Assembly: GCF_023028225.1 (NCBI RefSeq)
Contig: NZ_CP095482.1
Span: 1,054,001 to 1,118,000, forward strand
Direction: 5' to 3'
From: Halorientalis litorea
Lineage (GTDB): Archaea; Halobacteriota; Halobacteria; Halobacteriales; Haloarculaceae
Length of the DNA: 64,000 nt
Made by a program: the position numbers and the translations under genes. This document shows, piece after piece, positions 1-64,000 of the stretch (positions are counted from its first letter, which is position 1; every line of letters starts with the position of its first letter). The notes beneath the pieces were generated by a model, which was not told the origin of the DNA, searched no databases, and worked only from the letters and a program-made list of their open reading frames with translations.

Positions 1-962
1 CGCCGTTGGTGTCCGCGGCGATGGACACGGTGACGAGTGCCGAGTTGGCCCGTCGCCTCGGAGACAGCGGCGGCGTCGGGACGATACACCGGTTTTTCAC
101 CGTCGAGGAACAGGCCGAAGCCGTGGCGACGGCCGCCGCGGACGGCGTTCCGGTGACGGCCGCCGTCGGCATCGACGAGGACTACCTCGGGCGTACCGAG
201 GCACTACTCGAAGCCGGCGCGGCCGCCGTCGTCGTCGACGTCGCACACGGGCATCTGGGGCGGACGCTCGACGCCGTCGCGGACATCCGCGCCGAGTTCC
301 CGGATGTCGAACTCGTCGCCGGGAACGTGGCGACGCCGTCGGGTGTCGAGGACCTCCACGCCGCCGGCGCGGACTGTGTGAAGGTCGGCATCGGCCCCGG
401 GTCACACTGCACGACGCGGAAAGTCGCGGGTGCGGGCGTCCCGCAGTTGACGGCTATCGACGACTGTGCCGACGCCGCAGCGGACCTCGGCGTCACCGTC
501 TGTGCCGACGGGGGGATTCGCACCTCCGGCGACGCAGTGAAGGCCCTGATGGCCGGTGCGGACACCGTGATGATGGGCAGTCTGTTCGCGGGGACCGAGG
601 AAGCCCCCGGCGACGTCGTCGAAGTCGACGGCGTGAAGTACAAACGCTCGCGTGGGATGGCGACGACGGCCGCCGCCGAGGAACGCTCCGACAAGGAGGA
701 GAACGTCACCGCCGACGAGGGCGTCGAAGGGCTGACGCCGTACAAGGGGCCGGTCGTCGAGGTGGCCGAGGAGTTCTGTGCCGGTATCAGGTCGGGCCTC
801 TCGTACTGTGGCGGCCACACGATTCCGGACGCGCGCGAGAACGCCGAGTTCATCCGCGTCGCCGGGAGTGCCAAGGAGCGGGAAGGGGCACACTCGGACC
901 ACGAGTGGGAGTCCGTCAGTGTGGACAGTACGAAGCATGCGAAAAGCGAGGCCGACGATTGA
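1..962 (+). CDS. GMP reductase / IMPDH-family oxidoreductase, 5' partial
   Basis: The left window edge cuts off the N-terminus; the frame is open from base 3 and begins [10 protein letters not shown], a family hallmark. The loop [11 protein letters not shown] holds the catalytic Cys (codon 408-410), followed by VPQLTAI, the phosphate-binding ADGGIR and a flap with [10 protein letters not shown]. The chain runs from the first barrel strand into the rest of the barrel with no inserted CBS pair. That favours GMP reductase (GMP to IMP, NADPH-linked purine salvage) over classical IMP dehydrogenase, though a CBS-less IMPDH is possible. A purine phosphoribosyltransferase and an NCS2 permease lie next to it, which fits salvage. 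The last codons, SEADD-stop, are the first copy of a sequence repeated downstream. Confidence 0.88.
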
Positions 963-1264
963 ACGGAGTGAAAGAGTCAGCCTCGAAGCGGAGCGGGGAG
1001 GCGAAACCGACCCGTGGAGCGAGAGCGAGGCGGATGATTGAGCGAAGCGAGGGAATCCGCCTCGGAACCAACGAGCGGGCGTAGCCCGCGAGCAGAGCGA
1101 GGCCGACGACTGAGCGGAGTGAAAGAGTCAGCCTCGAAGCGGAGCGGGGAGGCGAAACCGACCCGTGGAGCGAGAGCGAGGCGGATGATTAAGCGAAGCG
1201 AGGGAATCCGCCTCGGAACCAACGAGCGGGCGTAGCCCGCGAGCAGAGCGAGGCCGACGACTGA
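946..1264. repeat. 151-bp tandem repeat built from gene-end half-units
   Basis: Two copies of a 151-bp unit (946-1096 and 1097-1247) differ at three positions, and a third begins at 1248. Each unit contains two diverged half-units of 79 and 72 bp. Each half-unit starts with codons that would read SEADD-stop, at 945, 1024, 1096, 1175 and 1247; only the first is the real end of the preceding gene. Each unit has a perfect hairpin (gcgggc-gta-gcccgc) and a second stem (gaggcggat with atccgcctc). Bases 1265-1334 up to the permease stop show nothing further. Confidence 0.9.
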
Positions 1265-1334
1265 CGCGCTTCGCTCGCGGCTCTTTCGTCGCCGCTCGCG
1301 CAGTTGGAGACGCTCCCTGTAGTCGCGTCTCGTG

Positions 1335-2714
1335 TCAGTCGTCGCTGGAGAGAATCCCCATCGACTCGGCGGGCGTCTCGTCGGGGTCGGCGTCGAACAG
1401 CGGACTCTGGTCGCCGGGGACGAACGTGTTGAGGACGAGTGCCGACAGTGCCGTCAGGATGACCGGTTGCCCGAAGAACGTCTCGGCAGCACTCGGGAGG
1501 CCGCCGAGGGCTTCGGGCCGGGTCGCGACGCCGAGGCCGAGACCGAGCGAGACGGCCATGATGACCATGTTGCGCCGGTTCAGGTCCGTGTGCAGGAAGA
1601 TGAGTCGCGTCCCGCTCGCGGCGACCATCCCGACCATCAGCAGGACCGCACCGCCGAAGACGGCACTGGGAATCGTCGTGACGGCGGCACCGACCTTCGG
1701 GACGAGGCCGAGGACGGCGAGGAGGACGCCGCCGATGCCGACGACGTGACGGCTCATCACGCCGGTGAAGTTGACGATGCCGACGTTTTGGGAGAAGGAA
1801 GTGATGGGGAACGCGGCGAAGGCAGAGCCGATGGAACTGAGCAGTCCGTCGGTGAAGAGGCCGCCCCGGAACTCCTCGTGAGTAGGGTTGCGGCCCTCTG
1901 CGGCCGTGATGCCGGACATGTCCCCGACGGTTTCCATCGCGGAGACGAGAAACAGGAACGCGAACGTCACGATGGGGACCGGTTCGAACGCGAAGCCGAA
2001 CTCCCCGGGGCGCGGCACCGCGAACCACGCCGCGTCCGCGATGGGACCGAAGTCGACGACGCCGAGCGCGACGGCGACGCCGTAGCCCACGACGATACCG
2101 ACGAGGACCGAGAGCAGTCGCGTGACGCCGCTCGTGAACATGTTGAGGGCGACGGCGATGGACAGGACGAGCGACGCGAGGCCAAGGTTCGTGAGCGACC
2201 CGTAGTCGGCCGCACCGACCCCGCCCGCCGCGTAGTCCATCCCGACGGGGATGAGGTACAGCCCGATGATGACCACGACGAGGCCGGTCACGAGTGGCGG
2301 GAAGAAGGGTCTGATACGCTTGAACTGCCAGCCGACGAGGCCCTCGACGACGAATCCGGTCACGAGTATCGCGCCGAAGACCGCGGCCAGCCCGGAACTC
2401 GCGCCGATGGACGACGCCGCACCGACGAAGGTGAAACTCGTCCCCATCACGATTGGGAGTTTCGACCCGACCGGTCCGACGGTGTAGGTCTGAACGATGG
2501 TGGCGATGCCCGAGAACAGCAACACCATCTGGACGAGGTAGGCCGTGTCGGCCGCTTCGAGTCCGACGGCCCCCGCGACGATGTACGCCACGGCCGTCGC
2601 CGGAACTATCATCACCGCGACGTGCTGGAGCCCCAACAGTATCGACTTGAGCCACGGCGGCTTGTCGTCGACCCCGTAGTCGAGGTCGATTTCACCCTCA
2701 GTCTCGGTTCCCAT
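1335..2714 (-). CDS. NCS2-family uracil/xanthine permease
   Basis: Membrane symporter for nucleobases, 459 residues, the usual NCS2 length. A short acidic N-terminus is followed by about 12-14 hydrophobic segments. Family motifs include GTSFTFVGA (91-99), the segment with METVGD (260-265), where a conserved Glu helps bind the base, and SQNVGIVNFTGVMSR (308-322), the NCS2 signature. It lies downstream of a purine phosphoribosyltransferase on the same strand and next to a GMP reductase, so purine uptake (xanthine, hypoxanthine or guanine) is more likely than uracil. Substrate cannot be decided from sequence alone. A TTATGATAAG stretch about 25-35 bases before the start is a possible TATA box. 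Confidence 0.9.
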   Translation of the reverse strand: MGTETEGEIDLDYGVDDKPPWLKSILLGLQHVAVMIVPATAVAYIVAGAVGLEAADTAYLVQMVLLFSGIATIVQTYTVGPVGSKLPIVMGTSFTFVGAASSIGASSGLAAVFGAILVTGFVVEGLVGWQFKRIRPFFPPLVTGLVVVIIGLYLIPVGMDYAAGGVGAADYGSLTNLGLASLVLSIAVALNMFTSGVTRLLSVLVGIVVGYGVAVALGVVDFGPIADAAWFAVPRPGEFGFAFEPVPIVTFAFLFLVSAMETVGDMSGITAAEGRNPTHEEFRGGLFTDGLLSSIGSAFAAFPITSFSQNVGIVNFTGVMSRHVVGIGGVLLAVLGLVPKVGAAVTTIPSAVFGGAVLLMVGMVAASGTRLIFLHTDLNRRNMVIMAVSLGLGLGVATRPEALGGLPSAAETFFGQPVILTALSALVLNTFVPGDQSPLFDADPDETPAESMGILSSDD

Positions 2715-2847
2715 CTATAGCCACATCCAGCGGGTATCTTATCATAACAGTTGTGTCTCGAACCGAAGGACTGGTATCGCCGCCGTTCCGCGGCGTCTCC
2801 GGGAGGTATAGACGTGTCACTGAGACAAGCATAGCCGGGCTGCTGTC

Positions 2848-3393
2848 TCAGTGGACCGTGACTTCGCCGTCCTCGACCGTGATGTCGACCAGACTCTCGA
2901 CCTCGTAGTCGGTGTCGTCGAGTGCCGAGTCACCGACTTTCCGAATGACGACGACGATGTCGCTGATGTCCGCGCCCGTCTCGTCGAGGGCGTTACAGAT
3001 AGCCGCGAGCGTCCCGCCGGTCGACAGCAGGTCGTCGAGGATGAGTACTCTGTCACCGGCGTCCACGTCGTTGATGTACATCTCCGATTCGGAGTAGCCA
3101 GTCGACTTGTGGAGCGGGATTTCGTCGGGCAGGCCGTACGCGCGCTTGCGGATGACGACCAGCGGGATGTCGGTCTGGAGCGAGAGCGCGGTGGCGAGGT
3201 GAATCCCCATGGCTTCGGGCGCGACGATTTTGTCCACGTCCAAGTCGACGCGTCGGATGACTTCGGCGACGACTTCCCGGAGGAGTGCGGGGTCGAGCAT
3301 CGGAACCCCGTTGCTGATGGGGTGGACCATGTACTCGTAGCCGTCCTTGTCGATTATCGGCGCGTCGTGTAAGGACTCCCGCAGGCGTTCCAT
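2848..3393 (-). CDS. hpt: Purine phosphoribosyltransferase (HPRT/APRT-like)
   Basis: Cytosolic salvage enzyme joining a purine base to PRPP, 181 residues. The PRPP-binding loop is [13 protein letters not shown] (116-128); [15 protein letters not shown] near the N-terminus and [15 protein letters not shown] (56-70) match the archaeal HGPRTase-like/APRT-like group. Haloarchaeal relatives are annotated as hypoxanthine/guanine phosphoribosyltransferase, but the base preference (hypoxanthine, guanine or adenine) is not decided by what is visible. The permease lies 133 bases downstream on the same strand, suggesting coupled uptake and trapping of purines. Confidence 0.88.
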
Positions 3394-3472
3394 GCCCCCG
3401 GTTCGGGCAAGGCCCCGAAAAACGAATCGTTCCGGGGCCGCACCGACTGTCCCCGGCCCGTCAACTGGTCGT

Positions 3473-4642
3473 CTACTCCTCTAGGACGCCCGGCAGGAAG
3501 CGGTCCTCGTGGGCCGCGATGGTGTCGTCGTAGGTGGTCAGGGTGTCGAGGATGTCCCGGACGCCGCCCTCGAAGTCCTGTGCCTGCGCGCCGATGACAT
3601 CCATGTACCGGTCGTTCTCGATTTCCATCTTGTGCGTCTCGTCCTCGTCGCGGGGGTTCTCGAAGTGTTCGACGGCCACGTCGAGGTCGTACTCCGCGCC
3701 CACGTCGGCGATGGTCTCGGCGATTTCCACGATGGAGATGGCGCGCGTCACCTGATTGTAGACGGTCACGCCGTCGTCGTCCTCGGCGGGACCGCTCAGA
3801 GCCAATTCGGCGAGGCCCTCGACGGCGTCCTCCAGACTGATGAACGGCTTGCGCTGTTCGCCCTTCCCGTAGACGGTGACGGGGTAGCCCGAGACGGCTT
3901 GGGCACAGAAGCGGTGCGTGACCGTCCCGAAGTAGTAGTCGAAGTCAAAGCGCGTCTTCAGGCGGTCGTCGGCCCGCGTCTCTTCGGTCTCGGTTCCGTA
4001 GACGATGGCCGTCCGCACGTCCGAAATCGGGATGTCGAACTGGCTCTGGGCCAACCGGAGGTTCGCCGCGTCGTGGCTCTTCGTGAGGTGGTACCAACTG
4101 CCCGCCATCGCCGGGAACGGCACCTCGTCGCGTTCGCCCTGGTTCTCCATCACCGCGCCGCCCTCGGGGATGGGGAACTCGGGGGCACCGTAGACGCCCG
4201 TGGTCGTCGTCTCGATGAAGTGGGTGTCGGTCAGGTCGTGTTCGTGCAGGCCGAAGACGAGGTTGCGCGTGGCCTGCATGTTGTTGTGCTGGGTGAAGTT
4301 GGCCCGCTCGCCGTTGATTTGGGAGTACGGCGCGGACGGTTGTGCGGCGGCGTGAACGATGGTGTCTGGTTCGTGGACCGTCAGCAGTTCCTCGACGAAG
4401 GCCTTCTCGGCGAGGTCCCCCTGCACGAACGAGAGGTTGGCCACGTCGTGTGTCTCGGCGGCCGCGTCGATGCGTTCGTCCATCCACCCGACGGGGACGG
4501 CACTCGTCGACCCGACTTCCTCGACCCACTCGCGCCGGCCGAAGTTGTCCACGGCGAGCACTCGGTCGTCGGTCCGTGTCGCGATTCGCAGTGCGGTCGG
4601 CCACCCGAGGTAGCCGTCACCGCCAGTGACGAGTATCGTCAT
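3473..4642 (-). CDS. UDP-sulfoquinovose synthase-like epimerase (SQD1/Agl3 type)
   Basis: NAD-dependent short-chain (extended SDR) sugar-nucleotide enzyme of 389 residues. The Rossmann motif is TGGDGYLGW (6-14). Features shared with plant SQD1 and Sulfolobus Agl3 include [18 protein letters not shown] (104-121), the catalytic YHLTK (Tyr184, Lys188), [33 protein letters not shown], a YNQ-type segment and [10 protein letters not shown] near the C-terminus. Those enzymes make UDP-sulfoquinovose from UDP-glucose and sulfite for sulfolipid or N-glycans. One difference: the TMGEYG of plant enzymes reads TTGVYG here (147-152), so the Glu is Val. It lies downstream of glmS on the same strand. A related sugar product is possible. 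Confidence 0.78.
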
Positions 4643-4644
4643 TA

Positions 4645-4665
4645 GTTACTCACTCCGCGAGTAAC
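4645..4665 (-). promoter_or_regulatory. Inverted repeat just upstream of the SQD1-like start
   Basis: A perfect 7-bp inverted repeat (gttactc / gagtaac, 7-base spacer) ends three bases before the start codon of the SQD1-like gene. It could be an operator or a 5' hairpin over the start. No function is shown. Confidence 0.35.
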
Positions 4666-4813
4666 TTCGTGCGAACAAAAGTCTTCCGACACTCTCGCCG
4701 GCCGAGTCGAGTCTCAGCGGGGACACGTCACGGGGCGAGCGCGTCGGTACGGCGACTGCTCCGTCGGTCGGATACATCGCTCGCAAGCGGTGTGTGCAAA
4801 AAGCGGCGGCCCG

Positions 4814-6604
4814 TTACTCAACGGTGACGCTCTTGGCGAGGTTGCGCGGCTTGTCGATGGAGCGGCCGAGCAGGTCGGCGGTGTGGTAGGCCGTCAGTTG
4901 CAGTTGAACGTTGGCGACGACGGCGGCCACCCGCGGATGGGTGTCGGGGACTTCCAACACGTGGTCGGCGTAGCGTTCCACGTCGCTCGCACCGTCGGTG
5001 ACGGCGACGACGGGGGCGTCGCGAGCCTCGACTTCCTTGACGTTCCCCACCGTCTTCGTCGCCATCTCGTCACTCCCGGTGACGACGGCGAAGACGGGCG
5101 TGTTCTCGGTGACCAGTGCCAGCGACCCGTGTTTGAGTTCGCCCGCCGCGAAGCCCTCGGCGTGCCTGTAGGATATCTCCTTCATCTTCAGCGCGCCCTC
5201 CAGCGCGACGGGGTAGTTCAGTCCCCGACCGATGAAGAAGTACGAGTCGGCGTCCCGGTACGTCTCGGCGATGTCGGCCGCCGTCGAATCGTCGAGTATC
5301 TCCTGGACCGCACCGGGGAGGTCACGGAGCGCGCTGATGACCTCGCGGGCGTCACCGACGGACGTGACCGCCAGTGCGAGCAGGTTCAGCGCGGCGATTT
5401 GGCTGGAGAACGTCTTGGTCGCGGCCACCCCGAACTCGGGGCCGGCCCGGATGTACAGCGCGTGGTCACACTCCCGGGCCGCCGTCGACCCGACGGTGTT
5501 CGTCACGGCGAGCGTCCGCGCGCCACGGCGGCGGGCCTCCCTGAGCGCGCTCAGGGTGTCGGCCGTCTCGCCGCTCTGGGTGACGCCGACGACCAGCGCG
5601 TCGCCGATGGGCGGGACGCTCGTGGCGTACTCGCTGCCGAGGAACGCTTGGGCCGGGATACCGGCCTGCCGGAACAGCTGGGCGGCGTACAGCGACGCGT
5701 GGTAACTCGTCCCCGCCGCGACGAACTGGACGCCGCGGGGCGACAGGTCACCCAAGTCCCCGAGGTCGACCTCGCCACCGAGTTCGTCCACGCGACCCCG
5801 TAGACACTGCCGGAGCGCGCGCGGTTGCTCGTGTATCTCCTTGAGCATGAAGTGGTCGTAGCCGCTCTTGCCCGTCTCCTCGGGGTCCCAGTCGACCGTC
5901 TCGACCGGTTTCTCGACGCCCTCACCGTCGAGGGTGGTGACGGTGTAGCCGTCGCCATTCAGGACGGCGAACTCGCCGTCGTCGAGGTAGACGACCCGGT
6001 CGGTGTGGTCCCGGAACGCGGGCACGTCGCTGGCGAGGTAGTAGGCGTCGTCGGAAATCCCGAGGACGAGCGGCGAGTCGTTGCGGGCCGCGAAGATACT
6101 GTCCGACCCGGCGACGACGGCGGCGATGGCGTAACTCCCCTCCAGTCGCGATATCGCCCGGCGAACGGCATCCTCGGGCGCGTGGCCGTCCCGGAGTTCG
6201 TCCTCGACGAGGTGCGGGACGACTTCGGTGTCCGTGTCGCTCCGGAACTCGTGGCCCGCCGTCGAGAGTTCGTCGCGCAGCGTCTGGTAGTTCTCGATGA
6301 TGCCGTTGTGGACGACGGCCACCTCACGGTTGCAGTCCAGATGCGGGTGGGCGTTCTCGTCGGTCGGCGGCCCGTGCGTACTCCAGCGCGTGTGGCCGAT
6401 GCCGACCGTCCCCGAGAGTTCCCGCTCTTCGAGGGCGGCGCGCAGTTCGCTGATTTCGCCCGCCGTCTTGCACACGTCGAGCGCGTCAGCCGATAGCGCG
6501 ACGCCGGCCGAGTCGTAGCCGCGGTACTCCAGTTTCGAGAGGCCGTGAACGAGGACGTCGAGCGTCTCGCCGTCACGGCCCGCACAGCCGATAATACCAC
6601 ACAT
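4814..6604 (-). CDS. glmS: Glutamine--fructose-6-phosphate aminotransferase (isomerizing)
   Basis: Makes glucosamine-6-phosphate from fructose-6-phosphate and glutamine, the first step to UDP-GlcNAc. The 596 residues have the full architecture: class II glutaminase with nucleophile Cys2 (MCGIIGC, with YRGYDSAG following), then two SIS sugar-isomerase domains, ending in the typical DKPRNLAKSVTVE. Its ATG overlaps the stop of the upstream GlmU-like gene by one base (TGATG), so the two are almost certainly translationally coupled. Confidence 0.97.
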   Translation of the reverse strand: MCGIIGCAGRDGETLDVLVHGLSKLEYRGYDSAGVALSADALDVCKTAGEISELRAALEERELSGTVGIGHTRWSTHGPPTDENAHPHLDCNREVAVVHNGIIENYQTLRDELSTAGHEFRSDTDTEVVPHLVEDELRDGHAPEDAVRRAISRLEGSYAIAAVVAGSDSIFAARNDSPLVLGISDDAYYLASDVPAFRDHTDRVVYLDDGEFAVLNGDGYTVTTLDGEGVEKPVETVDWDPEETGKSGYDHFMLKEIHEQPRALRQCLRGRVDELGGEVDLGDLGDLSPRGVQFVAAGTSYHASLYAAQLFRQAGIPAQAFLGSEYATSVPPIGDALVVGVTQSGETADTLSALREARRRGARTLAVTNTVGSTAARECDHALYIRAGPEFGVAATKTFSSQIAALNLLALAVTSVGDAREVISALRDLPGAVQEILDDSTAADIAETYRDADSYFFIGRGLNYPVALEGALKMKEISYRHAEGFAAGELKHGSLALVTENTPVFAVVTGSDEMATKTVGNVKEVEARDAPVVAVTDGASDVERYADHVLEVPDTHPRVAAVVANVQLQLTAYHTADLLGRSIDKPRNLAKSVTVE

Positions 6605-7797
6605 CAGCGGAGCACCTCCGCACCCTCGGGGATCTGGTCACGGACGTGTGCCCCGGCGTGGAGGCGAGCGTTCGGGCCGACGAGCGTCCCTGGCGCGAGC
6701 GTCACGTCACCCGCTGCGGTAACGCGGTCCGCGAGGACGGCCCCCAGCCGTTGGTCCTCGAACACCTCGTTGCCGACCCGCACGTCGGCCGGGCCGCCGG
6801 GTGCGGTACTCCCCGCACCCACGTCCACGTCCTGCCCGGTCACGGTGTCGAGGAGCGTGACACCGGCGGCGACGCGCGTGTCGGCGTCCAAGACCGACCG
6901 CTCGATGGTCGCGTTCGGGCCGACGGTCACGTTCCGCCCCAGCGCGGCGTTCGGCCCCACGACGGCACACGGCGCGACTTCCGAGTCGGGACCGACGACG
7001 GCCGGCGAGCGGAGCACCGCCGTCTCGTGGATGCGGGCGTCGTCGTGGACCCACACGCCGTCGTCGCGCTCCCTCCCGGCGAGTCGCCCGCGAGCCAGCA
7101 CCTCGTCCGCGACGGTCAGCAGGTCCCACGGGTAGGTCGCGTCGGCCCACAGTCCCTCACAGCGGACCGCAGTGACGCGTTCACGGTCGAGAAGCCGGTC
7201 GATGGTGTCGGTCAGGGCGAGTTCGCCCGCCGTCCGTGGTGTGTCGGCTATCTCGTCGAAGATGCTCGCGTCGAACGCGTAGATACCGCCGTTGATGAGG
7301 CGATACTCGTCGGTCGTCGGCTTCTCGATGATGTCGGTTATCTCGTCGTTGCGGACGGCGACCGCGCCGTACTGGGAGGCCTCCGGGTGTTCGACGACCC
7401 CCATCGTCGCGGCCGGGTTCTGGCGTCCGTAGGCATCGGCGACGGTTTCGACCATGCTGGCGTCGATGAGGCGGTCGCCGTTGACCACCAGCGGCGGCCC
7501 GTCGACGGTGGCTCTGGCCTGCAGGAGCGCGTGGCCGCTCCCGAGTTGCTTGTGTTGGCGGACGTACTCGATGGGTACGTCCCGATAGGTCGGGCCGAAG
7601 TGGTCCTGCACGCGGTCGTGTTTGTACCCGACGACACAGACCAGTCGGTCCATCCCGGCGGTGACGAGGGCGTCGAAGACGTGTTCGAGTATCGGGCGGT
7701 CGGCGGCGGGGAGCATGGGTTTCGGACGGTTGCGCGTCAGGGGCCGCAACCGTGTCCCTTCCCCGGCAGCGAGGACGACCGCTGTACTGACGCTCAT
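6604..7797 (-). CDS. GlmU-like bifunctional sugar-1-phosphate nucleotidylyltransferase/acetyltransferase
   Basis: 397 residues when started at MSVSTAVVLAAGEGTR; a longer open frame upstream crosses the neighbouring uppP gene and lacks family similarity, so it is rejected. Residues 1-245 are a nucleotidyltransferase domain with AAGEGTRLRPLT (10-21) and RPKPMLP; residues 250-390 are a left-handed beta-helix with hexapeptide repeats. Such archaeal proteins acetylate glucosamine-1-phosphate and activate it with UTP to UDP-GlcNAc. Coupling to glmS supports that role. No glmM is visible in the window. A dTDP-glucose-type activity remains possible from the N-domain alone. Confidence 0.88.
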   Translation of the reverse strand: MSVSTAVVLAAGEGTRLRPLTRNRPKPMLPAADRPILEHVFDALVTAGMDRLVCVVGYKHDRVQDHFGPTYRDVPIEYVRQHKQLGSGHALLQARATVDGPPLVVNGDRLIDASMVETVADAYGRQNPAATMGVVEHPEASQYGAVAVRNDEITDIIEKPTTDEYRLINGGIYAFDASIFDEIADTPRTAGELALTDTIDRLLDRERVTAVRCEGLWADATYPWDLLTVADEVLARGRLAGRERDDGVWVHDDARIHETAVLRSPAVVGPDSEVAPCAVVGPNAALGRNVTVGPNATIERSVLDADTRVAAGVTLLDTVTGQDVDVGAGSTAPGGPADVRVGNEVFEDQRLGAVLADRVTAAGDVTLAPGTLVGPNARLHAGAHVRDQIPEGAEVLR

Positions 7798-7966
7798 ACA
7801 GAACGATTGCCACCGCGCCGCTTCAACGTTCCGGCTCCGGCAGGACCCTTCTGTTAATATCGAACAGTAGATGGCGTATACTGCCGGATTCAGAGTTGGT
7901 AAACGGCGTATAATTATGTGGTCGTTTCGAATCGGAGGCAGTTCGTCCGACGAGTGTCCACTACCG

Positions 7967-8782
7967 CTACAGGACCAACGCGACGCCGCCGCCGACGGCC
8001 ACCGTCCCGAAACCGACACACACGGCCCAGAACGCCACGCGCTCGACTAACGCGACGAGCGCGCCGACGGTCAGGTACCCGACGACGGCACTCACCGCGA
8101 GCGCGAGGGGTGCCGACCCCGGGTCGACGGCACTCACGCCCCCATCGAGGACGGCCAGCATCCCCGCTCCGAGTGCCGCCGGAACCGAGAGGAGAAACGA
8201 GAGGCGGAGCGCGGCCCCGCCGTCGTGGCCACGAAGCAAGAGCGCGCTGACCGTCGTCCCGGACCGGGAGACGCCCGGCAGGATTGCCAGTCCTTGGAGT
8301 CCACCGACCACCACCGCATCGAGCGGTGACGGTGTGTCGCGCCGGGCGACCGCACGGGCGTCCGCAACCCGCTGGACGAGACCGGTCAGGACGAGCAGTC
8401 CCCCGATTAGGGCGACGAACGCGCCGCCAGCGAGTTCGGTGGCGACGGCCAGTAGCGTCCCGTAGGCGGCGAACCCCACGACGGCGGAGATTGCCGTCGC
8501 CGTCACGAGGAACGCCAATTCGGCCGTGTCGTCGGCGAAGACGGCATCGAAGTCCATCGTTCGCCCAGTCAGCAGGACCGCACGGATGTCACGGCGGTAG
8601 TAAGCGGCGGCCGCGACGGCCGTTCCGGCGTGCAGAAAGAGCGAGTACCGCACTGCAGCGGTGGCGTCGGCACCGCCCGCGACGGTCAGAAAGAGCGCGG
8701 TCGCCCCCTCGCTGGAGACGGGAAGCCACTCCAACACGCCCTGTACGAGGCCGACGAGAACGGCCACGACCCACGCGTCCAT
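7967..8782 (-). CDS. UppP/BacA-family polyprenyl-diphosphate phosphatase-like membrane protein
   Basis: Integral membrane protein of 271 residues with about eight hydrophobic segments and the two BacA signatures: GLVQGVLEWLPVSSEG (11-26) and LPGVSRSGTT. Bacterial UppP recycles undecaprenyl diphosphate; haloarchaeal relatives probably act on dolichyl-type carriers, which need dephosphorylation after N-glycosylation. Compared with the E. coli signature (GVVEGLTEFLPISSTGH), the first Glu is Gln14, the second is kept as Glu18, and the His is Ala27. It lies upstream of glmU-glmS on the same strand, 169 bases away, which fits surface glycan assembly. Confidence 0.83.
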   Translation of the reverse strand: MDAWVVAVLVGLVQGVLEWLPVSSEGATALFLTVAGGADATAAVRYSLFLHAGTAVAAAAYYRRDIRAVLLTGRTMDFDAVFADDTAELAFLVTATAISAVVGFAAYGTLLAVATELAGGAFVALIGGLLVLTGLVQRVADARAVARRDTPSPLDAVVVGGLQGLAILPGVSRSGTTVSALLLRGHDGGAALRLSFLLSVPAALGAGMLAVLDGGVSAVDPGSAPLALAVSAVVGYLTVGALVALVERVAFWAVCVGFGTVAVGGGVALVL

Positions 8783-8884
8783 GTCGAGGAGGACGGCGTG
8801 GCTCGAACAAAGGTCGTTCGACTCGCTCGGCGGCCGCGATGGGACTCGGCCCCAGAACCGTCCGCGAGACTGTCGCTGTGGTCG

Positions 8885-9823
8885 TCAGTCCGCGGCGGCA
8901 GCCTCGTCGCTGTCGTTGAGTTTGACGAGTTCGTCGACGTCGGGGACCTCAGCCTCGGCGTCGGTGATGATTTCGATGCGACGGGTCAGTTTGTCACGGG
9001 AGTACTCGATGAGTGGCATCGGGTTCAGCCCCTCCGTGAGGTCGCCGAACGTTCCGGCGACGTGGGGCATCAGGTCCTGAAGCGTCTCCTGAACCACGTC
9101 CTCGTCGACTTCACCGCTCTGGACGTAGCCTCGCACCTTCTGCATCCCGAAGCCGACGTGGCGACCCTCGTCGGAGCGAATCTTGGAGATGCCGTTGACG
9201 AGGCCCTCGGCGTTGGGGTAGTCCTCGTCGGTCACGTCGTCCGTTCCCGACTCGCTGAACGCCGAGGTGAAGCCGTAGTAGCCCGTCTGTGCGAGGACGG
9301 ACTCGACGGTCAGGTGGTAGTGGCAGTAGGCCTCGGTCCGGGCACGCGGAGAGTCGTCCTCGAGGAGGTTCTCCATCGCGGCCTCCGTCTTGTCGAACAG
9401 CGCGATGTAGTGGTCGTTGAAGTATCGCTGGTCCGTCGGCTGGGTCACCTCGTAGCCCAGTTCCTCGGCCGTGGCGTTGATGACCTCGCGCCAGTAGCGG
9501 TCGAAGAACTGCGTGTGTTTGCCCTCCTCGTAAATCTGGCTGGAGAGGAACATCTGGTCGTTGATGTCCTCGAGAACCAGACCCAGCGGCATCAGGTCCT
9601 CCGTCACCGCCTCTTCGCCGGCACCGAACCGGGCGATGGCCGTCCGGAGCTCGTCGAACTTCTCTTCGTCGGGGGCGAAGTCGATCATCTTCTCCTTGTC
9701 GGCTTCGAGGCCCTCGATGTCGTACGGGTCCCAGTGGCGGTAGACGGCGTTTTTGAAGTATCCCTGCGCGAACGAGTCCTGGTCGAGTCGCATCTCGCGG
9801 CTCGAGTCCTCAACCTGCGTCAT
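8885..9823 (-). CDS. R2-like ligand-binding oxidase (R2lox-type ferritin-like protein)
   Basis: Ferritin-like di-metal carboxylate protein of 312 residues, of the family often annotated as ribonucleotide reductase beta. Metal ligands are Glu71, Glu100-x2-His103 (EEGKHTQFF), Glu174 and Glu219-x2-His222 (SDEGRH). The context GEEAVTED gives Val73 two residues after the first Glu, and Tyr169 lies five residues before Glu174. In characterised R2lox these positions form a Val-Tyr ether crosslink at a Mn/Fe site with a bound fatty acid. No NrdA-like partner is nearby. A TATA-like GTATAG lies about 24 bases before the ATG, suggesting a leaderless transcript. The C-terminus is acidic. Confidence 0.85.
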   Translation of the reverse strand: MTQVEDSSREMRLDQDSFAQGYFKNAVYRHWDPYDIEGLEADKEKMIDFAPDEEKFDELRTAIARFGAGEEAVTEDLMPLGLVLEDINDQMFLSSQIYEEGKHTQFFDRYWREVINATAEELGYEVTQPTDQRYFNDHYIALFDKTEAAMENLLEDDSPRARTEAYCHYHLTVESVLAQTGYYGFTSAFSESGTDDVTDEDYPNAEGLVNGISKIRSDEGRHVGFGMQKVRGYVQSGEVDEDVVQETLQDLMPHVAGTFGDLTEGLNPMPLIEYSRDKLTRRIEIITDAEAEVPDVDELVKLNDSDEAAAAD

Positions 9824-9984
9824 GGTACACCGACACGGAAGGACTATACTGGACTATCGCTGGTGCAACAGTACAATGGTGGGTTTAAACCACCGTCATA
9901 TGCAGGCCGCATGTATTGGTGGATAGAAGCAATCATTCCGGGGTTTTGCCAAGAACAATATAGACGGAGACAGTATCACAGGGC
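9824..9984. promoter_or_regulatory. Divergent promoter region with palindrome
   Basis: AT-richer than its flanks. A minus-strand TATA-like box (9844-9849) serves the R2lox gene and a plus-strand ACAATATA (9955-9962) lies 25 bases before the regulator's ATG; both imply leaderless mRNAs. Between them sits the palindrome ggtttaaacc (9883-9892) inside a longer imperfect dyad, a candidate operator shared by the two genes. Confidence 0.6.
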
Positions 9985-10647
9985 ATGCGACACGTGGAAC
10001 TGGTGTTGCGGCCGGAGACGGAGGAGTTCCGGGGATTCCACCCGGCCGAGGAGGCGATAATCGAGTCGCCCGACGTCGAACGGGTCGCCATCCACCACTT
10101 CAACCAGTTGGACGACGGAACCGTCGTGTTCCTCTATCAGGTGCGGGGTGACATCGATCAGGCACGGGACGTGCTGGAAGGGGATACCGACATACTCGCC
10201 TACTCCATCTCGCGGTCCGGGAACGACCTACACGGGTACATTCACTTCCAACCCAACGACGTGGTGAACGCGCTGTTTCGCCTCCCGCAGGAACACAGCG
10301 TCATCATCGACACGCCTATCGAGTGTCTGCCGGACGGAGGGATTCGCGTCAGCGGCATGGCACAGGAGGCGACCATCACCGACGCGATGGGGACCATCCC
10401 GAAGGAACTGAACGTCGAGTTGGAGGCCATCGGAGAGTACGACCCGGACGACCGGCAACTGTTCTCGATGCTCACCGAACGCCAACAGGACATCCTCCTC
10501 AAGGCCATCGACATGGGATACTACGCCGTGCCCCGCGACGCCACGTACGAGGACATCGGCGACGAACTCGGCATCGCGCCCGTCACCGTCGGGGAGCACC
10601 TCCGCAAGATAGAGTCGCGCGTCCTCACCGAGATTACGCCGGGGTAG
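9985..10647 (+). CDS. Bat-type helix-turn-helix regulator
   Basis: Haloarchaeal transcription regulator of 220 residues. Residues 1-155 form the N-terminal sensor region usual for short Bat-like proteins, with no PAS or GAF seen. Residues 158-215 match the HTH_10 domain: LTERQQDILLKAIDMGYY, then DATYEDIGDELGIAPVTVGEHLRKIE. The start follows a TATA-like box by 25 bases, so the message is probably leaderless. It is divergent from the R2lox-type oxidase and may control it and itself; the ligand is unknown. Confidence 0.85.
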   Translation: MRHVELVLRPETEEFRGFHPAEEAIIESPDVERVAIHHFNQLDDGTVVFLYQVRGDIDQARDVLEGDTDILAYSISRSGNDLHGYIHFQPNDVVNALFRLPQEHSVIIDTPIECLPDGGIRVSGMAQEATITDAMGTIPKELNVELEAIGEYDPDDRQLFSMLTERQQDILLKAIDMGYYAVPRDATYEDIGDELGIAPVTVGEHLRKIESRVLTEITPG

Positions 10648-10694
10648 GGCACCCGACCACACAGTTCAAGACGGTTGCGGACGCATCTTGTTGT

Positions 10695-10919
10695 ATGAGC
10701 ATCGTACGAGACGCCGAACACAGCGACGGAGCCCCGACCATCGAGGGTACCGGCATCCGCGTCGAGGATATCGCCGTCGCGTACGAGCACAGTGGATACG
10801 ACCCGGATGAAATCACGCAACTGTATCCGGACCTCTCGTTGAGCGACGTACACCGGGCACTCGCGTACTACTACGACCACATCAGCGACTTCAGACCCGC
10901 CGACGCCGCGACGGCATGA
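10695..10919 (+). CDS. DUF433-family antitoxin candidate
   Basis: 74 residues: MSIVRDAEHSDGAPTIEGTGIRVEDIAV, then YEHSGYDPDEITQLYPDLSLSDVHRALAYYYDH. This matches DUF433, a small winged-helix-like family usually paired with DUF5615 or other PIN-like toxins. A longer open frame upstream overlaps the Bat-type gene and is rejected. Its stop overlaps the next ATG by four bases (ATGA), so it is translated with the partner. The role as antitoxin and autorepressor is inferred from the pairing. Confidence 0.8.
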   Translation: MSIVRDAEHSDGAPTIEGTGIRVEDIAVAYEHSGYDPDEITQLYPDLSLSDVHRALAYYYDHISDFRPADAATA

Positions 10920-11239
10920 GGGCACTCTATTGCGACGAGAGTATTTGGGTCCCTGTCGCCGATGGGCTACAACGCCGCGGCTGGACGGTCTACACCGCGC
11001 GTGGGGAAAACACGTTGGGTGACGGCGACCACGCTCAGTTGAGTTATGCCGTCGAGAACGACTGGATACTGGTGACGTTCGACGACGACTTCCTCTCGCT
11101 GGTCGAAGGCGACAGACTCGAACACGCAGGACTAGTCTACGTCGAACAGGAAGGGAAGCGTATCGGTGACGTGGTGAAAGCAGTCGATGCCCACCTCGCG
11201 GAGCGAGATAGGAACGACCGAACCATCGCGTACCTGTAA
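10916..11239 (+). CDS. DUF5615 PIN-like toxin candidate
   Basis: 107 residues with the DUF5615 layout: an N-terminal strand ending in acidic residues (RALYCDES, Asp7), a helix, AENDWILVTFDDDF-type motif with Asp56-58, and a C-terminal helix. These acidic clusters resemble PIN-domain RNase sites, so an RNA-cleaving toxin is the likely role. It overlaps the DUF433 gene by four bases. It ends against the convergent aldehyde dehydrogenase with no gap. Composition is slightly less GC-rich than the neighbours, as expected for a mobile TA pair. Confidence 0.8.
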   Translation: MRALYCDESIWVPVADGLQRRGWTVYTARGENTLGDGDHAQLSYAVENDWILVTFDDDFLSLVEGDRLEHAGLVYVEQEGKRIGDVVKAVDAHLAERDRNDRTIAYL

Positions 11240-12790
11240 TCAGCCCATGTTCGGCAGGCCGCCGAAGTTGATGGTCACGGACTTGGTTTGGGTGTAGTCG
11301 TCGAGCGTCTCCTCGGAGAGTTCCCGGCCCATCCCGGACTGCTTGTAGCCGCCGTAGGGACTGGGCTCGAACATGTCGTTCCACGTGTTGACCCAGACCG
11401 TCCCGGCTTCGAGGTCGTCAGCCGCCCGCTTCGCGTCGTCGAGACTCTGGGTCCAGACGCCCGAGGCGAGGCCGTAGATGGTGTCGTTGGCTTCTGCCAT
11501 CATCTCGTCGTAGTCGGACCACTCGATGACCGACAGTACCGGGCCGAACACCTCCTCGCAGGCCACGGTGTCGTCGTTCTCGATGTCGGTCAGAATCGTC
11601 GGCTTGAGGAACGGCGCGCCGTCCAACTCGGGGTCCGCCGGCTGTTCGCCGCCGTAGGCGAGCGTCGCACCCTCCTCCAGGGCGGTGTCGACGTAGGACT
11701 GGACGTCCGCGAGGTGGTCGTGGTCGACCAGCGGCCCCACGTCGGTCAGCGGCGAGAGCGGGTCGCCGACGGTCAGGTCGGCCGTCGCCTCGACGAACGC
11801 GTCTAGGAACTCGTCGTAGACGTCCTCGTGGAGGAACAGGCGCGACCCCATCGTACACTGCTGGCCGACGTTGAACCACGACGCGATGATGGAGCCTTGG
11901 ACGGCCTTCTCGATGTCGGCGTCGGGGAAGACGATGTTCGGACTCTTGCCGCCCAGTTCCAGCGACACCGGGGTGATAGTCTCGGCGGCGTTCTGCATCG
12001 TGAACTTCCCGGCCGCCGTCGACCCAGTGAGCCCCACCTTGTTCACGCCCTCGTGGCTCGCGATGGCGTCGCCGACGACGCTCCCCGGGCCGGTGACGAC
12101 GTTGACCGCGCCGTCGGGGAGGACGCGCTGGATAGTTCGGGCCATCTCCAGCGACGAGAGCGAGGCGCGCGAGGACGGCTTGTAGACGACGGCGTTGCCC
12201 GCGGCCAGTGCCGGCGCGACTTTCCACGCGACGAACATCGCGGGGAAGTTCCACGCGCTGATGAGGCCGACGACGCCGTACGGTTCTCGCTGGGTGTAGG
12301 TCAAGCGGTCGTCGCTCGCGGGCGGTCGCCGCCCCTCGTCGGCGGTGCGGGCGAGACTCCCGAAGTAGCGGAACTGTTCGATGGCGACTTCGAGGTCCAC
12401 GAACATCGAGTGCTGGTTCGCCTTCCCCATCTCGAGGCTGTCGAGGCGGGCGATTTCCGTCCGGCGGTCCTCGAGTCGGTCGGCCACCTCGAACAACGTC
12501 TCCGAGCGTTGCTGTGGCGACACGTCGCGCCACGCCTCGAAGCCGTCCCGCGCCGCCGCGACGGCGCGGTCCACGTCCTCGGCGGTCCCCTGCTGGAAGT
12601 CTGCGAGGTGCTGGCCCGTCGTCGAGTCCACGGCCGGAACCGTCTCGCCGCTCGACGATTCGACCCACTCACCACCGACGAGGTGACCGTACGTGTCCTC
12701 GCCGATTACCTCGGCGGCGACGGCCGTGTGTTTCTCGCGGACCCCCTCGGCGACGTTCACTCGGTCGCCGTCGAAATACTCGCGTTGCAT
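11240..12790 (-). CDS. NAD(P)-dependent aldehyde dehydrogenase
   Basis: Oxidises an aldehyde to the acid; 516 residues from the chosen start MQREYF, which has a GGAAGG stretch just before it (an upstream in-frame start would add 15 residues). Family residues are present: Asn181 (SAWNFPA), Lys204 (VVYKPSS), the cofactor loop GSTAAGK, Glu278 (SLELGGKSPN), Cys312 (GQQCTMGSR), and PYGGYKQSGMGRE near the C-terminus. Closest in style to betaine- or succinate-semialdehyde type enzymes, but the substrate is not decided here. It stands alone on its strand. Confidence 0.93.
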   Translation of the reverse strand: MQREYFDGDRVNVAEGVREKHTAVAAEVIGEDTYGHLVGGEWVESSSGETVPAVDSTTGQHLADFQQGTAEDVDRAVAAARDGFEAWRDVSPQQRSETLFEVADRLEDRRTEIARLDSLEMGKANQHSMFVDLEVAIEQFRYFGSLARTADEGRRPPASDDRLTYTQREPYGVVGLISAWNFPAMFVAWKVAPALAAGNAVVYKPSSRASLSSLEMARTIQRVLPDGAVNVVTGPGSVVGDAIASHEGVNKVGLTGSTAAGKFTMQNAAETITPVSLELGGKSPNIVFPDADIEKAVQGSIIASWFNVGQQCTMGSRLFLHEDVYDEFLDAFVEATADLTVGDPLSPLTDVGPLVDHDHLADVQSYVDTALEEGATLAYGGEQPADPELDGAPFLKPTILTDIENDDTVACEEVFGPVLSVIEWSDYDEMMAEANDTIYGLASGVWTQSLDDAKRAADDLEAGTVWVNTWNDMFEPSPYGGYKQSGMGRELSEETLDDYTQTKSVTINFGGLPNMG

Positions 12791-13182
12791 GTCCTTCCCA
12801 CTTCTATCACGCCCATCATATTCGTGGTGCCTCAATAATCGGGCCGTTGATTTCAGCCGCGCGGGCGAGAGAGATACCGGACTGGACCGCCGACCGACCC
12901 CGCCGAGACGGGCCGACCGCTGAATGCGTGTTATTATCTACCACAAAAAGGAGTCCGTCGCTACAGTCCGGGGCCAGCGAGAGGTGACCAATTCGAGACA
13001 TATTCCGCCGTATCCACCGCGATTGCTGTACGCTACAGTCACAAACTGTACACTGGGACAGCTGCTCCAATAACAGTGGTAAACGAGGCGGAACGTTCGT
13101 CGCACGTCGGTGTTTCTTTCAGATTCTGTGCGTCCAATGTAAGGCGACATCTATATACGACATACGTTCACATAGAACAGAT
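12791..13182. other. Intergenic region without a supported gene
   Basis: About 390 bases between the divergent aldehyde dehydrogenase and lipase genes, AT-richer than the flanks. It holds an aldehyde dehydrogenase promoter candidate around 12815-12840 and the lipase TATA box at 13151. Short frames exist on both strands, but none has family resemblance or acidic haloarchaeal composition. A 9-bp direct repeat (gctacagtc) occurs twice in the middle. Confidence 0.6.
13151..13157 (+). promoter_or_regulatory. TATA box for lipase-like gene
   Basis: CTATATA centred 29 bases before the ATG at 13183, standing out in GC-rich surroundings; consistent with a leaderless or near-leaderless transcript. Confidence 0.6.
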
Positions 13183-14052
13183 ATGTCTTCGAAGCGGGGG
13201 TCGGTTCCGACTCCCAGCGTGATGCGGCGGCTGACGCAGAACCTCGCGGGGCTGCGGCGGTGCCGGAGCAACGGGGGATGTCGGGTCGGCTGTGACCACG
13301 ACCGAACGGACGACGACCGCTTGCCCTGGACCGGGTCCGGGTACGGTGGCTGGGGCGGCCACGAGTACCACGGCACGGAGGCCGGAAGCGAAGCGACACC
13401 TGTCGTATTCGTCCACGGGAACCAGCGGGACGCCTGTGACTGGACCGGCTACACCGACTTCTTCCTGAACCGCTCGTTCGCCGGCGACGACCTCTGGGCG
13501 ATTACCTTCGAGTCGGGCAGTCCGAGCCACGGGGCGATGGCCGCACAACTCGACCACTTCGTCGCCCACGTCCGCGAGTACACCGGGGCGTCGGAGGTGG
13601 CCATCGTCGGACACAGTCTCGGCGTGACGGGCGCGCGCTACTGGTTGGACCGGCGGGACCGATACGAGTGGGTCGATTCGTTCGTGGGACTGGCGGGCGC
13701 GAACCACGGGACGGTACTGAACTCGATGGCCGCCAACGTCGGCCTCACCGGCGGGACGTACAAGATGAGTGCGTTCCTCCGGGACGACTACGAACGCCTC
13801 GGCGACCACCCGCTCGCCCAACTCAACGAGAACGAGACGCCGGGCGACGTGGACTACTACACCATCCGGGGCACGCAGGACCCGCTGTTCTGGAACTGTC
13901 GGGACAGTCCGGCACTGGCGGGTGCGACGAACGTCGCGCTCAAGACGGACCACGACGGCGTCCGGGCGAGTCTCACGAGCATCGAGTACGTCTACGAGTG
14001 GCTCACGGGCGAGAAGCCGTACAACCTCGCCACCATCAGAGCGGACGACTGA
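13183..14052 (+). CDS. Lipase-like alpha/beta hydrolase
   Basis: 289 residues of the alpha/beta-hydrolase fold. The nucleophile elbow is GHSLG (Ser145), the oxyanion-side strand is VVFVHGN (74-80), and the likely acid and base are in RGTQDP and KTDHDGVR. The GANHGT and TGGTYKMSAF segments resemble small secreted lipases and esterases (class 2 lipase type). The N-terminal 50 residues are basic with three Cys (27, 33, 37) and no convincing signal peptide or twin-Arg motif, unlike secreted lipases, so location is uncertain. It has its own promoter. Confidence 0.82.
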   Translation: MSSKRGSVPTPSVMRRLTQNLAGLRRCRSNGGCRVGCDHDRTDDDRLPWTGSGYGGWGGHEYHGTEAGSEATPVVFVHGNQRDACDWTGYTDFFLNRSFAGDDLWAITFESGSPSHGAMAAQLDHFVAHVREYTGASEVAIVGHSLGVTGARYWLDRRDRYEWVDSFVGLAGANHGTVLNSMAANVGLTGGTYKMSAFLRDDYERLGDHPLAQLNENETPGDVDYYTIRGTQDPLFWNCRDSPALAGATNVALKTDHDGVRASLTSIEYVYEWLTGEKPYNLATIRADD

Positions 14053-14101
14053 CCGACGACGAAGGGCAAGGGAGTTACGGGTGCCCCGTGTTGGGTGCGT
14101 A

Positions 14102-15400
14102 ATGACAGTGCTGGCGACGGCCCGCCGGGCCGTGGAGACCGGACCGGTCTGTGACGCCTGCCTCGGCCGGTTAGTGGCCGACCGGAGTTTCGGACTGACC
14201 AACGCCGAGCGCGGGCGGTCGCTTCGCGTCGCGGCCGCCCTCGAAGACGACGTACCGGTCGCGGAGTACGAACCGGACGGGGAGTGTTGGGTCTGTGAAG
14301 ACGAGAGCGACCGCTACGAGGAGTGGGCCGAACGCGCGGCCCACGCACTCGCGGAGTACGAGTTCGACACGTATCAGACCGGGACCAAAGTCCCGCCGCT
14401 GCTGGAAGAGAACGACCGACTGCTCCGCGAGGACGTGGGGCTGGACCCGGACGCGGGCGAACCGCTCAAGGCCGAACTCAACCGCGAAGTCGGCAAACGG
14501 CTGGGTGCGGACACCGACGCCGAAGTCGACTTCGAGCGTCCCGACGTGCTGGTGATACTTGACCTCGCCACAGACGAACTCAGCGTGCAGGTCAACTCCG
14601 CGTTCGTCTACGGTCGCTACCGCAAATTGGAGCGTGACATCCCGCAGACGAAGTGGCCTTGCAACGACTGCGGCGGCACCGGCCGGAAGCGCGGGGCCGC
14701 GTGTGACGGCTGTGGCGGGTCGGGCTACCGCTACGACGAGAGCGTCGAACAGTTGACCGCCCCGCCCGTCCGCGAGGCGATGGACGGCGAGGAAGCCGTC
14801 TTCCACGGCGCGGGCCGCGAGGACGTGGACGCGCTCATGCTCGAATCCGGGCGGCCGTTCGTCCTCGAAGTGAAGGAGCCACGCACCCGCGACGTGGACC
14901 CCACGGCACTCGAACGCGAGGTCAACGAGTTCGCCGAGGGGAAAGTCGAGGTCGAGGGCCTTCGCCTCGCCACCCACGAGATGGTCGAGCGGGTGAAGGA
15001 ACTCGACGCCACCAAGACCTACCGGATGGACGTGACGTTCGAGGAGCCGGTCGACGCCGAGTCGTTCGCGGCCGCGCTCGAAGCGCTGGACGGCGCGACG
15101 ATTCATCAAGACACCCCACAGCGAGTTACCCACCGGCGCGCGGACGTGACGCGCACCCGCGAGGTGTACGACATCGACGGCGAGTTGAGCGACGACCACA
15201 CGGCCACCGTCGAAGTCCACGGGGAGGGCGGCCTGTACGTGAAAGAGCTAGTCAGTAGCGACGACGGCCGCACCGAACCGAGCCTCGCGGGACTGTTCGG
15301 CGTCCCCGCCGAGGTGACGGCCCTCGACGTCCTCGACGTGACGGGTGAGGACGAACCGTTCGCCCGTCCCGAGTTCTTCCGGGGAACGGACGACGCCTGA
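14102..15400 (+). CDS. pus10: tRNA pseudouridine synthase Pus10
   Basis: Makes pseudouridine at tRNA positions 54 and 55 in archaea. 432 residues from MTVLATARR; an open frame further upstream overlaps the lipase gene and is rejected. The N-terminal THUMP-type module has a four-Cys zinc site (C17-x2-C20, C62-x2-C65). A second Cys set, CNDCGG and CDGCGG (187-206), lies before the catalytic domain. The catalytic Asp is within AGREDVDALML (237-247), followed by GRPFVLEVKEP. The C-terminus carries the usual TYPE beta-rich segment. Starts 49 bases after the lipase gene on the same strand. Confidence 0.93.
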   Translation: MTVLATARRAVETGPVCDACLGRLVADRSFGLTNAERGRSLRVAAALEDDVPVAEYEPDGECWVCEDESDRYEEWAERAAHALAEYEFDTYQTGTKVPPLLEENDRLLREDVGLDPDAGEPLKAELNREVGKRLGADTDAEVDFERPDVLVILDLATDELSVQVNSAFVYGRYRKLERDIPQTKWPCNDCGGTGRKRGAACDGCGGSGYRYDESVEQLTAPPVREAMDGEEAVFHGAGREDVDALMLESGRPFVLEVKEPRTRDVDPTALEREVNEFAEGKVEVEGLRLATHEMVERVKELDATKTYRMDVTFEEPVDAESFAAALEALDGATIHQDTPQRVTHRRADVTRTREVYDIDGELSDDHTATVEVHGEGGLYVKELVSSDDGRTEPSLAGLFGVPAEVTALDVLDVTGEDEPFARPEFFRGTDDA

Positions 15401-15464
15401 CCGGCGTGGCGTCCGTCCCAACGTTTAGGCCCGTACGTGCCTTCTGTTACTGTGGTGTGTTAGT

Positions 15465-15659
15465 ATGTGTCACGAAACGGAGCGGGGCTACCGGAACTGG
15501 CGGGAGTGGGTCGACGACGCGCTGTCGGCGGACGCTGAGGCGGACGCGGACGGGGAGCGGCTCGACGTAGACATCGCCGAACCGGCCATCGGACAGTACG
15601 ACATGGACGCGCCGACGCTCGACACCGAGACGGTCGACGAACCGCAACTGGACGACTGA
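15465..15659 (+). CDS. Small acidic hypothetical protein
   Basis: 64 residues, very acidic (Asp/Glu-rich after residue 15), opening MCHETERGYRNWREWVDDAL. Composition fits a haloarchaeal cytosolic protein and the frame sits between Pus10 and rnhB on the same strand without overlap. No domain recognised, function unknown. Confidence 0.62.
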   Translation: MCHETERGYRNWREWVDDALSADAEADADGERLDVDIAEPAIGQYDMDAPTLDTETVDEPQLDD

Positions 15660-15717
15660 GCGGGGCGGGCGGTGGACGGCCGACGGGATTTATGTCGGAG
15701 TGGCGTGAGCTACCGGT

Positions 15718-16362
15718 ATGCGATTCGGCGTCGACGAGGCCGGGAAAGGGCCGGTGCTGGGGTCGATGTTCGCCGCCGCGGTGCGGGCCGACCACGAGGT
15801 ACTCCCCGACGGGGTAGACGACTCGAAAAACCTCGCGCCCGCCCGGCGCGAGGAGTTGGCCGCTCGCCTCCGCGCGGACGACCGAATCACCGTCGGCGTC
15901 GCCGAAATCCCGCCGGCACGCATCGACGACCCGGAGACGGATATGAACACGCTCACCGTCGCGGCCCACGCCGAGGCACTCGACGCCGCCGCCGCCGACG
16001 GCGACACGGGCCACGTCGACGCTGGAGACACCGACGCCGAGCGGTTCGGGCGGCGCGTCGCGGGACGGACTGGCGTCGACGTGACCGTGACGGCCGAACA
16101 CGGTGCCGACGAGGCACACGCGTTGGTCGGCGCGGCGAGCATCGTCGCCAAAGTCGAACGGGACGCGCACGTCGCGGAGATGGCGGCGGGGTTGGACGGC
16201 TACGACCCGGGCAGTGGCTACCCGAGCGACCCGACGACGCGCGCGTTCCTCCGGGCGTACGTGGCCGACCACGGCGACCTCCCGGCGTGCGCGCGCCGGT
16301 CGTGGGGCACGAGCGAGGACGTACTCGCGGCCGCCGCCCAGTCGTCACTCGCGGAGTTCTGA
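15718..16362 (+). CDS. rnhB: Ribonuclease HII
   Basis: Removes RNA from RNA/DNA hybrids and misincorporated ribonucleotides. 214 residues opening MRFGVDEAGKGPVLG, the RNase HII signature with catalytic Asp6 and Glu7; further landmarks are VDDSKNL, the segment with further acidic residues (GHVDAGDTD), ADEAHALVGAASIVAKVERD and GSGYPSDPTT. Usual archaeal length. A convergent terminator region separates it from secD. Confidence 0.95.
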   Translation: MRFGVDEAGKGPVLGSMFAAAVRADHEVLPDGVDDSKNLAPARREELAARLRADDRITVGVAEIPPARIDDPETDMNTLTVAAHAEALDAAAADGDTGHVDAGDTDAERFGRRVAGRTGVDVTVTAEHGADEAHALVGAASIVAKVERDAHVAEMAAGLDGYDPGSGYPSDPTTRAFLRAYVADHGDLPACARRSWGTSEDVLAAAAQSSLAEF

Positions 16363-16460
16363 GTCGGATGGGGGGTGAAACGGGGCGGAGCGTCTCGAAA
16401 CGGCCGGTGCTCGACGCCCGCAGGTCTATCGACGGTCGCTATCCATACAAAACGAGAGGT

Positions 16461-16484
16461 GATTTTTCTCCGCGTGAAAACGCG
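16461..16484. terminator. Convergent terminator region (rnhB / secD)
   Basis: A T-tract (gatttttct) is followed by a perfect 5-bp stem closed by a GAAA loop (cgcgt-gaaa-acgcg, 16471-16484), just before the secD stop. T-tracts are the usual archaeal termination signal; the hairpin may be incidental. Confidence 0.4.
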
Positions 16485-16495
16485 TGGAAACTGGG

Positions 16496-18088
16496 CTACT
16501 CCTCGCGGCTGCGTTCTTCCTCGGAGAGCATCAGGTACCGGAGCACGTCGCCGTAGGCCGGACGGGTGACCAGCACACCCAGCAGGACACCGACGATGGT
16601 GACGATGGCGAACCCGGTCAGGTCGCCCAGCGAGACGACCGTCAGCGGACTCATCGCGATGATGGTCGTCGCCGCCGCCGCGCCGATGACCCAGAACGCC
16701 TTACGGAAGCGGTTCTGGAACACTCGGCCCGTGGCGACTTTCCCCTGCTGAAGTATCTCGTCGGCGATGATGATGAGGTCGTCCACCCCCGTCCCGATGA
16801 CGGCGATGAACCCGGCGATGTGGCTGAGGTCCAACGCCAACCCGACGCCCGCCGCGAACCCGAGCAACAGGAACACCTCCGCGGCGGCCGTCGCCAGCAT
16901 CGGCACGGCGACGCGGGGGCTCCCGTAGCGGACGAACACCACGCCGCTGACCGCGAGCCACGCGACCAGTCCGGTCACCAGCGAGAAGAACTTGAAGTCC
17001 TGTGCGAGTGCTGGCTGGAGGAAGTACGTCGTCCCGCGGTCCTCGATGTCGAGTTCCGTCGTCAGCGCGCCAGCCTTGAGATTGATGGACAACTGCTGGG
17101 CCTCGGACATGTTCGTCGTCGTCATGACGAACGTCGGCCCGCGCACGAAGTCACCCGTCTCCATGTTCTGTGCGAGTCCCCGACTCATCTGGGCGGCGTA
17201 CACCACCCGGTCGTCGAGGACCGTGTACAGGCAGTACCCCTCGGCGTCGTCGGGGTTGTTCCGCGCGTACTGTGTCGGACAGTTAGCGACGCCCGGTCCG
17301 GTGAAGCCGAACTGCTGCATCGCGTTGGAGTAGTTGCGTGCCGCCTCGTCGGTGAGGCTCACCGAGACGTGTGGCTGTGGCTGCTGTTGACTGGGCTGTC
17401 GGGCCGACCCGACGTTCGTGAAGTCGTCGTTGGTCAGCAGCGAGACGTCACGGTAGGTCGTGTTCCCGTCGCGCTGGTCCGGGAAGTGCGCGACGATTTC
17501 GACCTGCCCGCGGTCCTCGATGAGGTCGAGCACCTCGGTCCGGTTCGCGTTGGGCACCTCGACGATGACGAACGTCTCGCCGGTCCCCGAGGTGGTCGTC
17601 CGGGCCTGTCCCCCAGTCAGTCCGCCTTGGTTGATTTTGTTGTTCAGCGTGTCGACCACGGAGTCGCGGGTGGGTGCGGTGACGCCGCGGTCCACGTCGT
17701 CGGCCGTCACGTCGAACCCGTTGTCGTTGAGGGCGGACACGAACGCCGATTCGGAGACGTTCTTCGAGTACACCTCGATTGCCCGCTCCTGTGGCCTGAG
17801 TCCGATGTCGGTCTGTGACACGCCGAGGTCACCGGCCAGGTCCGACCGCACGTCGGTCAAGCTCTCGTTCTGTAGGTCGACCGGTTCGGCGTGCATGCCG
17901 ATGAGCGGCGCGCGGATGCGCGTCCCGCCGGAGAGTTCGAGGCCGTAGTCCAACCCGACCACTTGGTTGCCGCCACCGCTGCCACCGCCACCGCCGCCGC
18001 CGGCGACCATCGGCGCGAAGAGGAGGGCGGTACTGGCTATCGTGAACAGCACGAGCAGGACGATACGCCAGTTGTCGCGGATGTTCAT
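16496..18088 (-). CDS. secD: Protein-export membrane protein SecD
   Basis: 530 residues. One N-terminal membrane segment, a large extracytoplasmic domain starting VVGLDYGLELSGGTRIRAPL, then a five-helix C-terminal block with IGTGVDDLIIIADE, the RND-type region through which SecDF couples the ion gradient to Sec export. A Gly-rich stretch with Gly runs follows helix 1. It begins 34 bases after secF, the order seen in archaea (secF first), and they surely form one operon and one complex. Confidence 0.95.
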   Translation of the reverse strand: MNIRDNWRIVLLVLFTIASTALLFAPMVAGGGGGGGSGGGNQVVGLDYGLELSGGTRIRAPLIGMHAEPVDLQNESLTDVRSDLAGDLGVSQTDIGLRPQERAIEVYSKNVSESAFVSALNDNGFDVTADDVDRGVTAPTRDSVVDTLNNKINQGGLTGGQARTTTSGTGETFVIVEVPNANRTEVLDLIEDRGQVEIVAHFPDQRDGNTTYRDVSLLTNDDFTNVGSARQPSQQQPQPHVSVSLTDEAARNYSNAMQQFGFTGPGVANCPTQYARNNPDDAEGYCLYTVLDDRVVYAAQMSRGLAQNMETGDFVRGPTFVMTTTNMSEAQQLSINLKAGALTTELDIEDRGTTYFLQPALAQDFKFFSLVTGLVAWLAVSGVVFVRYGSPRVAVPMLATAAAEVFLLLGFAAGVGLALDLSHIAGFIAVIGTGVDDLIIIADEILQQGKVATGRVFQNRFRKAFWVIGAAAATTIIAMSPLTVVSLGDLTGFAIVTIVGVLLGVLVTRPAYGDVLRYLMLSEEERSREE

Positions 18089-18122
18089 GTCTGCTCACCC
18101 CGGGGTACTGCCGACGGCCGGG

Positions 18123-18998
18123 TCATCGTGTGACCCCCTCGTACTTGTACCACCGCAGGAGGCTGAGATTGAGCATGTAGGTGTTCATCAGGTCCGCCGC
18201 CAGTCCGAACACGAGGATGATGCCGATGGACGGCAGCAGCGGTATCCCCAGCAACGTCGCCGTGATGGTCATCACTATCATCGCCGACAGCGAGGTCAGC
18301 GTCATCGACACACCGGTCCGCATCGCCCGATACGTGGACTCGTAGAACCCACCCCGCCGCCGCAGGATGTGGTTGTTCAACAGCACGTCCGAGTCCACGC
18401 TATACCCGATGAGCATCAGGAGCGCGGCAACCGCCCCCAGCGAGAGTTTGATGCCGAAGACGTTCATCAGCGCGAGCGGAATCACGATGTCCGAAAACGC
18501 CGAGAGGACCACGGCGATGGAGGGGACGAACGACCGGAAGAGGACGAAGATGATGGCACTCATCCCGACGAACGCGACGGTGATGCCCATGAGTGCCAGC
18601 CGGACGGAGTCGGACCCGAAACTGGCCGTCGTCTGTCCGAGCGAGGCCACCTCGTAGCCCGCACTCTCCATCTGTGAGCGAATCAACTCGTTGTCGGTCG
18701 ATTGCGTCGTCACGATGTACCGGTCGGCCCCCTGCACCGGCTGGACCGATTCGACGGCGAACCCGGAGATACTGCTCTGTATCTCGGCTTGGGAGTCGCT
18801 CGTGACTATCTGTATCTCCGTTCCACCAGTGAACTCGATACCGAGCGCGACCGGTGCCCCGGTCGTCAGATACCACCCGGCCAGTATCGCCAGTGCCACC
18901 GCCAGCACCGCGAGCGGAATCACTGCGAGCTGTCGGTTGGAGTAGCGAGTGTAGTCGACTTCCGGGAACCGGTCGGGGATGTCGGTGAGACCGCTCAT
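18123..18998 (-). CDS. secF: Protein-export membrane protein SecF
   Basis: 291 residues from MSGLTDIPDRF; an in-frame upstream start would add a 19-residue non-conserved stretch. Six membrane segments with IEFTGGTEIQI after helix 1 and the conserved helix-4 region IGYSVDSDVLLNN. Partner of SecD. A TATA-like CTTATTC lies about 70 bases before the start. Confidence 0.95.
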   Translation of the reverse strand: MSGLTDIPDRFPEVDYTRYSNRQLAVIPLAVLAVALAILAGWYLTTGAPVALGIEFTGGTEIQIVTSDSQAEIQSSISGFAVESVQPVQGADRYIVTTQSTDNELIRSQMESAGYEVASLGQTTASFGSDSVRLALMGITVAFVGMSAIIFVLFRSFVPSIAVVLSAFSDIVIPLALMNVFGIKLSLGAVAALLMLIGYSVDSDVLLNNHILRRRGGFYESTYRAMRTGVSMTLTSLSAMIVMTITATLLGIPLLPSIGIILVFGLAADLMNTYMLNLSLLRWYKYEGVTR

Positions 18999-19142
18999 CC
19001 GGTCCACCCCCTCGCGACCGGCACCTCGAACGCCATCATACGCCACCGTGTGCAACAGCCCCGAATAAGCCTTCTTATCTCGGTTCCACTGGCGGCCCCG
19101 GACCGCCTGCGGCCACCGCCCTCCGCCACCGTGGGCACCGGG

Positions 19143-19601
19143 TCAGGGGAGGTAGCGGACGCTGACGACGCCGTCGGCGGCGCGGACCTCGACACGTTCG
19201 ACGCCGAGGCGGGCGGCCCGCGCGACGGTCTCCTCGTCCCCGACCACGTCCGCGGCCGCGTTCTCCGTCTCCTCGGGTGGGACGGTGAGGATGTGGACCT
19301 CGCCCTCGCCGGCGCGCTCCCGCGTCGAGAGGTCACCGACGGACTGCTCGGCGGCGACGTCGCGGGCCTGTTGTGTCGGTGGCTCGGGACTGCGCTCGAC
19401 CGGGACCGTGTACTGTTCACGGAGGTCGGTCACGCGCCACGCCACCTCCATCGGCGGGTCCGGTTCGAGTGCCGCGACGACGATTTCGCCGGTTTCGACG
19501 CCGGGGTTGTCGGCGAGCGTGTGTATCTGGCTGTCGCGTACGTCCTGCAGGACCGCCGACGCGTCGTCGGCGTTCGTGACGAGAAAGGTCCCCTCTTTCA
19601 T
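19143..19601 (-). CDS. DUF5812 family protein
   Basis: 152 residues from MKEGTFLVTNADDASAVLQDV, which fits the haloarchaeal DUF5812 family found beside membrane and export genes. Soluble, acidic, with a repeated strand-helix character and a C-terminal strand RVEVRAADGVVSVRYLP. No catalytic motif seen. A longer frame upstream enters the next gene and is rejected. The role is unknown. Confidence 0.8.
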   Translation of the reverse strand: MKEGTFLVTNADDASAVLQDVRDSQIHTLADNPGVETGEIVVAALEPDPPMEVAWRVTDLREQYTVPVERSPEPPTQQARDVAAEQSVGDLSTRERAGEGEVHILTVPPEETENAAADVVGDEETVARAARLGVERVEVRAADGVVSVRYLP

Positions 19602-19641
19602 CAGCCACCGGTTCGGGCCGGCGACCCTTCGGCGTTGTGAC

Positions 19642-20214
19642 TCACCGGAGATACCGGTCCACGAGGACGATGGCGACCCCCGTGACCGCGGGCGGGACCA
19701 ACCCCGAAACCGGCGGGAGGGCGTACAGGACGGCGACGGCCGGCGCGAACAGTCCCTGTGGCGGGTCACGGCAGGTCGTCCCGTCGCCGAAGTCGAAACA
19801 CTCCGGGATGGACGCCACGAGGCCGACGTACAGCGCGAGGATGAACGCGTACCCGGCGAGTGCCATGGCGGTGTCGTAGTGCTCACTGATAGGCGTCCGG
19901 CGGCGGTGCCGGCGGGCGACGTACAGCACGGGCGCGATGAGCGGCGCGAGGACGAACATCCCGACTGCGATGAAGAAGGCACGGGAGAAGGTGAACACGC
20001 CACCCGCCGTGCCAGTCGTGTTGGCGACGAGGACGAGCAACGCGATGACGAACATCACCGTGACGATGGCGGCCAGCAGTCCGCCGATGGCCACGTACGA
20101 CCGGAACAGGCGGGAGTCGCTCGTTCGGAACGCGTAGGGGAACGCACCGAACAACCCCTTGTAGGTCGACTTCGCCTCGTCCTCGCCGGCCGCGTCGGCT
20201 CCCCCGTCCGTCAT
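19642..20214 (-). CDS. Integral membrane protein of unknown function
   Basis: 190 residues starting MTDGGADAAGEDEAKSTYKG. About five hydrophobic segments with a basic cytoplasmic loop (YVARRHRRRTP). The start was chosen because the frame above it enters the divergent pgi gene. It lies 40 bases upstream of the DUF5812 gene, so the two are probably co-transcribed. No family recognised. Confidence 0.78.
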   Translation of the reverse strand: MTDGGADAAGEDEAKSTYKGLFGAFPYAFRTSDSRLFRSYVAIGGLLAAIVTVMFVIALLVLVANTTGTAGGVFTFSRAFFIAVGMFVLAPLIAPVLYVARRHRRRTPISEHYDTAMALAGYAFILALYVGLVASIPECFDFGDGTTCRDPPQGLFAPAVAVLYALPPVSGLVPPAVTGVAIVLVDRYLR

Positions 20215-20319
20215 TGCACGTCCGTAGGGGGGCATCGCCGAAAAGCGGCGCGGTTCACCGGCCGGTGTCACGTGGAGCGAACGGGGAAGTGTTTTGCCGA
20301 CCCGCCGGACAGGGTTGGT

Positions 20320-21639
20320 ATGAACGTCGACATCGGGAACGCACTGGCGAGCGAGGCCGACCCCGGAATCTCCCGGGGCGAGTTGGACAGCCTCGACGCC
20401 CGCGTCGCGGACGCTCACGAACGTATCGCGCAGGGCCGGGCCGACGGCGAGTTCGGGTACGCCGCCCTGAATCTGCCCGAGCGGACGGACGCCGCCGAAA
20501 TCGAACGGGCCGTCGACCCGCTGACCGACGCGGAGGCGGTGCTGGTCGTCGGCATCGGCGGGAGCGCGCTCGGCGCGGCGACCGTCTCGCAGGCACTGGG
20601 CGGTCTCGACGCCGGCGGCGACGGCACCGACGCACCGCCGCTGTTCGTCCTCGACAACGTGGACCCCCAGCGCGTCCGCGAGGTGCTGGCCGACCTGCCG
20701 CTGGCCGAGACGGCGGTCAACGTCGTCTCCCGGTCGGGGACGACGGCCGAGACGCTGGCGAACTTCCTCGTCGTCCGCGAGGCGATGGCCGAGGCGGGCG
20801 TCGACTGGACCGAGCGAACCGTCGTGACGACCGGTCCCGACGGCCCGCTCCGGGAACTGGCCGAGACGCACGACTTGCCCGCACTCGACGTACCGACGGG
20901 CGTCCCCGGCCGGTTCGCCGCGCTCTCGGCCGTCGGCTTCGTCCCCGCGGCGATACAGGGCCACGACATCGAGGGACTGCTCACTGGCGGCAAGCGGGCG
21001 GCGGACTCGCTCGCGCCCTCGCTGTACGACTGTCCCGGGTACGCCTACGGCGCGGTGAGCCACGCGCTCGAAGCGCGCGGCGCGGGTGTGACGGCGATGA
21101 TGCCCTACGCCGAACGGCTGGAAGCGTTCGCGGAGTGGTTCGCCCAGTTGTGGGCCGAGAGTCTCGGGAAAGAGGGGACGGGACAGACGCCGGCGCGGGC
21201 ACTCGGTGCGACGGACCAGCACTCCCAGTTGCAGTTGTACCGCGCCGGTCCGCGGGACAAGATGGTGACGCTCGTGCGCCCGCGTGCCCGACCCGACTGC
21301 GAGATACCGACCACGGACATCGAGGGGCTGTCCTACCTCGGGGGAGCCTCGCTCGGGACGCTCTTGGACGCGGAGTTCGAGGCGACCGAGGCCAGTCTCG
21401 CGGCGGCGGGGCGACCTAACGTCCGGGTGGAACTGGACCGACTCGACGCCGAGAGCGTCGGCGAGTTGCTGTACGGGATGGAGGTCGCCTGCGTTCTCGC
21501 GGGCGAACTCGCGGACGTCGAGACGTTCACACAGCCGGCCGTCGAGTGGGGCAAGCGGGCCGCCCGCGGCCTGCTCGGGGGCGGCGACTTCGAGGAGGCC
21601 GACGCCGTCTCCGAGAAGACGACGCTCCGTGTGGAGTAG
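20320..21639 (+). CDS. pgi: Glucose-6-phosphate isomerase
   Basis: Interconverts glucose-6-phosphate and fructose-6-phosphate, feeding GlmS and gluconeogenesis. 439 residues from MNVDIGNAL; the frame is open far upstream but without similarity. SIS-type motifs: VVGIGGSALGA, VVSRSGTTAET, and signature segments LWAESLGKEG and the catalytic-His region GATDQHSQLQLY. Divergent from the membrane protein gene. Confidence 0.95.
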   Translation: MNVDIGNALASEADPGISRGELDSLDARVADAHERIAQGRADGEFGYAALNLPERTDAAEIERAVDPLTDAEAVLVVGIGGSALGAATVSQALGGLDAGGDGTDAPPLFVLDNVDPQRVREVLADLPLAETAVNVVSRSGTTAETLANFLVVREAMAEAGVDWTERTVVTTGPDGPLRELAETHDLPALDVPTGVPGRFAALSAVGFVPAAIQGHDIEGLLTGGKRAADSLAPSLYDCPGYAYGAVSHALEARGAGVTAMMPYAERLEAFAEWFAQLWAESLGKEGTGQTPARALGATDQHSQLQLYRAGPRDKMVTLVRPRARPDCEIPTTDIEGLSYLGGASLGTLLDAEFEATEASLAAAGRPNVRVELDRLDAESVGELLYGMEVACVLAGELADVETFTQPAVEWGKRAARGLLGGGDFEEADAVSEKTTLRVE

Positions 21640-21716
21640 CGGAACAGACCACCCAACGAATCGCGACAGCCCCGGAAACACAGATCATAAACCGACCCGC
21701 CCCGTCGTTTCTACCG

Positions 21717-22856
21717 ATGGATACAGCACACGCCACCGGTGACCGCGCACCCGCGACGGCCATCGCGCCGTCGCTGGGCGTGGTCCTCGCCGGTGTCGCC
21801 CTCGCCGCCTGTCTGTTCCCGTGGACGGGTGCGGAACCGTTCGTCGCCGTCGACGCCGTCGACGGCAGTGTCGTCGGTGCCGCCCTCGCTCTCCTCGCCG
21901 CCCTCGCATTCGTTGCCCGCCGTCACGTCGGCCTCGACCGGCGTGTCGGTGCTGGCGTCGCGGGCGTCGCCGCGCTCGGCGTCGTCGGCGTCGCCCTCGC
22001 CCGGTTGCTCCTCCCGGCGACCGGGAGCGGTACCGCACCCACCGTCGAACCCGCGCTCCCCGTCGCCGCACTCGCGGCACTGTTCACCGTCGGCCTCGCC
22101 GCCGCCGACTTCCGGGGAATGCCGGACGACGAACTAGTGTCGAAAGGGCGCGGCACGGCGTTCGCCGCGGGTATCGGCCTGCTCGGCTTCCTCGTCAGTA
22201 GCCTCATCGCAGTGGTACCGGGCCTGCTCGCCCGGTCGTTCGGGACGACGGTCTCTATCGCCGTCCTGACTGTCGGGTCGGGCGTCGGTCTCGCGGTGTT
22301 CGCCGCTGGCTACCTGAAGGTCCGTGACCTCGGCTGGGACTACGTTGACCTCGCGTGGCCCGACCTGCAGGCCGTCGCGTACAGCATCGGCGGGCTCGTC
22401 GTCCTCTTTCTCTCGGCCGGGATGGTCTCGTTCGCCTTCACGTCGCTCGGACTGCCGACGGCCGAGAGCAGCATTCAGGAACTCGCCGAACGGATAGAGA
22501 ACCCCGAGTTCCTGCTGGTACTCGTCCCCCTCTCGTTTCTCGCCATCGGTCCCGGCGAGGAACTCGTCTACCGGAACGTGGTCCAGAAGTACCTCTACGA
22601 GCGGTTCTCGCGGTCGACGGCCGTCGTGGTGGCCAGCGTCGTCTTCGCCGCCGTCCACTTCCAGCAGTACGCGGACCCGAATCCCGTCGCCACCGTGTCG
22701 ACGCTGTTTCTCGTGTTCGTCCTCTCGCTGGTGTTGGGGTACTCCTACTACAAGACCGAGAACCTCCTCGTCCCCATCTTCATCCACGGCGCGTTCAACG
22801 CCCTCCAGTTCGCGGCACTGTACGCGCAGTTAACCATGGACGTTCCGGCGGCCTGA
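21717..22856 (+). CDS. CPBP-family intramembrane glutamic endopeptidase
   Basis: 379 residues with about eight to ten membrane segments. The Abi/CAAX-protease motifs are all present: GPGEELVYRNV (Glu-Glu-x3-Arg), FAAVHFQQ and FIHGAFN. Such proteases cut within the membrane; targets in haloarchaea are not known. The conserved core is in the C-terminal half and the N-terminal half is an Ala/Val-rich extension of four helices. A possible TATA box (CATAAACC) precedes the ATG by about 30 bases. Confidence 0.88.
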   Translation: MDTAHATGDRAPATAIAPSLGVVLAGVALAACLFPWTGAEPFVAVDAVDGSVVGAALALLAALAFVARRHVGLDRRVGAGVAGVAALGVVGVALARLLLPATGSGTAPTVEPALPVAALAALFTVGLAAADFRGMPDDELVSKGRGTAFAAGIGLLGFLVSSLIAVVPGLLARSFGTTVSIAVLTVGSGVGLAVFAAGYLKVRDLGWDYVDLAWPDLQAVAYSIGGLVVLFLSAGMVSFAFTSLGLPTAESSIQELAERIENPEFLLVLVPLSFLAIGPGEELVYRNVVQKYLYERFSRSTAVVVASVVFAAVHFQQYADPNPVATVSTLFLVFVLSLVLGYSYYKTENLLVPIFIHGAFNALQFAALYAQLTMDVPAA

Positions 22857-22942
22857 GTTTAATGCCTTCGAAGGTACGTCAAAATCAGCGATGAGACGCC
22901 TGTCTGACGTGTATTTATTGATACCGGTGGAAAACGTCGGGT

Positions 22943-23077
22943 ATGGCGACCCGGTACTCCGTCGTCTGTGACGACGACCTCGCCGAACAGGTCGAGTCGC
23001 TGGCCCGGGAGTACGACCTCACCGAGGGGGAGGTCATCCGCCAGTTGCTCGACGTCGGCATCGAACACATCGAGTGA
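22943..23077 (+). CDS. Minimal ribbon-helix-helix (CopG-type) protein
   Basis: A 44-residue gene read directly from the sequence: MATRYSVVCDDDLAEQVESL, then AREYDLTEGEVIRQLLDVG and IEHIE. The layout is a single RHH unit (strand RYSVVC, helix A, turn, helix B), so it probably binds DNA as a dimer. A TATA-like tatttat (22912-22918) lies about 27 bases before the ATG, implying a leaderless message. No toxin gene follows; the next gene is convergent Nob1, 14 bases away. Confidence 0.75.
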   Translation: MATRYSVVCDDDLAEQVESLAREYDLTEGEVIRQLLDVGIEHIE

Positions 23078-23091
23078 CCGGCAGGCGGAGG

Positions 23092-23550
23092 CTACGCCGG
23101 GTTCTTTCGCGAGAGGTCGCTCCCGCAGATGGGACAGCGGTCGTGGTTCTCGTCGAACTCGCGCCCACACCCGGCACACTGGAACAGCCAGTCGCGCTGT
23201 TCGGTGATGCCATCCTGTGCGATGACTTCGACGGTCACGTCGAGTTTCTCGGCGACGTTCTGCATCGCGTAGTCGTCCGTCACGAGCGGACTGTCGAGTT
23301 CGAAGGCGGCCGCGACCAGCCGAACGTCCGTTCTGGAGAGTTCCGCGAGGTCACCCGTCTCGCGGGCGGCCCGCTCGATGCGCTCGACGGTTTCGGCGTC
23401 GGGGACGTGGAGGTGCATCCCCGAGCCTTCGAGTGCGTCGAAGCGGTAGGCACTCTCGTCTTCGAGTTCCTCGCGCACCATCGGGATGGATGCGATTCGC
23501 TCTTCGGTGTGATACTCGTTGATAAACGCCGACGAATCGAGAACGTACAT
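23092..23550 (-). CDS. nob1: Archaeal Nob1 endoribonuclease
   Basis: Processes the 3' end of 16S rRNA. 152 residues: an N-terminal PIN domain with MYVLDSSAFI (Asp5), TDVRLVAAAFEL (Asp75) and LVTDDYAMQN (Asp92), then a zinc ribbon with C125-x2-C128 and C139-x2-C142, ending SDLSRKN. Length and order match archaeal Nob1. Follows the PRC-barrel gene by 13 bases on the same strand, next to divergent infB: a ribosome-assembly and initiation neighbourhood. Confidence 0.92.
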   Translation of the reverse strand: MYVLDSSAFINEYHTEERIASIPMVREELEDESAYRFDALEGSGMHLHVPDAETVERIERAARETGDLAELSRTDVRLVAAAFELDSPLVTDDYAMQNVAEKLDVTVEVIAQDGITEQRDWLFQCAGCGREFDENHDRCPICGSDLSRKNPA

Positions 23551-23563
23551 CGAAGAGACAGCG

Positions 23564-23803
23564 TTAGTGGTCGATAATCATGTGGTCTTTGACGGCCTGC
23601 ACACGGGTGACGGGGACGAGAAGGCGGCCCCGGTCGTCGGTGGGGAACTCGCTGTTCCGCAGGTTCTCGTCGGGTTCGACGATGAGGTTCTCGAGGCGAC
23701 CCGAGTTCGCATCCATCGTGATGTTGTACAGCATCCCGAGTTCGACGCCGTCGGACCCCATGACGGCCTTCCCCGAGAGATTCTCCGCGAGTATCTCTGC
23801 CAT
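23564..23803 (-). CDS. PRC-barrel domain protein
   Basis: 79 residues from MAEILAENLSGKAVMGSDG, the length of a lone PRC barrel (the RimM C-terminal fold). GMLYNITMDANSGRLENLIV is the core. An in-frame ATG nine codons upstream is less likely. Single-barrel PRC proteins next to nob1 are a conserved archaeal arrangement and suggest a role in RNA or ribosome metabolism; the function is not established. Operon with nob1. Confidence 0.85.
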   Translation of the reverse strand: MAEILAENLSGKAVMGSDGVELGMLYNITMDANSGRLENLIVEPDENLRNSEFPTDDRGRLLVPVTRVQAVKDHMIIDH

Positions 23804-23989
23804 ACACGCCGTAGTGTGCTCCACTCTCATAAACGCCACGGGGCGTGTGACGGAGGTCTGACGGCCGCACGCGGCGAGTTCACACGAACGACCCGGATGG
23901 GGGCTCTGTCGGGGCCGGCGGCCGCGGAAAGGCAGAATTATATGCGCCGCAGGGCTGTGTTCCGATAACCGATTCTCCGGTGGTATGCC
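23804..23989. promoter_or_regulatory. Divergent promoters for PRC-nob1 and infB
   Basis: On the minus strand GTTTATG (23828-23834) is 28 bases before the PRC-barrel ATG. On the plus strand AATTATAT (23936-23943) lies about 50 bases before the infB ATG, giving a leader of roughly 20-25 bases. Confidence 0.55.
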
Positions 23990-25801
23990 ATGTCTGACTC
24001 CCACGACGCCGACGCGACAGAGACGGGCCAACGCCTCCGAACGCCCATCGTCGCGGTGCTCGGCCACGTCGACCACGGAAAGACCACACTCCTCGACAAG
24101 ATTCGCGGCTCCGCAGTGAGCGAGGGCGAGGCCGGAGCCATCACCCAGCACATCGGTTCGACGGCCGTCCCGCTCTCGACCATCTCCGACATCGCGGGCG
24201 AACTCGTCGACCCGACCGACTTCGACTTACCCGGCCTGCTGTTCATCGACACGCCCGGCCACCACTCGTTTTCGACGCTGCGCTCCCGCGGCGGCGCGCT
24301 CGCGGACATCGCCGTCCTCGTCGTGGACGTCAACGACGGGTTCCAGCCACAGACCGAGGAGGCCGTCGAGATTCTCAAGCGCACGCAGACGCCGTTCATC
24401 GTCGCCGCGAACAAAGTCGACACCGTCCCGGGGTGGAACCCCCGCGAGGGACAACCGGTCCAGCAGACGCTCGAAGAGCAGTCCGACCGCGTGCAGGGCG
24501 ACGTGAACGACCGCCTGTACGGCATCATCGGCGAGTTGAGCGACATGGGGTTCTCCGCCGACATGTACTGGCGTGTCCAGAACTTCCAGAAGAACGTCGG
24601 CGTCGTCCCCGTCTCGGCGATGACCGGCGAGGGCGTCCCCGACCTGCTGACGGTACTGATGGGCCTCTCCCAGCGGTACATGAAAGACGAGATGGCCATC
24701 GACGTGGCCGGCCCCGGCGCGGGGACGGTACTGGAGGTGAAGGAGGCCCGCGGGTTCGGGACGACCATCGACGCCGTCCTCTACGACGGGACCATCCGGG
24801 CCGACGACACCATCGTCGTCGGCGGCGTCAACGAGACCATCGTGACCGACGTGCGCGCGCTCCTCCAACCGAAACCCCTCGCCGAAATCCGTACCGAACG
24901 GGAGTTCGAGAAGGTCGAGTCCGTCTCGGCCGCCGCCGGAGTGAAGATAGCCGCGCCCGACCTCGACGACGCGATGGCGGGCGCGCCGATTCGCGTCGTC
25001 CGTGACCGGGACGTGAACACCGTCGTCGCCGAGGTCCAAGAGGAACTCGCCGAAATCGAGGTCACCAGTTCCGAGGAGGGCGTGGTCGTCAAGGCCGACA
25101 CCCTCGGCAGTCTCGAAGCCATCGCCAACACCCTCGAAGACGCCGAAATCCCCATCGTCCGCGCCGAGGTGGGCGACGTGGCCCCCCGCGACGTGAGCGT
25201 CGCCGGGACGGCCAACGAGCCGAAACACGAGACGATTCTCGCCTTCTCCGTCGACGTCCTCGACGACGCCGCGGACCTCGCCAAACAGGAGGACGTCCGC
25301 ATCTTCGAACACGACGTCATCTATCAGCTCATCCAAGATTACGAGGAGTTCGTCGAGGAGATGGAGCGCGAACAGCAGGACAAGATACTCGAAAACATCA
25401 CCCGCCCCGCGCGGTTCCGCATCCTCGACGGCCACACCTTCCGCCAGTCTAACCCCGCCGTCGTCGGCGTCGAGGTGCTGTCGGGGACGCTCAAGCGCAA
25501 CTCGAACGTCGCGAAGTTCGAGGGCAACGAACCGACCCGCGTAGGTGCCCTCAAGACGATACAGGACGAGGGCGACGACGTCGACGAGGCCCGGTCGGGT
25601 GACCGCGTCGCCGTCTCCATCGACGGCCCCACCGTCGGCCGCCAAATCGAGGAGGGCGACGAACTCTGGACGGAACTCCCGGAGAAACACGCCAAGATTC
25701 TCGAACAGGAACTCAACGAGGACATCCCCGCCGACGAGCGCGAAGCCCTCCACCAGTACCTCGAAAAACAACGCCAGCGGGACCCCTTCTGGGGGAAGTA
25801 A
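23990..25801 (+). CDS. infB: Translation initiation factor IF-2 (aIF5B)
   Basis: GTPase promoting ribosomal subunit joining, 603 residues, the archaeal length. G-domain motifs: GHVDHGKT (25-32), DTPGHHSF, and NKVD. A beta-barrel domain, the IF-2 middle domain and a C-terminal barrel follow; the end SEQUENCE reads like eukaryotic eIF5B (EALHQYLEKQRQRDPFWGK). No intein is present. Divergent from PRC-nob1. Confidence 0.97.
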   Translation: MSDSHDADATETGQRLRTPIVAVLGHVDHGKTTLLDKIRGSAVSEGEAGAITQHIGSTAVPLSTISDIAGELVDPTDFDLPGLLFIDTPGHHSFSTLRSRGGALADIAVLVVDVNDGFQPQTEEAVEILKRTQTPFIVAANKVDTVPGWNPREGQPVQQTLEEQSDRVQGDVNDRLYGIIGELSDMGFSADMYWRVQNFQKNVGVVPVSAMTGEGVPDLLTVLMGLSQRYMKDEMAIDVAGPGAGTVLEVKEARGFGTTIDAVLYDGTIRADDTIVVGGVNETIVTDVRALLQPKPLAEIRTEREFEKVESVSAAAGVKIAAPDLDDAMAGAPIRVVRDRDVNTVVAEVQEELAEIEVTSSEEGVVVKADTLGSLEAIANTLEDAEIPIVRAEVGDVAPRDVSVAGTANEPKHETILAFSVDVLDDAADLAKQEDVRIFEHDVIYQLIQDYEEFVEEMEREQQDKILENITRPARFRILDGHTFRQSNPAVVGVEVLSGTLKRNSNVAKFEGNEPTRVGALKTIQDEGDDVDEARSGDRVAVSIDGPTVGRQIEEGDELWTELPEKHAKILEQELNEDIPADEREALHQYLEKQRQRDPFWGK

Positions 25802-25844
25802 CGACCCGAACGGCACCCGCACCGCGGTATCCTTGCCCGAGTAA

Positions 25845-25857
25845 TAATATTTAATTA
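25845..25857 (+). promoter_or_regulatory. TATA region of the 63-residue membrane protein
   Basis: An A/T-only stretch of 13 bases (taatatttaatta) centred about 34 bases before the ATG at 25885; strongly contrasts with the GC-rich flanks. It also lies just after infB, so it may help termination. Confidence 0.5.
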
Positions 25858-25884
25858 GACGGGCGTGGCTAGTGTGCGGTACGC

Positions 25885-26076
25885 ATGACGGCACTGCTCG
25901 GGTCGCTCTCGACCCCCGACCTCGTGCTGTCGTTCATCCCGGGACCGCTACTGCTGGCACTGGTCGTCGGACTGTTGTTCGGGGTGCCGGTGACGGCCGC
26001 GCTCGCGGCGGGGAGTCTCCCGTCGGCCGCGGTCATCGGGTACGCGCTCTTCTACGCGCCCCCGGTCGAGAAGTAG
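25885..26076 (+). CDS. Small two-helix membrane protein
   Basis: 63 residues, almost wholly hydrophobic in two segments (about 12-32 and 34-57) with a short polar tail PPVEK. It has its own AT-rich promoter. No family recognised. The stop meets the stop of the convergent DUF5811 gene without a gap. Confidence 0.7.
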   Translation: MTALLGSLSTPDLVLSFIPGPLLLALVVGLLFGVPVTAALAAGSLPSAAVIGYALFYAPPVEK

Positions 26077-26439
26077 TTACTGGGCCGTCGGGGACGTGTC
26101 GCCGGCCATCGCCTGTTTGACTTGGAGGGCGGCACTCGCGGCGAGACCGTGCGCGAGGTCCGTCCGCTCGTCGTCGCCGATGCGGAGGTCCGCGTCGTCC
26201 TCGGGCGTGTACCCGGCACTGACCACGGACCCGATGGGTGGTTGGACGGCGACGGTCGCACGTGGGCCGTTCGCGCCCCGCGCCAGTTCGAGACCGACCG
26301 CGAACTCGTCGGGAAGCAACTCACGGGTCTCGGCGGCGACGCTCGCGAGGTCACGCCGGAGGTGACGACGCTGTTCGGTCGTCAACACCGGTTCACCGTC
26401 GCCACCGTCTGCACCCGCGAACGGGGTGTTTCCGTACAT
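26077..26439 (-). CDS. DUF5811 family protein
   Basis: 120 residues opening MYGNTPFAGADGGDGEPVLT, an opening typical of this haloarchaeal family. Predicted soluble, acidic alpha/beta: LTTEQRRHLRRDLASVAAETRELLPDEF, then a strand-rich middle and a helical end. No catalytic residues recognised. A TTTTTAAG box about 28 bases upstream suggests its own leaderless promoter despite the pdaD gene 39 bases upstream. Confidence 0.78.
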   Translation of the reverse strand: MYGNTPFAGADGGDGEPVLTTEQRRHLRRDLASVAAETRELLPDEFAVGLELARGANGPRATVAVQPPIGSVVSAGYTPEDDADLRIGDDERTDLAHGLAASAALQVKQAMAGDTSPTAQ

Positions 26440-26478
26440 CTCTCTATTCGTAGGCGTGTCGGACTTAAAAAGGTCAGG

Positions 26479-26955
26479 CTACCGGCCGATGTGACGCCCC
26501 CGGCCGTACGCCGCGACGACGACGGCCGTAGCGTACGCGTCCGGGTCGGCCTCGCTCTCGACGACCACGCTCTCCTCGTCGGTGAACGTCCAGTCTCTGA
26601 GGTCCCGCCCGGCGGCCAGTCCCTGCTCGACGCGTTCGCGGACAGTCGCCTCGTCCGGGCCGTCCGCCTCGTAGAAGATGCCCCGGCCGGAGGCACTCCG
26701 TGCCCACCCAATGCCCGCCGCGCCGGACTCGCCGGGCAGTGTCGTGGCCCGCCCCTGCACCACGGTCAGCGCGTCGCCCACGTCACCCAACTCGGGTGCC
26801 GTCCCCGCCACGTCGAGGTCGGCGTCCGCCGGAATCACGGAGGAGACGGTGACCAAATTGAAGTTGTGGACGTTTGCCTCGGCGAGTGCCGCGTCGTAGG
26901 AGGCCGTGGGCGTCGGCCCCGTAGCGGTCCCCCAGACGACGCGGATGGTAGTCAT
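26479..26955 (-). CDS. pdaD: Pyruvoyl-dependent arginine decarboxylase
   Basis: Makes agmatine from arginine for polyamines and for agmatidine in tRNA-Ile. 158 residues, as expected for the proenzyme. Self-cleavage should occur at Ser38-Ser39 in NLVTVSSVIPAD, giving the pyruvoyl group; HNFNLVT before it and GIGWARS later are family landmarks. A TATA-like GGATTAAGG lies 28 bases before the ATG. The intergenic region upstream holds strong hairpins. Confidence 0.92.
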   Translation of the reverse strand: MTTIRVVWGTATGPTPTASYDAALAEANVHNFNLVTVSSVIPADADLDVAGTAPELGDVGDALTVVQGRATTLPGESGAAGIGWARSASGRGIFYEADGPDEATVRERVEQGLAAGRDLRDWTFTDEESVVVESEADPDAYATAVVVAAYGRGRHIGR

Positions 26956-27100
26956 AGTAGAAAGGAGACGATGGCTCCCTTAATCCGTTTCGAAGGGGCA
27001 GTAGCGGTGCGGGAGCGGTTGCGGCGCGGAAGCGGTCACGGTGCCGGAGCGGTGCGGTCGAAGGCCAGCGTCCGCCGAGCGCGGTGCGCGAGGCGGTTCC

Positions 27101-27197
27101 CTCGGCGCGGCCGGTGGCCGCGCCGAGACGTTTTTAACGCACATTTTTGCAAGGAGCGGTTCGCGCGGAGCGCGAACCCGACGCAGTAAAAATGTGC
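27101..27197. repeat. Stacked perfect hairpins between pdaD and pitA
   Basis: Three perfect inverted repeats: a 12-bp stem with a GGT loop (27101-27127) followed by a T-run on the plus strand; an outer 10-bp repeat gcacattttt / aaaaatgtgc (27139-27148 and 27188-27197); and inside it an 8-bp stem ggttcgcg-cggag-cgcgaacc. The outer repeat ends on the first base of the pitA stop codon. It may terminate pitA transcription, or be a small palindromic element. Bases 27000-27060 are a degenerate Gly/Arg-like run of gcggt motifs with no gene. Confidence 0.7.
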
Positions 27198-29158
27198 TAG
27201 GCGAGGAACACGTGCCGCGGGCGGTCCGCCAGCACGTCTTGGCCCCACGACACCGTGTCGGCGAAGTCGTCCGAACGGAAGAAGGCCATCGCGTCCTCGC
27301 GGGCGCGCCACTGGCTGGCGATGAACATGTCGTTCTCGTCCTCGCGGTTGACCAGCAGGGCGGTGTCGTGGTGGCCGTCCATATCGACCAGCATCTCGCC
27401 GACGGCCCCGAACCGCTCGACGAAGTCCTCGCGGTGTTCTGGCTTGACTGTGTAGAACATGCCCATCGTGCCGAACCCGGACCCATCGCCGGCGCGGCCG
27501 ACGATGCCGGGGAGGTCCGAGAGGAAGTCGCTGGCGGTGTCGGCGGCGTCTTGGGTCTCCCAGATGCTGACGACGGCCGTGCGGTCGGTGGCGTCGCCCT
27601 CCGTCGTGGCGCGGGCGGCACCGTCCTCGTACACCGCCGTCTTGACGTGGGTGTCGTAGTGGTCGAAGTTCTCCCGGAGGTCGGTCACTTCGGCGTACAC
27701 CTGCTCGGGGTCGGCCTCCGAGTAGAGGACGAGCGCGTACACGTCCTCGCCGTGGGGTTGCCCGGCGTAGATGTCGAGATCTTCGAGTTCGCCGCGGATG
27801 GCGTCGCCGTCGTCGGTGTCGGCTTCGGTCGTGCCGTCACCCTCTCCCAGCTGCCCGCGGTAGCCCTCGACGACGCCGGAGAGGTCGTTGAGGAACCCGG
27901 CGGCCGTGTCGGCCGCGCTCTCGGTCTCCCAGACGCTGGCGATGGCCGCCCGCCCCTCGTTCGCCCGGACCGTCGTCAGGACGTGGGTGTCGTAGTGCTC
28001 GAAGTTCCCGCGCAGGCCGTCCACCTCGTCGGCGAGGGCGGCGGCGTCGGCCTCCGAGTAGAAGACCAAGCCGTAGGTCCCCTCCGCGTAGTCCTGCCCG
28101 GGGAACAAGCCGAGGTTGGCGAGTTTGCTCTGGATGTCCGTGTCGTCGGCCGGGTCCACGTCACCGTCGCCGCCGGCCGGCGGCCCGCCGGCCGCGTCGT
28201 CGGCGTGGCCCGCGTCCTCACCCTCGGCAGCGTGGTGGCCGTCGGCGTCGCCGGAGTGGTGTCCCTCGGTTCCGTCGTGGGTATCCGCGTGGCCGTGGTG
28301 GGCGTCCCCGGCGTGTGCGTCGGCCGTCTCGTGGGACTGCTCGGCGTCGTCCGTCGGGACGTGTTCGCCGGCCAACAGCGCGTCGAGGTCCGCGGGCGGG
28401 AACCGACGGCCGAAGTAGAAGGGGCCGAACTCGGCGAACTTCGAACTCGACGGGTCGAAGCGCATCTCGTACAGCAGGTCCTTGATGTCGGTGGGGTCGT
28501 CGGCCCAGAGCGTGATGCCCCACTCCCAGTCGTCGAGGCCGACGCTCCCGGCTATCATCTGGTTCACTTTGCCGCCGTAGCCCCGTCCGATGTCGCCGTG
28601 GCGGGCCATGTGTTCGGCTCGCTCTTCGAACGGCAGGTCGTACCAGTTCTGTTCGGGGGTCCGACGCTTGCTCATCGGGTAGAAACAGACGTGTTCGGCG
28701 TCGGGCACGTCCGGGTGGAGCCGGTCCTGGATGTACTGCGCCAGTCCGGAGTCGTCGGCTACCTCGCCGTCGAAGTACTCGCGGGCGCGCTCCGTGTACC
28801 CGGAGGCCTCGGTCACCGAGAGGTACGAGGATGTCTGCTCGGTGAACGCCGCGAAGGCCGTCCCCTCGAACTGCCGTTCGGCGGTTTCGAGGTGTGCGAC
28901 CGACTCCCGGAGGTGGAGCACCATGATGTCGGCCTCGTGACCGACGATGGTGTAGACGGCCGTCGCGCCCCCGCCGAACTCGCCGGGGTCGTCGACGTCG
29001 TCGAGCGCGGCGTGTGACTCCAGATACGTCACGCCCTCCTCGATGGCGCGCTGACGGCGGCGTTCGGGGGCCGACCGCCACGCGTCCCAGTCCACAGTTC
29101 GGAAGTCGTGGAGGGCGTACCAGCCCTCCTCTGTCGGCGGCGGGTCACGCTTGTCCAT
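27197..29158 (-). CDS. pitA: PitA-type heme protein: chlorite-dismutase/HemQ domain fused to ABM-like domains
   Basis: 653 residues. Residues 1-255 match HemQ/ChdC coproheme decarboxylases: FYPMSKRR with Tyr160, then RHGDIGRGYGGKVNQ with His187, and EWGITLWADDPTDIK, LLYEMRFDPSSSKF, EFGPFYFG. The spacing Tyr to His (27 residues) equals the catalytic Tyr and proximal His of characterised ChdC, so heme b formation by decarboxylation is plausible. Residues 270-320 are a His/Asp-rich linker. Residues 345-435 and 455-555 are two similar copies (NFEHYDTHV / NFDHYDTHV; SVWETESAADTA / SIWETQDAADTA), and 560-653 is an ABM-like domain. PitA from Haloferax has a related fusion. Confidence 0.87.
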   Translation of the reverse strand: MDKRDPPPTEEGWYALHDFRTVDWDAWRSAPERRRQRAIEEGVTYLESHAALDDVDDPGEFGGGATAVYTIVGHEADIMVLHLRESVAHLETAERQFEGTAFAAFTEQTSSYLSVTEASGYTERAREYFDGEVADDSGLAQYIQDRLHPDVPDAEHVCFYPMSKRRTPEQNWYDLPFEERAEHMARHGDIGRGYGGKVNQMIAGSVGLDDWEWGITLWADDPTDIKDLLYEMRFDPSSSKFAEFGPFYFGRRFPPADLDALLAGEHVPTDDAEQSHETADAHAGDAHHGHADTHDGTEGHHSGDADGHHAAEGEDAGHADDAAGGPPAGGDGDVDPADDTDIQSKLANLGLFPGQDYAEGTYGLVFYSEADAAALADEVDGLRGNFEHYDTHVLTTVRANEGRAAIASVWETESAADTAAGFLNDLSGVVEGYRGQLGEGDGTTEADTDDGDAIRGELEDLDIYAGQPHGEDVYALVLYSEADPEQVYAEVTDLRENFDHYDTHVKTAVYEDGAARATTEGDATDRTAVVSIWETQDAADTASDFLSDLPGIVGRAGDGSGFGTMGMFYTVKPEHREDFVERFGAVGEMLVDMDGHHDTALLVNREDENDMFIASQWRAREDAMAFFRSDDFADTVSWGQDVLADRPRHVFLA

Positions 29159-29220
29159 ACCTGACGTTAGTAACGCTCCGTAAGGAGGTTTCCGTTCTCG
29201 TCCGAGTGAGGGTGCCCGCC

Positions 29221-31035
29221 TCAGCTAGTCAGCAGCCCCGGCCCGAACACCATCAGGAACAGGCCGGCGAGCATCACGAGCGTTATCGAGACGGTGATGG
29301 CCGTCGTCACCCGACGGCCGCCCTCGACGGGGAGGCGCGAGACGGCGGCTTCGGTGCTGGTCCGAAGGATGTGCCCCCCGTCGAGTGGGAACGCGGGGAT
29401 ACAGTTGAACAGGCCGAGTTGGAGGTTTATCCACCCGGTCCAGAAGGCGACGTTCGCCAGCATGAGGACGCCGCCGCCGAGGAACCCGAGCGGCCCCGTC
29501 GTCGTGTAGAAGTCGGCCACGCTCGGCACGAAGCCCGCGAAGTTGTAGGCGAACTGCGGTTCGAGGACGCTCAGGAACGGCATCAACAGCACGGCGAACA
29601 CCTGCTGGACGATGGAGTCGGGGCTGAGACCGCCGAGGGACCCGTCACCGCCACCGAGCAGTGCGAGGAACGACTCGGCAGGGTACACGTCGATGCCGAA
29701 GTCGTCCACGGTGACGCCGCTGAGTCCCTGCTGGAGGAAGATGCCCAGGTACGCGCCGCCGCTCCCGTCGGGGTTCTCCCCGAGTTCCACCTCGTACACC
29801 TCGCGGCGGAAGTCGTCGCCGACGTAGGCCTCGACGCGCACGGTGTCGCCGGGGGCGTAGTCCGAGAGGACCGTGCGAAGCGAGTCGGTGTCGGTCACGC
29901 GCTCACCGCCGACGCGGGTCAGGACGAGCGGCCCCTCGGTCGGCGCGCCAGCACTGTCGAGTGGCCCGTCCTCGATGAGTTGTGAGGCGTACGCGCCGAC
30001 CGGGAACGTCGCGTTGCCGTCCGTCGTCGCGAGGGTGACGACGGTGCGGTCCTCGAGCGCGGCCGCCAAGTCCTGCTGGGTGTAGACGCGAGTGTCGTTG
30101 ACCGCCAGTATCGTCGGCGGTGCCTCGCCGCTCAGGTCAACGCCCTCCTCGGGCGTGCGGCCGTCGAGAACGCCCGGGATAGCCCGCGTTATCATCAGCG
30201 ACCGGTTGACCCGTATCGGGGGTGCGTCCTGTCGCTGGACTTCGACGGTGCGGGCCCCGTTCTCCCTGAGTACGTCGTCGAGTTCGCTCTCGTTCGCCAC
30301 CGGCGTGCCGTCGACGCCCGTGATGACCGTCCCGCGTTCGATGCCGGCGGCCGCCGCGGCGGACCCCTGTGCAACGTCGCCGACGGGGACGCCGCTGACG
30401 ACGGCTATCGAACCGATAATCGGCCCGAACAGCAGGAGGAAGGCGACGAGCGTGATAGCGAAGTTGTTGGTGACCCCGGCGGCGAACATCCGGGTCTGTG
30501 AACCGCGGTTGGCCCGCTCGCGACTCTCCTCGCTCGGTTCGACGAAGGCACCGACAGGGATTATCGTGAACAGCGCGAGCCCCATGGATTCGATGTCGAT
30601 GTCTTCCACCCGGCAGAGCAAGCCGTGCCCGCCTTCGTGGACCACCAAGCCGAGCAGGAGGCCGAAGACGATTTCCGGGGCGGCGGACAGCGGGAGGAAC
30701 TCGTTGACGCCGGGAATGACGAGGACGTTCTGGGGATTCTGGACGGCCGTCGCTTCGGGTTGGCTGACGGACTGGAGTGCCGCGAACAACACCATCAGGA
30801 ACGAGCCGAACATCACGACCAGAGCGATGCCGACGCCGAAGTTCCCCCACGCGCGCCAGAACCGTTTTGGCGTGGCGAGCCAGTCGAGGAAGGCGCGGCC
30901 GCGCTTCGTGTGGACCGTGGTAATCGGTCCCTGCACCCGAATGAACTCGGGGAGAACGCCGCGCGTCCGTAGCACCATCACCACGAGGGTGTAGAGGACG
31001 ATTCCGGCGAGCACCCAAGTCAGCGTGCTAACCAT
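29221..31035 (-). CDS. Site-2 protease-family membrane metalloprotease with PDZ domains
   Basis: 604 residues from MVSTLTWVL (an ATG eight codons earlier is also open). Zinc motif HEGGH (133-137) lies in a membrane segment; FPLDGGHIL near the C-terminus supplies the third ligand Asp region. Between them are two PDZ-like stretches (AAGIERGTVITGVDG; LVLTRVGGERV). Such proteases release membrane-bound regulators or clear signal peptides; the substrate is unknown. It stands between pitA and lysS, all on the minus strand with 60-75 base gaps. Confidence 0.9.
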   Translation of the reverse strand: MVSTLTWVLAGIVLYTLVVMVLRTRGVLPEFIRVQGPITTVHTKRGRAFLDWLATPKRFWRAWGNFGVGIALVVMFGSFLMVLFAALQSVSQPEATAVQNPQNVLVIPGVNEFLPLSAAPEIVFGLLLGLVVHEGGHGLLCRVEDIDIESMGLALFTIIPVGAFVEPSEESRERANRGSQTRMFAAGVTNNFAITLVAFLLLFGPIIGSIAVVSGVPVGDVAQGSAAAAAGIERGTVITGVDGTPVANESELDDVLRENGARTVEVQRQDAPPIRVNRSLMITRAIPGVLDGRTPEEGVDLSGEAPPTILAVNDTRVYTQQDLAAALEDRTVVTLATTDGNATFPVGAYASQLIEDGPLDSAGAPTEGPLVLTRVGGERVTDTDSLRTVLSDYAPGDTVRVEAYVGDDFRREVYEVELGENPDGSGGAYLGIFLQQGLSGVTVDDFGIDVYPAESFLALLGGGDGSLGGLSPDSIVQQVFAVLLMPFLSVLEPQFAYNFAGFVPSVADFYTTTGPLGFLGGGVLMLANVAFWTGWINLQLGLFNCIPAFPLDGGHILRTSTEAAVSRLPVEGGRRVTTAITVSITLVMLAGLFLMVFGPGLLTS

Positions 31036-31111
31036 CGTGTTCACCGACGGGCCTGCCAAGCAAGAGGGTTTGGATACCGGGGACGAGGACAGTCGGACCG
31101 CACGACGGCGG

Positions 31112-32815
31112 TTACCCCTCGCGTCGAAGTCGTTCGAGGACGAACTGCTCGTCCAGTGCCGCGAGGAATGGCCCGAGCCGTGGCCCGTTGTCCGTGTCGA
31201 GGAACAACCGGTACCCGACGGCGAAGAAGTCGCTTACCTCGATATCGTGACGTTTCGCAGCCTCGTAAATCTCGCCCTGAATCTCCTCGCCGTCCTCGGT
31301 CTCTGCCACGAAGTCGGCGAGTTCGTCCAGCGCGGCCGCCGTGTCCGCGTCGACGGACACCGCCGGCAGTTCCTCGGCGAGTCGGTAGTTGTACTCGTTG
31401 TCGGTCGTCTCAGCCCACGTACGGGCCTTCTCGACGCGGGCCAGTGCCCGGTTGACGACTTCGGGCGGCGTCTCCTCGGGGATGTGTCCCTCGCGACGGG
31501 CCATCGTCTCCCGGAGCGCGTGGTCGTCGGTCATCCCGAGCACCGCCGCGAAGGTGTACGGAATCCGGACGGGTTGGCTGTCGGGTACGTCCCCCATCAC
31601 CATCGGATAGGCGCGCTCGGCCAGTTCCACCTCTTGTTCGTCGCGCGGTTCGACGGCCCCGAAGTAGACCCGCTCCAGCCGGTCGAAGTCGTCGACCAAC
31701 TGGTCGAGCGTCGCGGTACTGAAGTCGCGCTGTTTCCGCGGGTCCTTCACGAAGAAGTAGCGGAGGACTTCCGGTTCGAGCAGTTCGAGTACCTCCGCGA
31801 CGGTGACGACGTTGCCCGAAGAGGACGACAGTGCCTCGCCATCGAGGGTGAACCACTCGTAGACCATCGGCACCGGCGGGTCGATGTCGAGCAGGTTGCG
31901 GGCGATGTCCTCCCCGCTGGGCCAGGACCCCTCGGCGTGGTCTTTCCCGAACGGCTCGAAGTCCACGCCGAGCAGGCCCCACTGGGCGGGCCACTCGAAC
32001 CGCCACGGGAGTTTTCCCTCACGGAACGTCGCGGTCCCCTCGTGCCCACAGCCCTCGATGGTCCGGTTACCGGCCTCGACGTCCTCACAGACGTACTCGA
32101 CCGTCTCTGCGTCGAGGTCGGCATCGAGCACGCGACCCGTGAGCCGTCCACACTCGGCACAGAGGGGCGTGAACGGGACGTAGTCCTCGCCCACACTCGC
32201 CTGATACTCCGCGAGGAGGTCACGCGCCTCGTCGGTATGTTCGAGGAGGTACGAGGTGATACCGTCGAAGGCACCAGCTTCGTAGTTCTCGGTGTTCGAG
32301 ACGAACTCGATGGGTACGTCGAGCAGGTCCGCGCTCTCCCGGAGGAGGATCGTGAAGTGTTCGCCGTAGGAGCCACAGCACCCGAACGGGTCGGGGATGT
32401 CGGTGTAGGGCTTCCCGAGGTTCTGCCCGACGGCACCGGAGTCGACGGCGTCGTCGCCGAAGTCCACGACGTTCCAGTCGAGGTCCGCGAGCGTCCGGGG
32501 AATCTTGCGGAGGGGGTCACGGTCGTCGGTGGTGAACACCTGCCGGACCTCGTGACCGCGTTCTCTGAGTGCCTCCGCGACGAAGTAGTTGCGCAGTATC
32601 TCGTTGAAGTGGCCGATGTGGGGGACACCAGAGGGCGAGACGCCCCCCTTGATGACTATCGGGTCGTCGGAGCCCGCGGTGTCGTCGGCCGCAGTCGAGT
32701 CGCGGGCCGCCTCGACGGCGTCCGCGACGGCGTCGGCCCAGAAGGCCCGCTCGGTGGAACTCCCTACCTCGTAGGGGTCGTACAGGTCGGCGTCGGCTGT
32801 GTCGTCCTCAGTCAT
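31112..32815 (-). CDS. lysS: Lysyl-tRNA synthetase, class I
   Basis: Charges tRNA-Lys; class I form found in most archaea. 567 residues from MTEDDTADADLY, with PHIGH (65-69) as the HIGH motif and LSSSSGNVV in the KMSKS place. A zinc-like Cys cluster follows (CAECG, then further Cys). The start overlaps the last eight bases of pyrH; an upstream start would run deeper into pyrH and is rejected. Translationally coupled with pyrH. Confidence 0.95.
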   Translation of the reverse strand: MTEDDTADADLYDPYEVGSSTERAFWADAVADAVEAARDSTAADDTAGSDDPIVIKGGVSPSGVPHIGHFNEILRNYFVAEALRERGHEVRQVFTTDDRDPLRKIPRTLADLDWNVVDFGDDAVDSGAVGQNLGKPYTDIPDPFGCCGSYGEHFTILLRESADLLDVPIEFVSNTENYEAGAFDGITSYLLEHTDEARDLLAEYQASVGEDYVPFTPLCAECGRLTGRVLDADLDAETVEYVCEDVEAGNRTIEGCGHEGTATFREGKLPWRFEWPAQWGLLGVDFEPFGKDHAEGSWPSGEDIARNLLDIDPPVPMVYEWFTLDGEALSSSSGNVVTVAEVLELLEPEVLRYFFVKDPRKQRDFSTATLDQLVDDFDRLERVYFGAVEPRDEQEVELAERAYPMVMGDVPDSQPVRIPYTFAAVLGMTDDHALRETMARREGHIPEETPPEVVNRALARVEKARTWAETTDNEYNYRLAEELPAVSVDADTAAALDELADFVAETEDGEEIQGEIYEAAKRHDIEVSDFFAVGYRLFLDTDNGPRLGPFLAALDEQFVLERLRREG

Positions 32816-33500
32816 CGTCCCGCGGTCTGACCTCTGTGCCCTCGTGTTCGCCGGTCCGAACGGCCGCATCGACGTTCGCCGGGTCGGCCCCGTCGAGGAC
32901 GACGGCGTGCAGTCCGGCCCGTTCGATGACCTTCGCCGCGAGCAGGTCCACGGGGGCGTTGCTCCCGGCGGCCATCTCGATTTCGGCGATGATGCTCACC
33001 AGTTCCTCGGGGTTGAGGTGGTCGTGTTTCGTCGCGCCGGGGTTCGTTTCGGGGTCGGCACTGAACACCCCGGGGACGCTCGTCGCGTAGACGAGGAGGT
33101 CGGCGTTGACGTACTCTGCGAGCGCGGCACTCACGGCGTCGGTGGTCTGTGCGGCGGCGACGCCGCCCATCACCGGCACGTCGCCGCGGTGGAAGGCGGC
33201 CCCGGCGTCCTCGTAGGTCTCCGGGGGCGTCGGTGCGGCCCGGTCGCCCAGCGCGGCGATGAGCAGGCGGGCGTTCAGGCGCGTCACGCCGATGCCCAAC
33301 TGGTCGAGTTGCATCTCGTTGGCCCCGAGTTCGCGGGCCGCCCCGATGTAGTCGCGGGCGACGGTACCCCCGCCGACGACGACGCCGACGCGGTGGCCGG
33401 CGTCGACCAGTCCCTCGATGACATCGGCGTAGGCGCGAACCTGGTCGGGTTCGAGGTCCGGTGCGAGTACGCTCCCCCCGACGGAGACGACGACTTTCAT
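32808..33500 (-). CDS. pyrH: UMP kinase, archaeal type
   Basis: Phosphorylates UMP to UDP; amino-acid kinase fold, 230 residues. MKVVVSVGGSVLAPD (phosphate loop), VVVGGGTVARDYI, and the nucleotide-binding DLLVYATSVPGVFSADP and APVDLLAAKVIERAG match archaeal PyrH. TTCTTAAG about 28 bases before the ATG is a good TATA box. It is the first gene of a pair with lysS and divergent from the MobB-MoaE gene. Confidence 0.95.
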   Translation of the reverse strand: MKVVVSVGGSVLAPDLEPDQVRAYADVIEGLVDAGHRVGVVVGGGTVARDYIGAARELGANEMQLDQLGIGVTRLNARLLIAALGDRAAPTPPETYEDAGAAFHRGDVPVMGGVAAAQTTDAVSAALAEYVNADLLVYATSVPGVFSADPETNPGATKHDHLNPEELVSIIAEIEMAAGSNAPVDLLAAKVIERAGLHAVVLDGADPANVDAAVRTGEHEGTEVRPRDDD

Positions 33501-33588
33501 TGCCTCGGGGTTGCCGCGATGCGGTCTTAAGAATTGTCACACGCGGACCGGAGCAAGGCTAATGCGGGTCGGGCCACTCCCTGCGGGC

Positions 33589-34419
33589 ATGAGAGTACTC
33601 GGCGTCGTCGGCCCCTCCGACAGCGGGAAGACGACACTCGTCGAGCGGTTGGCGACGCGACTCGACGAGCGTGGACGGGTAGCCACAGTCAAACACCTCA
33701 CGCACGCGCCCGAAGTCGACACCGAGGGGAAAGACACCGCACGCCACCGGAACGCCGGCGCGGCGGCCACCTACGGTCTCACCGACGAGGAGGGATGGTT
33801 CGCCACCGGCGAGGACCGAACCCTGGACGACACGCTCGACTCCCTCGCGCCGGCGTACGACTACGCCCTCGTCGAGGGGTTCAGCGAGGCCGCCATCCCG
33901 CAGGTCGTCCTCGGTGACCGGGACCACGCGGGGACGGCACTCGCGGCCGCACCGGCGGCGGACGCGGTGGACGTGGACGGCGTCCTCGACGCACTCGCCG
34001 CCACGGAACCGTACGAGACGCTCGAATCGCTGGTCCAGCGGGTCAAACGGTCGCCCGACGCCGAGCGGTCGGGGGCCATCGCAACTTTCACCGGGCGGGT
34101 GCGCGCACGGGACGCACCCGACGACGAACCGACGGAGTACCTCGAGTTCGAGAAGTACGAGGGGGTCGCCGCGGACCGGATGGCGTCCATCGTCGCCGAC
34201 CTCGAAGCGCGCGAGGGCGTGTTCGAGGTGTTGCTCCACCACCGGACGGGCGTAGTCGAGTACGGCGAAGACATCGTGTTCGTGGTCGTGTTGGCGGGCC
34301 ACCGCGGCGAGGCGTTCCGAACTGTCGAGGACGGGATCGACCGCCTGAAAGACGAGGTGCCGCTGTTCAAGCGGGAGGTCACGGTAGACGAAGAGTTCTG
34401 GGTCCACCAGCGCGAGTGA
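33589..34419 (+). CDS. MobB-MoaE fusion (molybdenum cofactor synthesis)
   Basis: 276 residues from MRVLGVVGPSDSGKTTL. Residues 1-135 are a MobB-type GTP-binding domain with the P-loop GPSDSGKTT (8-16), used in dinucleotide attachment to molybdopterin. Residues 145-276 are the MoaE large subunit of molybdopterin synthase: GAIATFTGRVR, LEFEKYEGVAADRMASI, HRTGVVEYGEDIV, AGHRGEAF and PLFKREVTVDEEFWVHQ with the catalytic Lys region. One chain thus joins two separate steps of the pathway. No MoaD or MoeA is nearby. Upstream in-frame starts are rejected for lack of similarity. Confidence 0.92.
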   Translation: MRVLGVVGPSDSGKTTLVERLATRLDERGRVATVKHLTHAPEVDTEGKDTARHRNAGAAATYGLTDEEGWFATGEDRTLDDTLDSLAPAYDYALVEGFSEAAIPQVVLGDRDHAGTALAAAPAADAVDVDGVLDALAATEPYETLESLVQRVKRSPDAERSGAIATFTGRVRARDAPDDEPTEYLEFEKYEGVAADRMASIVADLEAREGVFEVLLHHRTGVVEYGEDIVFVVVLAGHRGEAFRTVEDGIDRLKDEVPLFKREVTVDEEFWVHQRE

Positions 34420-34444
34420 GCGCGCGCCGGGAACGTTGCGGTCA

Positions 34445-34460
34445 CTTTTGCTCTTTCTTT
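34445..34460 (+). terminator. Pyrimidine-rich terminator after MobB-MoaE
   Basis: A T-rich run (ttttgctctttcttt) 25 bases after the stop codon, the usual archaeal termination signal. Confidence 0.45.
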
Positions 34461-34649
34461 GCAAACCGGGCGCGTGGCCCCACCCGGACTGAGAGAGTGA
34501 GGATAAGATGCCCGATAAATCCTCAGAAGCGTTTATAAAATGTCTAAGCTCCTCTCGACAGTTCGTAAAAGGTGTATTTTTCGCCGATTCACCCGTGGAA
34601 TGGGTCGAAGTGACGCTAAACGCACCGAATCGACCCGAAGGTTCGCCCC

Positions 34650-34656
34650 TTTATAT
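34650..34656 (+). promoter_or_regulatory. TATA box for the small winged-helix-like gene
   Basis: TTTATAT about 40 bases before the ATG at 34694. A second TATA-like GTTTATAAAA lies at 34531-34540, which would give a leader near 130 bases; the gap 34461-34693 is AT-rich and holds no other feature. Confidence 0.55.
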
Positions 34657-34693
34657 GAGACCACAGTGGGTAGGGCGAATCGAGGTGTCAGTC

Positions 34694-34933
34694 ATGAGCG
34701 CAACCACGAAGCCCTCCGCCGACAGTAAGGAAGAACGGCTCAAGTCGTACCTGAAGCAAAAGGCCTCCGACGGCGAGGTGTACTTCAAGAGCAAGTTCAT
34801 CGCCGACGAGGTCGGTCTCTCCCCCAAGGAAATCGGCGCGCTGATGGTCAAGTTGAAAGACTCGGCCACCGAACTCGAAGTCGAGAAGTGGTCGTACACG
34901 AGCGCGACGACGTGGCGCATCGAGCCGGCCTGA
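34694..34933 (+). CDS. Small winged-helix-like protein (DUF7123-type)
   Basis: 79 residues, MSATTKPSADSKEERLKSYL then KQKASDGEVYFKSKFIADEV and GLSPKEIGALMVKL. Highly charged, with an HTH-like core (SKFIADEVGLSPKEIGALMVKL) and a C-terminal wing-like strand (EKWSYTSATTWRIEPA). It is a haloarchaea-restricted family, believed to be DUF7123; DNA binding is inferred from the fold only. The frame is open upstream, but the chosen ATG is where conserved sequence starts. Confidence 0.8.
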   Translation: MSATTKPSADSKEERLKSYLKQKASDGEVYFKSKFIADEVGLSPKEIGALMVKLKDSATELEVEKWSYTSATTWRIEPA

Positions 34934-35066
34934 CGCCAGTGACCGCCCGCCCCCGTCGAGACCGCTCATTCTAGCAGTTCCCACGGCCGTCAGTACCCGT
35001 CACAGTCACACCGCGTCGTCGCTCGATCGCGCCTCTACCAACTGTAGTCACGTCGCTGGCCCGCTC

Positions 35067-35942
35067 TCACCCGCCGTGCGTGTAGCCGCGGTCAGGCAAC
35101 GGGTCGCCGTCGAGCGTGACGGTACTATCGGCAGTCATCTCGCCGATTCGCGTGACGGGCACGTCACACGCCGCCTGCACGTCGGCCACCGCGTCGTCTG
35201 GGACGGTGAACACGAGTTCGAAGTCCTCGCCGAAGAACGCACCGAGTTCCCGGACTTCGCGGCGGTCGTCCGCGACGGCACGGACGGCGTCGTCGATGGG
35301 GAGCGGCGAGTCGATGGCCACGCCGCAGTCGCTCGCCTCGGCGAGTTGGTGGAGCGACCGGGCGAGGCCGTCGCTGGAGTCGAGCATCGCCGTCGCGTGC
35401 GACGCGACGACCTGTCCGGCGGCCACGCGGGGCGTAAACTGGAACAGGTCGTTGGCCCGCGCCGTCTCGCCGCGCTCGAACAGTCGCAGGGCCGCGCCGC
35501 TCCGCCCGAGCGTCCCGGTGACACAGACTGCGTCGCCGGGGGTCGCGCCGGTGCGGCGGACCGGCGCGTCGGTCGCACCGAGTGCCGTCGTGGCGACGGT
35601 GAACTCCTCGTGTTGGTCCAGGTCACCGCCGACGTACTCGGCACCGACGGCCGCACAGACATCTCGGGCACCGTCGAGGAACGCACGGACAGCCGTCTCC
35701 TCGAACTCGGGCGCGGCGTAGACGGCGACGGCCGCCGTCGCCGCCGCCCCCATCGCGGCCACGTCGGAGAGTGACGCGCCGACGGCCCGCCACCCGGCGG
35801 TGTAGCGGGTGGTCCCCGTCGGGAAGTCGGTCGTCTCGTGGAGCATGTCGGTCGTGAGGACCTGTCCGTCCAGTACGGCCGCGTCGTCGCCCGCCGCGGG
35901 CAGCGCGTCGGCCACAAGTGTCAGCACCGCCCGTTCGTCCAT
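35067..35942 (-). CDS. thiL: Thiamine-monophosphate kinase
   Basis: Converts thiamine phosphate to thiamine diphosphate. 291 residues from MDERAVLTLVADALPAAGDDAAVLDG; the GDDAAV and TTDMLHETTDFP Mg-binding motifs, SLSDVAAMGA, GGDLDQ and AMLDSSDGLARSL are all present. At 291 residues it is a little shorter than bacterial ThiL, and the first segment lacks part of the usual N-terminal helix. No riboswitch was seen. Confidence 0.92.
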   Translation of the reverse strand: MDERAVLTLVADALPAAGDDAAVLDGQVLTTDMLHETTDFPTGTTRYTAGWRAVGASLSDVAAMGAAATAAVAVYAAPEFEETAVRAFLDGARDVCAAVGAEYVGGDLDQHEEFTVATTALGATDAPVRRTGATPGDAVCVTGTLGRSGAALRLFERGETARANDLFQFTPRVAAGQVVASHATAMLDSSDGLARSLHQLAEASDCGVAIDSPLPIDDAVRAVADDRREVRELGAFFGEDFELVFTVPDDAVADVQAACDVPVTRIGEMTADSTVTLDGDPLPDRGYTHGG

Positions 35943-36041
35943 GTGCCATCTTCGGAACCTGGTCACTAAAGAGTCCTCGGAGGGGCGACACTCACGCCAC
36001 AGTCGGTGGCTTCAAGCGCGGGCGGACGCGACACCCGGGCG

Positions 36042-37082
36042 ATGAATGGCGACCGGAGCGCGACGGTGCTTGGCTTCGCCGCCGCCGTCGTCGTGCTGGT
36101 GATTCTCTTCTGGTTCGTGGGGGTGGGGGAAGTGCTCGACGTACTCGCGGGCGCGGACCTGCGAATCGTGGCCCTGCTCGTCCCCGTCGCCTTCGTCTGG
36201 CTCTCGTCGTGGGGACTCGCGCTGTACACCGTCCTGCGCGTCCTCGGGACGCCGGTGTCGGCACCGATGGCCGTCCTCGTGTTCTCGGCGGCGGTGTTCT
36301 CGAACAACGTGACGCCGTTCGGGCAGGCGGGAGGTGAACCGCTCTCGGCACTCCTCATCTCGGAGGCGGCCGACAGCGAGTACGAGACGGGGCTCGCGGC
36401 AATCGCGTCGGTCGACGCGCTCCACTTCCTCCCGTCGGTGGGCCTCGCGGCGGTGGGCCTCACGACGGTGCTTCTGGGGACTGTCTCGCTCGGGCGGAAC
36501 CTCCGCATCGCCGCCGTCGCCGTCGGCGTGCTAGTGCTCGCGATTCCCGTAGCCGCGTATCTGGGCTGGCGGTACCGCTTCGAGATGGAGGCGGTCGTTG
36601 CGCGCTTGTTCACGCCGGTCGTCCGGACGCTCAGTCGCCTCGTGCCGGGGCGGTCCGAGCCGAGTCCGGGCGTCGTCGCGGACCGCATCGAGGGGTTCTT
36701 CGCCGCCATCGACCGCGTCGCGGCGAGTCGGCGAACGGTCGTCGCGGCCGTCGGGTGTTCGCTGAGCGGGTGGCTCGCGCTGTCGGTCTCGCTGTGGCTC
36801 TCGACGCTCGCGCTCGGCTACGCCGTCCCGTTCGCCGCGGTGTTGCTCGTCATCCCCGTCGGGTCGATTGCGGGCATCACGCCACTGCCCGGCGGACTCG
36901 GCGGCATCGAGGCGGCGTTCGTCGTCCTGCTGGTTTCGACGACCGGGATGCCGGCGGCGACGGCCAGTGCCGCCGTCGTCCTCCACCGGAGCGCGACGTA
37001 CTGGCTCCCCACGTTCGTCGGCGGCGGGACGGCCGCGGCCCTCGGCGCGCGGCGCGGTCAACAACGACTCGGCGGGGAGTGA
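36042..37082 (+). CDS. UPF0104/LPG-synthase-like transmembrane flippase family protein
   Basis: 346 residues with about eight membrane segments. Family landmarks: NNVTPFGQAGGEPLSALLI (residues about 86-104) and GITPLPGGLGGIEAAF. In bacteria such domains translocate lipids; haloarchaeal copies often sit near glycan genes, though the substrate here is unknown. The start was chosen at ATG 36042; an ATG 36 bases earlier is possible. Divergent from thiL. Confidence 0.87.
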   Translation: MNGDRSATVLGFAAAVVVLVILFWFVGVGEVLDVLAGADLRIVALLVPVAFVWLSSWGLALYTVLRVLGTPVSAPMAVLVFSAAVFSNNVTPFGQAGGEPLSALLISEAADSEYETGLAAIASVDALHFLPSVGLAAVGLTTVLLGTVSLGRNLRIAAVAVGVLVLAIPVAAYLGWRYRFEMEAVVARLFTPVVRTLSRLVPGRSEPSPGVVADRIEGFFAAIDRVAASRRTVVAAVGCSLSGWLALSVSLWLSTLALGYAVPFAAVLLVIPVGSIAGITPLPGGLGGIEAAFVVLLVSTTGMPAATASAAVVLHRSATYWLPTFVGGGTAAALGARRGQQRLGGE

Positions 37083-37117
37083 CACCGCGGGACAGGGGGC
37101 GAGTGGCTAACGACGCG

Positions 37118-37126
37118 CTTTTATGA
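37118..37126 (+). promoter_or_regulatory. TATA box for rps19e
   Basis: CTTTTATGA about 27 bases before the ATG at 37149 in a GC-rich setting; a leaderless or near-leaderless transcript is expected. Confidence 0.6.
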
Positions 37127-37148
37127 TGCGGGGCGGAACGGTAGGGCA

Positions 37149-37610
37149 ATGACGACACTCTACGACGCGCCCGCCGAAGACCTCATCGAGGCGGTCGCCG
37201 AGGAACTCGCCGAGGAGGACAGCATCGAGGCACCCGACTGGGCACAGTTCACCAAGGCTGGCGTCGGCCGCGAACTACCCCCCGAGCAGGAGGACTTCTG
37301 GCAGCGACGCGCCGCCAGCCTCCTCCGGACGGTCGCTATCAACGGCCCCGTCGGCGTCTCCCGTCTCGAAACCCGCTACGGCGACGCAAAACAGGGCACG
37401 ACCCGCTACCGCGTCCGCCCGCCACAGACGACCAGTGGGTCCGGAAACATCATCCGGACCATCCTCCAGCAACTCGAAGACGCCGGCTACATCGAAATCG
37501 CACAGGGCGAAGGCCGGAACGTCACCGGCGAGGGCCGCGCGCTCCTCGACAACACCGCGAGCGACGTACTCGCCGACCTCGACCGTCCCGAACTCGAACG
37601 GTACGCCTAA
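37149..37610 (+). CDS. rps19e: 30S ribosomal protein S19e
   Basis: 153 residues. MTTLYDAPAEDLIEAVAEEL and APDWAQFTKAGVGRELPPEQ match archaeal S19e, followed by the winged-helix part with NGPVGVSRLETRYG and GSGNIIRTILQQLEDAGYIE. S19e helps mature the small subunit. In many archaea it neighbours the PDCD5-like gene; here a histidine kinase lies between. T-rich stretches follow the stop codon. Confidence 0.97.
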   Translation: MTTLYDAPAEDLIEAVAEELAEEDSIEAPDWAQFTKAGVGRELPPEQEDFWQRRAASLLRTVAINGPVGVSRLETRYGDAKQGTTRYRVRPPQTTSGSGNIIRTILQQLEDAGYIEIAQGEGRNVTGEGRALLDNTASDVLADLDRPELERYA

Positions 37611-37818
37611 TCGGTCGTTTCTCCTCGTTTCGCCACGCCCCCAGCAGCCGCTCGTCCGTCCGTGCGCCAGCCACGTATCATCACCAGTACACATTTTTAG
37701 CCAACATTCTTGTCTGAGAAAACAACCGCTACACGCGCTGTATCGGCCACGAATATCGAAGAAAGGTATTTTTGTGTCAGTCCCATACACGCATTAGTCC
37801 CGGTACGGTGACAGTCGA

Positions 37819-39471
37819 GTGTTCACGACAATACACTACGTCGTCGCGTTCGGCGGTGCGGCACTCGCGTGCTTCGCGAGTCTCCCCCGAGCGCGGCGCG
37901 TCGAGGATACGGAGACGCGGTACGGTCTGGTTGCACTACTCGCCGGAAGCGGTGCGTGGGCGGCGGCCAACGTCGGTCTGCTCGTCGGGCCGTTCGAGGC
38001 GTTCCGGAGCGCGAGTTACGTCGTCGGCCTCATCGTCGGCCTGTCCACGGTCGGTGCGTGGCTGTACTTCTGTTCGGCGTACACGGGCCGGGAACTCCAC
38101 CGTGACCCCCGCATTCGGTGGCTCGCGGTCGGTGTCTACGCGCTCGTCACGGTGGTGAAGTTGACCAATCCGATACACGGCCAGTACTACGCGACACAGA
38201 TGGTCGCGGACCCGTTCGTCCACCTCGCGGTCCGCCACCAGCCGCTCCACTGGGTCGTGACGGGACTATCCTACTCCCTGTCCGCCGTCGGCTTCTTCAT
38301 GCTGTTCGAGGAGTTCACCGAGGCGGGGTACGACACGCGCTATCTCGCCGGCATCATCAGTCTGACTGGCCTCCCCGTCGCGTTCGACCTCGTCGCCGCG
38401 GCGAGCGACATACTGGTCGAAATCAACTACGAGCCAATCGGCGTGGCCGCCTTCGCCGTCGGCGTCCTGTTCGTCTTCGAGGAGCGGTTCCTCGCGGTAC
38501 AGGTGACGAGCGGCGTCGACGAGGCCGTCGTCTTCCTCGACGAGGACGGGGTGATACGCGAGTTCAACGAGCAGGCACTGTCGGTGGTTCCCGAACTGGC
38601 GGGGTCACTCGGTGAGCCAGCGGAGTCCGTGGACCGCCTCGCGGGGTGTCTGGACGAGGACCGCCCGGTGCTCGAAACGCGCGAAGACGGGGAGACGCGG
38701 TACTACCTCGCCGGGACGACGTCGTTCAGCGTCGAGCAGAACGACCTCGGGGGTATCGTGATGTTCACCGATATAACCGAAACGGAACGTCAGCGACGCG
38801 AACTCGCCCGGCACAACCAGCAACTCGAGGACTTCGCGGCCGGTATCCGGCACGAACTCAACAACTCGTTGCAGGTCGTCAGCGGTCGCGTCGAGGTGGC
38901 GGGGGCCGCACTGGACCGGGGCGATGTCGAGACGGCGCGGGACTCGCTCGGCACCGCCTCCGAGACGGCGGACCAGATGCGGGACATCGTCGACGACCTC
39001 TCGGTCGTCGCCCGCTACGGGAAGACGGCCGAGGAGTACGGGTTCGTGGACATCCGACGGGCCGTCGAGAGTGCGTGGAACCAGCACGACAGCACCGAGA
39101 CGACGCTCACTATCGACGGCGACGGGGAAGTCGCGGCCGACGGCGCGCGTCTCGAAGAACTGTTCGGGAGTGCCTTCGAGTTCGCGGCCGTCACGGGGAC
39201 GGAATCGGTCGTCGTGACGGTTCGGGACGATGGGTTCAGCATCACGTACTACGGCGGCCCGGCCGTGGCGGAGACCGACGAGGTGTTCGACTACGGGGAC
39301 GCAGTCCCGCACGCGGAGGCGGGGATGGCACTCCCGAAGGTGAGAACGCTCGCGCAAGTCCACGGCTGGACCTGCACCGTCGCGGACAGCAGTGCGTTCG
39401 CGCTCGTCGTCGACGACGCCCGGGTCCGACAGTCGGGAACGAACGCGAGGCCGAGTGTCGAAGCCGAGTGA
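37819..39471 (+). CDS. Membrane histidine kinase with 7-TM sensor and degenerate ATPase domain
   Basis: 550 residues from a GTG. Residues 1-225 have about seven membrane segments (HisKA-7TM sensor type); 226-320 is a PAS domain (DEAVVFLDEDGVIREFNEQAL); 325-400 is the dimerisation helix pair with the phospho-acceptor His345 in GIRHELNNSLQ. The C-terminal ATPase region departs from consensus: the N-box lacks its Asn (ELFGSAFEFA) and the G1 box reads DDGFSI. It may have low activity or act as a pseudokinase. No response regulator is adjacent. A gap of about 208 bases precedes it. Confidence 0.85.
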   Translation: MFTTIHYVVAFGGAALACFASLPRARRVEDTETRYGLVALLAGSGAWAAANVGLLVGPFEAFRSASYVVGLIVGLSTVGAWLYFCSAYTGRELHRDPRIRWLAVGVYALVTVVKLTNPIHGQYYATQMVADPFVHLAVRHQPLHWVVTGLSYSLSAVGFFMLFEEFTEAGYDTRYLAGIISLTGLPVAFDLVAAASDILVEINYEPIGVAAFAVGVLFVFEERFLAVQVTSGVDEAVVFLDEDGVIREFNEQALSVVPELAGSLGEPAESVDRLAGCLDEDRPVLETREDGETRYYLAGTTSFSVEQNDLGGIVMFTDITETERQRRELARHNQQLEDFAAGIRHELNNSLQVVSGRVEVAGAALDRGDVETARDSLGTASETADQMRDIVDDLSVVARYGKTAEEYGFVDIRRAVESAWNQHDSTETTLTIDGDGEVAADGARLEELFGSAFEFAAVTGTESVVVTVRDDGFSITYYGGPAVAETDEVFDYGDAVPHAEAGMALPKVRTLAQVHGWTCTVADSSAFALVVDDARVRQSGTNARPSVEAE

Positions 39472-39519
39472 GGTGGTCCGTTACAATTTTCCACTCGAAG
39501 CGACAACTACCGGGTAGTC

Positions 39520-39876
39520 ATGAGTGGCGAACCCGACGACGAGGAACTCGAACGGCTTCGACAGAAGAAGATGGAGCAACTGCGCGAGCAACAGCAAGGC
39601 GGCGGTGGCGGCGGTGAGGGGGGCCGTGAGGCCCAGCGCGAGCAGGCAGAGGCCCAGAAGAAGGCCCTGCTCCGCCAGCACCTCACCGACGGTGCGCGCA
39701 AGCGGCTGAACACGGTCAAGATGTCGAAACCACAGTTCGGCGAGAAGGTCGAACAGCAGGTGGTCGCGCTGGCACAGAGCGGGCGCATCCAGGGGAAGAT
39801 AGACGAGGAGAAGATGAAACAACTCCTCTCGGAGTTGAAGCCCGACTCGAAGAGTTTCGACATCGAGCGGCGGTAG
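39520..39876 (+). CDS. DNA-binding protein, PDCD5/TFAR19 family
   Basis: 118 residues. [20 protein letters not shown] and a Gln/Gly-rich linker ([12 protein letters not shown]) are followed by the conserved helical core [21 protein letters not shown] and the tail [12 protein letters not shown]. Archaeal members bind DNA and are found in translation-gene clusters. The stop codon is directly followed by the next ATG, so the PP-loop gene is in the same operon. Confidence 0.93.
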
Positions 39877-40473
39877 ATGGACGCCGCCCTCCTCTACAGC
39901 GGCGGGAAAGACTCGACGCTCGCCGCGCTTCTGCTCGACTCGTTTTACGACGTGACACTCGTGACGACGACGTTCGGCATCACCGACGCGGTCGCACACG
40001 CGCGTGCGGCCGGCGAAGCCGTCGGCTTTCCGGTCGAGACCGTCGAACTGGAAGCGGACGTGGCCCGCGAAGCCGTCGCGCAGATGGTCGAGGACGGGTT
40101 CCCACGCAACGGCATCCAGCAAGTCCACGACCACGCGCTCGAAGTCGTCGCCGCCCGGGAGTTCGACGCCGTCGCGGACGGCACCCGGCGTGACGACCGG
40201 GTGCCGACCGTCTCGCGGGCACAAGCACAGAGCCTCGAAGACCGCCACGGCGTCGACTACCTCGCGCCGCTGTCGGGGTTCGGCCGGAGTGCCGTCGACG
40301 CACTCGTGGACGCGAACCTAGAGGTCGAAGTCGGCCCGAGCGAGGACTTGCCGAAGGGCGACTACGAGGCGGAACTCCGGGCACTCATCCGCGAGGAGTA
40401 CGAGGACACGACGGTCGCCGAGGTGTTCCCCGCCCACGACCAGACCCGTGTGGTGGGGTTGCGCGAGGAGTGA
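39877..40473 (+). CDS. PP-loop ATPase (adenine nucleotide alpha-hydrolase superfamily)
   Basis: 198 residues. The PP-loop SGGKDS (8-13) is the ATP-pyrophosphatase signature, with a conserved GTRRDDRVPT segment and SGFGRSAVDAL downstream. Members of this fold modify tRNA or form amide bonds; which reaction applies here is not visible, and no Cys pair for thiolation was found. It starts on the base after the PDCD5-like stop codon. Confidence 0.85.
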   Translation: MDAALLYSGGKDSTLAALLLDSFYDVTLVTTTFGITDAVAHARAAGEAVGFPVETVELEADVAREAVAQMVEDGFPRNGIQQVHDHALEVVAAREFDAVADGTRRDDRVPTVSRAQAQSLEDRHGVDYLAPLSGFGRSAVDALVDANLEVEVGPSEDLPKGDYEAELRALIREEYEDTTVAEVFPAHDQTRVVGLREE

Positions 40474-40477
40474 GCGG

Positions 40478-40696
40478 TCAGTTCAGCGTCTCCACTTCTT
40501 CCGCGAGGTCGTCGGGTCCGTCGACCGGCCCGTTCACGAACAGGCCGTGGACGAGGACGACGATTGCGAGGACGCTGAACGCCGATACGGAGAGGGTGAG
40601 TGCGACCCGTGTCATCAGTCCGACGCCGACCCCAGCCCCGATACTGAGCGCGATGGCGACCAGCACGAGGTCGTAGTACTTCCACGTATATCCCAT
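40478..40696 (-). CDS. Small two-helix membrane protein
   Basis: 72 residues, MGYTWKYYDLVLVAIALSIG then GAGVGVGLMTRVALTLSVSA. Two hydrophobic segments and an acidic end VDGPDDLAEEVETLN. Divergent from hisS. A longer frame upstream overlaps hisS and is rejected. No family recognised, but composition and TM pattern support a real gene. Confidence 0.7.
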   Translation of the reverse strand: MGYTWKYYDLVLVAIALSIGAGVGVGLMTRVALTLSVSAFSVLAIVVLVHGLFVNGPVDGPDDLAEEVETLN

Positions 40697-40783
40697 ACGA
40701 CGACTACAACGCCAGTGCGCAAAAACCTGTGCTCGCGGGTCGGGAGGGACAGTTTCAAGCGCGGTTGCGCCGAACCTCGGGGC

Positions 40784-42088
40784 ATGTACGACCACCTCAA
40801 GGGCTTCCGTGATTTCTACCCCGACGAAATGGGGCCGCGTCGTGCGGTCATCGACCGCATCGAGGAGACAGCCCGCCAGTACGGGTTCCGGGAAATCGGC
40901 ACCCCGGCACTGGAGCGGACCGAACTGTACACCGACAAGAGCGGCGAGGAAATCGTCGAGGAACTGTACGCCTTCACCGACAAGGGCGACCGGGAGGTGG
41001 CACTGACGCCGGAGTTGACACCGACCGTCGCCCGGATGGTCGTCGCCAAACAGCAGGAACTGACCAAACCCATCAAGTGGGTCTCGACCCGACCGTTCTG
41101 GCGGTACGAGCAGGTCCAGCAAGGCCGGTTCCGGGAGTTCTACCAGACGAACGTCGACATCTTCGGGTCGGCCGACCCGTCCGCCGACGCCGAAATCCTC
41201 GCGTTCGCCGCCGACGCACTGACCGCGCTCGGACTGACCGGCGATGACTTCGAGTTCCGCGTCTCCCACCGAGACATCCTCGGTGGCCTGCTCGATGCCT
41301 TCGACGCCGACGTGGACACGCGCGAAGCCATCCGCGCCGTCGACAAGTCCGCGAAGATAGACCAGCAGGAGTACCACGACTTGCTCGTCGACGCGGGGTT
41401 GACGGCCGACCAAGCCGTCGAGTTCGACGAGTTGCTCGCCGTCGGCGAGGAGGAGCTGGACGAACTGGTCGCGTTCGCCGGAACCGACCGGGTCGAGGAC
41501 GCCGTGACGAACCTGCAGGCGGTCCTCGACGCGGCGGCCGACTTCGGCGCGCGCGAGTTCTGTACGCTCTCGCTGGAGACGGCGCGGGGACTGGACTACT
41601 ACACCGGCGTCGTCTTCGAGTGTTTCGACTCCACGGGCGACATCTCGCGGTCGGTGTTCGGCGGCGGGCGGTACGACGACCTCATCGAGAGTTTCGGCGG
41701 GCAACCGACCCCCGCCGTCGGCGTCGCACCCGGTCTCGCACCCCTCTCCCTGCTCTGTCAGCGCGCCGGGGTCTGGCCCGACGACGCCGGCACGACGGAC
41801 TACTACGTCCTGCGTGTCGGCGACACTCGTGAGGTGGCCGCCCGCATCACCCGCGAGTTGCGCGACCGGGGCCACGTCGTCGAGACGGACATCGCCGGGC
41901 GGAGTTTCGGCGCGCAGTTGGACTACGCCGACTCCGTGGGGGCCGAGACGGTGGTCATCGTCGGCGAACAGGACCTCGCCGACGACGCCGTGACGGTCAA
42001 GAACATGGCCTCGGGCGAGCAGACACAGGTGCCCCTCGCCGAGTTCCCGGGCACCCGCGACCGGCCGACCTACGACGACTTCGCGTGA
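40784..42088 (+). CDS. hisS: Histidyl-tRNA synthetase
   Basis: Class II aminoacyl-tRNA synthetase of 434 residues opening MYDHLKGFRDFYPDEM. Motif 2 region RPFWRYEQVQQGRFREFYQ, the His-specific ARGLDYYTGVVFE, motif 3 GGGRYDDLIESFGGQPTPAVGVAPG, and a C-terminal anticodon-binding domain are all present. The start ATG is chosen at the conserved opening. Confidence 0.97.
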   Translation: MYDHLKGFRDFYPDEMGPRRAVIDRIEETARQYGFREIGTPALERTELYTDKSGEEIVEELYAFTDKGDREVALTPELTPTVARMVVAKQQELTKPIKWVSTRPFWRYEQVQQGRFREFYQTNVDIFGSADPSADAEILAFAADALTALGLTGDDFEFRVSHRDILGGLLDAFDADVDTREAIRAVDKSAKIDQQEYHDLLVDAGLTADQAVEFDELLAVGEEELDELVAFAGTDRVEDAVTNLQAVLDAAADFGAREFCTLSLETARGLDYYTGVVFECFDSTGDISRSVFGGGRYDDLIESFGGQPTPAVGVAPGLAPLSLLCQRAGVWPDDAGTTDYYVLRVGDTREVAARITRELRDRGHVVETDIAGRSFGAQLDYADSVGAETVVIVGEQDLADDAVTVKNMASGEQTQVPLAEFPGTRDRPTYDDFA

Positions 42089-42130
42089 GCAGGGTCGCCC
42101 GTCGTTCCCGGTCGACAGGGACTGGTCCGC

Positions 42131-42565
42131 TTACTCCCCGGGTGTCGAGACGAACACCGGCCGCGTCGAGTCGAGCAGGATGCCCTGCGTGACGCTCCCG
42201 AACAGAGCCTTTCCGACCGGCGAGCGTTTGCGTCCCTGGACGACGATAGCGTCGACGTCGAGGTCGTCCGCGACTGCGAGTATCTCCTCGCCCGGGTCGC
42301 CGTGTTCGCGCCGGAGCGACGTGGGGATACCGGCATCTTCTAGTCGGTCTCGGACGCCGATGACGGCGTCGGGGGTCGCCGAGTCCTCGTAAAGATCCTT
42401 GGAGGAGACGGACCCCCCCTCGTCTTTCACTTCGAACTCCTCGAAGACGTTCAGAATCGTGACTTCGACCTCCTCGGTGGCCGACGGGAGGTCGGTCACG
42501 AGTTCGACGAGGTCGTGGGGTGTCGACTCGTGGTCGCCGCTGACTGCGAGCAGTACGTGATACAT
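42131..42565 (-). CDS. Universal stress protein (UspA family)
   Basis: 144 residues with the Usp fold: MYHVLLAVSGDHESTPHDLV, then VVQGRKRSPVGKALFGSVTQ near the C-terminus, which gives the G-x2-G-x9-G(S/T) ATP-binding loop. A middle insertion DEGGSVSSKDLYEDS is acidic. Convergent with hisS and divergent from truA. Confidence 0.9.
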   Translation of the reverse strand: MYHVLLAVSGDHESTPHDLVELVTDLPSATEEVEVTILNVFEEFEVKDEGGSVSSKDLYEDSATPDAVIGVRDRLEDAGIPTSLRREHGDPGEEILAVADDLDVDAIVVQGRKRSPVGKALFGSVTQGILLDSTRPVFVSTPGE

Positions 42566-42646
42566 ACGTGTGTATCCCGCCACCCGCCCACTTAATTGTA
42601 CCCGCGGAACCACAACGCTGAACGCTCGGTATCGCCGACAGGACGT

Positions 42647-43450
42647 ATGCGCGCGTACCGCGTTGCCTACGACGGTCGACCGTACGCCGGGTTCCAACGA
42701 CAACCGGACGTGCCCACCGTCGAGGACGAACTGCTCGACGCACTCGGAACACTCGGCGTGACCGACGCGGAGACGCCCCCCGGCTACGCGGCCGCCGGGC
42801 GCACGGACGCCGGCGTCTCCGCGCTCGCACAGACCGTCGCGTTCGAGGCCCCCGAGTGGCTGACTCCGGCGGCGTTCAACAGCGAACTCCCGGCGGGCGT
42901 CCGGGCGTGGGCCGCCGCCGCCGCACCCGAGAGGTTCCACGCGACACACGACGCGGCGGCCCGGACTTACGTGTACCACCTCTACGCACCCGAAACGATG
43001 GTGGCCGACGCCCGGGCGCGGGCCGCGTTGGACGGCCTCCGCGGGGAACACGACTTCCACAACCTGACGCCCGACCACGACGGCACGGTGCGGACCCTCG
43101 ACGGGTCGCTCGTCCGTGACGGTGACTTTCTGGTCGTCACCCTCGAAGCGGGCGGGTTCGCCCGGCAACTCGTCCGCCGGGTCGTCTCGCTCGTCGCCGC
43201 CGTCGGCCGGGGGGACAGAGACGTGGCCGCGGTCGAGCGCGCACTCGCTTCGGACCCCCTGCCGGGACCCGAGGGCATCCCGCCCGCTCCCGCGCACCCG
43301 CTGATACTGCAGGACGTGACCTATCCCAGCCTCACCTTCGAGCGTGACGCCGACGCGGCGGCGAGCGCGCGAGCGGTGTTCGAGGAACGACACGTCGAAC
43401 ACGCGGCACGGGCACGCGTCGCGGGAGCCATCTCGGACTCGCTCGGGTGA
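42647..43450 (+). CDS. truA: tRNA pseudouridine(38-40) synthase TruA
   Basis: 267 residues starting MRAYRVAYDGRPYAGFQRQP. The catalytic Asp54 is in AAGRTDAGVSAL; RFHATHDAAARTYVYHLY and GEHDFHNLT follow. The C-terminal domain is slightly shortened relative to bacterial TruA, which is usual for haloarchaea. The chosen ATG begins the conserved part. Confidence 0.94.
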   Translation: MRAYRVAYDGRPYAGFQRQPDVPTVEDELLDALGTLGVTDAETPPGYAAAGRTDAGVSALAQTVAFEAPEWLTPAAFNSELPAGVRAWAAAAAPERFHATHDAAARTYVYHLYAPETMVADARARAALDGLRGEHDFHNLTPDHDGTVRTLDGSLVRDGDFLVVTLEAGGFARQLVRRVVSLVAAVGRGDRDVAAVERALASDPLPGPEGIPPAPAHPLILQDVTYPSLTFERDADAAASARAVFEERHVEHAARARVAGAISDSLG

Positions 43451-43493
43451 CGCCACCGACGCGCTTACGCCGCCGCCGACCCTACGACGGGTC

Positions 43494-45284
43494 ATGAGTT
43501 CGGTACCGGACCGCGGCGACATCGAGGAGTCCTACAAGTGGGACCTCACGGACCTCTACGCCGACGACGAGGCGTGGGAGCAAGCCTACGAGGAAGTCGA
43601 GGCACGACTGGACGACCTTCGTGCCTACGAGGGTAGCGTTACCGACGACGCGGCGACGCTCCTTGAGGTACTCGAACTGCGCGAAGAAGTCATGCGCGAG
43701 GTGTCGAGCGTGGTGTCATACGCACGGATGCGGCGGGACGAGGACACGGCCGACGGCCACTATCAGGCACTGCTGGCACGGGCACAGTCACTGTCTTCGG
43801 ACGCCCAGAGCGCGGCATCGTTCATCGAACCCGAGCTACAGGAGTTGAGCCACGAAGACGTCGACGAGTTCGTCGCGGCGGAGTCAGACCTCGCGGAGTA
43901 CGACCACTACTTCGACGACGTGTTGCGGATGAAAGACCACACCCGCTCGGCCGAAGTGGAGAACCTGCTCGCCGAGTTGGGGGAAGTCACCGGGGCACCC
44001 GGCGAGGTGTACAACATGCTCGCGAACGCGGACATGGAGTTCCCTGCGGTCGAGACGCCCGACGGGGAACAAAAGCGAATCACGCTCAACAACTTCACGA
44101 CGCTCCAGAAACACCCGGACCGGGCGTTCCGCGCGGACGTGTACGAGCAGTTCTACGACGAGTGGGAGACTGTACGAAACGCCGTCGGTGCGGCCTACAA
44201 GAACAGCGTCAAGACCGACAGCAAACTCGCACGGGCACGGGACTACGACACCGCACGCGAGGCCGCACTCGACGAGCCGAACATCCCCGTCACGGTGTAC
44301 GACAACCTCGTCGACACAGTGCGGGAGAACCTCGACACCCTCCACCGACACGCAGAGTTGAAGCGGGAGGCCATCGGTGCCGACGAGTTGCGGATGTGGG
44401 ACCTCTACGTCCCGATGGTCGAGGGCGAGAGCCCCGAAATCCCCTACGAGGAGGCGTGCGAGTACGTCACCGAGGCCGTCGCACCGCTGGGCGAGGACTA
44501 CCAGTCACGGCTTGCCGAGGGGCTGGACTCCCGTTGGGTCGACGTGTACGAAACCGACGGCAAACAGTCCGGAGCATACAGCGGCGGCACGTACGACTCA
44601 CAGCCGTACATCCTGCTGAACTACCAAGACGACGTGTCGTCGATGTACACGCTGGCCCACGAACTCGGCCACTCGTTGCACACCCAACTCACCAGCGAGG
44701 AACAGCCATACGTCTACTCCGGCTACGAAATATTCGTCGCCGAGGTGGCCTCGACGGTCAACGAGACGTTGTTGACCCACCACCTGCTCGACACCGTCGA
44801 GGACGAGCGTCTCCGTCGACACGTCCTCAACGAGTACCTCGAACGGTTCCGCTCGACGCTGTACCGGCAGACGATGTTCGCCGAGTTCGAACACCGCACC
44901 CACGAACTTTCCGAGGCCGGCGAGGCACTCACCCCGGACCGACTGGACGAGTTGTATCTGGACCTCAAGTCGGATTACTACGAGCCAGCGGTCGTCGACG
45001 ACCGCATCGCTCGCGAGTGGATGCGCATCCCGCACTTCTACCGGGCGTTCTACGTCTACCAGTACGCGACGGGCATCAGCGCGGCCGTCGCACTGGTCGA
45101 CAGCATCCTCTCGGAGGGCGAACCGGCCGCCGAGCGGTACGTCGAGTTCCTGCGGAACGGCTCCCGGGAGTACCCCTTGGAACTCCTCCGTGGCGCGGGC
45201 GTCGACATGGCCTCGCCCGACCCTGTGGAGTCGGCACTCGACGTGTACGACGAGTACCTCGACGAGTTCGCGTCGCTGACCTGA
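43494..45284 (+). CDS. pepF: Oligoendopeptidase F (M3 family)
   Basis: Zinc endopeptidase for short peptides, 596 residues, as usual. The active-site motif HELGH is at 389-393 (YTLAHELGHSLHTQ), with the third ligand Glu in EIFVAEVASTVNE, and the family tail EWMRIPHFYRAFYVYQYATG. The start was placed at MSSVPDRGD; a longer frame overlaps truA. Downstream lies PAN, so peptide breakdown after proteasomal cutting is a fitting inference. Confidence 0.95.
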   Translation: MSSVPDRGDIEESYKWDLTDLYADDEAWEQAYEEVEARLDDLRAYEGSVTDDAATLLEVLELREEVMREVSSVVSYARMRRDEDTADGHYQALLARAQSLSSDAQSAASFIEPELQELSHEDVDEFVAAESDLAEYDHYFDDVLRMKDHTRSAEVENLLAELGEVTGAPGEVYNMLANADMEFPAVETPDGEQKRITLNNFTTLQKHPDRAFRADVYEQFYDEWETVRNAVGAAYKNSVKTDSKLARARDYDTAREAALDEPNIPVTVYDNLVDTVRENLDTLHRHAELKREAIGADELRMWDLYVPMVEGESPEIPYEEACEYVTEAVAPLGEDYQSRLAEGLDSRWVDVYETDGKQSGAYSGGTYDSQPYILLNYQDDVSSMYTLAHELGHSLHTQLTSEEQPYVYSGYEIFVAEVASTVNETLLTHHLLDTVEDERLRRHVLNEYLERFRSTLYRQTMFAEFEHRTHELSEAGEALTPDRLDELYLDLKSDYYEPAVVDDRIAREWMRIPHFYRAFYVYQYATGISAAVALVDSILSEGEPAAERYVEFLRNGSREYPLELLRGAGVDMASPDPVESALDVYDEYLDEFASLT

Positions 45285-45371
45285 CCGCCCGCTGTCGGTT
45301 TTGCCGCCGAGCGGGAGGATGGCCGGGACCCAAAGGCCCTTTTACGTGCGTACCTTAAGCTCGTCAGTCAG

Positions 45372-46592
45372 ATGTCCCGGAGTCCGTCGCTCCCGGACCG
45401 GCCCCGGCTGGACCTCGACCCCGATATGTCCCCTGCCGAACGGCTGGACGCGTTGCGGGAGCACTTCGTGAAGTTGGAACAGGTGAACGAGGAGTTGGCC
45501 GAACAACTGGAGTCAGCCCGCGAGCAGCGGAGCGAACTCCGTGAGGAAGTCGACCACCTCGAACGAGAGAACGAGACGCTCAAAACGTCCTCGCTGTACG
45601 TCGCTACGGCCGAGGAACTCACCGACGAGGGCGTCGTCGTCAAACAGCACGGCAACAATCAGGAGGTGCTGACGGAGGTGTCCCCACAGCTCCGCGAGGA
45701 CCTCGAAGCCGGTGACCGCGTCGCCATCAACGACTCGTTCAGCGTGCAAGCGATGCTGGAGGCCGAAACCGACGCCCGGGCACAGGCCATGGAGGTCGAC
45801 GCCTCACCCGCCGTTGCCTACGACGACATCGGCGGCCTCGAAGAGCAGATTCTCGAAGTCCGGGAGGCCGTCGAGGAACCACTCGTCAACGCCGAGCAGT
45901 TCCGCGAAATCGGCATCGACCCGCCGAGCGGGGTGCTCCTGCACGGGCCGCCGGGGACGGGCAAGACGATGCTGGCCAAGGCCGTCGCCAACCAGACCGA
46001 CGCCACGTTCATCAAGATGGCCGGCTCGGAACTCGTTCGGAAGTTCATCGGCGAGGGCGCGCGCCTCGTGCGCGACCTCTTCGAGTTGGCCTCCGAGCGG
46101 GAACCCGCCATCATCTTCATCGACGAGATAGACGCCATCGCGGCCAAGCGGACCGAGTCCAAGACCAGCGGGGACGCGGAGGTCCAGCGGACGATGATGC
46201 AACTGCTCAGCGAGATGGACGGCTTCGAGGACCGCGGCGAGATTCGCATCATCGCCGCCACCAACCGCTTCGACATGCTCGACCGCGCGATTCTGCGCCC
46301 CGGCCGGTTCGACCGCCTCATCGAAGTCCCCGAACCGGACATCGAGGGTCGGGAACGCATCCTCGAAATCCACACCGAAGCGATGACGCTCGCCGACAGC
46401 GTCGACCTCGGCGCGATTGCCGCCGAGACCGACGGGTTCAGCGGCGCGGAACTCGCCTCGCTGGCGACGGAGGCCGGGATGTTCGCCATCCGGGACGGTC
46501 GCACCGATGTCAGAACCGTCGACTTCGAGGACGCCATCGAGAAGGTGACCGAAGCCGACACCGAGGACACCGGGCCTATCGCGTTCTACTGA
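45372..46592 (+). CDS. pan: Proteasome-activating nucleotidase
   Basis: AAA ATPase that unfolds proteins for the 20S proteasome. 406 residues: coiled coil (about 20-75), OB domain, AAA module with GPPGTGKT (192-199), IIFIDEIDAI, the pore-loop region KFIGEGARLV and arginine finger NRFDMLDRAILRPGRFDR. The C-terminus reads GPIAFY: the usual hydrophobic-Tyr-X tail is replaced by Ala-Phe-Tyr. CCTTTTACG about 30 bases upstream is a TATA-like box. Confidence 0.95.
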   Translation: MSRSPSLPDRPRLDLDPDMSPAERLDALREHFVKLEQVNEELAEQLESAREQRSELREEVDHLERENETLKTSSLYVATAEELTDEGVVVKQHGNNQEVLTEVSPQLREDLEAGDRVAINDSFSVQAMLEAETDARAQAMEVDASPAVAYDDIGGLEEQILEVREAVEEPLVNAEQFREIGIDPPSGVLLHGPPGTGKTMLAKAVANQTDATFIKMAGSELVRKFIGEGARLVRDLFELASEREPAIIFIDEIDAIAAKRTESKTSGDAEVQRTMMQLLSEMDGFEDRGEIRIIAATNRFDMLDRAILRPGRFDRLIEVPEPDIEGRERILEIHTEAMTLADSVDLGAIAAETDGFSGAELASLATEAGMFAIRDGRTDVRTVDFEDAIEKVTEADTEDTGPIAFY

Positions 46593-46731
46593 CGCGCGCT
46601 CGTCGCTCGCGATTACCCATCCGCACTGGTGCCGACCCGGAGCGAAAGCCAGCGAGGTTAACGACCACCCGGGTTTATCGTGTTTGGTAAACGACACCAA
46701 TAGTTAATGACCTCGGTCACCCACTCACTGT

Positions 46732-48195
46732 ATGAGCGGACAGAATCAGCACCGACAAGACCGCCGTACTACTGGAATCAACGGTGTAGATGCAGTCCTT
46801 GGTGGTGGTTTATTGGCCGACTCCGCGACGCTCGTCCGGGGGCCACCCGGTTCGGGAAAGTCGATATTTACACTCCACTTTCTCGCTGCTGCCGACGCCG
46901 ACGAGACGGCACTCTACGTCAACCTCGGGGAACCCGATGAGTACGTCCGGTCGACCGCCCGTGGCTTCGGATTCGACGCCGATGCCCTCGAATTTCTCGA
47001 CCTCTCCCCTTCAGGTGACCGGTTCCAAGACGAGGAAACGTACACGCTGTTCCGGTCGGAGGACGTCGAAGCACCGTCGCTGGTCGAGGACATTCGCTCG
47101 CGCGTCGAAGCGGTGGACCCTGACCGGGTCGTCGTCGACCCGGCCACCGAGTTCAAGTACCTCACACCGGACGAACACCAGTTTCGCACACAGATTCTCG
47201 GACTCTTGGACTTCCTCAGGGACATCGGCGCGACGGTCCTGTTGACCTCACAGGCCGCGGATTCGATGCCCGACGACGACCTGCAGTTCCTCGTCGACGC
47301 CGTCATCAACATCGAAAAACAACCAAATCACAGGACGGTTCGCGTGTCGAAGTTCCGCGGGTCCTCTGTCGCGCGCGGACATCACACGCTCCAGATCTCC
47401 GATGCCGGAATGGAGGCGTGGCCACAGCTCAACCCCAACCGACACGGCCGAGAGTTCACTTCAACGACGCTCTCCTCGGGCGTTCCCGAGTTAGACGACT
47501 TACTGAAGGGAGGGCTTCCAACGGGAACGGTAACGTTTCTCAGTGGGCCCACTGGTGTCGGCAAGACGACGACAGGCATCCAGTTCCTGAGTGAAGCCGC
47601 CAAACAGGGCCACAAGACCGTTCTCTACAACTTCGAAGAAGACCGTCATACGCTGATGAGTCGTGCGGAGGCGATCGGTATCCCGCTCGCCGACATGGTC
47701 GACCGAGGGATGCTCGCAATCGAGGAGATAGGGCCGGGAGTCCTCTCTATCAACGAATTCACACACCGGGTTCGGACAGCAGTCGAAGACGAGGACGCCG
47801 AACTCGTGATGATAGACGGGACCAGCGGATTCAAGCGGTCGCTTCGTGGTGTCGGCTCCGACCCGATGGCACACCTCGTGACCATCGGCCGGTATCTCCG
47901 CAACATGGGTGTGACTGGCATCGTCAGTAACGAGGTCCACCAGATAACCGGCGAGTTCCGCGCCACTGAGAAGGGGACGAGTTACCTCGCGGACAACATC
48001 CTCGTCCTTCGCCACGTCGAGCACAGAGGAACGCTCCAGAAGGTAATCGGGGTCCTCAAGATGCGGACGAGCGACTTCGAGAACCAACTCCGACGGCTGG
48101 AAGTCACGGGCGACGGGTTACAGGTCGGCGAGTCGCTCTCGAACCTCCGTGGTATCCTGACCGGGACACCGAACTGGACCGAGGGGGGTGAGTGA
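46732..48195 (+). CDS. Double-domain KaiC/RadA-type ATPase
   Basis: 487 residues with two KaiC-like modules. Module one has Walker A GPPGSGKS (37-44), module two GPTGVGKT (272-279). In module two the catalytic glutamate pair is kept (LYNFEEDRHT); module one has a single Glu (VNLGEPDE), so the two halves may differ in activity, as in cyanobacterial KaiC. No phosphorylated Ser-Thr site equal to KaiC was identified. A TATA-like tagttaatga is about 27 bases before the ATG. It is followed by a LOV kinase on the same strand; a sensory output partner is inferred. Codon choice is less GC-rich than the neighbours. Confidence 0.9.
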   Translation: MSGQNQHRQDRRTTGINGVDAVLGGGLLADSATLVRGPPGSGKSIFTLHFLAAADADETALYVNLGEPDEYVRSTARGFGFDADALEFLDLSPSGDRFQDEETYTLFRSEDVEAPSLVEDIRSRVEAVDPDRVVVDPATEFKYLTPDEHQFRTQILGLLDFLRDIGATVLLTSQAADSMPDDDLQFLVDAVINIEKQPNHRTVRVSKFRGSSVARGHHTLQISDAGMEAWPQLNPNRHGREFTSTTLSSGVPELDDLLKGGLPTGTVTFLSGPTGVGKTTTGIQFLSEAAKQGHKTVLYNFEEDRHTLMSRAEAIGIPLADMVDRGMLAIEEIGPGVLSINEFTHRVRTAVEDEDAELVMIDGTSGFKRSLRGVGSDPMAHLVTIGRYLRNMGVTGIVSNEVHQITGEFRATEKGTSYLADNILVLRHVEHRGTLQKVIGVLKMRTSDFENQLRRLEVTGDGLQVGESLSNLRGILTGTPNWTEGGE

Positions 48196-48337
48196 CGGAC
48201 CCATGACGCCGGCACTCACAGCCAGTAGCGTGGTATCGACGTCGGCCTGTGGCACCACCAGTCCCGCCAGCGCAGAACGGTCACGGGGACGAGTCACTCC
48301 CGGAGAACAGGAGGGGTGGCCCGGTCCGAACGCGATA

Positions 48338-48344
48338 GAGGTGA
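48338..48344 (+). promoter_or_regulatory. Shine-Dalgarno site of the LOV kinase gene
   Basis: GAGGTGA ends three bases before the ATG at 48348 and pairs well with the 3' end of 16S rRNA. It supports this start and an internal position in an operon with the KaiC-like gene 152 bases upstream. Confidence 0.65.
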
Positions 48345-48347
48345 ACG

Positions 48348-50207
48348 ATGGAAACAAACGAACTGTCTGACCTCGTCGGAACCCGGGGCGAGACAGGTGC
48401 CGAAACCGACAGTTCGACGAGTATTTTGCCACTCGTGGCCGACAGCGGGAATCAGCGAGTCCTCCTCGAGTGGCTCACCGACCACGAGAGCTACGAGGCA
48501 GTCGAAGGCACGTCGAGTCCGTTCGAGGCCGACTTCGACCTCTGTATCATCGACGGGGGAACACTCCAAGAGTACCGAGAGGAATTGAAGACGGCGAAGG
48601 CAGACTCGGAACCCGTACTCCTGCCCGTGCTCCTCTTGCTCCCGGAGACACGGTCGGACGTCATCGAAACCGACGAGGGGGACATCGCCGACAACGTCTT
48701 TCCGACGACTATCGACGAAATCGTCTCGCTCCCGATTCGGCAGACCGAACTCGAGTGGCGAATCCAGTCGCTCCTTCGCCTGCGTAACCAGTCCATCACG
48801 ACACAGAGACAGAACGCGGAGCTCAGACTGTTCCAACAGGCCGTCGAGTCGACCGGGCACGCCATCTACATCACGGACACGGACGGTATCATCAAGTACG
48901 TCAACGACGCGTTCGAGGAGATGACCGGGTACACGCGTGCCGAGGCGGTCGGGGCGGACGTCAGCCTCGTTCATCCAGGAATCGAGTCGGAGGAGTACTT
49001 CCAAGAACTCCACGAGACGATTCGTAACGGTGAGGTCTGGGAGGGAGACATCGTCGACGAACGGAAAGACGGCGAGTCGTACACCGCCGCACAGACGGTC
49101 GCGCCGGTGTCGGAGGGCGGCGACGTGAGTGCGGTCGTCGCCGTCCAGAAAGATATCACCGAGCGCAGAGAACGGGAGGAGACACTCAAGCGGCGGACCC
49201 ACGCCATCGAGGAGACGCCGGTCGGGATTACCATCACCGACCCCTCTCGCGACCACAATCCGATGATTTACGTCAACGATGCGTTCTCCGAAATGACCGG
49301 CTACTCGCGTTCGTACGCTGTCGGGCGGAACTGTCGGTTCCTGCAGGGCGAGGACACGGACCCCGAGCGTGTCGGCCGAATTCGTGCGGCAATCGACGCA
49401 GAAGAACCGATTTCGATAGAGCTTCGGAACTACCGGAAAAACGGGACGGAATTCTGGAACCACCTCGAAATTGCCCCTGTCAGGGACGCCACTGGGACAG
49501 TCATCAATTGGGTCGGCTTCCAGCAGGAAGTCACCGAACGAAAGGAACGCTTACGACAGTTAGGTGTACTCGACCGCACACTGCGACACACTCTGCGCAA
49601 CGATATGAACGTGATTCGCGGGCACGCAGAGAGCATCCAGTCCCATGCGTCGACCGCGGTCGCGGAGTCGGCCGAGCAGATAATCGAGGCGAGCAACGAC
49701 TTGCTGGCGATGGCCGAGAAAGAGAAGGCTATCACTTCACTCCTGCGTGATAGGCCGCGGCAATTAGAGTTCGATATTCCGGTACTGCTTCGGTACGTTG
49801 CGGACGAGGTCCGGGCCGACCACCCCCGTTGCACAATCGACGTTGCGTGTCCCGAGGACGTGGCTGTAGTCGCATCAGAAGAGTTCGACGAGGGGGTCAG
49901 AGAGGTAGTCACGAACGCGGCCACTCACACCGACGCGTCGTCGTCCGAAGTTGAAATCACCGTCGAGGAGACCGGCGAGACTGTCTGTATCAGCATCGCC
50001 GATACCGGACCACAGATTCCCGAGATAGAGCGACAAATCCTGTTGGACTCCGAACCAGAGGTTCAGACGGAGTTACGCCACGGGAGTGGGTTGGGGCTGT
50101 GGCTAGTCAGGCTCATCGTCACACGGTCGAACGGCAGCATAGACGTTGCAGAGAACTCGCCGCGAGGGAACGTCATACGGCTGGAACTTCCGAGAGCGGA
50201 GACGTGA
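48348..50207 (+). CDS. Receiver-like/PAS/LOV histidine kinase
   Basis: 619 residues. Residues 25-145 resemble a receiver domain (DFDLCIIDGG, Asp69) whose later elements are degenerate. Residues 160-272 are a PAS domain. Residues 285-397 match a LOV photosensor: YVNDAFSEMTGYSRSYAVGR, NCRFLQGEDTDPE with Cys329, NYRKNGTEFWNHLEI (Asn361, Asn371) and VGFQQEVTER (Gln392/393). A single-residue flavin-adduct Cys and these polar flavin contacts define blue-light LOV domains such as YtvA. The kinase core has His414 (LRHTLRNDMN), the N-box Asn523 and GHGS-type GSGLGLWLV. No membrane segment. A light-driven kinase is a strong inference. Confidence 0.9.
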   Translation: METNELSDLVGTRGETGAETDSSTSILPLVADSGNQRVLLEWLTDHESYEAVEGTSSPFEADFDLCIIDGGTLQEYREELKTAKADSEPVLLPVLLLLPETRSDVIETDEGDIADNVFPTTIDEIVSLPIRQTELEWRIQSLLRLRNQSITTQRQNAELRLFQQAVESTGHAIYITDTDGIIKYVNDAFEEMTGYTRAEAVGADVSLVHPGIESEEYFQELHETIRNGEVWEGDIVDERKDGESYTAAQTVAPVSEGGDVSAVVAVQKDITERREREETLKRRTHAIEETPVGITITDPSRDHNPMIYVNDAFSEMTGYSRSYAVGRNCRFLQGEDTDPERVGRIRAAIDAEEPISIELRNYRKNGTEFWNHLEIAPVRDATGTVINWVGFQQEVTERKERLRQLGVLDRTLRHTLRNDMNVIRGHAESIQSHASTAVAESAEQIIEASNDLLAMAEKEKAITSLLRDRPRQLEFDIPVLLRYVADEVRADHPRCTIDVACPEDVAVVASEEFDEGVREVVTNAATHTDASSSEVEITVEETGETVCISIADTGPQIPEIERQILLDSEPEVQTELRHGSGLGLWLVRLIVTRSNGSIDVAENSPRGNVIRLELPRAET

Positions 50208-50293
50208 CTCGGACGGCGTAGTCCCAGACGGGCCAGTCCGTCTGGCGGCCGGTTCCGCGCCGCTCGCTCGTCCGGCAGCGGGCGTCCCGGTGT

Positions 50294-50998
50294 TTACGCC
50301 GTACAGATGTCCACGAAGTTCCGCAGGATTCGCAGTCCCGTCTCGCCGGACTTCTCGGGGTGGAACTGCGTGCCGAAGACGGTCCCGGACTCGTCGGCGA
50401 CGATGCTCGGGAACGCCTGCTCGTAGTCCGTCGTTGCGACGACGGCGTGGTCGTCCTCGGGTGCGGCGTAGTAAGAGTGGACGAAGTAGGCGTACTGGCC
50501 GTCGACGGAACCGCCTCGCGCGGTTCCGTCTGCCCGTGGCGTCTCCGACGCCACGCTGTCGATTCCGTCCACCAGCGGGTGGTCACGCTGTACGTCGAGA
50601 CTGTTCCAGCCCATGTGCGGGACCTTCTGTCCCTCGCTGAAACGGCGGTTCGTGCCCGGAATCAGGTCTAGCCCTTCGGCCTCGCCCTGTCCGGCGTGGT
50701 CGGCCTCCTCGCTCGTCGTCAGCAGCATCTGCATTCCGAGGCAGATGCCGAACAGCGGCGTACCCTCGTCGGCGGCGTCGGCCAGCGCGGCCCGGAACGG
50801 CCCGGCGTTCTCCATGCCCTCGCTGAACGCGCCGACGCCCGGCAGGACGATGCCGTCGGCACTGTCGAGCGCGCCCGGGTCGTCCACGAGCGTCACGCCA
50901 GCCCCGGCACGCTCCAGCCCTCGGGTGACGCTTCGGAGGTTCCCGAGACCGTAGTCGACGACGACCACCTCGGCCGTCGTCTGTGTAGATTGGCTCAT
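50294..50998 (-). CDS. hisH: Imidazole glycerol phosphate synthase subunit HisH
   Basis: Glutaminase that feeds ammonia to HisF in histidine synthesis; 234 residues. VVDYGLGNLRSV opens the domain, GICLGMQML carries the nucleophile Cys, and GTQFHPEKSGETG holds the catalytic His and Glu. An extra stretch SETPRADGTARGGSVDGQ appears before YAYFVHSYY, and at DNA level it is made of two perfect palindromes. The start at MSQSTQ was chosen because the frame above it is not conserved. It is the last gene of a likely five-gene minus-strand run. Confidence 0.94.
   Translation of the reverse strand: MSQSTQTTAEVVVVDYGLGNLRSVTRGLERAGAGVTLVDDPGALDSADGIVLPGVGAFSEGMENAGPFRAALADAADEGTPLFGICLGMQMLLTTSEEADHAGQGEAEGLDLIPGTNRRFSEGQKVPHMGWNSLDVQRDHPLVDGIDSVASETPRADGTARGGSVDGQYAYFVHSYYAAPEDDHAVVATTDYEQAFPSIVADESGTVFGTQFHPEKSGETGLRILRNFVDICTA
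50504..50554. repeat. Two perfect palindromes inside hisH
   Basis: An 11-bp stem with a 5-base loop (50504-50530, gacggaaccgc / gcggttccgtc) and an 8-bp stem with a 3-base loop (50536-50554, gtggcgtc / gacgccac) lie next to each other inside the reading frame, exactly under the extra residues of HisH. The frame is intact, so any insertion was in frame. Confidence 0.75.
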
Positions 50999-51026
50999 GG
51001 ACGCCACTTCAGCCGGCCGGGAAAAA

Positions 51027-51185
51027 TCAGTTCCGTTCGGCGGTCGAACGCACGTTCCGGCAGGCAACTGACGTGCCGTCCTCACACAGTCGTTCGAGGG
51101 TTTTGCAAGCCTGTTCGTTGCCAGACGTACAGAGGCGTTCAAGAACTACGACGGCCCCGCGGTCCGATTCGATTTCTGCCGACAT
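51027..51185 (-). CDS. 52-residue protein of two cysteine repeats, unannotated
   Basis: A short gene read from the gap between the UDG gene and hisH. It translates as MSAEIESDRGAVVV, then two 15-residue repeats at 15-29 and 30-44: LERLCTSGNEQACKT and LERLCEDGTSVACRN, then VRSTAERN. Eight of 15 positions are identical, and four of these eight use different codons, so the repeat is kept at protein level rather than being a fresh DNA copy. The four Cys give C-x7-C twice, recalling the disulfide helical hairpins of Sel1-like/Hcp proteins (inference), or a metal site. No SD is visible; the upstream stretch is AT-rich. It lies 42 bases after the UDG stop and 28 before hisH. Confidence 0.65.
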   Translation of the reverse strand: MSAEIESDRGAVVVLERLCTSGNEQACKTLERLCEDGTSVACRNVRSTAERN

Positions 51186-51227
51186 ACAGCATTATTATTC
51201 ATTATGGATTCAAAAGTCTGTCGCCGG

Positions 51228-51812
51228 TCAGAAGTCGCCGAGGCTCGACTGGCCGCCGCCGTCCGCGAAGTCGGCGGCCCGCCGGACGGCCGACTCGAAC
51301 GTCTCGGCTTGACTCCGGTCGTACAGGGTCGCCGCCGGGTGAACACAGACCAACACCCGGCGCGTCTCGCCAGCGATGGGAACGTCGAACAACTCGCCTG
51401 CCTCACCCGTGACGGCCACGTCCCGGTCGAGCAGGTGTTCGCTCGGCACTTTTCCAAGCGTGACGATGACCGCGGGGTCGACTGCGTCGATTTCGGCGTC
51501 GAGATAGCCCCGGCAGTTCGCCAGTTCCTCACTCGTCGGGTCGCGGTTCTCCGGGGGGCGACAGCGCACGCAGTTCGTGATGCGCACGTCCTCGCGGGCC
51601 AGTCCGGCGTCCCGGAGCGCGTCGTCCAGAACGGTGCCGCTCCGACCGACGAACGGTTCGCCCTGTTCGTCCTCGTTGGCCCCCGGTCCCTCGCCGACGA
51701 ACAACAGGGCCGCGTCCGCCGGGCCGACGCCGTCGACTATCTGCGTGCGGGACTCCACCAGCGCGGGACAGCGCGTGCAGTCGGTGACACAGAGGCCGTC
51801 CATCCGGTCCAT
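51228..51812 (-). CDS. Family 4 uracil-DNA glycosylase
   Basis: 194 residues. GEGPGANEDEQGEPFVGRSG is the family-4 (UDGa) active-site motif, CVHPAAT the second, and four Cys (CTRCP early; NCVRCRP later) fit its [4Fe-4S] cluster. Removes uracil from DNA, useful at high GC where cytosine deamination is frequent. Its gene neighbours are DUF99 upstream (33 bases) and the cysteine-repeat gene downstream. Confidence 0.94.
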   Translation of the reverse strand: MDRMDGLCVTDCTRCPALVESRTQIVDGVGPADAALLFVGEGPGANEDEQGEPFVGRSGTVLDDALRDAGLAREDVRITNCVRCRPPENRDPTSEELANCRGYLDAEIDAVDPAVIVTLGKVPSEHLLDRDVAVTGEAGELFDVPIAGETRRVLVCVHPAATLYDRSQAETFESAVRRAADFADGGGQSSLGDF

Positions 51813-51845
51813 GCACCCGCTCCGGGCGGCGGCGGCAAAAACCCG

Positions 51846-52406
51846 TCAGTCCGCCGCGGCCCGGAACTGGTCGGCCGCCCGGGCGGCGAGTCGTGCGACC
51901 CGGAGCGGTTCCGGTCGGCCACCCCCGGGCGTGAAGCCACGCACGACCTCTGCGGCCTCGGCGTCCGGGAGGCCGACGTTCCTGACGAACACGGTGTCGT
52001 CGCCGAGGGAGACCCGTTCGCGTGCCGGTTGCGCCCGGTAGGTGGCGAGTCGCGTTTCGAGGGCCGGACCCTCGAAGGCCTCCCGGAGGGCGGGTTCGAG
52101 GCCGTCGCTCGCCTCGTAGGTGACGGAGACGACGGGGCGGTCGGTCCCCTCGTGGATTCGCGTGAGGTCGAGGACGTTGAACCACGCGAGTGCGATACCG
52201 GACACCAAGAGGTACTGTACGTCCTCGCGGTCGAGAAAATCGGTGAGTTCGAGAACGGCGTCGGTGGCGTCGGTACCGCCGACGGTGCAGTCGGTGAACG
52301 CGAAGCCGTCGGTCACCCGGTCGGCGCGGACGACGGCCCCGGCTATCGTACTCCGGTCGTCAGTGAACGACTCCGCGACGCCCAGCGCGCGGACGCCGGG
52401 TTTCAC
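51846..52406 (-). CDS. DUF99 family protein (EndoV-like, putative dU endonuclease)
   Basis: 186 residues. MKPGVRALGVAESFTDDRSTIAGAVVRADRV is a typical DUF99 opening, with the acidic residues Glu12 and Asp16-17 and a later LLVSGIALAWFNVLDL. The family has an endonuclease-V-like fold, and members are annotated as endonuclease dU; catalysis is inferred from the fold and neighbour. Overlaps the DUF5786 gene by four bases and precedes a uracil-DNA glycosylase, which makes a uracil-repair pair. Confidence 0.85.
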   Translation of the reverse strand: MKPGVRALGVAESFTDDRSTIAGAVVRADRVTDGFAFTDCTVGGTDATDAVLELTDFLDREDVQYLLVSGIALAWFNVLDLTRIHEGTDRPVVSVTYEASDGLEPALREAFEGPALETRLATYRAQPARERVSLGDDTVFVRNVGLPDAEAAEVVRGFTPGGGRPEPLRVARLAARAADQFRAAAD

Positions 52407-52594
52407 GTGTTCTCTCGTTCGTCCTCTTTGATGTCTTTGAGTTTGTCGAGGAGTTCGTCGTTACTAGCACTGAACTCGTACTCGACGTCGCCCTCGTGTG
52501 TGTTCTCGGCTGTGGATACGCCGTCGTCGCCGTCGAAATCAGTGTCGTACTCCTGATTGTCCTGTTCGGACTCGTCGTAGCTCCCGAACCCCAT
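52403..52594 (-). CDS. DUF5786 small acidic protein
   Basis: 63 residues, MGFGSYDESEQDNQEYDTDF then an acidic Asp/Glu-rich middle and a charged helix at the end (NDELLDKLKDIKEDERENT). Typical of haloarchaeal DUF5786; probably disordered except the tail. The stop overlaps the DUF99 start by four bases. It is the first gene of the minus-strand run. Confidence 0.82.
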   Translation of the reverse strand: MGFGSYDESEQDNQEYDTDFDGDDGVSTAENTHEGDVEYEFSASNDELLDKLKDIKEDERENT

Positions 52595-52672
52595 GTCTGT
52601 TCATTACAGTTGCACGCCTAAAAGTATCCCGCCGCCCGGTACCCTGATGGGCATCCCGGCCGAGACACGGAT

Positions 52673-53284
52673 ATGGACGTGACGAACGTAACCGCGGGAG
52701 CCGAGACGTTCACCTGCAACGCGTACCTCGCGCACGGGGACCGCTCCGTCCTCGTCGACGCGGGGATGATGGACGGTGTCGTCGACGTGGTCCGCGACCA
52801 CACCGACACGCTCGACGCAGTCGTTCTCACCCACCAGCACGGCGACCACGTCGGGCAACTCGACGCCGTCCTCGACGCCTTCGACGCCGACCTGTACGCC
52901 TACGCCGACCACCCGCGGCAGACGGTCGAACTGAACGACGGCGACCAAGTGTTCGTCGGCGACGAAGCCTGCGACGTGGTGTACACGCCGGGCCACGCCG
53001 ACGACCACGTCTCCCTCGTGGGTGAGGTGAGTCTGTTCAGTGGCGACGTGGTCGTCCACGACGACGGCGCGTTCGACTACGGGTCGTTCGGCCGGACGGA
53101 CATGGCCGGGCAGTCCCGCGAGCGACTCGTCGAGAGCATCCGCGAGTTACTGGACCGGCTTCCCGAGGGTATCGAACACATGTACGCAGGGCACGGGGAC
53201 ACCTTCCACGGCGACGTGCGCGACGTGATAGAGACGGCACTCGAGCGGGCAGAAAAGCGCGAGCCGAAGTATCCGGACGAGTGA
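52673..53284 (+). CDS. MBL-fold metallo-hydrolase
   Basis: 203 residues. Zinc site THQHGDH (53-59), with YTPGHADDH later, SLFSGDVVVHDDGAFDYGSF and YAGHGD. This is the glyoxalase-II-like subclass; the substrate cannot be deduced. It begins MDVTNVTAGAETF and stands alone, divergent from the DUF5786 run. Confidence 0.88.
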   Translation: MDVTNVTAGAETFTCNAYLAHGDRSVLVDAGMMDGVVDVVRDHTDTLDAVVLTHQHGDHVGQLDAVLDAFDADLYAYADHPRQTVELNDGDQVFVGDEACDVVYTPGHADDHVSLVGEVSLFSGDVVVHDDGAFDYGSFGRTDMAGQSRERLVESIRELLDRLPEGIEHMYAGHGDTFHGDVRDVIETALERAEKREPKYPDE

Positions 53285-53293
53285 ATCCGGAGT

Positions 53294-53443
53294 TCAGGCG
53301 GTGTTGCGTTCGCGGTTCTTCGGTCGAAGGTTGCCGTAGCCACACTTCCGGCAGCGGTCGGCCCGGCCGGGGTTGCGCGCGTTACACCGCATGCAAATCA
53401 TCTTCGCGAGGATTCGGTCCTCTGCCGCCTCGAACGTAGCCAT
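53294..53443 (-). CDS. rpl40e: 50S ribosomal protein L40e
   Basis: 49 residues with one zinc ribbon: C-x2-C (ICMRCN) and C-x2-C (DRCRKCGY). [20 protein letters not shown] and [20 protein letters not shown] match archaeal L40e. Very basic for a haloarchaeal protein, as expected of a ribosomal protein. Convergent with the MBL-fold gene. Confidence 0.94.
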
Positions 53444-53529
53444 ACCTCCGGGTTTCGCCCGCCGCGGTTTAAGATTTCCGAGTCGGACGGACAGGGAGAG
53501 TTTTGTGGACCGGTCTCGTACGCCGGGGC

Positions 53530-54573
53530 ATGTTGTTCGACAGACTGGCCGACCTATCGCTGACGGTCGAGTCAGTGACGCTCTCGGGGCACGAGCGGGA
53601 CACGTCGAGCGGGTTCGCGCGCGCGACGACAACCGTGTCCCTGCACGGTGCGGACGAGACGGGGCGCGGCGAGGACGTGACATACGAGACAGACCTCCAC
53701 GAGGAGTTCCGAGCCGCCGGGCCGCCGACCCTCGCCGGTGAGTACACGATAGCCGAGTTCTCCGACGTGGTCGGCGAGCGCGACCTGTTCCCCTCGGCAC
53801 CCGAGCGCGAAGATTTCCGACACTACCGGCAGTGGGCTTTCGAGAGCGCGGCACTCGATTTGGCACTCAAGCAGGCCGACACGGACCTCGCGTCGGCACT
53901 CGGTCGGTCCTACGACCCCGTCGAGTTCGTCGTCAGCACCCGCCTCGGCGACCCGCCGACGACCGACCGACTGGAGCGACTGCTCGCCGAGTACCCGGAC
54001 GCGGCGTTCAAACTCGACCCGACGACGGAGTGGAGCCGCGAGTTGGCCGACGACGTGGCGGCACTCGCCCCCGTCCGCATCCTCGATTTGAAAGGGCAGT
54101 ACGAGGGCACGGAGGTTGACTCCCCGGCGGACCCCGACCTCTACCGGACGGTGGCGGCGGTGTTCCCCGACGCCGTGCTGGAGGACCCCGCGCTGACGGA
54201 CGAGACGGAGGCGATACTGGCGGACTACGAGGACAGGGTGTCGTGGGACGCGCCGATTACCGGCGTCGAGAGCGTCCGCGAGTTGCCCTTCCAGCCCTCG
54301 TGGCTGAACATCAAGCCCTCGCGGTTCGGGAGTCTCGAATCCCTGCTCGACACCATCGAGTACTGCAGACGGCGGGACGTGACCCTCTACGGCGGCGGCC
54401 AGTTCGAACTCGGCGTCGGTCGCCAGCACCTCCACGCGCTGGCCTCGCTGTTCTACCCCGGGAGTCCGAACGACGTGGCTCCCGGCGGTTACAACGACCC
54501 GGAGGTGCCCCCGGACCTGCCGGAGAGCCCACTCGACCCACCGGAGGACCCGAGCGGTTTCGAGTGGGGCTGA
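53530..54573 (+). CDS. Enolase-superfamily (mandelate racemase / OSBS-like) protein
   Basis: 347 residues from [20 protein letters not shown]. The C-terminal barrel shows the acidic metal ligands of the superfamily: RILDLKGQ (Asp), VLEDPALTD (Glu) and [10 protein letters not shown] (Lys). N-terminal capping domain is reduced. The Lys in AAFKLDPT may be the catalytic base. No specific substrate can be named; such proteins are conserved in haloarchaea. A Pro-rich acidic tail ends the chain. Upstream in-frame start is rejected because the first nine codons are not conserved. Confidence 0.82.
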
Positions 54574-54577
54574 CCCG

Positions 54578-55096
54578 TCACTCCGAGACGAGGTAGTCGT
54601 CCTGCACGGCGACGATTTCGGTCGAGTCGGTACACTCGGCGTACCGGGCGAGCGGTTCGTCGTTGAGTTCGAGGAAGGTGTGGCCCCAGGTGAACTTCGA
54701 GAGGATGTCCTCGGCCTGTTCGCGCGCGCCGAGGATACAGAGCGCGCCGGCGAACGCCTCGACGGTACTCAACTCGAAGGCCGTCCCGTAGTTCACGGGG
54801 TTGCCCGCGACGAGGAAGGGGAGCGAGCGGTGGATACCTTCGAGGTCGAAGGCCTCGCGTTCAGCCGTCTCCCACGAGCAGTCGAGCGCGACGAGTCGGC
54901 CGTGGCGGGCACCCGACCCGACGGCGTCGGCGGGCGAGAGGGCGGTGTCGGCGAAGGGGTTGAGGACGATGCCGGGCGGCGTCGCCAGCGTCGAGCGGTG
55001 TAACTCGGCACGGTCGAACCGGGCGAGTTTGCGAGCACTGCACTTCTCGGGGTCGTCGTCGCCCTCGTAGCGGACGTGCAGGCCGAACTGGTCCAT
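54578..55096 (-). CDS. tsr3: Tsr3-type 16S rRNA aminocarboxypropyltransferase (DUF367)
   Basis: 172 residues. Motifs: [48 protein letters not shown] and [10 protein letters not shown]. Tsr3 transfers the aminocarboxypropyl group from SAM to the hypermodified uridine in helix 31 of small-subunit rRNA, a late step in ribosome assembly. Convergent with the enolase-like gene, divergent from the peroxiredoxin. Confidence 0.93.
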
Positions 55097-55118
55097 CGGT
55101 GGATAGAACGCCGTCAGG

Positions 55119-55125
55119 CTTTAAG
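55119..55125 (+). promoter_or_regulatory. TATA box of the peroxiredoxin gene
   Basis: CTTTAAG about 28 bases before the GTG at 55150. This spacing supports the GTG as start of a leaderless transcript; an in-frame GTG at 55099 would lie upstream of the box. Confidence 0.55.
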
Positions 55126-55149
55126 TCCCTTGCAGTTTTCCGTGGACGT

Positions 55150-56661
55150 GTGCTTGGCGAAGGGACGGACGCACCGACGTTCACGCTCCCGGGTGTGGTG
55201 GACGGCGCGCCCCGTGACGTGGATATAGACGACTACCTCGGGAGGAACATCCTCGTGCTGGCGTTCTACCCGGCGGATTTCAGCCCCGCCTGTGACGAGG
55301 ACACCTGTGACCTGACCGAGCTAGACCTGTTCACGATGCAACAGGACGTGGAAGTCTTCGCCATCAGTCCGGACAGCGTGTTCAGCCACAAGCGGTTCGC
55401 CGAGGAGTACTCGCTGTCGACCCCGCTGTTGAGCGACTCACACGGCGAGGTTATCGAGCAGTACGGCGTCGGCCTCGACAGCGACCAGTTGCTCGCGAAG
55501 CGGGCCGTCTTCGTCATCGACCAAGAGGGTGTCATCCAGTACACGTGGTCCACCGACGACATGCGACGGCTACCGAACGCCGACAAGGTTCGCGAGGCGG
55601 TGTCGGCCATCGGCGGCGACTCGACGGCCGTCGGCCGCTACCGTGTCGGCCACGCCCACTACATCGAGGGACGGCGTGCATTCACGAGCGCGATGAACAG
55701 CTACGAGGACCGGGACTGGCTCATCGCACAGGGCGACTTCGAGCGTGCGATGGAGGAGTTTCAGGAGGCCTCCGACCAGTTCCAGAGTGCCGTCCGGTTC
55801 GCCGAGTCCGAGGAGTTGGAGTTCGGGTTCACGCGCGCACAGGAGAAAGCGACAGCACTCTGGCAGGCCGCCGAGTGGCTGTCCGAGTCCGCAAACCAGT
55901 TCTCCAGCGGGGACGGCGAGGAAGGCGACGAACTCAGGAAAGACGCCGAGTCACCGCTGATGACTGCCCGCGACATCGGCGAACCCCCTGACCCGGACGA
56001 CATACAGGTCGACGGGGAGAGCGACGACACACCCGCGGACTCGCCGGACCCGGACGACGAAGCCACGGCCGGAGCCACCACCGAGGACGAAGACACCCAC
56101 ATCGCGGAGGAGTCCGACGGCGACGAACCGGCGGACGAGGACATCGAACAGCCGACCAACCCCGCCGACGACGAGGACACCGCCACGCCGGGCGGGGACA
56201 TCGAGGACGAGGGCGCGGACGACGACATCAACGCGGCCGTCCAAGAGGTCGAAGCGGAACTACAGGGCGACGAGGAGACCGACCCGCCAGCCACGGACGA
56301 GGATACCTCGCCTCCGGAAGAGGATGGCCAACGAGAGGGCGCGGACGACGACATCAACGCGGCCGTCCAAGAGGTCGAAGCGGAACTACAGGGCGACGAC
56401 GCGGGTGACGACGACACGGACGCCCCGGACGACGGTGGCGGCGTGACGATAGACGACACCGGACCCGTGGATACCGCGGACGACGACGTGACCGTCTCCG
56501 GAATCGAAGTCGGCGACGACGACACAGTGGACACCAACGGGAGCGAGACGGTGACCCCCGAGACGGCCGACGGGGACAGTGCCGACGGGACGGCGGCTGA
56601 CGACGCGGAGGACGGGAGCGACGAGGACATCGAACTCGACCTCGACGACCCCACCGAGTGA
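55150..56661 (+). CDS. Peroxiredoxin with long acidic C-terminal extension
   Basis: 503 residues. Residues 1-150 are a peroxiredoxin: GEGTDAPTFTLPG, YPADFSPACDEDTCDL with peroxidatic Cys48 and Cys53 five residues on (BCP-like), and VFAISPDSVFSHK. Residues 165-250 are helical (YEDRDWLIAQGDFERAMEEF). Residues 255-503 are Asp/Glu/Thr-rich and probably disordered, carrying a repeated 21-residue segment (EGADDDINAAVQEVEAELQG). The family is usually 150-220 residues, so the tail more than doubles it. The tail may tether or solubilise; function unknown. Confidence 0.88.
   Translation: MLGEGTDAPTFTLPGVVDGAPRDVDIDDYLGRNILVLAFYPADFSPACDEDTCDLTELDLFTMQQDVEVFAISPDSVFSHKRFAEEYSLSTPLLSDSHGEVIEQYGVGLDSDQLLAKRAVFVIDQEGVIQYTWSTDDMRRLPNADKVREAVSAIGGDSTAVGRYRVGHAHYIEGRRAFTSAMNSYEDRDWLIAQGDFERAMEEFQEASDQFQSAVRFAESEELEFGFTRAQEKATALWQAAEWLSESANQFSSGDGEEGDELRKDAESPLMTARDIGEPPDPDDIQVDGESDDTPADSPDPDDEATAGATTEDEDTHIAEESDGDEPADEDIEQPTNPADDEDTATPGGDIEDEGADDDINAAVQEVEAELQGDEETDPPATDEDTSPPEEDGQREGADDDINAAVQEVEAELQGDDAGDDDTDAPDDGGGVTIDDTGPVDTADDDVTVSGIEVGDDDTVDTNGSETVTPETADGDSADGTAADDAEDGSDEDIELDLDDPTE
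56209..56399 (+). repeat. Perfect 65-bp direct repeat in the peroxiredoxin tail
   Basis: Bases 56209-56273 and 56335-56399 are identical over 65 bp, separated by 61 bp, and both encode EGADDDINAAVQEVEAELQG. Perfect identity with no silent change means a recent duplication or gene conversion. Confidence 0.9.
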
Positions 56662-56706
56662 GTCGGGGACCGCGGGTTTTTGCCGTCGGGCGGTCGTACG
56701 TCACGT

Positions 56707-57045
56707 ATGCCAGACCGCGCGGCGACGGCCCGGGCGTACTACGAGGCCCTCGACGGCGACGACTACGAGTTGCTCACCGAGATACTCACGCCGGAGTTCG
56801 TCCACCACCGGCCCGACCGGACCATCGACGGCCGGGACCGGTTCGTCGAGTTCATGCGCGAGGGCCGACCCACGAAGGACACGACCCACCCGCTGGACGC
56901 GGTGTTTACCGCGACCGGGGACGCGGGCGACGTGGCGGTCCGGGGCCGCCTCCTCGCCCCGGACGGGGCCGAGATGGCGTCGTTCGTGGACATCTTTTCC
57001 TTCGAGGGTGAAAGAATAGCGAGCGTCGATACCTTCACGCAGTAG
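56707..57045 (+). CDS. SnoaL-like/NTF2-fold protein
   Basis: 112 residues from MPDRAATARAYYEALDGDDY. The fold signature is a helix followed by curved strands: YELLTEILTPEFVHHRPDRTIDGRDRFVEFMREGRP, ending IFSFEGERIASVDTFTQ. Small polyketide-cyclase-like proteins of this kind have diverse or unknown roles. An upstream in-frame start is rejected because it lies within the peroxiredoxin end. Confidence 0.83.
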   Translation: MPDRAATARAYYEALDGDDYELLTEILTPEFVHHRPDRTIDGRDRFVEFMREGRPTKDTTHPLDAVFTATGDAGDVAVRGRLLAPDGAEMASFVDIFSFEGERIASVDTFTQ

Positions 57046-57072
57046 CCGGCCGGTCGGACCCGCGGGAAGCGG

Positions 57073-58455
57073 TTACTCCCGGTCGCCAGCACCGAGCGCG
57101 CTCTCGCCGACCGGGTCGTGGCCGGCGATGACCTCCTGCCCGCCCATGTACGGGCGGAGCGGTTCGGGGAGTGTGACGGTGCCGTCCTCGTTCTGGTAGT
57201 ATTCGAGGATTGCGACCATCGTTCGCGGGACGGCCAGTCCCGACCCGTTGAGCGTGTGGAGGTAGTCGGCCGACTCGTGGCGTTCGGGACGGTAGCGCAA
57301 ACCCGCGCGTCGAGCCTGGAACGCCTCGAAGTTCGACACCGAGGAGACCTCCAGCCAGCGACCACCCTCCTCGGGGCCGTCCTCCATGTCGTCGCCGGGT
57401 GCCCACACCTCGATGTCGTACTTCTTGGCCTGTGTAAAGCCCATGTCGCCGGTACACATCTCCAGCACGCGGTAGGGGAGGCCCAGTCGTTCGAGGACCG
57501 CCTCGGCCTCACCGAGCAACCCCTCCATTCGGTCGTAGCTGTCCTCGGGGCGGACGAAGTTGACGAGTTCGACTTTGTTGAACTGGTGGACGCGGACGAT
57601 GCCGCGGGTCTCGGTGCCGTGTTCGCCCGCTTCCCGCCGGAAGTTCGGGGTGTACGCCTGGTGTTTGACCGGCAGGTCGTCGTCCAGCAGAATCTCGTCG
57701 CGGTACATGTTCGTGACGGGGACTTCCGCCGTCGGGAGGAGCCACAGGTCCTCGTCGTCGTACGGTTCGTCGTTGTCGCCGCCGATGCGGTAGGCGTCCT
57801 CGACGAACTTCGGGAACTGGCCGGTGCCCTCCATCGACTGGCTGTTGACCGGGATGGGCGGCACGATGTCGGTGTACCCCTGCTCGCGGTGGACGTCGAG
57901 CATGAACTGGATGAGCGCGTGTTCGAGTCGCGCCCCGTCGCCCTGCAAGAAGTAGAAGCCGCCGCCGGTCACCTTCGCGCCGCGCTCGAAGTTCAGGATG
58001 TCGAGGTCCTCGCCCAAGTCGTAGTGGGGCGTCACCGCGTCGGGTAGGTCCCGGAGCGAGTCGAAGCCCTCGCGGTAGGCCTCGACGTTGTCGCTCTCGT
58101 CGTCGCCGACCGGCGCGTCTTCGTGGGGTATCTGTGGCAGTTCGAGCAGGGCCGCTTCGAGTTCGGCTTCGAGTTCGTCGGCGCGTTCCTCGACCGCTTC
58201 GAGTTCGGCTTTCAGTTCCTGCGAGCGGTCGATGGCCTCCTGTGCCGCCTCCTCGTCGCCCTCGCGTTTGAGTTTCCCGATGCGCTCGCTGACCTCGTTG
58301 CGCTCGTGGCGCAGGTCGTCGCCCTCTGCCTTCAGGTCGCGCCACTCCGCGTCGATGTCGAGTACCCGGTCCACGTCCACGCCCGTGACGCCTTTCTTCG
58401 CGACGGCGTCGCGCACGGTGTCGGGATTCTCCCGGAGGAACTGCCGGCTAATCAT
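57073..58455 (-). CDS. serS: Seryl-tRNA synthetase
   Basis: 460 residues from [20 protein letters not shown]. An N-terminal coiled coil (about 25-110) binds tRNA-Ser; the class II core shows [23 protein letters not shown]-like [26 protein letters not shown] and the motif 3 [16 protein letters not shown]. The first nine codons of a longer frame are dropped since MISRQFL is the usual beginning. Same strand as the cold-shock gene upstream. Confidence 0.96.
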
Positions 58456-58576
58456 GCCCGAGCGTTCCGCCCGACGTGGCAAAACCGTGTCGCTCTCCGG
58501 TGTCGCGCGGTTTCGAGGGGCGGTCGCACTGCTCGGGGTGGTTGCACTCGGTAAAGGTCGCGGTCAGAAACGTCCG

Positions 58577-58771
58577 TCAGTTACGGACGAGGTTCGTCGC
58601 GCGGGGGCCCTTGTCGGCCTGTTCGATGTCGAATTCGACTTCCTGTCCTTCCTCGAGGTCCGGGCCGCCAACGTCTTCCATGTGGAAGAAAACGTCCTCG
58701 TCCGCGTCCTCTGTCTCGATGAAACCGTAGCCGCCTGTGTCGTTGAAGAAATCAACCGTACCGTTTGCCAT
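58577..58771 (-). CDS. cspA: Cold-shock domain protein
   Basis: 64 residues. RNP1-like GYGFIETEDADEDVFFHMED and MANGTVDFFNDTGG show the cold-shock OB fold; acidic, as usual for haloarchaea. It probably acts as an RNA chaperone. TATA-like GATAAG on the opposite strand (58799-58804) is about 30 bases before the ATG, so the message is likely leaderless. Confidence 0.95.
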   Translation of the reverse strand: MANGTVDFFNDTGGYGFIETEDADEDVFFHMEDVGGPDLEEGQEVEFDIEQADKGPRATNLVRN

Positions 58772-58938
58772 TGCCTTTGTCTGGAACAGCGGGGGAGGGA
58801 TAAGGGTTCCGAGAGTCGCGGTACCACGGGGCGAGAGTGAGCGTGTGGCGTGGATTCGGCCGGTTCGAGGGTGACCGAGGAGTTCGAGTCGGTCACCGCC
58901 GGCGGTAGCTTATTGCTCGACGGTAGCGATACTCAGCT

Positions 58939-59829
58939 ATGGTAACGCTGGGATTCGTCGGCCTCGGTCGCATGGGCGGGTCGATGGCCACGCACCTCGT
59001 TCGGAACGGCCACGAAGTCGTGGTCTACGACAGCCGACCGGAAGCGGTCGAGGCGATGGCGGCGGCGGGCGCGACCCCGGCCGAGTCCGCCGGGGCCGTC
59101 GGGGACGCGGCCGAGGTCGTCTTCCTCTCGCTGCCCGGCCCGGAGGCGGTGGAGGCCGTCGCCTCGGAACTGGCGGCGACGACAGACGCCGACTCGGTGG
59201 TCGTCGACACGACAACGTCGACGCCGGGGACGACCAGAGCGATAGCGGACCCAGAGTCGGGCCTCGAGGCGACGGTTCTCGGCGCGCCCGTCAGCGGCGG
59301 CGTGTCGGGGGCTGAGGACGGGACGCTCACCGTGATGGTCGGCGGGGACCGCGCGACGTTCGAGGCCTGCCGGGCGTACGTCGACGCCTTCGCCGAGAAC
59401 GTCTTCCACGTCGGGGACGACCCCGGCCACGGGCACGCGGTGAAGTTGCTCAACAACTACCTCTCGGCGACGGCGATGGTCGCCACCTCGGAGGCAGTCG
59501 CCCTCGGACAACGGGCCGGACTGGACATCGAGACGATGTGTGAGATATTCAACGTCAGTTCCGGCCGGAACTCCGCGACGGAGGAGAAGTTCCCGGAGTA
59601 CGTCGCGAACGGCCGCGACGTCGGGTTCGCCATCGAGCTGCTGGCGAAGGACCTCCGTCTCCTCGGCGAGTTCGCCGAGGACAAGCGACTCCCGCTCCTG
59701 CTGGCGGGCGTCGTCAGGAGTCAGGTCGGTCGGACACGGGCGCGGTACGGCGAGGAGGGTGACATGACCGACATCTACGACTACGTTCGCGAAACTACAG
59801 GGGCGGACGAACCGACGGACGCGTCGTGA
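58939..59829 (+). CDS. NAD(P)-dependent beta-hydroxyacid dehydrogenase family protein
   Basis: 296 residues. GFVGLGRMGGSMATHL is the dinucleotide fold, GAPVSGGVSGAEDGTLTVMV the substrate-binding region, and HAVKLLNNYLSATAM holds the catalytic Lys. This is the 3-hydroxyisobutyrate/6-phosphogluconate dehydrogenase superfamily; the substrate is uncertain. The gene starts on a fresh promoter between it and cspA. The convergent CMD gene begins one base after its stop. Confidence 0.9.
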   Translation: MVTLGFVGLGRMGGSMATHLVRNGHEVVVYDSRPEAVEAMAAAGATPAESAGAVGDAAEVVFLSLPGPEAVEAVASELAATTDADSVVVDTTTSTPGTTRAIADPESGLEATVLGAPVSGGVSGAEDGTLTVMVGGDRATFEACRAYVDAFAENVFHVGDDPGHGHAVKLLNNYLSATAMVATSEAVALGQRAGLDIETMCEIFNVSSGRNSATEEKFPEYVANGRDVGFAIELLAKDLRLLGEFAEDKRLPLLLAGVVRSQVGRTRARYGEEGDMTDIYDYVRETTGADEPTDAS

Positions 59830-60375
59830 TTACTCGGGGTCCCACCCGACGAACTCGTCGCCAGCCTCGATTTCGACGCCGAGTGCGTCGATGACCCGGC
59901 CGAGTGCGACGTAGCCCGCCGCCGTCGACGCCGCACCGACGACGGTCTCGGTTCCGAAGTACTCGGTCATCGCCTCGTGGAGGGCGTCGTCGACCCGTCC
60001 CCGAGCGACCGCACGGGTGTAGGCGACGAGTGCGCGTTCCTCGTCGGGGAACGGACTGCGGTCGTCGCGGGCGATGGCGGCGATTTCCGCTGGCGCCAGG
60101 CCCGCGTCACCGGCGACGTTGACGTGCTGTTGCCACTCGTACGCCGAACGAATCTCGGCGGCGACCGTCAGGATGACGATTTCGCGCTGGCGGTCGGTCA
60201 ACCCGGAGTCGTTCCAGAACGCGCCGAGAGCCTCCCGGAAGCCGTGCAGTACCGCTTGGTTGTTGCCGATGGCACTGTACACGTTGACCGTCTTGCCCGG
60301 TTGGAGCGATGAGACGACGAGGTCACGGTAGTCGGGGTCGAGGTCGTCTTGGGTGACATAGGGAACGCGTGCCAT
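59830..60375 (-). CDS. Carboxymuconolactone decarboxylase family protein
   Basis: 181 residues, helical AhpD/CMD fold. The central region is LTVAAEIRSAYEWQQHVNVA; the AhpD Cys-x-x-Cys pair is absent, so peroxidase activity of that type is not expected and decarboxylase-like or unknown chemistry is more likely. The opening MARVPYVTQDDLDPDYRDLV is conserved in this group. It converges on the dehydrogenase without a gap. Confidence 0.85.
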   Translation of the reverse strand: MARVPYVTQDDLDPDYRDLVVSSLQPGKTVNVYSAIGNNQAVLHGFREALGAFWNDSGLTDRQREIVILTVAAEIRSAYEWQQHVNVAGDAGLAPAEIAAIARDDRSPFPDEERALVAYTRAVARGRVDDALHEAMTEYFGTETVVGAASTAAGYVALGRVIDALGVEIEAGDEFVGWDPE

Positions 60376-60480
60376 GGCCGTTGGTCGACGGGGACGGTCA
60401 AAGGCTTTCGTGCCACCGTGGACGCGTCCGTCCCGACCCGCGGGTGTGGATTTAAGCCGCGTGACCGTCGTGTGTCAGGC

Positions 60481-61320
60481 ATGAACAGGACGGACGACTG
60501 GTACGAGGTGACGCGACTGGGCGAGCGCGGGTACAGCATCGACGAAGCCGAAAAGTACGGCTCGTTTCTGATAGCGGGCGACGAGCGGTCGGTCCTCGTG
60601 GACGCGGGTATCGGCGTCGGTGACTTGCGCGGACTGGTCACCGGACTGGTCGACACGCCGATTACGGTCGTACTCACGCACACGCACTGGGACCACATCG
60701 GGGCGGCGGCACAGTTCGACGACGTGCTGGTCAGCCCGCGCGAACTCCCGGCCGACGGCCGCGTGGCCATCGACAGCCTCTCCGAGGAGTTCGTCGACAG
60801 GCCGGCGACGTTCGTGGACCGGTGGCTAGCGGACGGCGGAACGTTCCCGGACGAGTTCGAACCGGAGACGTACGCCGTCGACCCGGCACCGGCGTCGGCG
60901 GTTCCGATGGCGGACGGCATCGACCTCGGTGACCGGACGCTCGACGTGTATCCCCTGCCGGGGCACTCGCCCGGTCACCTCGGCCTCCTCGACCGGGAGG
61001 CGGGCGTGTTCTACGGCGGCGACATCGTCCACATCGACCGGGGCGTGTACCTCATGTTCGAGGACTGTGACTTCGACGAGTACGTCCAGTCGGTCGCCGA
61101 ACTCCTCGACCTGCGCGACGCCGGTGCCTTCGACACGCTCGCGACGAGCCACAACGAAGCACTGTCCGGTGACGACCTCTCGATACTCGACACGCTCTAC
61201 GGCGGCCTCCGGGAGATAGCCGACGGTGAGCGCGACTACTCGGTGGTCGAGACGGACTGGGGCGAGGCGCGCTCGTACCGAATCGGTGACTCGGATGTGC
61301 TGACGAAGACGACGCTGTGA
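60481..61320 (+). CDS. MBL-fold metallo-hydrolase
   Basis: 279 residues from MNRTDDWYEVTRLGERGYSI. Zinc motif LTHTHWDHIG (65-74), then PLPGHSPGHLGLLD and FYGGDIVHIDRGV. A longer frame upstream overlaps the divergent CMD gene and is rejected. It precedes another MBL-fold gene by 64 bases on the same strand, so they may be a tandem pair with related function. Confidence 0.88.
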   Translation: MNRTDDWYEVTRLGERGYSIDEAEKYGSFLIAGDERSVLVDAGIGVGDLRGLVTGLVDTPITVVLTHTHWDHIGAAAQFDDVLVSPRELPADGRVAIDSLSEEFVDRPATFVDRWLADGGTFPDEFEPETYAVDPAPASAVPMADGIDLGDRTLDVYPLPGHSPGHLGLLDREAGVFYGGDIVHIDRGVYLMFEDCDFDEYVQSVAELLDLRDAGAFDTLATSHNEALSGDDLSILDTLYGGLREIADGERDYSVVETDWGEARSYRIGDSDVLTKTTL

Positions 61321-61384
61321 GCGAGACGGCCGCGTCAGTCGGCCCCCCGAACGGCTTTTCTCCCCGGCCGCCAGTGTGAGCAGT

Positions 61385-62302
61385 ATGGCAATCGGCGACC
61401 TGACCGAGGTGACACTCGGGGACTGTTCGGACCTGCACTACGTCGACACGGGGATGTTCGACGCACCGGGGTTCGGTGCGGTGTACATCCTCGACGCCGA
61501 GCGACCCGCCGTCGTCGACTCGGGTATCGGTACCAACTACGAGCGCGTTCTCGACGCGATGGCGGCCGTCGGCGTCGAACCGACGGACCTCGAAGTCGTC
61601 GCGCTGACCCACGTCCACCTCGACCACGCGGGCGGCGCGGGCTTTCTCGCCGAGGCGTGTCCGAACGCGACCGTCGCGGTCCACGAAATTGGGGCCTCAC
61701 ACGTCGCGGACCCCTCGCGTCTCGTCGCGGGCACGAAGGCGGCCGTCGGCGACCAGTGGGAGTTCTACACGGAGCCGAAACCGGTACCCGAGTCGCGCAT
61801 CCGCGAACTCGCAGACGGCGACGAACTCGACCTCGGGGACCGACGGCTCCGGGTCCACCACGCGCCGGGACACGCACCCCATCAGGTCGTCTTCGAGAAC
61901 CGCGCGGAGCGGACGGTGTTCACCGCCGACGCCGCCGGTATCTACGTCCGCGAGCGCGACGCCGTGTTTCAGACGTCGCCGCCCGCGAACTTCGACCTCG
62001 AACAGTGTCTGGCCGACGTACGGATGCTGCGGGACCTGAACCCGGAGGTACTCTGTTACCCCCACTTCGGTGCGGCCGAGGCGGCGGGCCGCCTCGACGA
62101 GTACGAGACGGTGCTCCCCGAGTGGGTCGAGCGCGTCGCCGAGAAGCGCGAGGAACTGGGAGACGACGAGGCGGTCGCCGACCACTTCGCGGCGGCGGCT
62201 GACCTCGGGGACGTGTGGGGCGAGCGGAAGGCCCGGGAGGAGGCACGGCTGAACGTCCGGGGCGTGTTGGGGTATCTCGACGAGCGCGAGTCGGGCGAGT
62301 GA
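61385..62302 (+). CDS. MBL-fold metallo-hydrolase
   Basis: 305 residues from MAIGDLTEVTLGDCSDLHYV. Zinc motif LTHVHLDHAGGAGF and HHAPGHAPHQVVF; a C-terminal helical extension (EKREELGDDEAVADHFAAAAD) is longer than in the preceding paralogue. Reads like the glyoxalase II-like clade that is common in haloarchaea. Substrate unknown. Confidence 0.88.
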   Translation: MAIGDLTEVTLGDCSDLHYVDTGMFDAPGFGAVYILDAERPAVVDSGIGTNYERVLDAMAAVGVEPTDLEVVALTHVHLDHAGGAGFLAEACPNATVAVHEIGASHVADPSRLVAGTKAAVGDQWEFYTEPKPVPESRIRELADGDELDLGDRRLRVHHAPGHAPHQVVFENRAERTVFTADAAGIYVRERDAVFQTSPPANFDLEQCLADVRMLRDLNPEVLCYPHFGAAEAAGRLDEYETVLPEWVERVAEKREELGDDEAVADHFAAAADLGDVWGERKAREEARLNVRGVLGYLDERESGE

Positions 62303-62389
62303 CACCCGACAACCACGGGGACGGGACGTGACGCAGGAACGCGCAGTGTGGGTGTTTTAAGAACCGCCGATTCGTGTCCCCGGACGTAT

Positions 62390-62395
62390 GGAGGG
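62390..62395 (+). promoter_or_regulatory. Shine-Dalgarno site of the antiporter gene
   Basis: GGAGGG seven to eight bases before the GTG at 62402. It lies inside a five-codon frame (62388-62405, ATG to TGA) that overlaps the GTG. A TATA-like GTTTTAAG lies about 40-50 bases upstream of the GTG. Confidence 0.55.
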
Positions 62396-62401
62396 ACTCC
62401 C

Positions 62402-64000
62402 GTGAGCGCCAGCGGACTGATACCGCTCGTCGCGGCCATCATCGGCATCGGCGTCGCGGCGCAGTTACTGGCCGCACGGTTTCAGGTCCCCAGTATCATC
62501 TTCCTCATCTCCGCCGGCGTCGTCCTCGGGCCCGAGGGACTGGGCCTGATAACACGGGCGTCGTTCGGGAACGCGCTCCCGGCCATCGTCGGCCTCTCGG
62601 TGGCCATCATCGTCTTCGAGGGGGCCTTCCACCTGCGGGTCGGCCGCATCAAGGAGGCACCCGCGGCGACTATCAGACTGGTGACGGTCGGTGCGGCCAT
62701 CGCGTTCGTCGGCACGGCACTCGCCGTCCACTTCGCGCTCGGCGCGGCGTGGGACATGTCGTTTCTCGTCGGTGCGTTGCTCGTCGCCACGGGGCCGACG
62801 GTCATCACGCCGATTCTCGACGTCGTCCCGGTCCGTGACCGGGTGGCGACGGCACTGGAGACGGAGGGTATCATCAACGACGTGACGGCGGCCATCGTCG
62901 CCGTCGTCGTCTTCGAGGTGGTCGTGTTGGGCGACCAATCGGGTGGCGCGTTCCTCCGTGAGTTCACCGAGCGGTTGGGCATCGGCCTGCTCGTCGGCCT
63001 CGTCGTCGCCGCCGCCGTCTTCTACCTGCTCCGGTACGTGGACCTCTCGCCGGGGAACGCCCCGCGGAACGCGCGTCTGTTGACGCTCGCCGGGGCGGTA
63101 ATCGCGTTCGGTGCGGCCGACACTATCGCCAGCGAGGCGGGCATCGCGGCCGTTGCCACCGCCGGTCTCGTCCTCGGGAACGCGGACGTGCCGTACGAGG
63201 ACGAAATCGAGGCGTTCAAGGGCGACATCACGCTGCTGGTCCTCTCGTTCGTGTTCATCGCGCTCGCGGCGTTACTGGAGTTCGAGGACCTGCTCCAGTT
63301 GGGACTGCCGGGGTTGGTCGTCGTCGCGGCGGTCATGCTCGCCGTCCGGCCGCTGTTGGTGTTCGTGTCGGCAGTCGGCGACCGCTTTACGCGGAACGAG
63401 AAGGTGTTCATGAGTTTCGTCGGCCCGCGCGGCATCATCCCGGCGTCCGTGGCGACGCTGTTCGCCGTCGAGTTGCAGTCCGAGGCCAGCACGCTCAGAG
63501 CCGAGGCCGCGACGCTCGCGGGCGCGGACCCGGCGACGGTCTGTGCGGGTGCGGTCAGCGGCACGGAAGTCGGACAACTGTGTACGGAGGCGGCCACGTC
63601 GAGCCAGCAGGCACAACTGCTCGTCGGGACCGTCTTCCTCGTCATCTTCGCGACAGTCGCACTAGAGGGCGGCTTCGCGCGCTACATCGCTGAATACCTG
63701 AACGTGATACCAATGCGAGTCATCATCGTCGGAGGCGGGAAGGTGGGCCGCGCGCTCGCCGACCGCCTCGAAGACCGAGGGGAGAACGTCGTCATCGTCG
63801 AAGAGGACGAAGGCGCCGTCGAAACGATCCGAAACGAGGGCTTCACCGCAGTCTGGGGTGACGGCACCGACACGGAGGTGTTACGCGAGGCCGGTGCGGA
63901 CAACGCAAAGACCATCGTCGCCGCCACCGGCGACGACGACGCGAACCTCCTCATCGCCCAACTGTCGGACTCGAAGTTCAGCGTGGACACCGTCATCGCC
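62402..64000 (+). CDS. Na+/H+ antiporter with C-terminal TrkA-N (RCK) domain, 3' partial
   Basis: The frame is open from GTG 62402 to the right edge (533 codons), so it is cut. Residues 1-430 form about 12 membrane helices of the CPA1/NhaP type: GPTVITPILDVVPV and EGIINDVTAAI (the Asn-Asp transport motif), AGIAAVATAGLVLGN and FVGPRGIIPASVA. From about residue 440, MRVIIVGGGKVGRALADRL begins a nucleotide-binding TrkA-N domain, which may gate transport. This fits Na+ extrusion and pH control in a salt-loving cell. The GTG start is backed by a strong SD site. Confidence 0.88.
   Translation, partial: MSASGLIPLVAAIIGIGVAAQLLAARFQVPSIIFLISAGVVLGPEGLGLITRASFGNALPAIVGLSVAIIVFEGAFHLRVGRIKEAPAATIRLVTVGAAIAFVGTALAVHFALGAAWDMSFLVGALLVATGPTVITPILDVVPVRDRVATALETEGIINDVTAAIVAVVVFEVVVLGDQSGGAFLREFTERLGIGLLVGLVVAAAVFYLLRYVDLSPGNAPRNARLLTLAGAVIAFGAADTIASEAGIAAVATAGLVLGNADVPYEDEIEAFKGDITLLVLSFVFIALAALLEFEDLLQLGLPGLVVVAAVMLAVRPLLVFVSAVGDRFTRNEKVFMSFVGPRGIIPASVATLFAVELQSEASTLRAEAATLAGADPATVCAGAVSGTEVGQLCTEAATSSQQAQLLVGTVFLVIFATVALEGGFARYIAEYLNVIPMRVIIVGGGKVGRALADRLEDRGENVVIVEEDEGAVETIRNEGFTAVWGDGTDTEVLREAGADNAKTIVAATGDDDANLLIAQLSDSKFSVDTVIA

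Follow-up and report, generated by a model that had tools for sequence, protein, structure and literature searches.

Why does a two-domain ATPase of the KaiC family stand directly before a blue-light sensor kinase in the genome of the haloarchaeon Halorientalis litorea, and does anything beyond proximity tie the two proteins together? The locus lies in a window of 64,000 nucleotides (contig NZ_CP095482.1 of assembly GCF_023028225.1, forward-strand positions 1,054,001 to 1,118,000), which is the whole stretch that we analysed. The first-pass annotation, made from the sequence alone, had read the pair as a light-responsive kinase acting with a KaiC-type timer or switch, and as a new archaeal signalling design. 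We examined the two genes, their surroundings and their relatives in archaea and bacteria.

Table 1. Features of the KaiC-kinase locus and its flanks, in positions of the window; residues are those of the respective protein
Feature	Position	Strand	Remarks
PAN (proteasome-activating ATPase)	45372-46592		flanks the cassette
Cassette between PAN and hisH, best read as inserted	46593..50293	.	from congener comparison
Double-domain KaiC-like ATPase	46732..48195	+	487 aa; ORF check, Pfam, alignment to solved KaiC
CI domain of the ATPase			residues 11-230
CII domain of the ATPase			residues 243-484
Spacer	48196..48347	+	152 bp, with SD-like GAGGTGA ahead of the kinase ATG
Histidine kinase PsR-PAS-LOV-HK	48348..50207	+	619 aa
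Pseudo-receiver (PsR)	48405..48815	+	about residues 20-156; proposed KaiC-coupling domain
PAS domain	48819..49187	+	residues 158-280; Pfam
LOV domain	49200..49562	+	residues 285-405, with C329, N361, N371, Q392/Q393
HisKA-like dimerisation region and HATPase_c	49557..50198	+	RHTLRN, residues 413-418
hisH	from 50294	-	flanks the cassette

The first gene encodes a double KaiC-type ATPase, as had been proposed at first pass. Pfam KaiC matches it (E=9e-68) over two stretches that correspond to two RecA-like KaiC domains, a solved KaiC aligns with it from end to end (E=1.5e-53), and Walker A motifs are found at residues 37 and 272. The catalytic FEE motif of CII is kept (E302, E303), and so is the serine at the position of KaiC S431, here S417; the Glu pair and Ser417 are invariant in an alignment of 18 diverse family members. 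The T432 position is occupied by Tyr, and mostly by Tyr, His or Asn in relatives, so that the dual phosphosite S431/T432 of circadian KaiC is present only in its Ser, the second residue being replaced. The protein also misses the cut-offs of the circadian equivalogs TIGR02655 and NF006799 (172.6 vs 546 and 244.5 vs 408 bits, respectively).

The second gene encodes a histidine kinase by its H, N, G1 and G2 boxes (the last three at 522, 552 and 579), in which PAS and HATPase_c exceed the Pfam thresholds and HisKA gives a weak match under its cut-off. The PAS domain and the LOV residues assigned in the first-pass annotation (Cys329 in NCRFLQGEDTD, Asn361, Asn371 and Gln392/393) are exactly as it stated. 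The best solved relatives of the LOV segment are genuine LOV photoreceptors (2pr5, E=6e-33), and the photoreceptor motif, comprising the GXNCRFLQ Cys and the Asn, Asn and Gln flavin contacts, is complete. From this full set of key residues, the LOV domain is predicted to be photochemically competent. A canonical haloarchaeal LOV domain with the GXNCRFLQG motif was reported in 2025 to be photoactive and to form a 390-nm adduct (PMC12202551). The N-terminal region of the kinase has no Pfam family match; we call it PsR, for pseudo-receiver, on grounds given below.

The two genes form a putative operon and are likely to be co-transcribed. An SD-like motif does precede the kinase ATG, in agreement with the good SD site noted initially, and the gap after the KaiC stop spans 152 bp. 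A sigma-70 and terminator scan gave nothing meaningful, its models being bacterial and the host an archaeon. In many relatives, KaiC is followed by tandem PsR kinases, one short and sensorless and one long with PAS/LOV (L059, L065, L066, L069, L071 and others). The short kinase is absent from the H. litorea locus, and the candidate leftover of such a gene in the spacer was rejected (best E=0.03).

Arrival of the cassette by insertion through transfer is the best reading of its surroundings and is well supported: GC3 is 0.73 and 0.74 in the KaiC and kinase genes, compared with 0.85-0.88 in the genes that flank them most closely, the corresponding slot is empty or differently occupied in congeners, and plasmids carry several of the closest KaiC relatives. 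The less GC-rich codon use and the possible transfer suspected at first pass thus both hold. Seven congeners keep the order pepF-PAN-slot-hisH-UDG; the slot is empty in two of them and holds, in the other five (in one of which, L157, the contig stops before hisH), a PAS-PAS kinase that shares about 28% identity with the kinase studied here. Within the genus, the PAN-hisH slot is a variable kinase site, which may be empty or contain PAS-PAS-HK or KaiC with LOV-HK (L153-L159). Members of the KaiC family on RefSeq plasmids are annotated as gvpD, and the context of one of them (L165) consists of signalling genes, not of gas vesicle genes. A reading as a defence system was rejected, since PADLOC gave only weak P-loop and HATPase cross-matches, and so was viral carriage, the 10 matches to viral contigs being all short or weak and in the P-loop region.

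We searched for relatives of KaiC and of the kinase in eight genomes from the genus and 292 from the class. Double-KaiC relatives occur in 187 of the 292, where the best relatives of the kinase are mostly the first or second gene beyond KaiC. When 80 KaiC loci were compared, nearly every KaiC was neighboured by a protein with the N-terminal domain of our kinase: the element that KaiC neighbours share is PsR, not LOV. A sample of 145 haloarchaeal genomes, which are not phylogenetically independent, contained 134 PsR matches and 112 double KaiCs; 119 of the 134 lie less than 5 kb from a double KaiC (100 of them downstream and co-oriented, 19 divergent) and 106 of the 112 have a PsR neighbour, the exceptions being 15 PsR domains away from KaiC and 6 KaiCs without PsR. 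Chance would be expected to produce well under one such linkage, by our estimate for genomes of about 3.5 Mb with roughly one KaiC each. The PsR profile was derived from KaiC neighbours and may under-detect unlinked sister families, a bias that the bacterial search described below softens. Counting co-occurrence, which the first-pass annotation had suggested, hence indicates that the pairing is not due to chance and that the neighbours are not random. Two loci (L106 and L118, in G276 and G127) belong to genomes with at least two double KaiCs, some of which lack a PsR neighbour. No non-signalling conserved neighbour was evident as an output gene, the recognizable recurring neighbours being other sensor kinases.

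The two partners also diverge together. Over 80 haloarchaeal pairs, PsR and KaiC distances are correlated (r=0.69, a value reached by 0 of 1000 permutations), and the partial correlation with KaiC is 0.57 for PsR given the kinase tail and 0.18 for the kinase tail given PsR. This co-divergence would fit a contact between PsR and KaiC and is not proof of one, the genes being co-inherited.

What kind of domain is PsR? A profile built from 56 members had no consistent match in Pfam; against the PDB it matched receiver domains, the best being PleD (E=1.5e-10), which bears out the degenerate receiver seen at first pass. More than 90% of members retain the phosphoacceptor Asp, and alignment with true receivers shows the loss of the acidic pair as well as of Thr/Ser and Lys. 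Because only the Asp of the set that makes a receiver phosphorylatable is kept, the domain fits the definition of a pseudo-receiver given in PMC12632262. An AF2 model has receiver-like topology at low confidence (pLDDT 61, three sequences), and a Foldseek search with this low-confidence model returned mostly receivers among its best matches, none below E=0.001. The PsR match list from the 145 haloarchaea contains nothing between E=4e-17 and 1e-8, which sets PsR apart from the ordinary receivers that abound in these genomes.

LOV is less constant. The Cys-LOV motif was found in 19 of 103 KaiC-associated PsR proteins, and close relatives have lost the LOV Cys, with Arg or Ser in its place; LOV is therefore an optional sensor of the platform. 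The idea of a light-responsive kinase working with KaiC thus stands in part: the pairing is not accidental and the LOV residues are complete, but light is not its defining part, since PsR is conserved instead. LOV-like domains linked to KaiC with Arg, Ser, Ala or Pro for the Cys (L060, L065, L082, L120, L121, L128) are natural losses of LOV chemistry. A simple pattern for the G2 box misses many of the PsR proteins, so that some PsR kinases may be degenerate.

The association extends to bacteria. Among the matches listed, a Halothiobacillus MAG encodes a KaiC that shares 45% identity with ours, with a PsR-GAF-GGDEF-EAL protein encoded next, and a contig scan for relatives gave at least 6 loci. 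When PsR by itself was searched against 369 genomes from the class of this MAG, 7 matches were found at E<=2e-19, the next being at 7e-12; 6 of the 7, the MAG included, adjoin KaiC and one lies away from it. Those KaiC-adjacent bacterial PsR proteins whose domains were scanned have a GGDEF-EAL output and no kinase. KaiC directly adjoins PsR-(GAF)-GGDEF-EAL in L141:5977-9729, L187, L188, L189, L191 and L192, and a PAS-GGDEF neighbour in L191 looked LOV-like but has Pro in place of the Cys. These sequences suggest that KaiC may control c-di-GMP in the bacterial relatives. On an Acaryochloris plasmid (L164:4723-8565), KaiC is flanked on one side by a divergent PsR histidine kinase and on the other by a hybrid kinase that matches PsR more weakly. 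In the KaiC tree, PsR-linked KaiCs form one clade, outside which fall the KaiCs without PsR of Agrobacterium, Sphingomonas and Burkholderiaceae. That a single PsR-linked clade has differing effectors implies that the output has been exchanged and the KaiC-PsR pair retained. The KaiC-kinase pairs of Agrobacterium and Sphingomonas, considered as candidate members, were rejected because they lack PsR and belong to a separate KaiC clade. A Burkholderiaceae MAG (L142:3918-6202) has a different KaiC, overlapped by an upstream histidine kinase without PsR.

Judging from the domain architecture, linkage, partner exchange, the lost catalytic residues of the receiver and co-divergence, all read from sequence, we consider it fairly probable that the locus encodes a KaiC-coupled signalling cassette, in which PsR connects a KaiC switch with sensors and effectors that can be swapped, blue light being here an added input. 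The double KaiC would most likely form a hexamer, whose ATP or phosphorylation state would act as a slow, adjustable switch. The partner kinase would dock onto it through the N-terminal PsR, which would relay the state of KaiC through the signalling helix, PAS and LOV into the histidine kinase. Kinase output would then be set jointly by KaiC state, the PAS signal and blue light, the latter through the flavin-Cys329 adduct. We infer that signalling runs from KaiC to the effector, a direction preferred because the effectors vary. Across the family, PsR would be the constant part and the rest would be swapped: the sensor may be LOV, another PAS/GAF domain or none, and the effector a histidine kinase in haloarchaea and Acaryochloris or GGDEF-EAL in the gammaproteobacterial relatives.

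The same gene order might be thought to arise from an ordinary blue-light sensor kinase that neighbours KaiC by chance and was co-transferred with it, the two serving separate pathways. The cassette is clearly mobile, haloarchaea are rich in histidine kinases, and other kinases recur nearby. Yet one specific domain is linked to KaiC in 119 of 134 cases in the 145 genomes, and co-transfer of a fixed pair would not lead one to expect the gammaproteobacterial linkage with a different effector; we regard this explanation as unlikely. We are similarly doubtful that the LOV domain here is photochemically silent, or a redox or flavin sensor for which blue light is not the physiological signal. Relatives do carry Arg, Ser, Ala or Pro for the Cys and most members have no LOV at all, but in this kinase the adduct and flavin-contact residues are all intact, and the canonical haloarchaeal LOV does make its adduct (PMC12202551).

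Two further explanations concern the partners themselves. It is quite unlikely that the N-terminal domain functions as a true receiver that takes its phosphate from the kinase it belongs to or from a different one, with the KaiC partner controlled only indirectly: the conserved Asp would suit this, but the remaining phosphotransfer residues are replaced and PsR also heads GGDEF-EAL proteins that have no kinase of their own. Very improbable, in our opinion, is a KaiC-based circadian clock with the LOV kinase as its entraining input, in the manner of cyanobacterial KaiABC with CikA/SasA. The double KaiC with its conserved catalytic Glu and the Ser at the S431 position, the pseudo-receiver in the kinase as in CikA, whose PsR binds KaiB (reviewed in PMC12632262), and the light-dependent rhythmic cir expression of Haloferax volcanii described in passages of PMC3941300 would all be in keeping with a clock. 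Against it, most family members have Tyr, His or Asn where T432 would be, LOV is optional across the family, and KaiB exceeded the Pfam cut-off in 0 of the 145 haloarchaeal genomes, this one included (a Synechococcus control was positive). Given the lack of KaiB, the missed equivalog cut-offs and the replaced second phosphosite, a KaiC switch is supported and a KaiABC clock is not.

Parts of the PsR-coupled cassette have precedents. KaiC-like signalling hubs in archaea were proposed in 2017 by Makarova, Galperin and Koonin (cited in PMC5847659) and, like the cassette, tie a KaiC-family ATPase to signalling proteins; the passages of that citing paper make no mention of a PsR dedicated to KaiC and joined to an exchangeable output, be it kinase or GGDEF-EAL. 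Archaeal LOV histidine kinases with the same REC-PAS/GAF-LOV-HK architecture and the canonical GXNCRFLQG have been described (PMC12202551), a paper that, unlike our results, mentions no link to KaiC. In Haloferax volcanii, according to passages of PMC3941300, cirC, the sole double KaiC among four cir genes, adjoins fixL, and its deletion abolishes the light-dependent rhythmic cir expression. Here too a haloarchaeal double KaiC has a sensor kinase as its neighbour; those passages describe neither a pseudo-receiver nor LOV. In a Haloferax larsenii locus, two PsR kinases come after KaiC, from which we infer that CirC/FixL of H. volcanii likely belong to the PsR-KaiC family. Cyanobacterial CikA, with SasA and KaiABC, is likewise a pseudo-receiver histidine kinase that reads or sets a KaiC oscillator; the cassette differs in having no KaiB, an N-terminal PsR, LOV and PAS sensors, and a KaiC under the circadian equivalog cut-offs. 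To call the pair a new archaeal signalling design was therefore too strong, as hubs, REC-PAS-LOV-HK proteins and the cirC-fixL adjacency were known and the design extends to bacteria.

In the papers covered, with Makarova et al. 2017 represented by its citation in PMC5847659, we found nothing on the PsR-KaiC pairing itself, so that its novelty is stated with caution; a review of 2025 was aware of no functional study of archaeal pseudo-receivers (PMC12632262). We are evenly divided on whether PsR is a previously undescribed family, a dedicated docking domain for one double-KaiC clade of archaea and bacteria that would provide a KaiB-independent platform into which LOV or other sensors and phosphotransfer or c-di-GMP outputs can be plugged. 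That a KaiC clade and the PsR family are paired almost one to one gives archaeal KaiC-like proteins a concrete contact that can be tested. In H. litorea the KaiC partner doubles as a complete blue-light sensor, so that a single cassette of two genes would allow light, the state of KaiC and kinase activity to be studied together.
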